A stretch of 30,666 bases of DNA from IMG/VR virus record IMGVR_UViG_3300045611_000182, positions 1-30,666 of that record; one strand, 5' to 3'. Made by a program: the position numbers and the translations under genes. Below are positions 1-30,666 of this stretch, one piece after another. The DNA comes from a virus. Position 1 is the first letter of the stretch. Every line of letters starts with the position of its first letter. The notes under the pieces were generated by a model. That model had not been told where the DNA came from and did no database searches. It saw nothing but the letters and a program-made list of their open reading frames with translations.

Positions 1-233
1 CTGGGCGCGGCAGCGGGCGGCGGGGGCGCGGCAGCGGGCGGCGGGGGCGCGGGCGCGGCAGCGGGCACAGGGTCCGCGGGCCGGATGTACGAGGCCTCGG
101 CGGGAATGATGTCGCCCGACTCGAGCCGATACCCGCCCGGCGTGATCTCCGCAATCACGCCCAGCAGCGGGTCGCGCGCCGTTTCGATCATCAGTTTCGT
201 CTGATAGAGAATCCGATCTCCGACCTGGAACAT
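1..233 (-). CDS. Small beta-rich protein with Pro/Ala-rich tail (3' end outside window)
   Basis: Leftward reading frame starting at ATG 233 and running off the left edge, so only the first 77 or so residues are seen. The start begins MFQVGDRILYQT and is preceded by a near-perfect ribosome site, GGAGGTGA, a few bases upstream. The first 50 residues look like a small SH3-like beta domain (GDRI..GVIAEI..GGYRLESGDIIPAEASYIRP); after that the chain becomes almost pure Ala/Pro from a tandem repeat. It starts 2 bases after the stop of the next leftward gene, so it belongs to the same operon. I do not recognise a named family; an early phage accessory protein is the best guess. Confidence 0.7.
   Translation of the reverse strand, partial: MFQVGDRILYQTKLMIETARDPLLGVIAEITPGGYRLESGDIIPAEASYIRPADPVPAAAPAPPPPAAAPPPPAAAP
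3..65. repeat. 21-bp tandem repeat encoding Ala/Pro-rich tail
   Basis: A 21-bp unit beginning GGGCGCGGCAGCGGG occurs at 3-23 and 24-44. A partial copy follows with a 6-base insertion (to about 65). Read leftward it encodes runs of Ala and Pro in the partial gene at 1-233. Copy number could continue beyond the left edge. Confidence 0.85.
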
Positions 234-235
234 AG

Positions 236-430
236 TCACCTCCGCCAGAACATGGTCAGCCCGACCCCAACGCAGACGCCCCAGCAGAACGTCACCAGCG
301 CGACCAACAGGTATCCGACCAACACCGGTGGCTCCGCTACGGGGCGCGAATCGCCGATGCTATCGCGCCGCGCCGCCTCTTCGGTATCGTCAATACCGGC
401 CGCAATCAACTCGCGCACGATCTCGATCAT
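236..430 (-). CDS. Small single-pass membrane protein
   Basis: 64-residue leftward gene with ribosome site AGGAGG about 8 bases before ATG 430. The first 35 residues are acidic/polar. A hydrophobic stretch follows (about residues 37-60, VLVGYLLVALVTFCWGVCVG) and the chain ends in WRR, giving a C-terminal membrane anchor. It lies 12 bases after the gene at 443-814 and 2 bases before the partial gene at 1-233, so the three are probably co-transcribed. No family recognised. A holin-like or host-takeover role is possible, but nothing in the sequence decides it. Confidence 0.7.
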   Translation of the reverse strand: MIEIVRELIAAGIDDTEEAARRDSIGDSRPVAEPPVLVGYLLVALVTFCWGVCVGVGLTMFWRR

Positions 431-442
431 CGACGGATCCTC

Positions 443-814
443 CTACCGAGGCCAGGCAGCCAGTACGGTGGCGCACAGCGCGGCGAGTCCTTTCAGCGCC
501 TTGCCGCGTGTCTCGATTGCCTTCAGGATCAGGGACCTTCGCGGGCCTGCTTTTTCGCGGCGGTACGCCTCGCGCAGGGCGGCCACGTCGAATGAATCGC
601 CGATCCGCGGCAGCGCGTTTTCGGAGCGGATCGCGAGCATTTCCCGCACCGCCAGCTCGTGGCGCAGCAGCTCCCCCAGGGGCTGCCCCGGCACCGTCGC
701 CAGGCGTAGGTCGGTGAGGTCCGTGGGATTCCTGATTTCCTGCAGCGCCTTTGCCGCCGCCGTACGATCTGTCGCGGCGAGCGCCTGCAACTCGGTGATC
801 TTCTCCGGCGTCAT
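443..814 (-). CDS. Hypothetical early phage protein
   Basis: 123-residue leftward gene starting MTPEKITELQ. The ribosome site GAGGTGA lies 5 bases before the ATG and overlaps the stop of the gene at 818-1171, which suggests translational coupling. The protein is predicted to be mostly helical, charged and soluble, with no signal peptide or membrane segment. Near its C-terminus it has the string RSLILKAIETRG, which resembles the C-terminal GSLILKRIENPD of the upstream neighbour, so the two may share a small C-terminal motif. Function unknown. The position in the leftward early operon of a Mu-like phage is the only functional hint. Confidence 0.7.
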   Translation of the reverse strand: MTPEKITELQALAATDRTAAAKALQEIRNPTDLTDLRLATVPGQPLGELLRHELAVREMLAIRSENALPRIGDSFDVAALREAYRREKAGPRRSLILKAIETRGKALKGLAALCATVLAAWPR

Positions 815-817
815 ACA

Positions 818-1171
818 TCACCTCGCGACATCGGGGTTTTCGATCCGCTTGAGAATCAGCGACCCCAGGCCCGCTGCATTCATGCGGGCTGTCAGATCGG
901 CCTGAGTCCAGTCGATGGCCTTGACTGCTTGCCAGGCGTGCGCCAGTCGTCTCAATGCCGCGGTCACTCCATCGGGTACCTCGCCTGCCTGCGCCTGCGC
1001 CTCGGCGTGCTGCGCACGGAACCATCTGGCAACAACGCGCGATGCAATCCGCGCGTGCTCACGGTCCTCCTCATCCACCGGCTCGAAATCCGCGAGCAGT
1101 TGGTCGAGGAGCGCCATCGTGACCGCCGCTTCCCACCACGTGGGCCGAACCACGTCACCCTTGGTGATCAT
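818..1171 (-). CDS. Hypothetical early phage protein
   Basis: 117 residues, starting MITKGDVVRPTWW at 1171. This start is chosen over an open extension to 1240 because GGGAGG lies about 8 bases upstream and the extension has poor composition. The protein is helical and rich in Ala/Arg/Glu, with a C-terminal GSLILKRIENP motif similar to that in the next gene. It is the first visible gene of the leftward run 1171 to 1; the next start is 3 bases beyond its stop. Not recognised. Confidence 0.7.
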   Translation of the reverse strand: MITKGDVVRPTWWEAAVTMALLDQLLADFEPVDEEDREHARIASRVVARWFRAQHAEAQAQAGEVPDGVTAALRRLAHAWQAVKAIDWTQADLTARMNAAGLGSLILKRIENPDVAR

Positions 1172-1324
1172 CGAGCGTCCCTCCCGTTGCGGATCTGAGT
1201 GTTGCCGCGGATTGGCCGCGCTGGGCACTCTCGTGAGCATCGTCTGTTACCTTGCGGTGCTGGCGCTATGGTATGAGTTGGGGCGGCCTGGGTGGGCCAG
1301 GACACGCCCCGGGGAGAACACGCA
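1172..1324. other. Divergent intergenic region
   Basis: 153 bases between the leftward gene starting at 1171 and the rightward zinc-ribbon gene starting at 1325. Promoters for one or both should lie here, but I find no hexamer pair with good spacing and claim none. Confidence 0.5.
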
Positions 1325-1522
1325 ATGGCTACTCCATGCTGCCCGAAGTGCGGAAACCAGTCGTTTGAGATGACCGAACTGGAGATCGAGAACGCACGGT
1401 ACCGGCACAACGCGATTGTCTGCCGGAGTTGTGGCGCGATCGTGTCAACCGAAGAGCTGCTGAGCGTGATGAACATGCTCGGCAAGATCGGGGAGAAGCT
1501 GGGCGTCCGGTTCGAGAACTGA
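1325..1522 (+). CDS. Small zinc-ribbon protein
   Basis: 65 residues starting MATPCCPKCGNQSFEM. Two zinc knuckles are visible: CPKCG at residues 6-10 and CRSCG at 33-37, spaced as in a one-zinc ribbon. The C-terminal part is helical (STEELLSVMNMLGKIGEKLG). The start at 1325 is chosen because it begins just before the first knuckle and has GGGGAG about 10 bases upstream; an upstream ATG at 1292 would add residues of poor composition. Small ribbons of this type occur in many bacteria and phages and may bind DNA or partner proteins. It faces opposite to its early-gene neighbours, so it is probably an independently expressed accessory gene. Confidence 0.75.
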   Translation: MATPCCPKCGNQSFEMTELEIENARYRHNAIVCRSCGAIVSTEELLSVMNMLGKIGEKLGVRFEN

Positions 1523-1813
1523 CCGGGCAGAAGCCGGCGATGCACTTCGGATTGAGGCTCCCCGCGGACGTGAGTGTATGGGTTCCCATCTGGCTCTCCT
1601 CTACTTGTTCGGCTCCGCCGCTGCGGCGCCGGCTGCCAGTTTCGGTCCCCGGACTACTGCGCCGGGGTATCGGCGCCGTTCCCCGCCGGTGGTAGTCCTT
1701 ACAGACGAAATGCGGCCGGATTCGGTCACCTCCTCTTTACTCCTTGGCGTCCTGGCGCCTTGGCGAGAGACTCTCCGGGCGGATATCTTGACGGGCAAAC
1801 TGAGGAGACACGT
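1523..1813. other. Noncoding stretch with a Planctomycete/Lentisphaerae-style short repeat
   Basis: No convincing gene. Positions about 1738-1773 contain a near-repetitive string of CTTGGCG / CCTGGCG units followed by GAGAG. Such 'TTGGCGTCC' strings are, to my recollection, scattered between genes in some planctomycete-like genomes. The rest is GC-rich filler. AGGAG just before 1814 serves the next gene. Confidence 0.5.
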
Positions 1814-2248
1814 ATGGATACCGTGTATGAGGATTGCGTGCGCGCGTTTGCGGACGGCCTGCGGGAGATGCTCCCGCTGATGGCGCAACTTGACGTCGAG
1901 CGGTGCCTCGCCGAGGTCCGCGGCATGCCGGTACTGAAGCGGGTCGAGTGGTGCCTGCGGGCGCGCTGTCCGCTGCGCCTCTGCGTGGGAGTCGGAAGTA
2001 AGCTGGAGATGGCGCCAGGTATATTTGCGCCGGACGAGGCCTGTCACACCGTCTTGTGCCTGACCTCAGACCTTCTCGCACGGCTGCCAGGAGCGGTGCA
2101 CAAACTGCCGCTTCCCGACGCGCCGGGAGCGGCGCTTGGCATAGCCAGCCATCCGCTGCAACGGATGAAGGTCGTGCACATGGCCCTGTACCGCGCCGAA
2201 CTGGACCAGGACTATGACCTGGGCCTGGCTCTCGCTCCAGGTGGTTGA
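1814..2248 (+). CDS. Hypothetical accessory protein
   Basis: 144 residues starting MDTVYEDCVRAFADGL, with TGAGGAG about 7 bases upstream; the frame is open further upstream but has the composition of noncoding DNA there. The first 60 residues look helical and the rest mixed, with several Cys residues (about 8, 35, 51, 57, 58) but no clear metal motif. No membrane segment or signal. It is rightward inside an otherwise leftward early region, so it is probably a moron or accessory gene. No family recognised; the opposite strand is also open but has shadow-like composition. Confidence 0.6.
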   Translation: MDTVYEDCVRAFADGLREMLPLMAQLDVERCLAEVRGMPVLKRVEWCLRARCPLRLCVGVGSKLEMAPGIFAPDEACHTVLCLTSDLLARLPGAVHKLPLPDAPGAALGIASHPLQRMKVVHMALYRAELDQDYDLGLALAPGG

Positions 2249-2308
2249 CGGTCGTCATCGGGGGCTCCTCCTCTCCTCTACTCTGTTCACACGCGCGCGT
2301 CACTGAAC

Positions 2309-2686
2309 TCAGTAAACCGATCCTCCATCGTCGGCGCCACCTGGCGCGCCCGCTGCCCTGCCCTGTCGCAGGTCGGGGCCGTGGGCGCCCCGGCCCGACT
2401 TGCGATCATGCCGCCGAGAGCGTTCCTCCGCGGGCATGCCAGTGCTGGCGTAAGGCCGGCGTACCCGGCGCGGAGTCCGCACCGTTGAGCGCAGCCCGGC
2501 CGCCGTCAGCCCGAGTTCGCGCGCGAGGTATCTGTTGACGCGCGCGGAGGTCCGTTCGCCCCTGACAATCCGGTAAAACACCGAGCGGTGCACGCCGGCC
2601 CTGCGCGCGAGCTCCGCCAGGGTTCTGCCCTGGAGCGCCGCCAGCCCGCGGATGAGATTCTCTTTGCGTATGCCAACCATGGTCAT
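2309..2686 (-). CDS. Ner-like / HTH regulatory protein
   Basis: 125 residues starting MTMVGIRKENLIRGLAALQG (an inner start at 2680 is also possible). Residues about 20-60 form a helix-turn-helix: TLAELARRAGVHRSVFYRI followed by VRGERTSARVNRYLARELGL. The second half is Arg/Gly-rich and probably disordered. The HTH matches the one in the gene at 2905-3123 (TFAWLARRLKVHPS and GNRTSRRV), so the two look like paralogues. It is the third gene of the leftward switch-region operon, starting 12 bases after the previous stop. Mu-type phages use the small DNA-binding protein Ner here to shut down early transcription. The functional call rests on HTH plus position. Confidence 0.7.
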   Translation of the reverse strand: MTMVGIRKENLIRGLAALQGRTLAELARRAGVHRSVFYRIVRGERTSARVNRYLARELGLTAAGLRSTVRTPRRVRRPYASTGMPAEERSRRHDRKSGRGAHGPDLRQGRAAGAPGGADDGGSVY

Positions 2687-2698
2687 TGATGCACCCCG

Positions 2699-2908
2699 TT
2701 ACCGGCGAGCACGCCGCGGACTCGGGCTTGCGACCTCCGCGTCGTCCAGCGGGAGTTCCATCTGTCTGGCCGAGATACCGCAGGCCGCGCGCAGTTCGCA
2801 AAGTGCGACGTGTACTTCATCCAACTGCAGTTCCGTTAGCTGGCAAAGATGTTGCAGGGCCAACTCGTGTCGAGCCAGTGAGTCAAGGAGATCATGACGG
2901 CTTTTCAC
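2699..2908 (-). CDS. Small helical early protein
   Basis: 69 residues, GTG start overlapping the stop of the upstream HTH gene (GTGA at 2905-2908), so translation is probably coupled. The sequence (HDLLDSLARHELALQHLCQ...) is amphipathic helix for most of its length, ending in a basic tail RRARR. There is no HTH, membrane segment or known motif. It sits between two HTH genes in the leftward operon and may be a partner of one of them, but that is only inferred from position. Confidence 0.6.
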   Translation of the reverse strand: MKSRHDLLDSLARHELALQHLCQLTELQLDEVHVALCELRAACGISARQMELPLDDAEVASPSPRRARR

Positions 2909-3123
2909 TTAGATCCCCACATTTCCTGGTATGTCATATTGCAGGCCTTCGCAAAGGCCGCGCGGACCCGGCGTGATGTCCGATTCCCCTGGGCGACGTG
3001 CGTAATCATTGAGGGATGGACTTTGAGGCGGCGAGCGAGCCAGGCGAATGTCCGGGGTGGAACGCAGAATTGTTTCCGAAGTTGGTGGTACCTAAGGCGA
3101 TTGACAAGTGATCGTCTTGACAT
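2905..3123 (-). CDS. Ner-like HTH protein, first gene of the leftward early operon
   Basis: 72 residues with a central helix-turn-helix (TFAWLARRLKVHPSMITHVAQGNRTSRRV, about residues 27-55, quoted here in pieces as TFAWLARRLKVHPS and GNRTSRRV). Size and position next to a divergent repressor match Ner/Cro-type regulators of transposable phages. The ATG at 3123 lies about 45 bases downstream of a predicted leftward transcription start. The 5' coding end carries a copy of the operator-like TAAGGC/CAAGTG motif (3093-3110). The ribosome site is weak (GGGAC). An autoregulatory role is inferred from family and site positions. Confidence 0.75.
   Translation of the reverse strand: MSRRSLVNRLRYHQLRKQFCVPPRTFAWLARRLKVHPSMITHVAQGNRTSRRVRAAFAKACNMTYQEMWGSK
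3093..3110. promoter_or_regulatory. Operator-like motif copy 1 (half site)
   Basis: TAAGGC (3093-3098) and CAAGTG (3105-3110) are spaced 12 bases start to start, matching TAAGCC...CAAGCC at 3190-3207 and TAAGCC...CAAGCG at 3707-3723. It lies directly upstream of the rightward -35 box at 3117 and inside the 5' end of the leftward HTH gene. Confidence 0.5.
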
Positions 3124-3145
3124 CGTCCCGCTGGCGTCCTATAGT
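3117..3145 (+). promoter_or_regulatory. Sigma70-like promoter for the repressor candidate
   Basis: TTGACA (3117-3122), 17-base spacer, TATAGT (3140-3145): a perfect -35 and a 5 of 6 -10. Predicted transcription start near 3152, giving a leader of about 58 bases before ATG 3210. It faces the leftward promoter at 3176-3204, so the two transcripts would overlap for about 20 bases. Confidence 0.7.
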
Positions 3146-3171
3146 AGGTCACAAAGTTGACTTCTGATGTA

Positions 3172-3207
3172 GCTTAGAATAAGCCGCGTTAAGCCCATTG
3201 TCAAGCC
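3172..3207. promoter_or_regulatory. Composite operator 2
   Basis: Inverted repeat GCTTA-GAA-TAAGC (3172-3184), followed by direct copies TAAGCC at 3190-3195 and CAAGCC at 3202-3207. It overlaps both boxes of the leftward promoter. The same arrangement recurs at 3686-3723. Confidence 0.6.
3176..3204 (-). promoter_or_regulatory. Sigma70-like early promoter, leftward
   Basis: On the minus strand TTGACA (3204-3199), 17-base spacer, TATTCT (3181-3176). It points at the HTH gene starting at 3123 and overlaps the TAAGCC operator cluster, as expected for a repressor-controlled early promoter. Confidence 0.65.
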
Positions 3208-3209
3208 TA

Positions 3210-3629
3210 ATGGAAAACTTTTCGGACAAAAAACAGTACGGCCTCGCGCTACGACGACGACGAGAGGCGTGTGGTCTCAGCCGGGTGGAGTTGGCGCGGG
3301 CGTTGAGGCTTAGCTCCAGAACTATCAAACAAGCGGAACTCGGGATTCAAAGTCTGGGAGGGTCGTCGCGGGAAAGGGCAGAGGAGTTCTTTGCACAGAG
3401 TGTGCAGAGAAAAGGCAAGGCGGAGGCGACGACGATGTACCGGTTGGAGCCAGATCATCAGGAAGAGCGAGTCGACGCAGTGGTGGCCGAGACGTGTCGG
3501 ATACTTAAAGACCCCGGCCTGATGGCCGGCGTTAAGGCGCTTGCCGACGAGGCTGGCGGAGAAGAAGCGGTTATCGCGATGCTAATACGCCAGCGGTTGC
3601 GAGCAAGCGGACCGAATCAAGCCAAGTAG
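3210..3629 (+). CDS. XRE-type HTH protein, phage repressor candidate
   Basis: 139 residues from ATG 3210 (a TTG at 3198 would add four residues). Residues about 8-45 form an XRE-type helix-turn-helix: LALRRRREACGLSRVELARA then LRLSSRTIKQAELG. The C-terminal half is helical and acidic (EERVDAVVAETCRILKD...) and could be the oligomerisation domain. It lacks the LexA-type Ser/Lys peptidase domain, so RecA-driven self-cleavage is unlikely from this sequence. It is read from a strong promoter at 3117-3145 and flanked by operator clusters on both sides, the arrangement expected for a lysogeny repressor. No clear Shine-Dalgarno precedes the start. Confidence 0.75.
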   Translation: MENFSDKKQYGLALRRRREACGLSRVELARALRLSSRTIKQAELGIQSLGGSSRERAEEFFAQSVQRKGKAEATTMYRLEPDHQEERVDAVVAETCRILKDPGLMAGVKALADEAGGEEAVIAMLIRQRLRASGPNQAK

Positions 3630-3678
3630 AGACGGGGGCGGAACTTCCGGGAATTCGCATAATGGCCATCCATTGCGC

Positions 3679-3707
3679 TTGCAGGGGCTTATTATAAGCC
3701 GTATAGT
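3679..3707 (+). promoter_or_regulatory. Sigma70-like rightward promoter downstream of the repressor
   Basis: TTGCAG (3679-3684), 17-base spacer, TATAGT (3702-3707). The -10 box equals that of the 3117-3145 promoter. Predicted start near 3714, about 44 bases before ATG 3758. Operator cluster 3 covers the spacer and the -10. Confidence 0.6.
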
Positions 3708-3723
3708 AAGCCAGTGACAAGCG
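3686..3723. promoter_or_regulatory. Composite operator 3
   Basis: Perfect inverted repeat GGCTTA-TTA-TAAGCC (3686-3700), then TAAGCC (3707-3712) and CAAGCG (3718-3723). Same element order and near-identical spacing as operator 2, though the two are about 500 bases apart, on either side of the repressor gene. Confidence 0.6.
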
Positions 3724-3757
3724 ATGATTTCATTACGTAATGTGCGCGTGACGCCAA

Positions 3758-3994
3758 ATGTCAAAACCGATCAAACCTGTTGTCGAGTACAGCCGCATCC
3801 GGACGGTATCGCGGTTGCGGACGGTGCTACTCAAGCAGATTCCGGGCGGGCCGGTATCGCAGCCGCACCTGGTTGCCGACGTGCTCGAGACGGCCGCGCG
3901 CGATGTTCTTCCGGGGCGGTTGGTGCGGGTGGTGATCGAGGAGCCAGATCGGATGATGGTCGATCGGGCTGCCTTGGCGGGCGCGGCGAGATGA
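3758..3994 (+). CDS. Small hypothetical protein, first gene of the rightward unit
   Basis: 78 residues starting MSKPIKPVVEYSRIRTV. Basic first half, then a helical region ending in MMVDRAALAGAAR. No membrane segment or known motif. It follows the operator-controlled promoter at 3679-3707 with a leader of about 44 bases and no obvious ribosome site. Because its promoter would be silenced by the repressor, an early or lytic-switch role is plausible, but no family is recognised. Confidence 0.6.
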   Translation: MSKPIKPVVEYSRIRTVSRLRTVLLKQIPGGPVSQPHLVADVLETAARDVLPGRLVRVVIEEPDRMMVDRAALAGAAR

Positions 3995-4089
3995 AGAATG
4001 AAGAAGCAGGCGCGAGCGGGGCCCGGCCTGGCGCCGCAACGCCAGGCCACTGTCAGCCCGCAACGTGGGCGTGGCTGATCGAGCGGTGA
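3991..4089 (+). CDS. Mini-ORF ending in a copy of the lysis hydrolase motif
   Basis: 32 codons beginning MKNEEAGASGARPG, start overlapping the stop of the previous gene (ATGA at 3991-3994). The last residues WAWLIER are identical to residues 40-46 of the hydrolase at 4705-5388, and 20 bases of DNA (4066-4085) are identical to 4822-4841. It may be a real small peptide, or a remnant of a duplicated and decayed hydrolase 5' end. The second view is favoured because RPG also aligns with WPG of the hydrolase one codon out of register. Confidence 0.35.
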   Translation: MKNEEAGASGARPGAATPGHCQPATWAWLIER

Positions 4090-4123
4090 TCGTGGAAGAG
4101 CCGGCGGCGCGAACTGAATGAGG

Positions 4124-4555
4124 TCAACGGCGATGAAAAAGGAGCTCGATGAACATAAGCAGCTCGTCGGCCTCTCGGCGCAGTTCTTCTTTACAGTGTG
4201 CGCCGCTGTCCTCATCGGCGGCGGCATACAAGCGGTGCGTGAAATTTGCCAACCTGGACCACGGAAACCCTTTGCCGAACTCGTAAGTAATGGCGGATCT
4301 GGCTTTATCGAGCTCCTCTGTGACGGCCAGCGCAAGCTTCGCGACCTTTGGGGCCGGAGTCGGGGGATCGCTGTGTATCGCGAAGACCAAGGCCCTGAGT
4401 CGTTCGCGCAGCGCGTCCAGAATCTGCATTCTGCGGGCATGATCGCGGTCACGCCGGTCAAGCGCGCGGATCCAGAGCGTCGTCGCCAGGCCGACGCCAC
4501 CGCCAGCGGCGACGAGCGCAACATCATGGATGAGCGTCACAAGCCAATCTGGCAT
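4124..4555 (-). CDS. Leftward membrane protein (moron)
   Basis: 143 residues starting MPDWLVTLIHDVALVAAGGG at 4555, with GGGAG about 8 bases upstream. One membrane segment (about residues 8-30) is followed by a basic stretch RALDRRDRDHARR and a long helical, charged domain ending LLMFIELLFHRR. It is the only leftward gene in the rightward block, which is typical of a moron expressed from the prophage. Its 5' end overlaps the 5' end of the rightward holin candidate by 30 bases. No family recognised; a superinfection-exclusion or membrane role would be a guess. Confidence 0.65.
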   Translation of the reverse strand: MPDWLVTLIHDVALVAAGGGVGLATTLWIRALDRRDRDHARRMQILDALRERLRALVFAIHSDPPTPAPKVAKLALAVTEELDKARSAITYEFGKGFPWSRLANFTHRLYAAADEDSGAHCKEELRREADELLMFIELLFHRR

Positions 4556-4687
4556 CAACTTCTCCCTACCATCAAGGACGTCGGGCTGGTAGTCCTGGGA
4601 GGCTTTATCGCGTGCTCGGCGTTCTGGTTCCGTGAGCATCGCCGCTGGCGGGAGTGGGACCGGCGCTGGCGGCTTTTCGAGACATAA
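4526..4687 (+). CDS. Holin candidate (single-pass, 53 aa)
   Basis: 53 residues starting MDERHKPIWHQLLPTIKDVG. One hydrophobic segment (about residues 18-36, VGLVVLGGFIACSAFWF) is followed by a strongly charged tail (REHRRWREWDRRWRLFE). Small size, a single membrane span, a charged C-terminus and a position 17 bases before the hydrolase gene fit a holin of a phage lysis cassette. The frame is open well upstream, so the exact start is uncertain; codon third positions become GC-rich after the first dozen codons. The 5' end overlaps the divergent gene at 4124-4555. The call rests on topology and context only. Confidence 0.5.
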   Translation: MDERHKPIWHQLLPTIKDVGLVVLGGFIACSAFWFREHRRWREWDRRWRLFET

Positions 4688-4704
4688 GGTAGCGCTGAGG
4701 CGTG

Positions 4705-5388
4705 ATGGCGGCAAATCCACAACGGCAGCCGCTGCTGATGACCGTCGATCAGTTTAGCAGGATGATCGACCGGTTGGTGGTCTGGCCTGGCGACCTGGTG
4801 CTGTGTCGCGGGCGCTCACGCTGGGCGTGGCTGATCGAGCGCTCGCAGCGGCGGATGCTGCGCGATCTGTGCCCGCTGATGGGGTGCGAGGAACTGCGCG
4901 CGGCGGCGTGGTACACGCATGCGATGTGCGTCTTGAGTACCGTGATGCTCGGCGAGATGACCTCGCCGGTGGCAACCTGCGAATTCTGGGCTCGGCGACT
5001 ACAGCCCGGAGATCGGCTGTTGGTGCGGCGCCCGCAACCGGATCAGCGCGGGCCGACGAGTTCGCTCGAGCTCGGGCAGAAAATCGCGGAGTTCTGCGGG
5101 CAGGATGTGCTGGCGGACCGCGACTACCCCGAGCGCGAGCGGCTGGTCTACTACCTGTGGAGCTGGGGTCTGCAGAAGCTGACGCTCGGGCGGCGGTTCG
5201 TGAACGTGTTCACCGATGATGAGAGCGATGTGTGCTCCGGGCGGTACTGGTACTGGTGCACGCAGGCTGGGGTATGGACCGACCTGACGGCGGCGGAGCA
5301 CCGGCCCGAGGGGCACTATCCGGCGGAGCTGGCGGTGTCGCGCCGGCTGCGCACGATTGCCGAGATTCAGATCACAGAGGGCCAGTGA
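4705..5388 (+). CDS. Permuted papain-like (YiiX/NlpC-P60 type) cysteine hydrolase, endolysin candidate
   Basis: 227 residues from ATG 4705 (GTG 4702 equally possible); TGAGG lies just upstream. The order of motifs matches permuted papain-like hydrolases: PGDLVLCRG at 28-36, His72 in YTHAMCVL, then Cys177 in DVCSGRYWYWC, so His precedes the catalytic Cys. Such enzymes cut amide bonds in peptidoglycan peptides or lipids. No signal peptide is seen, consistent with release through a holin. It lies between the holin candidate and a spanin-like gene that overlaps its stop (GTGA). An alternative is a virion-associated or host-modifying hydrolase of the same fold. Confidence 0.65.
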   Translation: MAANPQRQPLLMTVDQFSRMIDRLVVWPGDLVLCRGRSRWAWLIERSQRRMLRDLCPLMGCEELRAAAWYTHAMCVLSTVMLGEMTSPVATCEFWARRLQPGDRLLVRRPQPDQRGPTSSLELGQKIAEFCGQDVLADRDYPERERLVYYLWSWGLQKLTLGRRFVNVFTDDESDVCSGRYWYWCTQAGVWTDLTAAEHRPEGHYPAELAVSRRLRTIAEIQITEGQ

Positions 5389-5630
5389 AAAGGCAAAGTA
5401 CTGCACTCCGATGCACGCTGAGGCGGAATTCGTGGCTGGCCCTCTGTCTTGTCGTCGGCGGCTGGGCCTGGGGCTGCCGCACGGTCGGGCCGATTGTGAC
5501 GCTGCGGCAGTGCGAGCAGGCAACGGTCGTGGTCTACTGCGGTCCGGCGGCGGCAGCGCAGGGCAAGACCGTCGTCACGCCGGTGGATGTGGCGCACGGC
5601 GCGAAGCTCAGCGGGCTGCCGGGAGAGTAG
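5385..5630 (+). CDS. Spanin-like small exported protein
   Basis: 81 residues, GTG start overlapping the hydrolase stop (GTGA 5385-5388). The N-terminus is basic (KRQSTALRCTLRRNSW), then LALCLVVGGWAWGC, a signal segment with Cys31 after Ala-Trp-Gly, an imperfect lipobox. The mature part is short and Ala/Val-rich with Cys residues at about 43 and 52. Size, the lipoprotein-like signal and the position after the endolysin candidate fit an outer-membrane spanin (Rz1-like), which would imply a diderm host. Spanins are usually Pro-rich and this one is not, so the call is tentative. Confidence 0.55.
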   Translation: MKRQSTALRCTLRRNSWLALCLVVGGWAWGCRTVGPIVTLRQCEQATVVVYCGPAAAAQGKTVVTPVDVAHGAKLSGLPGE

Positions 5631-5922
5631 TAGCCGCAAAGAGGCGCACAAGGAGTCGATACCCCACCAAAGGTAGAAGGGCACGAGAGTAACGGCAGGT
5701 GTTCGCCGGGGGTTGAGCTGCGGGAAACCCCCACAATGCCGGGTCTCCTATACGGGGCGGGACTCGAGGGAGCGCCGGGCGAGCCGCGCGGCGGCGGAGA
5801 TCGGCGTCAAGCGCAGTGGGTGAAATCTGCCCGGTTCGGCGAGCACATGGCGCCGAATGGTTTCCGGTTGGACGGCGGATCCGCCGCGCCGTCCGACCAC
5901 CACCAGCAAGGAAGGGCACAAC
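5631..5922 (+). other. Noncoding stretch with strong RNA hairpins
   Basis: 292 bases without a convincing gene. Stem 1 pairs GGGGGTT (5708-5714) with AACCCCC (5726-5732) around an 11-base loop. Stem 2 pairs 5866-5876 with 5888-5898 (11 base pairs, one G-U), closed internally by the palindrome GGCGGATCCGCC (5875-5886). AAGGAAGGG after stem 2 is the ribosome site of the next gene. No U-run follows either stem, so they are not classic terminators. A leader or processing element before the morphogenesis genes, or a small RNA, is possible. Confidence 0.5.
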
Positions 5923-6306
5923 GTGCAGATCGCACCAATCATCGGCGACGGACTGGTCAGTGGCGCAACGGGCGGGGCGGTTGTCGGGATGCTGGTGCTC
6001 GCGGCGACAAGGCTGTGGGTGACGCGCCTCGTGCAGCGCGTGGACTACCTCGAGGAGCACCGCGTCGGTACAATCGAGGGCCGGGTGATGATCCTCGAAC
6101 GAAAAGAGGCTCGTGCGGACACGACGGCCGCTACCGTCGACGCGATCAAAACGACAGTCGTTCGCATCGAGGGCAAGGTCGACGGTTTCACGGCGGACAT
6201 AGCGCGGCTGCAACAGGCACAGGAAAACACGCACGAATACCTGACGCACGTGGACGCGGAACTGTCGGAGCACCTGGGCAAAGCCGGAGGCCGGCGCCAT
6301 GGCTGA
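5923..6306 (+). CDS. Mu gp25-like (DUF2730-type) membrane-anchored coiled-coil protein
   Basis: 127 residues, GTG start with AAGGAAGGG about 6 bases upstream. One membrane segment at about 12-32 (SGATGGAVVGMLVLAATRLW) is followed by a long heptad-rich coiled coil (RLVQRVDYLEEHRVG... to about residue 115). Mu-like phages carry a protein of this topology just before gp26/gp27 and the terminase. Its role there is not established. It overlaps the next gene by 8 bases. The family name is assigned from topology and gene order. Confidence 0.6.
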   Translation: MQIAPIIGDGLVSGATGGAVVGMLVLAATRLWVTRLVQRVDYLEEHRVGTIEGRVMILERKEARADTTAATVDAIKTTVVRIEGKVDGFTADIARLQQAQENTHEYLTHVDAELSEHLGKAGGRRHG

Positions 6307-6589
6307 GAAACGTCACTACCAGATTCGGCAGGCGATCCTCGCTGATCTCGACGCCGCGTATCCGGCTGGCCGCGGCATTGGGGACCTGAGCCGGTGGCCG
6401 AACTGCGAGGCTCTCGCTACAACGCGCGGCGAACTCATGGACGAGGCGCGGTTCCTCGAGCGGCATGGGCTGATCGTGGATGTGCGGGCTGGCCGCGAGC
6501 CGTATTGGAAAATCACGGCGCCGGGCATGAGCCAGATTCGGCGGGAGACCGCGCTGGTCGAGATCGTGTGGGGGGAGCGGGCGCTGTGA
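6299..6589 (+). CDS. Mu gp26-like winged-helix protein
   Basis: 96 residues starting MAEKRHYQIRQAILADLDAA. Pattern of an ArsR-like winged helix: initial helix, GDLSRWPNCEALATTRGELM as the recognition region, then LERHGLIVDVRAGREPYWKI as the beta wing. It sits between the gp25-like and gp27-like genes exactly as in Mu. It could bind DNA during packaging, but function is not known. The start overlaps the previous gene; 12 bases separate it from the next. Confidence 0.65.
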   Translation: MAEKRHYQIRQAILADLDAAYPAGRGIGDLSRWPNCEALATTRGELMDEARFLERHGLIVDVRAGREPYWKITAPGMSQIRRETALVEIVWGERAL

Positions 6590-6609
6590 GGCGGTGAGGC
6601 AGTGAGGCG
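6586..6609 (+). repeat. Three 8-bp GTGAGGC(G/A) units at a gene junction
   Basis: GTGAGGCG, GTGAGGCA and GTGAGGCG follow each other across the stop of the gp26-like gene and the GTG start at 6602. Each unit contains both a potential GTG start and a GAGG ribosome site, so the downstream start could shift between units. Confidence 0.6.
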
Positions 6610-7228
6610 GCAGAGGAACAACGTGGTCGGGATGCCGTTTGAGCAGCGGCGGCTGGTGTCGCGGATGCTGGTTGACGGCGCCACGTACGCGCAGATCGAT
6701 GCCGAGATTCGCCGGCAGTTCCCCGGCGCACCGACACTGCACGCCTCGAGTCTCAGTGCCTGGCAGCGCTCGGCGGAATTCGTCCGCTACCGGACGGCAC
6801 GTGAGCGCGATGATGCGGAGTCCGCGGAACTGCGCGCCGTGGCGACGGCCATGAACGACGGCCAGGGGCCGACCAGCGTCGCGGACCTGACCGCCATGGA
6901 GGTGCTGCGCGCGCTGTGGGCTGGCGTGAAGGGCGGCCAGGTCAGCGACTTCGGCGACCTCGCGCAGGTGACCCGAGCGCTGGCACCGATCCTCCGGGCC
7001 CAGATCGCGCAGGAATCAGTGGCGGCGAAGCGGCGCGAGGCGGACTTGGCCGCGGAGATCGGGCAGATGAAGGCCGGGCATGCCGCGGAGATTGCAGTAC
7101 TGCAGGAACAACTGGCGGCGCGGGATGCGGAGATAGAGCGACTGCGCACCCCGGCGCCGGAGGACCTGACGGGGCTGAGCGAGGCGGAGAAGAATCGGCG
7201 GATCAAAGAACGACTGGGCATCGTATGA
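6602..7228 (+). CDS. Mu gp27-like protein (DUF3486), small terminase candidate
   Basis: 208 residues, GTG start. The N-terminal part (FEQRRLVSRMLVDGATYAQI, then SLSAWQRS) is an HTH-like region typical of DUF3486; the C-terminal half (about 130-185) is a coiled coil with IGQMKAGHAAEIAVLQEQL. It ends SEAEKNRRIKERLGIV. It lies immediately before the large terminase (ATGA overlap at 7225), where a DNA-recognising small subunit is expected. Known of the family: conserved in Mu-like phages next to gp28. The packaging role is inferred. Confidence 0.75.
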   Translation: MRRQRNNVVGMPFEQRRLVSRMLVDGATYAQIDAEIRRQFPGAPTLHASSLSAWQRSAEFVRYRTARERDDAESAELRAVATAMNDGQGPTSVADLTAMEVLRALWAGVKGGQVSDFGDLAQVTRALAPILRAQIAQESVAAKRREADLAAEIGQMKAGHAAEIAVLQEQLAARDAEIERLRTPAPEDLTGLSEAEKNRRIKERLGIV

Positions 7229-8682
7229 CGGTGCGGCGGAAGAATAGGACGGATAGGACCAATGCCGCTGGCGCGGAACGGACCGCTGGCGCGGGGAATA
7301 CCGCTGGCGCGGGGAATGCCGCTGGCGCGGCGCCGGAACCGGCTGCGCCGGTTTACGCGCTGCTGCCGTACCAGAAGCGTTTTCTGGCGGACGGGGCGCG
7401 GTTCCGGTTGGGGCTGTGGGCGCGGCAGACCGGCAAGAGCTTCACGAGCGCGCTGGACGCGGTGGTGGGCGCGATCGAGCGCGGCGAGTCGTGGCTGGTG
7501 TTGAGCGCGGGCGAACGGCAATCGCTCGAGTGGATGGAGAAGGCCAAGCAGCATGCTCGCGCCTGGGGCTATGCCGCCGAGGTCGAGGGCGATGTATTCA
7601 CGCCGGACATTCAGCGGCTGACGATCCGGTTTCCGAAAGGCAACCGGATCATCGGTCTGCCGGCGAATCCGAATACGGCGCGCGGCTACTCGATGAACGT
7701 GATCCTGGATGAGTTCGCGTTCCACGAGGACAGCCGGGCGATCTGGCGGGCGCTGGTGCCGACGATCACGCGCGGGTACCGGCTCACGGTGCTGAGCACG
7801 CCGAATGGCCAGGCGAACATGTTCTACGAGTTGTGGCAGCAACATCCCGAGTTCAGCAAGCACAAGGTAACGATTGTGGATGCGAAGGCGGCGGGGCTCG
7901 ATGCAAACCTCGCCGAGCTTCAGTCTGCCATCGACCCGGACGGGTGGGCCCAGGAGTTTATGTGCGAATTTGTGGACGAGGCGGCAAGCCTGCTGACGTA
8001 CGACCTGATTGCGGCCGTGGAGACGCCGGAAACGGAACTGACGAAACGGCCGGAACAGACGGGGCCGCTGTACGTCGGCATGGACATTGGGCGGAAGCGC
8101 GACCTATCAGTGATCTGGCTGGTGGAGAAGGTCGGCGACGTGTTCTGGACGCGCGACGTGCAGGTGATGGAGAAGACGCCGTTCTACGCGCAGCTTGAAG
8201 CGCTCGCGGAATACCTGCGCATGCCGCAACTGCGTCGAGCGTGCATCGATTCGACGGGGATCGGGGCGATGTTGGCCGAAGAGACGCAGCGGAAGTTTGG
8301 TCAGTACCGGGTTGAGGCGGTGCAGTTTACGAGCGCGGTGAAAGAAGAACTGGCCATGCCGATGTTGCGGCATTTCCAGGACCGCACGGTGCGGATTCCG
8401 CAGAGCCGCGAGATTCGCGAGGACCTGCACAAGATTCGCAAGGTCACCACGGCGGCGGGGAATGTGCGATACCTCGCTGACCGGGATGACGCCGGCCACG
8501 CCGACCGGTTCTGGGCCCTGGCGCTGGCGCTGCATGCGGGCGCGACCGAGACCGGGCCGTTCGCCTGGGCGCCGCGCGACGCGGCGGCGATCGCCACCGC
8601 GAGCATGCGCGCCGCGCATCCGCTGGCCAGAATCCTCAGCGCCCACGCAAACCAGTATGCCGGAAGGGGGTGGGTCGGATGA
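7225..8682 (+). CDS. Large terminase subunit (Mu gp28-like)
   Basis: 485 residues. Walker A ARQTGKS at 66-72, Walker B VILDEFAF at 159-166, and the coupling motif STPNG at 191-195 form the packaging ATPase. The RNase H-like nuclease half shows Asp287 in GMDIGRKRD, Asp342 in IDSTGIG and Asp427 in HADRFWAL, giving the acidic triad. Residues 14-36 are an Ala/Gly repeat not expected in the family. It powers head-full packaging at the portal. Starts by ATGA overlap with the gp27-like gene and is followed by the portal gene, matching Mu order. Confidence 0.92.
   Translation: MTVRRKNRTDRTNAAGAERTAGAGNTAGAGNAAGAAPEPAAPVYALLPYQKRFLADGARFRLGLWARQTGKSFTSALDAVVGAIERGESWLVLSAGERQSLEWMEKAKQHARAWGYAAEVEGDVFTPDIQRLTIRFPKGNRIIGLPANPNTARGYSMNVILDEFAFHEDSRAIWRALVPTITRGYRLTVLSTPNGQANMFYELWQQHPEFSKHKVTIVDAKAAGLDANLAELQSAIDPDGWAQEFMCEFVDEAASLLTYDLIAAVETPETELTKRPEQTGPLYVGMDIGRKRDLSVIWLVEKVGDVFWTRDVQVMEKTPFYAQLEALAEYLRMPQLRRACIDSTGIGAMLAEETQRKFGQYRVEAVQFTSAVKEELAMPMLRHFQDRTVRIPQSREIREDLHKIRKVTTAAGNVRYLADRDDAGHADRFWALALALHAGATETGPFAWAPRDAAAIATASMRAAHPLARILSAHANQYAGRGWVG
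7265..7336 (+). repeat. 18-bp tandem repeat in the terminase 5' end
   Basis: CCGCTGGCGCGG begins at 7265, 7283, 7301 and 7319, four copies of an 18-bp unit, adding an Ala/Gly/Asn low-complexity tail before the ATPase core. Units 2 and 3 differ by one base in the last position. Confidence 0.85.
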
Positions 8683-8726
8683 ATACCAGTTGGCGGTATG
8701 GCAACACGTTACGTGAGGCTGCATGA
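8679..8726 (+). CDS. 15-codon mini-ORF bridging terminase and portal
   Basis: ATG overlaps the terminase stop (ATGA 8679-8682) and the TGA overlaps the portal start (ATGA 8723-8726). It encodes MNTSWRYGNTLREAA in a frame different from both neighbours. GGAAGGGGG lies about 8 bases before the start. It may act only as a translational-coupling relay rather than a functional peptide. Confidence 0.4.
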   Translation: MNTSWRYGNTLREAA

Positions 8727-11272
8727 GCAGGTCCCGAACCAGGAGAGCACGACAGCGGGCGCGAGGCGCGGGCGAGAACGCCAGCCTGGCGGCGATTGCC
8801 AACGCCGTCGTCGGGAATGTCGCGCGCAGCCAGGCGGCTGAGGTCGGCCTCGATCCGGTGCTACGCATCGAGACGACGGGCACGGGGGCGTCGCGCAAGA
8901 TCGCGGGGCTGACGCCGGCGACGCTGGGCACGTATCTGTCTGATTTCTACAGCGGCGAGTTCCGCGACATCGCACCGATCTGGCATACCATGGAGCACGG
9001 TGACGATCTGCTCGCGGCCGTACGCGCAGATAAGCGGTTCGGGAAGATCAGGAAGGTCTTACGGAGCTGGCAAGTGACGGTGCCGAATGCGGACGACCTG
9101 ACGCGCGCGGAGGTGCGGCAGGCTGAGGCGCATGCGGAGTTCTTGCGCGAGCTGTACAACAACCTGCGCGCGGAGTCCGCTGTGCTGCCCCAGGTGCGCG
9201 GCGGGATCCAGCAGGCGGGCGAGTTTGTCTGCGATGCGCTCGGTAAGCAGTTCAGCTTCTGTGCAAAGGTCTGGACGCGGAGCGCGGGCGGCAGTCTGCG
9301 GCTGACGCTGAAACACGTGCCGCTCTGGTACTTCAGTTGCGCCGCGGGCAAGTTCAGGTTCCACCCGAACTACAGCAGCCTGGCCGGCGATTACATCGAG
9401 GAGGGGCAATGGCTGATCGGGACACGCTCGCGCGCGATCATGGAGGCGTGCTCGGTCCTGGTGTTGTTCAAACGCCTGCCGCTGCATCAGTTGGTGCGAA
9501 TCCTGGAGAAATGGGGCATCCCGAACGTATACGGCAAAACGACAGCCAAGCCCGACTCGCCGGAGTTCGAGAGTCTGAAGAACGCTGTGGCCGCGTATGT
9601 TGCGGACATGGTGGCGGTGATCAGCGGCGACGGCAGCCTGGAGACGCTGGATCAGCGGTTTATGTCGACAAACATCCATCGGCCGTTCTTAGACTTAATG
9701 AATCGGCTGATCACGATCAACTGGACGGGTGGTGATCTGGGCACGCTGGCGCAGTCGGGTACGGGCACTCTGGCTGGCGGAGCGCAGGCTGAGGATACCG
9801 AGGACGTGATTCAGGCTGACTGCGACTGGGTCAGCGACCTGTTTCAGGAGCAGATCGACCGCGACGCGATTGCGCTCGAGTTCGGTCCCGAGGTCGAGCC
9901 GCTGGCATGGTTCGAGGCGCGCAAGAGCGACAGGAAGGATGACAAGCACGATCTGGCGGTGCTGCAGGCCGGAGTGAACCTCGGGGCGCAGATACCACGG
10001 TCGTATTACCATGAGCGGTTCAGCGTGCCGGAGGCGGCCTCGGGCGATGAGATCCTGGCGGTCGTTAATCCCTACGAGGCCCTGACCGGCAGTGCGGGCG
10101 GCGGCGAAGAGGAGGCGGGCGGCGGCGAGGAAGGGGCGGCGGAGTCGGCATCAGCGGCTGTCTCTGCCGGTGCTTCGGCGGTGGCAGCGCGGCAGCGGGC
10201 GTTGGCGGCGCAGCCTGGGCTGGCGCTGGCGCGGCACGCGGCGGAGCACCGGCGAGCACACGCGCGGCGTCCGAGTGGCATCCGTCAGGCGCGTCGGGAC
10301 CTGGACAGGCTGTATGCGAACGCGATGCCGACCGTCGGCAGAGCGTATGCAGACATGCTGCGACCGATGTTCGATGCGATGCAGGGCGCGGCGCACGTGG
10401 CGATGGTCGATCAGATCGCGCGCAACACGCCGCTCGACAGGACGGCATTCGGCGAGGCGCTGGCGCAGACGATTTTCGCGGCGGCGATGCGCGGCTTCCG
10501 ACCGATTCGGCGCGAGGTACCCAATCGGAACCGGGCGAGCGCGGCACGTGCGAGCGCAGCGTGGCGCGCGGTGGGCGGGGCGCTCAAGCGGGCGCAGCGC
10601 TGGCTGTTGCGGCGTCCGCACCAGGATGACGAGGACGACGGCGGCATGACGCCGCAGCCCATCGAGGCGGCGGAGCAGTACTGGCGAGAGCAGCCGCTGG
10701 CAATGCAGTGGGACGAGATCGGGCAGCTCACGTGGGAGGGGGCGCAGGCGCTCGGGTTCCGGGTTGCGGACATCGCAAGCGAGAGCGCGCTGCGTCAGAT
10801 CTGGACGGATATCGACGCAGCGCTGCGCGGGGAACTGACGGCAGACGAGGTGATCCGCACGCTCACCGACAGGTACGGGCTGGGCGCGGCGCATGCGGAG
10901 AACGTGGTGCGCACGACGATGCAGAACGCATACCAGTGGGCACACTACCAGCAGCTCACCGACCCCGACGTGCAGCGGGAGTTTCCGATGTGGGGGTTTG
11001 ATGTGGTGCTCGACGATAACACCAGCGAGATCTGCGAGCCGCTCGACGGGCTGGCCTATCCGGCGAACGACCCGATCTGGGATTCGCTGTATCCGCCGAA
11101 CCACTACCAATGCCGCACCAGCGTGTTTCCGCTGGGCGCCGACGAGGTCGAGGCCAATGGGTTCAGGATGGGACAGGGCTGGCCGGTAAACGCCGAGAAT
11201 GGGGCGCCAGTGATGCCCCTGCAGGGGTTTAGCGGGAACGTCGGACGGACGGGGCTGGGCAACCTGATTTGA
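8723..11272 (+). CDS. Portal protein (DUF935, Mu gp29-like) fused to MuF head-morphogenesis protein (Mu gp30-like)
   Basis: 849 residues in one frame. Residues 1 to about 440 match DUF935 portals: a core with FCAKVWTRS, LKHVPLWYF, and EKWGIPNVYGKT, which forms the DNA entry ring. A linker at about 455-490 is Gly/Glu/Ala-rich. From about 500 on it resembles MuF/SPP1 gp7 proteins, with VRTTMQNAYQWAHYQQL near 729 and EICEPLDGLAYPAN then PPNHYQCRTSVFPL near 769-798. In Mu these are separate adjacent genes. No internal ribosome site or stop was noticed between the halves. GAGG precedes the start by about 7 bases. Confidence 0.85.
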   Translation: MSRSRTRRARQRARGAGENASLAAIANAVVGNVARSQAAEVGLDPVLRIETTGTGASRKIAGLTPATLGTYLSDFYSGEFRDIAPIWHTMEHGDDLLAAVRADKRFGKIRKVLRSWQVTVPNADDLTRAEVRQAEAHAEFLRELYNNLRAESAVLPQVRGGIQQAGEFVCDALGKQFSFCAKVWTRSAGGSLRLTLKHVPLWYFSCAAGKFRFHPNYSSLAGDYIEEGQWLIGTRSRAIMEACSVLVLFKRLPLHQLVRILEKWGIPNVYGKTTAKPDSPEFESLKNAVAAYVADMVAVISGDGSLETLDQRFMSTNIHRPFLDLMNRLITINWTGGDLGTLAQSGTGTLAGGAQAEDTEDVIQADCDWVSDLFQEQIDRDAIALEFGPEVEPLAWFEARKSDRKDDKHDLAVLQAGVNLGAQIPRSYYHERFSVPEAASGDEILAVVNPYEALTGSAGGGEEEAGGGEEGAAESASAAVSAGASAVAARQRALAAQPGLALARHAAEHRRAHARRPSGIRQARRDLDRLYANAMPTVGRAYADMLRPMFDAMQGAAHVAMVDQIARNTPLDRTAFGEALAQTIFAAAMRGFRPIRREVPNRNRASAARASAAWRAVGGALKRAQRWLLRRPHQDDEDDGGMTPQPIEAAEQYWREQPLAMQWDEIGQLTWEGAQALGFRVADIASESALRQIWTDIDAALRGELTADEVIRTLTDRYGLGAAHAENVVRTTMQNAYQWAHYQQLTDPDVQREFPMWGFDVVLDDNTSEICEPLDGLAYPANDPIWDSLYPPNHYQCRTSVFPLGADEVEANGFRMGQGWPVNAENGAPVMPLQGFSGNVGRTGLGNLI

Positions 11273-11287
11273 CGAGGAGCGCGGACG

Positions 11288-12640
11288 ATGGATTTCGCTG
11301 ATATCGAGATGGTGACGCGGGGGAGTGCGCGGGGCGCAGTGGCGGCGCGGGACCTGAGCAGGCGGGCGCGCCTGGGCCGGCCAAACGCGGTGGCGCTCGA
11401 TGGGGCCGGCTGGCTCGACGTGCTGTGGGCCGGCAAGTGGCAGCACCCGGACGGGCCGGAGGCGGTTGACGCTGAGGATATTCGGCTGTGCGCGGAGAAC
11501 TTCCTGCTGGTGGCAACGAGCTATGGGGATGATTGGACGGGGATTCCGTTCTTTGTCGGGCACCCGGAGGAGAGCCCGGACGGCGCGGCCGCTCCGGCGG
11601 TGGCATGGGCGAAGCAGGCGCGGATTGACCCGCAGACGGGCAAGTTGCAGCTTCGGCCGGAGTGGACGGCCGACGGAAGCGAGCTGCGCGACAGCCGGGC
11701 GTACAAGTTCATCTCGAACTATGAGCATGGGACGCTCGATGATGACGGGATTTTCCATCCGCACTTCATCAGCTCGGTGGCGCTGACCAACTTCCCGGTG
11801 AAGCGAGAGGGCCAGGCGCCGTTCGCGAACGCGGCGGCGAGGGGCGGTGGGAGAACGGACGAAACGGACAAAACGGAGAAGACGGACGTGAAGCGGGCAG
11901 CAGAAGGAACCGCGCAGGCAGCAACGGGGCAAGGGGCTACGGGGGCGGTGGCAGCGGAGCAGGGGCGCGGGCAGGCGTCGGACTGGTGGCGAGGCCTGGA
12001 AGGCAGGCTGGGTGAGCTGGTGGGAGAGGCGGAGGATTCGGAGGCTGCCCTGGCGATACTCGGGCAGAAGTGGAATGATCTGTATGAACAGATGACAAAC
12101 ATCGAGGCGCTGTCGCGCCTTGTGGTTAACCTCGGCAACGCACTGGGAGTGCGCGCCGGCGAAGGTGGAGTGATCGACCATGGAGCGCTGGAGGCGGCTG
12201 CGAAGACCGCAAACGCGGCCGTTGACCGTGCTGCCCGGCTGGAGCGTGAGCTCGCCGATGAGCGGTGCGCGTGCAACAGCGCCATCGTGGAACGCGCGAT
12301 CCTCCACGGCGTGGTTGCGGATTCCGCGGAAGCGCGGCAGAACGCAATCGCAGCCTTAGCGGGGAACCGCAGCGCGGTCAGCAAGCTGTGGTTCGACACG
12401 CCTGCCGCCCGGCGCGGGGCAACGCGCAAGCTGCCGGCGGATCCGCTGGCAGGCGCGCGGCTGTCCTCCGCAGTGCCGGTGCCGCGGGCGCCGGAGTTGC
12501 GTCGCGATGAGGCTGGCCCGCAGGGGGTTGGCGACATCGTGGTACGAGCTCGGGCGTACCAGACGGCGCACGGCAACTGCTCCTGGGGCGCGGCAATCGA
12601 GGCGGTAACGACAGAAAGCGAGAAAGGCAAGCAGCAATGA
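11288..12640 (+). CDS. Mu I-like capsid maturation protease and scaffold
   Basis: 450 residues starting MDFADIEMVTRGSARG, with GAGGAG about 9 bases upstream. The N-terminal part (to about 180) has the features of the phage I protease family: VGHPEESPDG, WTADGSELRD, and FHPHFISSVALTNFPV, the last resembling the family's conserved 'aLTn.P' end. After a TDETDKTEKTD repeat, residues about 200-400 form a helical, coiled scaffold-like region (DLYEQMTNIEALSRLVV...). The protein would organise and then process the procapsid. It lies between portal-MuF and the decoration and capsid genes, as in Mu. Confidence 0.8.
   Translation: MDFADIEMVTRGSARGAVAARDLSRRARLGRPNAVALDGAGWLDVLWAGKWQHPDGPEAVDAEDIRLCAENFLLVATSYGDDWTGIPFFVGHPEESPDGAAAPAVAWAKQARIDPQTGKLQLRPEWTADGSELRDSRAYKFISNYEHGTLDDDGIFHPHFISSVALTNFPVKREGQAPFANAAARGGGRTDETDKTEKTDVKRAAEGTAQAATGQGATGAVAAEQGRGQASDWWRGLEGRLGELVGEAEDSEAALAILGQKWNDLYEQMTNIEALSRLVVNLGNALGVRAGEGGVIDHGALEAAAKTANAAVDRAARLERELADERCACNSAIVERAILHGVVADSAEARQNAIAALAGNRSAVSKLWFDTPAARRGATRKLPADPLAGARLSSAVPVPRAPELRRDEAGPQGVGDIVVRARAYQTAHGNCSWGAAIEAVTTESEKGKQQ
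11855..11890 (+). repeat. 9-bp tandem repeat (ACGGACnnn x4)
   Basis: ACGGACGAA, ACGGACAAA, ACGGAGAAG and ACGGACGTG in register with codons, encoding TDE TDK TEK TDV between protease and scaffold parts. Fourteen bases (GGACGAAACGGACA) recur exactly at 16282-16295. Confidence 0.8.
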
Positions 12641-14841
12641 GCGACACGAGAACAGTGCTGACCACCGGCGGTCAGCTCAGCAAGAAGGCCGACGAGGCCA
12701 TGAGCCGGTTCCGACTCGTCGGCCCGGGGACGGACGCGGACCACGTGGAGCTGGTGGACGCGGTCACGGACAAGCCGTTCGGCGTGGTCACCGACGGCTG
12801 CGACGCGGCCGAGGACCCGGTGAACATCGCGGTCCTGGGCATCTACGCGGAGAGTATTCCGATCAAGATCAACGGGACGGGGAACAAGGGCGATCCTATT
12901 TGTCCCGAGGTGGATGGCACGGGCAAGTGCAGGGTTGTGCCGAACTCGCCGGGCGCGTACTGGATGTGCGGCGAGCTGCTGGAGGCGGCCGCGGACGAGG
13001 ACGAGCCGGCGGTGAAGTTGTGCAGTCCTGTTCTGGTCGGGGCTTACGATGCCGACACCGGGCAGTTGTCGCCGCCGAGTTTCGCCGGCGATCCTGCCAG
13101 TCCCGTCAACGGGCAGCTCTGGCACGATCACACGAATAACCGGATGCGGATGTATCTGAACGGCGCCGCGGTGACGATTGCGAACCTGGTGGTGGTGTTG
13201 GCCTTCGTGCTCGGGGGGCTGGTCTTGATCCAGCGCGCTGGCGCTGCGGACAAGACGCCGATGGTGCAATCCGATGCGACCACAGGGAAGATCGCGGCGG
13301 CCGGCGGCACGGATAATGTGAAGGTACCCGGCACGCTCGAGGTGGTCGGCGCGGTGACGATCATTGAGGGCGCGTTGACTGACTCCAAGATTGTGACGGC
13401 CGACATCAAGGACGGCACGATCACGGCGGCTGACATCGGCGACGCCGAGCTGGCCGCGCTGGGCGGATTAACGAGTGCTGCGAACGCAATCCCGTATTTC
13501 ACGGGGTCGGGCACGGCCTCCGTGATCAGTTCGAGCGTGAACATGGTCAGCCTGCTGGGCAGCGCGGACTATGCGACTGCTCGGACCAACCTGGGCCTGG
13601 CGATCGGTAGCAACGTGCAGGCGTACGACGCGGATTTAAGCACGTACGGCAGTATCACGCCGTCGGCGAACGTGCAGAGCCTGCTCGGGTGCGCGGACTA
13701 TGCAGCCATGCGGACGGCTCTCGGGCTGGTAATCGGGACCAACGTGCAGGCGTATGATGCTGACTTAGCAACTTGGGCTGGTGTCACACCGAGCGCGAAC
13801 GGCCAGAGCCTGGTCGCGGCCGCGAATTACGCGGCGATGCGGACGGCGCTAACGTTGGTGCCGGGCACGGACATTCAGGCATACGATGCCGACTTGGCCA
13901 CGTACGGCAGTATCACGCCATCGGCGAACGTGCAGAGCCTGCTCGGGTGCGCGGACTATGCAGCCATGCGGACGGCTCTCGGGCTGGTAATCGGGACCAA
14001 CGTGCAGGCGTATGATGCTGACTTAGCAACTTGGGCTGGTGTCACACCGAGCGCGAACGGCCAGAGCCTGGTCGCGGCCGCGGATTACGCGGCGATGCGG
14101 ACGGCGCTAACGTTGGTGCCGGGCACGGACATTCAGGCATACGATGCCGACTTGGCCACGTACGGCAGTATCACGCCGAGCGCCAATGTTCAGACCCTGT
14201 TGGGTTGCGCGAACAACGCGGCCATGGCTGCGCAGATCGCGGCCGCTGTGGTCGAGGGTGGGCTGGCGGATTCGGTGGTTGTAACTGCCGACATCAAGGA
14301 CGGCACCATCACCGCGGCTGACATCGGCGACACCGAACTGGCGGCCCTGGGCGGTCTTACGTTTGCGGACGACAAGATCATCATCGGCACAGGGGCGGGG
14401 ACAGTCACCACCATCGACTGCACGCCAACGGCGCAGGTCGCGCTCAGCTACGCGGCCAACAGCGTAGTCCTCAATCATCGGCATCGTGTGACGGTTGCGG
14501 AGATCAATGCCGGGCACGAGGTGCTGGCAGCGATCAGCGGCAAGTCGTACAGGATCGTTGACTGCAAGGCGATCGCGTATGGCGGCGCCGCGGGCACGGT
14601 GACGACAGTGGACGTACTCGGCACACAGGGGGCCGGTGGCGTGAAGCTCGTGGCGTATGCACAGGCGAGCCTGACGCAGAGCACGGTCCTGACGATGGGT
14701 GGCGCGGGTGCGGCGGTGCAGGCGGACGGGGCTTCGTACGTTGCCTGCGACGCGAACACCGCAATCACGATCGGCAAAACGGGCGGAAACATCGATACCG
14801 CCACCGGAGTGGATTTCATCCTTTCGTATGTGGTCGAGTAA
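12637..14841 (+). CDS. Capsid decoration protein fused to fibre-like repeats (head fibre candidate)
   Basis: 734 residues. Residues 1-135 resemble DUF2190-type capsid cement proteins (RFRLVGPG, HVELVDAVTDKPFGVV, ITVGI-like beta pattern). Then a fibre-style linker (ASPVNGQLWHDHTNNRMRMY) and an unexpected hydrophobic segment at about 182-202 (NLVVVLAFVLGGLVLIQRAG). Residues 329 to about 522 hold tail-fibre-like repeats (NVQAYDADLATW...), flanked by two copies of TADIKDGTITAADIGD (about 254 and 549). A beta-rich C-terminal domain ends in FILSYVVE. The start overlaps the protease stop. Position before the major capsid gene argues for a head-surface fibre rather than a tail fibre. Confidence 0.65.
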   Translation: MSDTRTVLTTGGQLSKKADEAMSRFRLVGPGTDADHVELVDAVTDKPFGVVTDGCDAAEDPVNIAVLGIYAESIPIKINGTGNKGDPICPEVDGTGKCRVVPNSPGAYWMCGELLEAAADEDEPAVKLCSPVLVGAYDADTGQLSPPSFAGDPASPVNGQLWHDHTNNRMRMYLNGAAVTIANLVVVLAFVLGGLVLIQRAGAADKTPMVQSDATTGKIAAAGGTDNVKVPGTLEVVGAVTIIEGALTDSKIVTADIKDGTITAADIGDAELAALGGLTSAANAIPYFTGSGTASVISSSVNMVSLLGSADYATARTNLGLAIGSNVQAYDADLSTYGSITPSANVQSLLGCADYAAMRTALGLVIGTNVQAYDADLATWAGVTPSANGQSLVAAANYAAMRTALTLVPGTDIQAYDADLATYGSITPSANVQSLLGCADYAAMRTALGLVIGTNVQAYDADLATWAGVTPSANGQSLVAAADYAAMRTALTLVPGTDIQAYDADLATYGSITPSANVQTLLGCANNAAMAAQIAAAVVEGGLADSVVVTADIKDGTITAADIGDTELAALGGLTFADDKIIIGTGAGTVTTIDCTPTAQVALSYAANSVVLNHRHRVTVAEINAGHEVLAAISGKSYRIVDCKAIAYGGAAGTVTTVDVLGTQGAGGVKLVAYAQASLTQSTVLTMGGAGAAVQADGASYVACDANTAITIGKTGGNIDTATGVDFILSYVVE
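13621..14136 (+). repeat. Two near-identical 258-bp tandem units in the fibre-like gene
   Basis: Copies 13621-13878 and 13879-14136, with a partial third from 14137. From about 13650 the two copies read the same except for single bases, for example g/a at 13673/13931 region and a/g at 13826/14084. Each unit encodes 86 residues made of two related half-repeats. Such identity indicates recent duplication and scope for copy-number change. Confidence 0.9.
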
Positions 14842-14920
14842 CCACAAGGGCGGCTGAACGCCGGGCTGCATACCGAAACTGGCGTGGCAGGCTGGAGAGA
14901 CGGCCGCGAAGGGCTGAGAT

Positions 14921-16201
14921 ATGGGACACGGGAAAAGCAAGAAGCGGAGGTCGAAACAGACCATGCAAGAATATCTCGATAGAATCCTGACGAAGCGCTT
15001 CCGCGGTCCGACGCTGGTGCGGGCCAACGAAGACAAGGCCGGCGCTGACCCCGGCGAGGCGGCTGGGGCGGCAAGGGCGGAGGCCGAGGCCAAGGCGGCT
15101 GGCGACGCGGCTGCGGCTGAACAGCAAGGCCGCGACCTGTACGCGAACAGTGATCCGGGCCGGAGCGACCCCAATGCGGACTTTGCGGCGGCGCGGGCTG
15201 GGGCGATCGTGCCCAGCCGGAACTGCCTGTTTGCGGGCATGGGTGCGATGACGATGGCCCAGGCGAGCGCGCTTCTGGCGGTGGTGCCGCAGCAGCGGTT
15301 GACGGCGTTCGCCGTTGGCTACGGCGGGCTGCAGACTCTGATCGAGGAGGCGACCTTTATCGCCCCCGAGGTGCCTGTCGGACTGAAGTTCGACTACGTG
15401 GTCAACGCCGCGGCGAACGAATTTGCCGCGGTGCAGAAGGACATCCTGGGGCCGGACGGTCTGCCGCAGACGATCCGGTTCGACCCGGACTCGACGGCCA
15501 GCGACGTGCTGCAGTTCCGGGGGCTCGAGGCGCCGATCATGCGCGCGGAGCTGGTGGCCGCGGACGGGACGCCGGGGGACTCCGGTGACCGGTTGCGGCA
15601 ACGGCGGATCGCGCGGCTGATGAGTGCCATCCGGCGCGGCGTGGCGCTGCGGGTGATCGCGCAGGTGCAGACCGACATTGCCGCCACGAACGTGACCTGG
15701 GACAGCTCGACGGATCCGCTGCAGCCGCTCGATGGCTATGTGCTGGCGGCTGCTGACGAGGTCGGCGGCGTGCAGAACGTGCGGCTCTTGTGGGGCTCGG
15801 CCGCGTGGTCGGGGACCAAATGGCATGCCAAGATCATCGGCGACCGGACCACCGGCGTTAAGCCGTTCACGTTTAGCGACGTGATGGAGCTGATCGGGGC
15901 GGTGCCGGCGAACTGCAAGATCAGTTATGCGCTGGCGAATACCGCCAAGCAGGGCCAGACGGTGAGCAAGGCGCGGATGTGGACGAACACGAACGTGCTC
16001 ATCTATGGGTGCCAGCAGAACGCGAACCAGGACGATCCCAGCCTGATCAAGCGGTTCACGATGCAGGAGCAGGGTCAGAGCTTCTGGGTGTACACGTACA
16101 ACCCGCATCCGCTGGTGGAGAAGGTTGGCATTGCATACTGGGAGTGCATCAAGACAACGAAGCTTGACGGAGCCGTGCGGCTCGTCGTGGCGTTCAGCTA
16201 A
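14921..16201 (+). CDS. Major capsid protein candidate
   Basis: 426 residues starting MGHGKSKKRRSKQTMQEYLD, with AAGGG upstream. The first 110 residues are charged, Ala-rich and helical, the kind of N-terminal part often removed by the phage protease. The rest is mixed alpha/beta without repeats or membrane segments (ATFIAPEVPVGLKFDYVV... to AVRLVVAFS), consistent with an HK97-type shell protein. Position after protease and decoration genes and before the gp36-like gene is where Mu T lies. I do not see a single diagnostic motif, so the call is by gene order, length and a cleavable-type N-terminus. Confidence 0.7.
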   Translation: MGHGKSKKRRSKQTMQEYLDRILTKRFRGPTLVRANEDKAGADPGEAAGAARAEAEAKAAGDAAAAEQQGRDLYANSDPGRSDPNADFAAARAGAIVPSRNCLFAGMGAMTMAQASALLAVVPQQRLTAFAVGYGGLQTLIEEATFIAPEVPVGLKFDYVVNAAANEFAAVQKDILGPDGLPQTIRFDPDSTASDVLQFRGLEAPIMRAELVAADGTPGDSGDRLRQRRIARLMSAIRRGVALRVIAQVQTDIAATNVTWDSSTDPLQPLDGYVLAAADEVGGVQNVRLLWGSAAWSGTKWHAKIIGDRTTGVKPFTFSDVMELIGAVPANCKISYALANTAKQGQTVSKARMWTNTNVLIYGCQQNANQDDPSLIKRFTMQEQGQSFWVYTYNPHPLVEKVGIAYWECIKTTKLDGAVRLVVAFS

Positions 16202-16209
16202 GGAGGTGA
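16202..16209 (+). promoter_or_regulatory. Perfect Shine-Dalgarno after the capsid gene
   Basis: GGAGGTGA begins one base after the capsid stop codon and sits 4 bases before GTG 16214. It is the strongest ribosome site in the structural module and is followed at once by a 10-base-pair hairpin. Confidence 0.7.
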
Positions 16210-16213
16210 TTCG

Positions 16214-16306
16214 GTGAGCGGGGGCCGGCGGTCCGAGTGGGCCGCCGGCCCAAGCCGCCCCCGGAAGGGGACCGACGACGTGGACGAAACGGACAGGGGC
16301 GAGTAG
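16214..16306 (+). CDS. 30-codon mini-ORF after the capsid gene
   Basis: GTG start behind GGAGGTGA, reading VSGGRRSEWAAGPSRP... and ending VDETDRGE, 5 bases before the gp36-like start. It is Gly/Arg/Pro-rich and contains a TD-repeat similar to that of the scaffold gene. The perfect ribosome site argues for translation; the lack of a fold argues for a coupling or attenuation role. Unrecognised. Confidence 0.4.
   Translation: MSGGRRSEWAAGPSRPRKGTDDVDETDRGE
16222..16251 (+). other. Strong hairpin between capsid and gp36-like genes
   Basis: GGGCCGGCGG (16222-16231) pairs perfectly with CCGCCGGCCC (16242-16251) across a 10-base loop. No U-run follows, so it is not a typical terminator. It may protect the 3' end of the capsid message or lower expression of the genes behind it. 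Confidence 0.7.
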
Positions 16307-16311
16307 CGACC

Positions 16312-16749
16312 ATGGCCAGTCAGTTTGGTATAGCGGCGAGCGATCTGCACCCGGACCCGATACCGGACACGGTGTACGATGAGCTGACGGACTGCGACAA
16401 CGATGGCATTGCCGATGTGGATGTTGACGACGTGATTGTGGCGGCCGAGAATGAGTGCATTTCGTACATGGGCGGGATGTTCACGGAGGCCGCGAACATC
16501 GCGCTGGGCAAGCCGCATGCGATCATGGCCGTGGTGTTCCGGCTGCATCTGCGGAGAGCGCAGAACAGCGCGTACAAGATCCCCGATGAGATCAAGGAGG
16601 CATACAAGGCGGCAATCGCGTGGTTCAAGAGCGACGGCAAGGCGCTGCTGAGCGCGGAGGGCGAGACGACGCCCGCGGACGGCGGCGGCACGGAGACTGG
16701 CGACGTGGATGATACGACGTACAGCATGACCAATCTGGACGTGCTCTGA
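16312..16749 (+). CDS. Mu gp36-like protein (DUF1320-type), head-tail connector candidate
   Basis: 145 residues starting MASQFGIAASDLHPDPIPDT. The core has an Asp-rich turn (DCDNDGIADVDVDDVI) and helices EAANIALGKPHAIMAVVFRLHLRRAQ and YKAAIAWFK, matching the all-helical connector proteins grouped in DUF1320. The C-terminal 25 residues are Gly/Thr/Asp-rich and probably loose. It follows the capsid gene as gp36 does in Mu. Role: adaptor at the portal neck, inferred from family and position. Confidence 0.7.
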   Translation: MASQFGIAASDLHPDPIPDTVYDELTDCDNDGIADVDVDDVIVAAENECISYMGGMFTEAANIALGKPHAIMAVVFRLHLRRAQNSAYKIPDEIKEAYKAAIAWFKSDGKALLSAEGETTPADGGGTETGDVDDTTYSMTNLDVL

Positions 16750-16773
16750 CATAGATGGAGGCTGCGCGACAAG

Positions 16774-16986
16774 ATGCTGACCGCACGCGATATGCAGGTG
16801 ATCGAAGAGGCCGCGGCGCAGGCGGCGGCGGGGCCGACGGTGCGAAGCGAACTGGTGGCAGAGTTGGTGCGGGTGGCGCGCGAGCTGGATAGGTGCAATC
16901 GGGGCCTGGCAAAGGCGTTTGCGGCGTGCGACGTGCCGCTGCCGCACCAGGCCGGGGGCGTCCCAGTGGAGGCGCGGCAGGCGTGA
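16774..16986 (+). CDS. Small helical protein
   Basis: 70 residues starting MLTARDMQVIEEAAAQAAAG, helical, with a heptad-like stretch VRSELVAELVRVARELDRCN. GGAGG lies 14 bases before the start, farther than usual. The stop overlaps the gpG-like start (GTGA). No family recognised; neck or chaperone roles are possible by position. Confidence 0.55.
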   Translation: MLTARDMQVIEEAAAQAAAGPTVRSELVAELVRVARELDRCNRGLAKAFAACDVPLPHQAGGVPVEARQA

Positions 16987-17480
16987 TCCACATCAGGATA
17001 GACGCTGATGCGATACGAGCTGCGCTCGGTGGCGGGGCGAAGCGGGTGCGCGACAATGCGCCGGCGTTCCGCGTGATCGCGACGCGGCTGCGGCAGTCGA
17101 TCCTGAAGAACTTCCGCATGGGCGGGTGGTACCCCGAGCCGTGGCCGAAGAGCGTCCGCGCGCAGGCGGTTGGCGGCAAGACGCTGATCGACCGGGCGAT
17201 CCTGCGCAACTCGATGTATGCGAAGTCCGCCGCCAACTTCGCGGCGGCGGGGACGGCGGTGCCGTACGCGCATGTGCATCAGTTCGGGGCGGTGATCCGG
17301 GCGAAGACGCCGCGCGGGCTGGTGTTCCGGATCGGCGAGCAGTGGGTGCGCAAGCACGAGGTGACGATCCCGGCACGGCCGTTTCTGCCGGTCAGGGAAG
17401 GCAAGCTGCATCCGGAGGACGGCGAATACATCGTGCGCACATTGCGCGAGTGGATCGTGGGCGGGGAGGCGCGGGGCTAA
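16983..17480 (+). CDS. Virion morphogenesis protein (Mu gpG-like, tail completion)
   Basis: 165 residues, GTG start coupled to the previous stop. Features of the phage virion morphogenesis family (PF05069): a helical N-terminus, WYPEPWPKS, then GKTLIDRAILRNSM, PYAHVHQFG and a near C-terminal IPARPFLPV motif. The last motif and the 'HQFG' are characteristic. It acts in joining tail to head. The neighbouring genes (gp36-like before, tail genes after) agree. Confidence 0.85.
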   Translation: MIHIRIDADAIRAALGGGAKRVRDNAPAFRVIATRLRQSILKNFRMGGWYPEPWPKSVRAQAVGGKTLIDRAILRNSMYAKSAANFAAAGTAVPYAHVHQFGAVIRAKTPRGLVFRIGEQWVRKHEVTIPARPFLPVREGKLHPEDGEYIVRTLREWIVGGEARG

Positions 17481-17917
17481 TGGCGAATCCGTTCACAGAA
17501 TTGAATGGCGCGGCGCAGGCGGTGGCGGCGACGGTCACCGGCATCGAGTGGACGGAGCGGTATGACGGGCAGGAGCCCGAGGACATAGCGAGTCGGGTCG
17601 CGCGAGCTGGCAGCGGCGTACACGTGCGAGTGGCCAGCGGGCGGCGCGACGTGGCGGGCAGCGGGGTGCAAAGCAACGTGTTGGTGCACTTCATCATCGG
17701 GTGCCGCAGCGTGCGGTCCAGGGCAAGCGCAGCCGAGGCGGCAGAGGAGCTGCTGTGGGACTTCATGGACAACATGGAGAACAACCGGCTGAGCCTGAGC
17801 TGGCTGATGATGGGGTTGCAGTACCGGGAGTTCGAGGTGGTGTACCAGCTCCCGACCGTGGTCGTGATGAGCGTGGTGATGGAGACGCGCTTTGACCTGG
17901 CGGAGTGGACAGAATAG
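17480..17917 (+). CDS. Tail terminator / gp37-like candidate
   Basis: 145 residues starting MANPFTELNGAAQAVAATVT; the ATG shares one base with the previous stop (TAATG). Mixed alpha/beta with alternating hydrophobic strands (VHVRVASGRRDV, SNVLVHFIIGCRS, FEVVYQLPTVVVMSVVME) like small tail terminators. Position between the gpG-like and tube candidates fits a Mu gp37/lambda gpU-like role. No definite family match is seen. Confidence 0.5.
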   Translation: MANPFTELNGAAQAVAATVTGIEWTERYDGQEPEDIASRVARAGSGVHVRVASGRRDVAGSGVQSNVLVHFIIGCRSVRSRASAAEAAEELLWDFMDNMENNRLSLSWLMMGLQYREFEVVYQLPTVVVMSVVMETRFDLAEWTE

Positions 17918-17932
17918 GAGCAGAGGACAGCA

Positions 17933-18292
17933 ATGGCAGGCGAAAGGTACTGGAAGGCAACAATCAGCGGGATTACCGGGGTCACGTTTTTCAGCTACGA
18001 ACTAATGTGTGACATCGTGGCATATCTCGATCCCGCCGACGACAAACGCAAGATCGCGACGGTGAACAACAAGCGCGCTTCGGGCGAGGTGCGCAGCGAG
18101 GTGGATTTCCAGAGCAAGTTTGGGACGAAGGAAACAAACCTCGCCGTCGTGATCAAGGACGTTGCCGGGGTGGGTGACAAGACGGTGACGTTCCCGGTGG
18201 CTGCCTGGACGCGGTATAAGGGGGAGACCGGCAACGAGGACACGAAGCCGGGGACATTCAGTGCGAACCTTGAGCTCGAGGTACCGGCATAG
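17933..18292 (+). CDS. Tail tube protein candidate
   Basis: 119 residues starting MAGERYWKATISGITGVTFF, with AGGAG upstream. The pattern is mainly beta strands (EVRSEVDFQSKFGTK, NLAVVIKDV, FSANLELEV), as expected for the HK97/lambda gpV-like tube fold, although it is short for that family. It precedes the chaperone-like genes and tape measure, the usual site for a tube gene. No sheath gene lies next to it, supporting a non-contractile tail. Confidence 0.5.
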   Translation: MAGERYWKATISGITGVTFFSYELMCDIVAYLDPADDKRKIATVNNKRASGEVRSEVDFQSKFGTKETNLAVVIKDVAGVGDKTVTFPVAAWTRYKGETGNEDTKPGTFSANLELEVPA

Positions 18293-18294
18293 TC

Positions 18295-18927
18295 ATGGCG
18301 AAGAGCGAGGCAATCCAGGGCGAGACGGTGGTGCTGCGCCTGGCTGGCCGGGAGTGCGAACTGCGCATCCTGGATTCGAGCGACCGATGCGCCGAGGCGA
18401 ATGTCTACCTGCAGGAAATCGTGCTGCACACGCAGTGGATCGCAGTGGTGCGGCGGCGGATGTTCGTCGATATGCCGGAGCGGGCGGAACGGCTCGAGGC
18501 GGCGGGCTGCAGAGTGCTGGCGGCGCTGTTGCAGGCGGGCTGCACGGGCGATGCAGCGGAGGCACTGGCGCACCAGATCGGGCTGATCTTTGACGATCTG
18601 CTGCCGGCTGGCAGCGGCGAACTGGGACCCGAAGTGCCGAATACGGTGGTGTTCGAGCGACTCGCGCGGGTGATGGAGGCGCGGCGCGTGGCGCTCGGCA
18701 AGCTCCTGGGTGAGTTGCTCATAGAGCCGGCAGATCGGGAGAAGACCGCCTTGGAGAGGATCCTCAACACAGTGCGCGACGAGCGGGCGTTGACGCGGCT
18801 GCTCGATGCCGTGATGGGGTTTGCGGCGGCGCCGGAGGTGGTGCCGAGGAAGACGGCGCCGGACTCGGTCGCCGGGGCGGCGCAGGCAGGTACGACCGAC
18901 GAGGCGAAGGATGCGGAGCGCCAGTGA
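18295..18927 (+). CDS. Tail assembly chaperone candidate
   Basis: 210 residues starting MAKSEAIQGETVVLRLAGRE. A short beta start is followed by a mostly helical body and an unstructured acidic tail. Such proteins lie between tube and tape measure in siphophages and keep the tape soluble. The next gene is in the -1 frame and overlaps by 4 bases (GTGA), where many phages make a -1 frameshift fusion; no clear slippery heptamer is visible. Called by position and secondary structure. Confidence 0.5.
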   Translation: MAKSEAIQGETVVLRLAGRECELRILDSSDRCAEANVYLQEIVLHTQWIAVVRRRMFVDMPERAERLEAAGCRVLAALLQAGCTGDAAEALAHQIGLIFDDLLPAGSGELGPEVPNTVVFERLARVMEARRVALGKLLGELLIEPADREKTALERILNTVRDERALTRLLDAVMGFAAAPEVVPRKTAPDSVAGAAQAGTTDEAKDAERQ

Positions 18928-19238
18928 AGATCGAGACGCAGAGAGACTGGTGCAGGCAGCATGTGCGACGGACGCGAGAACTGGGAGCGCTGCGCTACAA
19001 GGGGCTGCGGAACATCGCGGTGGCGGCCAGCCTGGCGGACGGGGTCGGCGTGCGCGGCGTGCGCCGGGGCGCGTACCAGGTGGCGGACATGCTGCTGCTG
19101 CTGGATGCGGCGCCGGTGCCACTCCCGACAGCGGACCTCAAACGCATGAACGAGCTGGAGATCGAGTGCATTCCGCGAAGCCGGGCGGAGTGGGAAGGTC
19201 TGGACAGATTCAAGCAGCGGGTGGAGCGCGGAGCATGA
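18924..19238 (+). CDS. Small tail-module protein (second chaperone candidate)
   Basis: 104 residues, GTG start overlapping the previous stop. Begins with a basic helix (WCRQHVRRTRELGALRYKG), then alternating hydrophobic residues (NIAVAASLADG...), ending acidic and helical. It lies in the -1 frame of the gene before it. No family recognised. Position before the tape measure suggests a role in tail assembly. Confidence 0.55.
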   Translation: MKIETQRDWCRQHVRRTRELGALRYKGLRNIAVAASLADGVGVRGVRRGAYQVADMLLLLDAAPVPLPTADLKRMNELEIECIPRSRAEWEGLDRFKQRVERGA

Positions 19239-19483
19239 AACACGTGCAGCCAGAGAGGGAGTCGTTTCAGCGGCGCTGGGCATACGTGCGGCGGCTGCGC
19301 AACGTGATCGAGCGTGCCTGGTTTGATTCTGCCGGCGAGGCGCTGGCCGCGATGGCGGCGGACGTGGAGCGATTCGGGCTGGAGCACGAGGCGGTGCGGC
19401 CGTTACGGGTCGAGAATGGTCGCGGCGAGACGGAGCGCGAGGCGGAAGCGAAGCCGAAAGAAGCGGCGAAGAGCAGGAAATAG
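19235..19483 (+). CDS. Small helical tail-module protein
   Basis: 82 residues starting MKHVQPERESFQRRWAYVRR, ATG overlapping the previous stop (ATGA 19235-19238). Strongly charged helices, ending in an Ala/Lys/Glu tail (EAKPKEAAKSRK). It is followed by the tape measure 3 bases after its stop. Unrecognised; tail assembly by position. Confidence 0.6.
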   Translation: MKHVQPERESFQRRWAYVRRLRNVIERAWFDSAGEALAAMAADVERFGLEHEAVRPLRVENGRGETEREAEAKPKEAAKSRK

Positions 19484-19486
19484 AGC

Positions 19487-20953
19487 GTGGCGGACGAGGT
19501 CGAAATCATCACGCGCGGACGCGACGCGGGCGCCGCGGGTCTGCTCGAGTCCATCGACGGCCGGCTCGGGAAGCTGGCCGGGATGGGCGGGGCGATTGGC
19601 GGGGCGTTCGGCCGCATGGGCAGCGCGATGATGTCGCCGTTCACCATGATTACCGGCGCGTTGGGGAAGATTCTGACGCTGCAGAACATGATGTTCGCGG
19701 GCGCTGGGGGCATGCTGGTTAAGAGCGTGATCGACTATGCGGATGCGATCGACGAGGCGGCGGCGAAGACGGGCATGAGCCGGGAGGCGTTGCAGGCGTT
19801 GCAGCTCCAGGCGACGCTGAACAAGAGCAGCTTCGCGGATGTGACGCGGGGATTGATTCTGCTCGGACAGAACACCGCAGTGGCAGCGCGCGGAGAGGGG
19901 CAGCAGGCGGCGGCGTTTGCCGAGCTGGGAGTCAAGGCGACGAATGCCGACGGCACCCTGCGGTCGGTGGACGCCGTGCTCGAGGACGTGGCGGAGGGGT
20001 TGAAGAACTGCACGAACGACACGAAGCGGCTGGAATTGGTCTCCGCGCTATTCGGTGCACGCATGAGCGCATCGATGTTGCCAATGCTGGTGCAGGGGCG
20101 TGAGGGCATCCGGGCATACCGCGAGGAGCTCACCAAACGGCACATGAAGATGAGCGACGAGCAGATCAAGCAGCTCGCGGAACTCAAGGATAAGCTGGCA
20201 GAATTAAGGGCTCAAGGGATGAGCATGTTGGCCCAAATTTTCGGGGGCGGTGCAGGCGCCGAGGCGTCGAAGGGGATCGAGGCGATCATGGAGAAGCTGG
20301 CGGCACTGGCGGCCAGCGGGGCACTGGATGAGTTTGCGAAGAAGTTGGTCGGTGCGATCAGCACAGTATCGCAGAAGGCGATCGAGTTTGTCGGGTGGGT
20401 GCGGGAGAATGGGGACTGGCTGGCGACGCTCGGGATCAGCGCCGTGGGGGTGAAGATGACCATGGACATGAGCGCGGCGCTGTTCAGCGTTGCGGCGGCG
20501 CTTAAAACCGCCGGGGCGGCGCGGGCTGCCGGGGCAGTCGGGACAGGGGGCAAACTAATGGGTCAGGTCGGAATTGCAGCGGCTGTCGCTGGGGCAGGTT
20601 TTGCGGCAGGTCAGTGGCTGAGTAAGAAGACAGGATTTGCCGGCTGGGCGGGAGAGAAGATCTACGCGATGGGGGCGGGCCGGGACACGACGGAATCTGA
20701 GCGCGCGGTGACGGCGGAGGAACTCGAGCAGGCGCGGGCCATGCGCGAGCACCGGCTGGCGGCGATGGGGAATGCGCTGGCGGCTGGCGGGGCGGTGGCG
20801 GGGCCGGCGGAGGCTGGCGGCGCGACCACGACGAACAATAGCACGACGGTGAATCGTGCGGTGTCGATCACCGGGCCGGTGACGGTGGTGGCGCAGGACC
20901 CGGAAGAGCTGGCGGACGAGTTGGAGCGGCCGGTGGGCGCGGCGCAGTTGTGA
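19487..20953 (+). CDS. Tape measure protein
   Basis: 488 residues, GTG start. Ala/Gly-rich, with a long helical N-terminal half (MGGAIGGAFGRMGSAMM; YADAIDEAAAKTGMSREALQ), a hydrophobic middle (about 300-390, VGIAAAVAGAGFAAGQWLS) and a Thr/Asn-rich end. The 'MSREALQALQLQATL' stretch resembles the conserved tape measure start region. It sets tail length and helps DNA exit; at roughly 1.5 angstroms per residue it predicts a short tail of some 70 nm, an inference only. No muramidase or peptidase domain is seen. Confidence 0.8.
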   Translation: MADEVEIITRGRDAGAAGLLESIDGRLGKLAGMGGAIGGAFGRMGSAMMSPFTMITGALGKILTLQNMMFAGAGGMLVKSVIDYADAIDEAAAKTGMSREALQALQLQATLNKSSFADVTRGLILLGQNTAVAARGEGQQAAAFAELGVKATNADGTLRSVDAVLEDVAEGLKNCTNDTKRLELVSALFGARMSASMLPMLVQGREGIRAYREELTKRHMKMSDEQIKQLAELKDKLAELRAQGMSMLAQIFGGGAGAEASKGIEAIMEKLAALAASGALDEFAKKLVGAISTVSQKAIEFVGWVRENGDWLATLGISAVGVKMTMDMSAALFSVAAALKTAGAARAAGAVGTGGKLMGQVGIAAAVAGAGFAAGQWLSKKTGFAGWAGEKIYAMGAGRDTTESERAVTAEELEQARAMREHRLAAMGNALAAGGAVAGPAEAGGATTTNNSTTVNRAVSITGPVTVVAQDPEELADELERPVGAAQL

Positions 20954-20973
20954 GTGCGGAAGGGCGGAAGTGA

Positions 20974-21291
20974 GTGAGCATCGTCTTTACACGCGGAGAG
21001 CTGGGCGGCGGGGCCAAGGTGAAGACGCACCCGCGCATCGGCGAAGGGTGGCGCGTGAAGGACTATGGGTACGAGGGCGAAGAGTGTACGATTTATGGGA
21101 TTGCAACGGACGCCGCCGCGGACCTGCCGGTGCTGCGCGAGTATGCGACGCGGCGGGTGCAGCAGGTGTTCAGGGTACCGTGGGGCAGCGCCGTAACGAC
21201 GCGCGAGGTGGTGCGCGTGCGGCGCGTGCGCATTACGCCGCTGGGCGCGGCGCACGTCGAGTTTGTTCTGGAGTGCGTGCTGGTGCAGTAG
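20974..21291 (+). CDS. Small tail protein
   Basis: 105 residues, GTG start (VSIVFTRGELGGGAKVKTHP); GTG 20970 is out of frame. Beta-rich with repeated Val/Arg strands (EVVRVRRVRITPLG), ending HVEFVLECVLVQ. Located between tape measure and tip protein. Possibly a tip or baseplate wedge protein; not recognised. Confidence 0.55.
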   Translation: MSIVFTRGELGGGAKVKTHPRIGEGWRVKDYGYEGEECTIYGIATDAAADLPVLREYATRRVQQVFRVPWGSAVTTREVVRVRRVRITPLGAAHVEFVLECVLVQ

Positions 21292-21295
21292 CGCG

Positions 21296-23110
21296 ATGAT
21301 CGAGCCATGGACATTGCAGGAGCTGGACGTGAGCGGGCCGTGGGGCAGCGCGATCGCGAACGCGACGAGCCTCAAGGCCGGTTTCGCGCCGGCCTACAAC
21401 GGGCTAAGCCTGGTGCTGTGGGACCCGGAGGTGTCGCCGCAGAAACTGGAGAATCAGGCCGTAACGGTGACGCTGACGGTGAACGGGATAGTGTCGACGC
21501 TATTCCTGGGGTACGTGCGCACGGCGAAGTGGATCGAGAAACCGGACGAGAATGCGGTGTACATCGAATGTGATGGGCAGGAATCGAGCGCGGACCTCGA
21601 TGTGTGCAACTCACCGCGCAGCGCAGACAGCATCGGGTGGCGGGCGTTCTTCAACGAGGGCGGGAAGCCGAACTGTCACCCGACAAACGCGGAGTTTCAC
21701 TACGGGCCGGATGCGATCATGTGGACGGCGCGGAAGGCGGTGCTGAAAATCCGCAACAAATACATGCAGCGCTCGACCTGGACGCTGACGGATGCGCAGC
21801 TCAACGCGGTGCTCGCGCTGGAGGCAGACATTCGGCCGTATGACGCGCGCGGAGTGCGACCACTGGCGGCGATCTGCGAGATTCTGAAGCAGGCGGGCTG
21901 CCGGCTGGCGTTCCGGTACGGCAGTGGTGCATGCACGCCGGTGGTGTTCGATAGCACGGGCTCGGGGACGTTCGAGGTGTTCTACCGGCTCGGTCAGGTG
22001 AGTAGCGGCAGTCTGGGGGCAGGGCCGGCGGGGCCGTACTCGACGGATCAGTACGACCACGAGGTGTACGAGATCAGTTGCGGCTACGACGCACGCAATG
22101 TCACGCCAGTTTTGTACGCGATCTGCGAGCGGTATCTGCATGAATGCACGTACTCGACGCAGGGGGCGAGTCCGTTGCTGGCGGCTGCATCGAGCGAGGA
22201 CAAAGACTACTTCTGGGAGTATCGCGTGCAGGTTGCGAACTACGCAGCGCATAACTGCGGGGCAGCGCTGGCTGCAGGCAGTCGGCCGCGACCGCTCATG
22301 CGCGAGCTGGCGACGCGGCGGAGTGCGGCTGGCACATACCACACGGCCGCGGAGGTGACGGCGACGCCGGAGATCGGCGAGGCGGTGGATCCGCGCGAGA
22401 CGCTGGCGCTGCTGGATACGAGCGACTCGACCTGGAAACGGATCAGCGGCGGTGTGCGGATGTGGTACGACCCGGACGAGAAGGGTGTTGCGATTCGGCT
22501 GAAGCGGGATGTGACGCTGGCGACGGCGGTGGCGGGAACGACCAAGAAGTACAATGCGGCAGCAAGCGCACCGGATATTCGGTTCACGGCGGCGACGGAG
22601 ATCGAGCTGACGCGCTACTGGCAGGCGTCGAGTCTGGCCGTGGATGTGGCGACGGACCGCGACGGGGTGGTCAACTGCCCGAGCCTGCGGCCGTCGCGGC
22701 GCTACAACACGACGCTGCCGGGGGCGACGATCAATACCTGGACGGTGCAGGAGGCGGCCGCGGTGGCGGTCTACCGGAACGTGGACAATGAGCTGGAGGA
22801 CGCGGCCACGGGGCCGTACTCGCAGCGGGCGACGCGGGCGAGCACCGTAGAGCTCTACCTACCGTTCCTGCATAGCGAGGTGCCGATCGGGGCGAAGCTG
22901 AAGGTGACGCCGGCGCCGACGTATGCGGGGCTGTCGGGCAATGAACTGGTGCGGAGCGCGAACTGGAATCTGGGTGAGGTCGAGGTGCGGGTCGAGGCAG
23001 CGGATAACCTCGACCTGGTCGAGGAAGGGAAGGTCAGCCAGGCGCAGAAGCTGCGACGCATGATCGCGAGCTTGATCAAGCTGCGCCGAAACCGGCCGGT
23101 GGCGGCATGA
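21296..23110 (+). CDS. Tail tip / hub protein candidate
   Basis: 604 residues starting MIEPWTLQELDVSGPWGSAI. The first 110 residues look like the beta-rich start of a phage tail hub (EPWTLQELDVSG, VTVTLTVNGIVSTLFLGYVR), and the length and place after the tape measure fit a distal hub (Mu gp44/lambda gpL-region type). No peptidase motif such as HxxxD-C is evident. It ends in a basic helical tail (RRMIASLIKLRRNRPVAA) that overlaps the next start (ATGA). Confidence 0.55.
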   Translation: MIEPWTLQELDVSGPWGSAIANATSLKAGFAPAYNGLSLVLWDPEVSPQKLENQAVTVTLTVNGIVSTLFLGYVRTAKWIEKPDENAVYIECDGQESSADLDVCNSPRSADSIGWRAFFNEGGKPNCHPTNAEFHYGPDAIMWTARKAVLKIRNKYMQRSTWTLTDAQLNAVLALEADIRPYDARGVRPLAAICEILKQAGCRLAFRYGSGACTPVVFDSTGSGTFEVFYRLGQVSSGSLGAGPAGPYSTDQYDHEVYEISCGYDARNVTPVLYAICERYLHECTYSTQGASPLLAAASSEDKDYFWEYRVQVANYAAHNCGAALAAGSRPRPLMRELATRRSAAGTYHTAAEVTATPEIGEAVDPRETLALLDTSDSTWKRISGGVRMWYDPDEKGVAIRLKRDVTLATAVAGTTKKYNAAASAPDIRFTAATEIELTRYWQASSLAVDVATDRDGVVNCPSLRPSRRYNTTLPGATINTWTVQEAAAVAVYRNVDNELEDAATGPYSQRATRASTVELYLPFLHSEVPIGAKLKVTPAPTYAGLSGNELVRSANWNLGEVEVRVEAADNLDLVEEGKVSQAQKLRRMIASLIKLRRNRPVAA

Positions 23111-23493
23111 ACGCGGCGGACAACAGACAGGAGATGCTGCGGCGCCTGGCGGCGCTCGAGACGGCGCAGGCGGCGCGCTCGGTTGACCTGGGCGGAGATG
23201 CCGGCGGCGGTGCGCATCGGGTCAGGATCACCGGCGTGCACCCTTCCAGCCCCGGCGCGGGGTCGGTGCGGGTCTTTCGCGGCGACGTGTACGATGGGGC
23301 GGCGGGGTTTGGCGGGGCGGCGACGGCGTCGGGCGTGACGATCATCCTCGGGCAGCTCGCGGTGGATGCGATTGTGCCGTCCGGCACGCAGAGCGCGGTG
23401 GCGGCGCTGTACGGTGGGCGGCAGTGGACGAACAACGTGGGGGGGACGGTGACAGAGGACGTGTACGAATTCGATATTCCGAGGTGGTTGTAG
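23107..23493 (+). CDS. Tail tip accessory protein
   Basis: 128 residues starting MNAADNRQEMLRRLAALETA. Short helix then Gly/Ala-rich beta strands (VRITGVHPSSPGAGSVRVFR). ATGA overlap with the hub candidate suggests stoichiometric production. Not recognised. Confidence 0.55.
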   Translation: MNAADNRQEMLRRLAALETAQAARSVDLGGDAGGGAHRVRITGVHPSSPGAGSVRVFRGDVYDGAAGFGGAATASGVTIILGQLAVDAIVPSGTQSAVAALYGGRQWTNNVGGTVTEDVYEFDIPRWL

Positions 23494-24549
23494 GTGGCAA
23501 TCACGTTTACAGACTGGGAGCACTCGGACGACCCGGATAACCCGGTGATCGCCTGGGCGCACCCGGACGTGGATCCGGCGGCCATTCGCGGCTGGCCGAT
23601 CTACATTCATGCGGAGGCGCTGCGGCAGGCGTTGCTCGAGCGAGCTCTGGCCAGGCAATGGGATCCGCCGCCGGCGTTTTTGACGGTGGACCTGGCTGCC
23701 GGAGACCTGTCGACTGCCACCTGGCGAGAGGCATTCGACGAGTGCCTCGAGGACGTGGTGGAGAGCGGGGGAGAGGATCTGCGATTTGTGAATCACCTTG
23801 ACAATGGCGGTGATTGGACGGGGTTGCCGGGCACCGGGGACTGTGCGCCGTGCTGGACGCTGGGCGACATGCTCGCGTATTGCACGGATACGACCTGGAT
23901 TGCGGTAGGCGTGCGCTGGCCGATGACGGCGGAGTGGGCATTCCAGCGGTACGAGCTGCTGGACCTGCTGCGCTGGTCGCGGAGCCCAGACCGGACAACG
24001 ACGGTTGATATCACGCTGCGGGTGCGGCATGGGGATGGGATCGACCCCACAGAGGCCGGGGCGGTGGCCAAGGCTGAGGCGGATTGGGCGGTGGGAACCT
24101 GGCATGCGGAAGGCGCAAATCAACTGCTGGGGTACGGGAGCGTTGTGACGTTGCCAGGGCCGCAGTACCAGGCGCATATCGCCAGGGCTCGGCAGTACTG
24201 GCGCGAGGAGAATCTGTATGCCGGGATCAAGCACGCGACGGACTTCTGGGGTTTCTTCCCGGGCCCGCCGGATCCGCTCGGCCCGGCAGTGTTTGAGGGC
24301 GAGGCGCTCGGCGACCTCGCACTGCTCGTCCCAGGCTGGAACCTCGTGACCACGTTGCCGGCGGCGGCGAGCGCGGCGCGCGATACCGCGCTGCTGAATG
24401 CTAACGACGCGATGCCGCCGCATCCGAGCGTGGTCTGCGCGAGTCGGGGCTGGTGGCATTCGCCGACGGACGGCGGCGTGCCGCCGGTACCCATCTCACC
24501 AGTAGCGGTGTTCCGCTGGGACGTCGCCGGCGGTTTCACGTTCCAATAG
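23494..24549 (+). CDS. Tail tip or receptor-region protein, unknown family
   Basis: 351 residues, GTG start directly after the previous stop. Trp/Asp-rich with no repeats, signal or coiled coil (TFTDWEHSDDPDNPVIAW; WIAVGVRWPMTAEWAFQRYE). It shows few phage-typical motifs and may be a tip or baseplate enzyme-like domain. Called as tail-region by context only. A 57-base gap with a weak AGG element follows. Confidence 0.55.
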   Translation: MAITFTDWEHSDDPDNPVIAWAHPDVDPAAIRGWPIYIHAEALRQALLERALARQWDPPPAFLTVDLAAGDLSTATWREAFDECLEDVVESGGEDLRFVNHLDNGGDWTGLPGTGDCAPCWTLGDMLAYCTDTTWIAVGVRWPMTAEWAFQRYELLDLLRWSRSPDRTTTVDITLRVRHGDGIDPTEAGAVAKAEADWAVGTWHAEGANQLLGYGSVVTLPGPQYQAHIARARQYWREENLYAGIKHATDFWGFFPGPPDPLGPAVFEGEALGDLALLVPGWNLVTTLPAAASAARDTALLNANDAMPPHPSVVCASRGWWHSPTDGGVPPVPISPVAVFRWDVAGGFTFQ

Positions 24550-24606
24550 TGCGAGGATGGCTTATGCGGCATAGGTCAGGAGCAGGCTGACGCAAGAGGC
24601 GCACGC

Positions 24607-25413
24607 ATGGCGGATTATGCCGACTATCAAATCGTGCTGTACCACAACCTGAAGGGCAGCAATTACGAGCTCGGCAGCGGCGGCACGACTGTCCCGACGG
24701 ACGTTGACTACGCGCGCGGCAGCCTGCCTCCACGCATCCCGACGGGCGTCAGCATTAAGATCAAGACGAAGTTCTTCGACGACCAGGCGCGGAGCAAGTA
24801 CCACGATTTCACCAACTCGACCGGATGGAACTTGTACGGGCTGCCGATCGGGAACGCCGCGAGTCCGACACTGCTCGATACCGGCACGCTTACGGGCGTG
24901 ACGCCGGCGAACGGCGAAGTGCTGTTCGTCATTCCGAAGGACACGATCCCGGCGGATTGGGCGAGCTGGGAAGATAAGGTGCGTATCTGGTTCGAGATCA
25001 CCGATGCCGACAGCAAACTCATTGTGTGGCAGGACGTCGAGATCGTCGATATGCAGTACGATCCCGACGTGGACTATCCTGAGAGCGAGGACATTCCACG
25101 GACCAACCAGGATATCACCGGTGCCGCCGCCGTGACGCTGCCGGCGGTCGCCGGCGGGCTGAAGAACGTGCGTATCAACACGACGAGCGGCAATTACGCC
25201 GTGACCCTATACAGCGCCGCGCACGCGAAGGCCGGCGAACTGGTATGTGTGATCGTGGCGGGCACCAACACCGCGGCGATCACGCCGGCTGGCATCGAGA
25301 CGATCAACGGCAACTCCGGCGCACAGAATCTGAGCGGCATCGGGAACAAGATGCACCTGATCCCGTGGAACGGCAACTGGATCATGCTGAACCCGGCACC
25401 AGGGATTGACTGA
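24607..25413 (+). CDS. Baseplate/fibre-type protein with BppU-like N-terminus
   Basis: 268 residues starting MADYADYQIVLYHNLKGSNY. The N-terminal 165 residues look like baseplate upper proteins (MADYADYQ..., SIKIKTKFFDDQ, FEITDADSKLIVWQD). The C-terminal 100 residues form a beta domain ending LIPWNGNWIMLNPAPGID that is shared with the next gene. It lies at the start of the fibre-like block. Confidence 0.5.
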   Translation: MADYADYQIVLYHNLKGSNYELGSGGTTVPTDVDYARGSLPPRIPTGVSIKIKTKFFDDQARSKYHDFTNSTGWNLYGLPIGNAASPTLLDTGTLTGVTPANGEVLFVIPKDTIPADWASWEDKVRIWFEITDADSKLIVWQDVEIVDMQYDPDVDYPESEDIPRTNQDITGAAAVTLPAVAGGLKNVRINTTSGNYAVTLYSAAHAKAGELVCVIVAGTNTAAITPAGIETINGNSGAQNLSGIGNKMHLIPWNGNWIMLNPAPGID

Positions 25414-25416
25414 ACG

Positions 25417-25755
25417 ATGGCAACGGAGCACGTAAAGACCACGATCCGCCCGATCAGCGCCGATGCCACATACGCGGGTGGCAGCGGACGGTCTGTATTC
25501 GTGCTGGATACGCAGTACAGCGCGATCACGCTGACCGTTACGGGGATTGGCGACCAGGAGGAGCTGCTGGTAGTCAACGGGCGCGATACCGGGTATGCGG
25601 GGAAGGTACGCACGAGCGGGATCACGATCAACGGGCGCAGCTTCGGCAGCGGCGCCGAGGTCGAGCTGAGCAGCATCGGGAATCACCTCGAGCTCATCGG
25701 GTGGGGTGGCAACGCGATCAACAAGAATCCGGCACCGGGACTGGCACCACCATGA
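25417..25755 (+). CDS. Small fibre-domain protein, related to the end of the previous gene
   Basis: 112 residues starting MATEHVKTTIRPISADATYA. Its last 60 residues (TGIGDQEELLVVNGRDTG..., SSIGNHLELIGWGGNA, NKNPAPG) match the C-terminal domain of 24607-25413. It could be a separate copy of the fibre cap or an assembly partner. TGA overlaps the next ATG (25752-25755). Confidence 0.55.
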   Translation: MATEHVKTTIRPISADATYAGGSGRSVFVLDTQYSAITLTVTGIGDQEELLVVNGRDTGYAGKVRTSGITINGRSFGSGAEVELSSIGNHLELIGWGGNAINKNPAPGLAPP

Positions 25756-27281
25756 GAGAGTACCTGAGCGGGCACAGACTGAAGATTTTTGCAGGCATGG
25801 GGCTGGCGGCGCTGGCTTTGCTGGCGCTCGGCGGCACGGGCGCGTGGAATCCGCTGCGCGTCTATACCAGTCCTGCGGACACCGCAGACGCGAACGTCAA
25901 CGCGACCGGGCAGTGGGTGTTCAGCGAACTGATGTTGAAGGCGGCGACAGAGGTCACCGTCTCGAGCGGCGCGATCACGGTCACGCAGATGCATCATACG
26001 GTGGACGGCGAGGGCGATCTCAGCGACAACCTCGACACGATCACCTGGAGCGGCGTGGCGGACGGGCAGGTCCTCTGGTTGCGGCCGGCGAACGCCGCAC
26101 GCGACATCACCGTGCGGCACAACCAGGACAACATCTACACGCCGAGCGGGGTTAATTACCAGATCCCGGATAACGCCGTGGTTCAGTTCATGTACTCGAG
26201 CGGCGCCAGTAAGTGGCTTCTGGCGGGCGCAAGCGATATGAGCATGACCACGTATGATGCGGATGCGAACGGCAAAATCGATGCCGCGGCGGGCGGCACG
26301 AACATTAGCACCGCGAGCTCGACGGGGCTGCCGATCTTGTCGACGGGGACGTGGAGTATTGCCGCGACGGTGCCGCTGACGCGCGGGGGCCTGGCTGCGG
26401 ACGTGTCGGCGTATGCTGGGCTCGTGAAGATCAGCGGCGGCGCCGCGAGCGCGGTCACAATAACGGCCGCCGGCGAGGCGATCCTGGACGATGCGGACGC
26501 TGCAACGCAGCGCACGACGCTTGGCCTCGGCACGATTGCGACGCAGAATGCGAACGCGGTCGCGATTACCGGGGGCACCATCAACGGCGCGACCGTCGGA
26601 GCAAGTACGCCAGCGGCGGGCACATTCACCGCACTTGGGCTGCCGGCGGCCACGGAACTGACCATATCCGGCGGAGTTATCACGATCACGCAGAGCCTGC
26701 ACCGCGTGGACGGCCAAGGAGACCTCGATGATAATCTCGACACCATCAACGGCGGGGCCTCCGGGCGCGTGCTTTTGCTGTACCCCGAGAACGCCGCACG
26801 CAACATCACGCTCCGACATGGTACTGGGAACATCGTCACCGGCGACGGCGCCAACTACACCATCCCGGACAACGGGTTGGTGCTCTTGGCCTACGACGGG
26901 AGCAACTGGCGCATGGTGGCCGGGACTGGTGGCGGCACCGTGGGGTCCTGTACGTTCACGTTCACCATTGCCGACGACGGGGATGACGACAACCAGCACT
27001 TCGAGGTTGAAATCGACGATGACCCCGCCTTTGGCTCGCCTGCCATCTCATGGGACACACGCCCGACGGAGGACGGCACCACGGGCTGCCGGTACTTCAA
27101 CGGCACGCAGTGGACGGACTGGCCGGTTGGCGGCGTCACGGCGGCATACGAGGGCCAGCGCGGGAGCTACTCGTTCGCAGCATCGAGCATCACGGCTGGT
27201 ACGCTCTACTACTGCCGCATCCGGTTTCACGATGGCACGGGCTTTGGCCCGTATGCAGGGGACATGAAAACATGGCAGTAA
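25752..27281 (+). CDS. Fibre-like protein with N-terminal membrane segment
   Basis: 509 residues starting MREYLSGHRLKIFAGMGLAA. A membrane/signal segment (about 11-32) opens the protein, unusual for a phage fibre. Two related beta domains, about 64-159 (ATEVTVSSGAITVTQMHH) and about 299-393 (ATELTISGGVITITQSLHR), flank a collagen-poor fibre linker with ATQNANAVAITGGTINGATV, a phrase typical of phage tail fibres. The C-terminal 110 residues look FN3-like. Overlaps the previous gene by 4 bases and the next by 10. Confidence 0.6.
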   Translation: MREYLSGHRLKIFAGMGLAALALLALGGTGAWNPLRVYTSPADTADANVNATGQWVFSELMLKAATEVTVSSGAITVTQMHHTVDGEGDLSDNLDTITWSGVADGQVLWLRPANAARDITVRHNQDNIYTPSGVNYQIPDNAVVQFMYSSGASKWLLAGASDMSMTTYDADANGKIDAAAGGTNISTASSTGLPILSTGTWSIAATVPLTRGGLAADVSAYAGLVKISGGAASAVTITAAGEAILDDADAATQRTTLGLGTIATQNANAVAITGGTINGATVGASTPAAGTFTALGLPAATELTISGGVITITQSLHRVDGQGDLDDNLDTINGGASGRVLLLYPENAARNITLRHGTGNIVTGDGANYTIPDNGLVLLAYDGSNWRMVAGTGGGTVGSCTFTFTIADDGDDDNQHFEVEIDDDPAFGSPAISWDTRPTEDGTTGCRYFNGTQWTDWPVGGVTAAYEGQRGSYSFAASSITAGTLYYCRIRFHDGTGFGPYAGDMKTWQ

Positions 27282-28570
27282 GATTCTTGATTAAGTTGCT
27301 TGCGTTGCTCCTGCTCATCGCGGCGTGGTGCCTCGTGCCGCGCTCGCAGGCCTGGTTCGATCTGCTGGAGAACTGGCAGCACTGCTACCTGGCGTACATC
27401 GACGATGAGGATGTGCGACCGGTGTATCACGATGCCGTGCTCGGCGGATTCGGGGCTGCCGCAATCGACGATTACGATGCGTATCTCAAGGCCTACTACC
27501 GATTGGAGGAAGCGAGCGGCGACCGGGCAGACGACGTGAACGCGCACACGATGAATGAGGTCGTGGGCGTTGGAAACATGGTCGGGAAATCGAACAACGC
27601 GGCAAGTTTTCCAGGAGTCAACCAATACCTGAACGAACCGGGGCAAGACTCGGATTTCGAACCGGTTAACAGCCTGGCCATATCGGCATGGATTCGCCCC
27701 CAACTGTCGGACCCTTCTACCGGATATGTATGGATGAAAAACTCCAGCTACGGGCTGCACTACACACTAAATAGCATGGCCAGCACATATGTCAATTTCA
27801 CCGTATTTGCGGTAGAGACTGAGGTGTTCTCGGTCATGGGAGCGTTGACCGACGACTGGCACCACGTCGTAGCGGTCGCTGACCAACGCACAACGCGGCT
27901 GTACCTGTATATCGACGGTGTCAAGACACAATCCTCCGGCACGTATACGCCGCCGATCACCGCGGCTATCGACGGACTCCAGATTGGTGGAACTACGGCA
28001 GGCGGCAAATGGAAAGGCGGCATTGATGAAGCCGCCTTTTGGAAAGAGCCGTACTGGGCGGACAACGCGGACCGCGATGCTTTTGCCGCAGCGCTCTACA
28101 ACTCGGGAGCGGGGCGCTTCTACAGCGGCGGCAGTCCCGCATATGTGGACGCGCCGGACGGCCAGACGGTCGAAGTGCCCTTAACGATTCGCGTTCGAAC
28201 CCACAAGCACACCGCAGACTTGACGGACGTGAAAATCCAGTGGCGGCAGCCAGGGGCTGCGGTGTGGACCGATGCGCCGATTACCTATACCGGCGGGACC
28301 GGCGACGAACTGGAGTTCAACTGGCCGGCCTGCTCTTTGGGGATTGAGTCGGTCACGAGCGCAAACTACAGCAAGGGCGACGCGATGCGGATTCGATTGT
28401 ACGTCAGCGATGGCATCTACGAGAACGGCGACCTCAGTCAGGACCCGGACGCTGAAGGGGGCACCGGGACCTGGCTCGATCAGTATGTCTGGTCGGGCAC
28501 GGCGCATGCGGTTAGTTGGAGAACAGGCAGACCTGGGATCGATATGACATGTTTTCCCGTCCCACCATAA
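27272..28570 (+). CDS. Exported LamG/concanavalin-like lectin protein
   Basis: 432 residues starting MAVRFLIKLLALLLLIAAWC, with CAGGGG about 10 bases upstream. A signal peptide (to about residue 28, PRSQA) is followed by a LamG-type jelly roll (about 90-285; NSLAISAWIRPQ, WHHVVAVADQRTTRLYLYID, IDGLQIGG) that normally binds sugars or matrix. The C-terminal 150 residues look Ig-like (VEVPLTIRVRTHKHTADLTD). The stretch 27540-27860 is visibly richer in A/T than its neighbours, a hint of separate origin. Could be a receptor-binding or host-surface protein. Confidence 0.7.
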   Translation: MAVRFLIKLLALLLLIAAWCLVPRSQAWFDLLENWQHCYLAYIDDEDVRPVYHDAVLGGFGAAAIDDYDAYLKAYYRLEEASGDRADDVNAHTMNEVVGVGNMVGKSNNAASFPGVNQYLNEPGQDSDFEPVNSLAISAWIRPQLSDPSTGYVWMKNSSYGLHYTLNSMASTYVNFTVFAVETEVFSVMGALTDDWHHVVAVADQRTTRLYLYIDGVKTQSSGTYTPPITAAIDGLQIGGTTAGGKWKGGIDEAAFWKEPYWADNADRDAFAAALYNSGAGRFYSGGSPAYVDAPDGQTVEVPLTIRVRTHKHTADLTDVKIQWRQPGAAVWTDAPITYTGGTGDELEFNWPACSLGIESVTSANYSKGDAMRIRLYVSDGIYENGDLSQDPDAEGGTGTWLDQYVWSGTAHAVSWRTGRPGIDMTCFPVPP

Positions 28571-29586
28571 TCGTATTTGTGCTCCTCTGCTTGGTGGTGG
28601 TAGCGGCCGAGCCGCCGAGACGTCCGGAGAAGTCCGTCCACACGCGGAGGCCCACAGCCGTTGCCGCGCCGACGTTGCCTGCCGTGACCGGCGAGGTCAA
28701 GTGCGCGCCCATCGCGTCGCCTATGGGCTCTGTCAGCACCGCGGCGCTCCTGCATCGCGCGGCGCCGCTCGCGGTGGTGCCATTGCCTCCTGACTGGACC
28801 GGGATCCGCTGCATCGGAGAGATCTGGACGCCGTACACCGACGCCGAGGCCGAGAACCAGCGCGCGGAGCTGGCGTGGTTCCATGCTCGCGGGTACAGCG
28901 GGGCCCTGATCGTCTGGCGCGGCGAGAATCCGCTGCCGCTGGCCGGCGTCGCGCGCGAACTGAAAGCGGATGGGTGGCGCCTGCTATTGACGTACGGTCC
29001 CGCTGATAGTGCCGACCCGATCGTGCCGGCATGGTCAGATGTCGACATTGCCATGCGAGCATTGCTGCCGTGTGTGGATGTGCTCCTGACCGCCTGGCGC
29101 GGCACCGCCTGGCCGCACTGGGAATCATTGCAGCAGGAGATGGAGTTTGCCGAGCACCTGGCAACGATTGGGCGCCAAATCGCTCCCGCAATGCCGATCC
29201 TCGGTGAGGCATTCGTTACTCCGCGCCGGGAGGTAATCATCGCGGCCCCGGAGTGCGCGGCCGGCCTGGTGACGATGAACGTCGGCTGCGAGAACCTACG
29301 CCCTGACGGCATTCTGGGCCTGATTCGGCCCCTTACGCCAGCGCCTCTGATGGTGTTAATCCTGGGGCCGCGCGCGTACTGGAATAGCCTCGATCTGCGC
29401 GGGAGTCCGCTGTCTGCAGACCGCGTGCGGGAGTCTTGCAGGTACCTTGAAAACCGGTGGCAACAGGTTGGCTACGTCGGCACGATCACCCTTGTCGGCG
29501 ACGGCTTTGGTACGCGTCCTCATCTGGGCGTGATGAAGACAGATGCGTTGACGAGAACTCATTGGCGAAAGGATGGTGAGCGATGA
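28549..29586 (+). CDS. Exported protein with possible TIM-barrel region
   Basis: 345 residues from ATG 28549 (TTG 28516 would add 11). Begins MFSRPTIIVFVLLCLVVVAA, a signal segment, then a Pro/Arg linker. Residues about 95-330 alternate strands and helices (WFHARGYSGALIVWRGENPL; GWRLLLTYGPADSADP; YVGTITLVGDGFG) like glycosidase-type barrels, but catalytic acids cannot be assigned. It overlaps the LamG gene by 22 bases, so the two are probably co-translated. Role unknown; a surface sugar hydrolase is an inference. Confidence 0.5.
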   Translation: MFSRPTIIVFVLLCLVVVAAEPPRRPEKSVHTRRPTAVAAPTLPAVTGEVKCAPIASPMGSVSTAALLHRAAPLAVVPLPPDWTGIRCIGEIWTPYTDAEAENQRAELAWFHARGYSGALIVWRGENPLPLAGVARELKADGWRLLLTYGPADSADPIVPAWSDVDIAMRALLPCVDVLLTAWRGTAWPHWESLQQEMEFAEHLATIGRQIAPAMPILGEAFVTPRREVIIAAPECAAGLVTMNVGCENLRPDGILGLIRPLTPAPLMVLILGPRAYWNSLDLRGSPLSADRVRESCRYLENRWQQVGYVGTITLVGDGFGTRPHLGVMKTDALTRTHWRKDGER

Positions 29587-30299
29587 AGCGGAAGGTGGTG
29601 GTATTGGGACTGTTGGGTGTGTGTGCACTGATCCAGGCTGCGAATGCCGGGGGTGCGGCTACTCCCGCCGCGGTTGCCGAGCCAACCCCGGAGGAGCTGG
29701 CGATCAAGGCTAACGCTGCGGCCGACGATCTCCTGGGCAAGGGCAAAAAGAGCGAGGCCATTGCCGCCTATAAGGTCGTGGCGGAGAAGGCTGATTGGCC
29801 GGACAAACAGCGCCAGTATGCCCTGCATCTGGCCTGCAGAACCATGGCGCTGGACTCCGCCGACGCCGCACTTGCGTACCTCACACGAGCGGAGGGGTTT
29901 GGGCTGAGCGCGCGCAGTATGTGCCACACGCGGATGCAGGTGCAGTTCGCAGTGCGGGACTGGCCAGCGCTTCTGGCCGAAGCGCAGAGCGCCTATCCGC
30001 ACGGAGAGGCCAGCGCGGCGTACTTCGAGATGACGGCGCAGCAGAACCTCGGCGACAAGCTGAAGGCATGGGAGGCTGCGGCCAGGGCATTGCTGAGCGG
30101 TGATCGCCCGGCTGGATCCATGGCTGATACCTGCTGGCGGTTCCTGGACCGCAACAGCAGCCTCATCACGAACCAAGAAGGGGGGATGCAGCGCTGGTAC
30201 GACACCCTGCAGCGGTTGGCGCTCAACTACCCTGATGAACAGCCCTGGGCCGGCCTGAAGGCCCGCATTAAGTCCCGTCTTGGTGACTTTGTGAAGTGA
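29583..30299 (+). CDS. Exported helical-repeat (TPR-like) protein
   Basis: 238 residues starting MKRKVVVLGLLGVCALIQAA, a clear signal peptide ending ANAGGA. The mature part is a series of helix pairs (AADDLLGKGKKSEAIAAYKVV; CRTMALDSADAALAYLTRAE) with the Ala/Leu pattern of TPR-like repeats, ending KARIKSRLGDFVK. The start overlaps the previous gene by 4 bases. It is the last phage gene before the right end. A periplasmic or cell-surface scaffolding role is possible. Confidence 0.65.
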   Translation: MKRKVVVLGLLGVCALIQAANAGGAATPAAVAEPTPEELAIKANAAADDLLGKGKKSEAIAAYKVVAEKADWPDKQRQYALHLACRTMALDSADAALAYLTRAEGFGLSARSMCHTRMQVQFAVRDWPALLAEAQSAYPHGEASAAYFEMTAQQNLGDKLKAWEAAARALLSGDRPAGSMADTCWRFLDRNSSLITNQEGGMQRWYDTLQRLALNYPDEQPWAGLKARIKSRLGDFVK

Positions 30300-30474
30300 C
30301 TCGCCACCGGAGGGAGGATGCAACTTTGACCGCCCGCTCGCCGCCTCCTGTTTGATTTTCGGTTTGCATAAAATGCGTTCTTCCCGTCGACCCCCACTCC
30401 GGGGAGTTTAGAGGTCTGCCCCCTAACTGCGCAACCTTTTTCTGGGTTTTGCGCAAACCTTTTCCGGCCCTACA
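30300..30474. other. Phage right end, noncoding
   Basis: 175 bases from the last gene stop to the inferred phage end at 30474. On the complementary strand the end reads TGTAGGGCCGGAAAAGG, starting TGTA as Mu-type ends do. Lower GC than the coding part, with two direct repeats near the end. A 5-base ACTCC/GGAGT palindrome occurs near 30400. No gene is supported. Confidence 0.7.
30428..30465. repeat. Two direct end repeats (transposase-site candidates)
   Basis: TGCGCAACCTTTTTC (30428-30442) and TGCGCAAACCTTTTCC (30450-30465) are spaced 22 bases start to start. The second overlaps the inverted repeat GGTTTTGCGCAAACC. Repeats of this size near a TG...CA end are what a MuA-type transposase would bind. 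Confidence 0.65.
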
Positions 30475-30475
30475 G
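30474..30475. mobile_element. Inferred prophage-host junction (right end)
   Basis: The phage end is placed after CCCTACA, giving the terminal dinucleotide CA. From 30475 the sequence reads as host coding sequence. The expected 5-base target duplication would be GACCC (30475-30479), to be found again at the left end, which is outside the window. Confidence 0.6.
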
Positions 30476-30666
30476 ACCCAGATCGTTACCGATCACCTCG
30501 TGTTGCTGCGCTACTCGCCCCGCCAGGAACTGGCCAGGCAGTTCCTGGACTTCGCCTATCAGGACAAGCACCGCCTCGAGTTCGCCAAACTCGGTCTGCT
30601 CCCCGAGAAGGTCAAGGTGGCTGCCGACGCGCACTTCCAGGCAGATCCCGCATGGAAGGTGTTTGT
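30475..30666 (+). pseudogene. Host extracellular solute-binding protein gene, interrupted by the prophage (3' part)
   Basis: An open frame from about 30476 reads QIVTDHLVLLRYSPRQELAR, then QFLDFAYQDKHRLEFAK, LGLLPEKVKVAADAHFQADP and AWKVF to the right edge. The order 'skhpe/eAwkFl.Fl...lefak..g.lP' followed by DPAWK.F is typical of the C-terminal part of sugar-type ABC transporter solute-binding proteins. No start codon or ribosome site is present and the frame runs backward into the phage end, so this is a host gene split by insertion. The 5' part should lie beyond the phage left end. Confidence 0.8.

What the first reader, a model, noticed from the sequence alone, without database searches (positions are those of the whole stretch)
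25752..30299. Four consecutive overlapping genes all encoding exported or membrane-anchored proteins
Fibre-like, LamG, barrel-like and helical-repeat products each start with a signal or membrane segment (residues about 11-32, 1-28, 1-20, 1-22) and the genes overlap by 4-22 bases. Tail genes normally lack such signals. The set may be a cell-surface or secreted system carried by the prophage, for example a sugar-binding and processing layer, rather than only tail parts. This is the best candidate for an undescribed system in the window.
Basis: partly seen in the sequence, partly recalled or inferred. Interest (0 to 1): 0.65.

Follow-up and report, generated by a model that had tools for sequence, protein, structure and literature searches.

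The report
Exported module beside phage tail fibre
At the end of a Mu-like prophage, a tail-fibre gene is followed by three genes for proteins that appear to be exported to the cell envelope; the same fibre-plus-exported-protein block recurs in prophages of one group of Verrucomicrobiota, belongs to no family in the databases searched, and may alter the cell surface so that phages do not re-attach.

Summary
The last four genes of a Mu-like late operon (25752-30299) overlap by 4-22 bases. They are the only 4 of 22 late genes with a hydrophobic N-terminus. Background in related phages is 6.8%, with no run longer than 3 in 88 loci.

The block is not a lone oddity. Relatives of g3 occur in 11 of 198 genomes of one Verrucomicrobiota class. 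Where contigs are long enough the order is the same: fibre with a g1-type tip, exported g2, optional Zn-ribbon protein, exported or anchored g3, exported g4, then often p104 and a lipoprotein. In four genomes this lies on one contig downstream of a Mu-like terminase. G189 lacks the block but keeps p104 and the lipoprotein, so the block behaves as a unit in the tail-fibre slot.

g1 is a tail fibre; its membrane segment is absent in relatives. g2 carries a LamG insert absent in relatives. g3 is predicted to be a TIM barrel. No database family covers g3 or g4.

Best reading: an envelope module tied to fibre specificity, working like the Cor/Llp exclusion loci. Export is well supported by prediction; the function is inferred. 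Rivals: virion parts with membrane leaders; lysis or release.

The parts
25752..27281 (+). g1: tail fibre (509 aa) with an N-terminal membrane segment (residues about 10-31), two depolymerase-C-type beta domains, a tail-fibre repeat and a C-terminal tip domain (g1C)
   Evidence: PF25692 E 3.2e-7; tail-fibre matches in phages
25779..25844 (+). hydrophobic segment of g1, absent from the relatives in the same position whose N-terminus is visible
26922..27278 (+). g1C tip domain, the part of g1 conserved upstream of g2 in other prophages
   Evidence: A6 alignment
27272..28570 (+). g2: exported protein (432 aa): signal peptide, short conserved AWF segment, LamG insert, conserved beta-rich C-terminal domain
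   Evidence: homology to L167, L168, L171, L173, L190
27650..28048 (+). LamG (PF13385) insert in g2, absent from relatives
   Evidence: E 3e-15; gap in A4
28151..28537 (+). conserved C-terminal domain of g2
   Evidence: BLASTP to L167 E 9e-15 and L168 E 2e-10; g2C profile
28549..29586 (+). g3: exported protein (345 aa): signal peptide (residues 1-19), low-confidence linker to about 75, TIM barrel about 76-318
28774..29502 (+). TIM-barrel domain of g3; R87, H190, R209, G219, G319 invariant; E91, W183, E301, D318 nearly so
   Evidence: pLDDT mostly above 85; Foldseek
29583..30299 (+). g4: exported protein (238 aa), signal peptide 1-22, Ala-rich and probably helical; positional counterpart of g4 in other prophages
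   Evidence: position; sequence homology not shown

Best explanation
g1-g4 is one exchangeable block in the tail-fibre slot at the 3' end of the late operon of Mu-like prophages from a Verrucomicrobiota class. g1 is the fibre. g2, g3 and g4 are translated with it (overlapping genes) and exported by Sec into the envelope, where g3 is soluble or, in some relatives, held in the inner membrane by its N-terminal anchor. The most likely job of the exported part is to change or block, on the infected cell or lysogen, the surface structure that the linked fibre recognises, so that progeny and sister phages do not re-adsorb: g2 (beta domains, plus a LamG lectin-like domain here) binds, g3 (TIM barrel with conserved polar residues) acts as an enzyme on an envelope glycan, and g4 is a periplasmic partner. 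It would work like the Cor/Llp exclusion loci, which also sit directly beside the tail-fibre or receptor-binding gene. Shown: sequences, order, recurrence. Predicted: TIM-barrel fold, export. Inferred from position and analogy: late expression, enzymatic activity of g3, exclusion function. I put about 0.85 on 'fibre-linked exported module' and 0.35-0.4 on the exclusion function.
For: Recurrence and order: g3 in 11 of 198 genomes of one class, with g1C upstream in the 7 that have enough upstream DNA (weak, E about 1e-3, in two), g2 upstream, and an exported g4-type protein directly downstream. Prophage location: terminase, portal and tape-measure-size genes upstream on the same contig. Conserved export despite 20-38% identity. 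Exchange as a unit: G189 has p104 and the lipoprotein but no g1-g4. Link to the fibre tip: g1C in 6 of 197 class genomes, 5 of them g3-positive, the sixth at a contig end (three of the five supplied the profile). Precedent: T5 llp is adjacent to and downstream of the receptor-binding protein gene (PMC9586334); in T1, HK022, N15, ES18 and phi80 a membrane protein, an outer-membrane protein and Cor lie directly downstream of the tail-fibre cluster and are absent from close relatives that do not use FhuA (PMC13164509).
Against: No exclusion or receptor effect has been shown. g3 has no enzyme family (Pfam, NCBIfam and PDB sequence searches: none) and its fold matches are generic TIM barrels. No lipoprotein follows g4 in the window. 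Three exported proteins are more than the small Cor/Llp lipoproteins need. T5 Llp and T1 Cor act early in infection, whereas this block appears to be in the late operon. Signal-like leaders also occur on head proteins of some relatives, so export does not strictly follow from a leader.
Confidence: 0.4

Rival explanations
1. g1-g4 are virion parts (fibre, adhesin, tail enzyme, scaffold) and the hydrophobic N-termini are membrane-targeting or assembly leaders rather than signals for a separate envelope function.
For: They fill the tail-fibre slot and g1 is a fibre. Other Mu-like phages have signal-like leaders on virion proteins: gpT major head protein in L002, L032, L049; decoration protein in L002; major head protein in L037; fibre-like late proteins in L071, L073, L067. 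The L032/L049 leader is translated (dN 0.26, dS saturated, strong Shine-Dalgarno).
Against: In the window the head and other tail proteins have no leader. g3 in five relatives has an uncleaved type of anchor. g1, the one clear virion protein, lacks the segment in the relatives whose N-terminus is visible. Cleavable Sec signals would place g2-g4 in the periplasm, away from cytoplasmic virion assembly.
Confidence: 0.25
2. The exported genes form an auxiliary lysis or release module; g3 is the envelope hydrolase.
For: Late-operon position, exported TIM barrel, anchored form in relatives, and no endolysin recognised by Pfam among the proteins scanned from G354 and G330. G330 has a patatin-type phospholipase just after g4.
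Against: Most class genomes with a Mu-like terminase lack g3 (43 with terminase, 11 with g3) and must lyse too. g3 matches no peptidoglycan hydrolase. In Mu the lysis genes lie before the terminase (own knowledge), and in the window that place holds a TM protein (4118-4687) and a possible peptidase (4702-5388).
Confidence: 0.18
3. A lysogenic-conversion cargo that changes the lysogen's surface for the host's benefit (adhesion, polysaccharide use), unrelated to adsorption.
For: Secreted LamG protein and TIM barrel; the prophage right end is a common place for cargo genes (own knowledge).
Against: Genes overlap each other and the fibre; promoter-like sites in the region do not exceed chance; the block travels with the fibre tip; not found outside prophages.
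Confidence: 0.12

Closest known systems
Cor/Llp superinfection-exclusion loci (T5 llp beside the receptor-binding protein gene; cor locus downstream of tail-fibre genes in T1, HK022, N15, ES18, phi80)
   Same: Phage-encoded envelope proteins directly downstream of the tail-fibre gene; present or absent as a cassette; several relatives here also end with a small lipoprotein
   Different: Different proteins: no Cor/Llp relative detected; here three exported proteins including a TIM barrel, and no lipoprotein in the window itself
Tail fibres with the AILDDADAATQRTTLGLGT-type repeat and Phage_depo_C domain
   Same: g1 carries both
   Different: g1 has an N-terminal membrane segment and a C-terminal tip domain shared with this prophage group
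LamG / concanavalin A-like domain proteins (PF13385)
   Same: g2 residues 127-259 pass the curated cut-off
   Different: The domain is an insert into a g2 scaffold that lacks it in all relatives found
Phage glycoside hydrolases with a TIM barrel (for example the GH5-type protein of Pseudomonas phage POR1)
   Same: Fold class of g3
   Different: No sequence match; TM-score normalised to the query 0.45 or less; no conserved catalytic pair established
Mu-like transposable phages (Portal_Mu, Phage_Mu_F, Terminase_6)
   Same: The window's head genes
   Different: The g1-g4 block is not part of Mu

Membership tests
Cor/Llp exclusion locus | Lies directly downstream of the tail-fibre or receptor-binding gene | tested here: met
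   g2-g4 directly follow fibre g1 in the window and follow a g1C-bearing gene in seven relatives
Cor/Llp exclusion locus | Products are exported to the envelope | tested here: met
   Hydropathy prediction only; no experiment
Cor/Llp exclusion locus | Contains a small lipoprotein related to Cor or Llp | tested here: not met
   No lipoprotein after g4 in the window; no Pfam, NCBIfam or PHROG match naming Cor/Llp for g2-g4 or the relatives' lipoprotein
Cor/Llp exclusion locus | Blocks adsorption of phage using the same receptor | not testable with these tools
   Needs an adsorption assay
Phage tail fibre (g1) | Tail-fibre repeats and C-terminal beta domains | tested here: met
   PF25692 above cut-off; matches to annotated tail fibres, up to 65% identity over short stretches
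LamG domain (g2) | Match above the curated cut-off | tested here: met
   PF13385, 57.1 bits against 27.6
Glycoside hydrolase (g3) | TIM-barrel fold | tested here: met
   AlphaFold2 with 12 sequences, pLDDT mostly above 85 in residues 71-318; Foldseek top hits are TIM barrels
Glycoside hydrolase (g3) | Sequence family and conserved catalytic acids | tested here: inconclusive
   No family match; E91 and D318 nearly invariant, E220 position not conserved
Phage lysis cassette | Contains an endolysin | tested here: not met
   No peptidoglycan-hydrolase match for g2-g4
Moron / lysogenic-conversion gene | Own promoter and terminator | tested here: not met
   Overlapping genes; 3 promoter-like sites against 2.1 expected; no terminator-like site on the + strand. 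The scan covers sigma-70-type promoters only

The most novel reading that the evidence does not exclude
In some Mu-like phages virion proteins (major head protein, decoration protein, fibres, and here g1 or all of g1-g4) carry real Sec-type leaders that are used: assembly of part of the particle is coupled to the inner membrane or envelope, or exported proteins join the particle after lysis.
Probability: 0.12. Interest if true: 0.85.

Novelty: new variant of a known kind. Interest (0 to 1): 0.55.

Why it matters
If right, this is a fibre-linked exclusion or receptor-modifying module in a host group with few studied phages, built from protein families in no database searched, including an exported TIM barrel. 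It gives a concrete test of the idea that receptor specificity and receptor blocking are inherited together. The side observation that major head proteins of some Mu-like phages carry translated signal-like leaders is an open question in its own right.

Tried and rejected
Close relatives of g2, g3 and the portal by degenerate-pattern scans of IMG/VR: none; the module was found only by whole-genome searches. The portal scan of genomes also found nothing. g2 structure: model too poor to use (pLDDT 42.6), so no fold search was run on it. g4: no sequence homology to the g4 family beyond position and signal. 50,697 deposited phages: no relatives of g2, g3 or g4; 72,556 plasmids: none of g3. Planctomycetota: 0 of 199 genomes with g3. 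Literature searches found no description of such a block. Considered and rejected: start-codon artefact for g1 (the ATGA overlap places the start before the membrane segment and no nearby later start avoids it); host genes mistaken for phage genes (same order in independent prophages).

Full report
Observation. The window is a virus record holding most of a Mu-like prophage: terminase (PF03237/PF17289), a fused Portal_Mu and Phage_Mu_F protein, head, connector and tape-measure genes, all on the + strand. DNA weakly resembling a host solute-binding protein gene starts near 30450. Using one hydropathy rule on 22 late genes, only these four have a signal-like or membrane N-terminus. In Mu-like relatives 62 of 909 late genes pass a best-start version of the rule and no locus of 88 has more than three in a row.

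Recurrence. Searching 388 genomes of one phylum with g3 plus g4 found g3 relatives; a profile search of one class of 198 genomes found g3 in 11, against 0 of 199 Planctomycetota. The phylum is that of a locus titled 'Verrucomicrobiales bacterium' (L074); the class is not named by the tool. The neighbourhoods have the same order: a gene ending in the g1C tip domain (found in seven, weakly in two of them; no signal in the six whose N-terminus is visible), a g2 relative with a signal peptide, in three genomes a Zn-ribbon-like protein, g3 with a signal or an N-terminal anchor, one or two g4-type exported proteins, and often a small protein p104 and a lipoprotein. In G330, G121, G354 and G502 a Mu-like terminase lies upstream on the same contig. 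G189 has a Mu-like prophage with p104 and the lipoprotein but no g1-g4. The block therefore appears to be an exchangeable unit in the tail-fibre slot.

The proteins. g1 is a tail fibre: Phage_depo_C domains and the fibre repeat shared with annotated fibres of Rhizobium and other phages. Its membrane segment is found only in the window. g2 has a signal peptide, a short AWF segment and a C-terminal domain conserved at 29-37% identity; the LamG domain is an insert not seen in relatives. g3 is modelled as a TIM barrel with high confidence in residues 71-318. Invariant R87, H190 and R209 and nearly invariant E91, W183, E301 and D318 suggest an active site, but no enzyme family matches by sequence and fold matches are generic. 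g4 is a signal-bearing protein in the conserved position; its homology to the other g4 proteins could not be shown. None of g3, g4, the Zn-ribbon protein, p104 or the lipoprotein matches a Pfam, NCBIfam or PHROG family convincingly in the scans made, and g3 has no relative in 50,697 phages or 72,556 plasmids.

Interpretation. Export signals kept at 20-38% protein identity argue that export of g2-g4 is functional. The gene overlaps with the fibre, the lack of promoter-like sites beyond chance and the joint presence with the fibre tip argue that the block is expressed with, and matched to, the fibre. The best precedent is the exclusion loci of other phages: T5 Llp, encoded adjacent to and downstream of the receptor-binding protein, acts from the periplasm to close its receptor (PMC9586334), and the T1/N15/phi80-type cor locus, with two further membrane proteins, lies directly downstream of tail-fibre genes and follows receptor use (PMC13164509). 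By analogy g2-g4 would modify or block what the fibre recognises. This is inference: the function is untested, the proteins are unrelated to Cor/Llp, and those precedents act early in infection.

Caution on signals. In several Mu-like relatives virion proteins themselves have signal-like leaders: the gpT-family head protein in L002, L032 and L049, a decoration protein in L002, the head protein of L037, and fibre-like late proteins in Nitrospirae prophages L071, L073 and L067 (the last judged fibre-like by eye from their repeats). Comparison of L032 and L049 shows that the leader is translated and conserved. A leader alone is therefore no proof that a late protein is outside the virion, which keeps the virion rival alive.

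Verdict.

Noticed in passing
L002 16545-17600, L032 12517-13563, L049 5892-6941: gpT-family major head proteins of Mu-like phages begin with a signal-like leader before the head domain; 3 of 35 gpT relatives among held loci. The L032/L049 leader is under protein-level constraint.
   Followed up: partly
L071 18354-20670, L073 16958-20110, L067 19541-21221: Nitrospirae Mu-like prophages have two to three consecutive signal-bearing genes, some fibre-like, inside the late module; independent of the g1-g4 block.
   Followed up: partly
L037 15471-16490 and 18420-20369; L143 127-1407 and 6101-8086: One viral record has signal-like N-termini on its head protein and on three other late proteins, one with the DUF5907 repeat (PF19264).
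   Followed up: partly
window 24607-25755: The two genes before g1 (268 and 112 aa) end in similar beta-rich sequence finishing in NPAPG, probably further fibre or capping proteins.
   Followed up: no
window 4118-6306: Genes before the terminase include a TM protein (4118-4687) and a possible papain-like peptidase (4702-5388, judged by eye), the likely lysis genes; no Pfam or PHROG match names them.
   Followed up: partly
L168 9994-10866 (minus strand): A patatin-like phospholipase (PF01734, E 3e-24) directly follows g4 in the G330 prophage.
   Followed up: no
L191 8141-9298 (minus strand): The linker of this g3 relative is a run of VPVEVLASVPVDVLKS-type repeats before the barrel.
   Followed up: no
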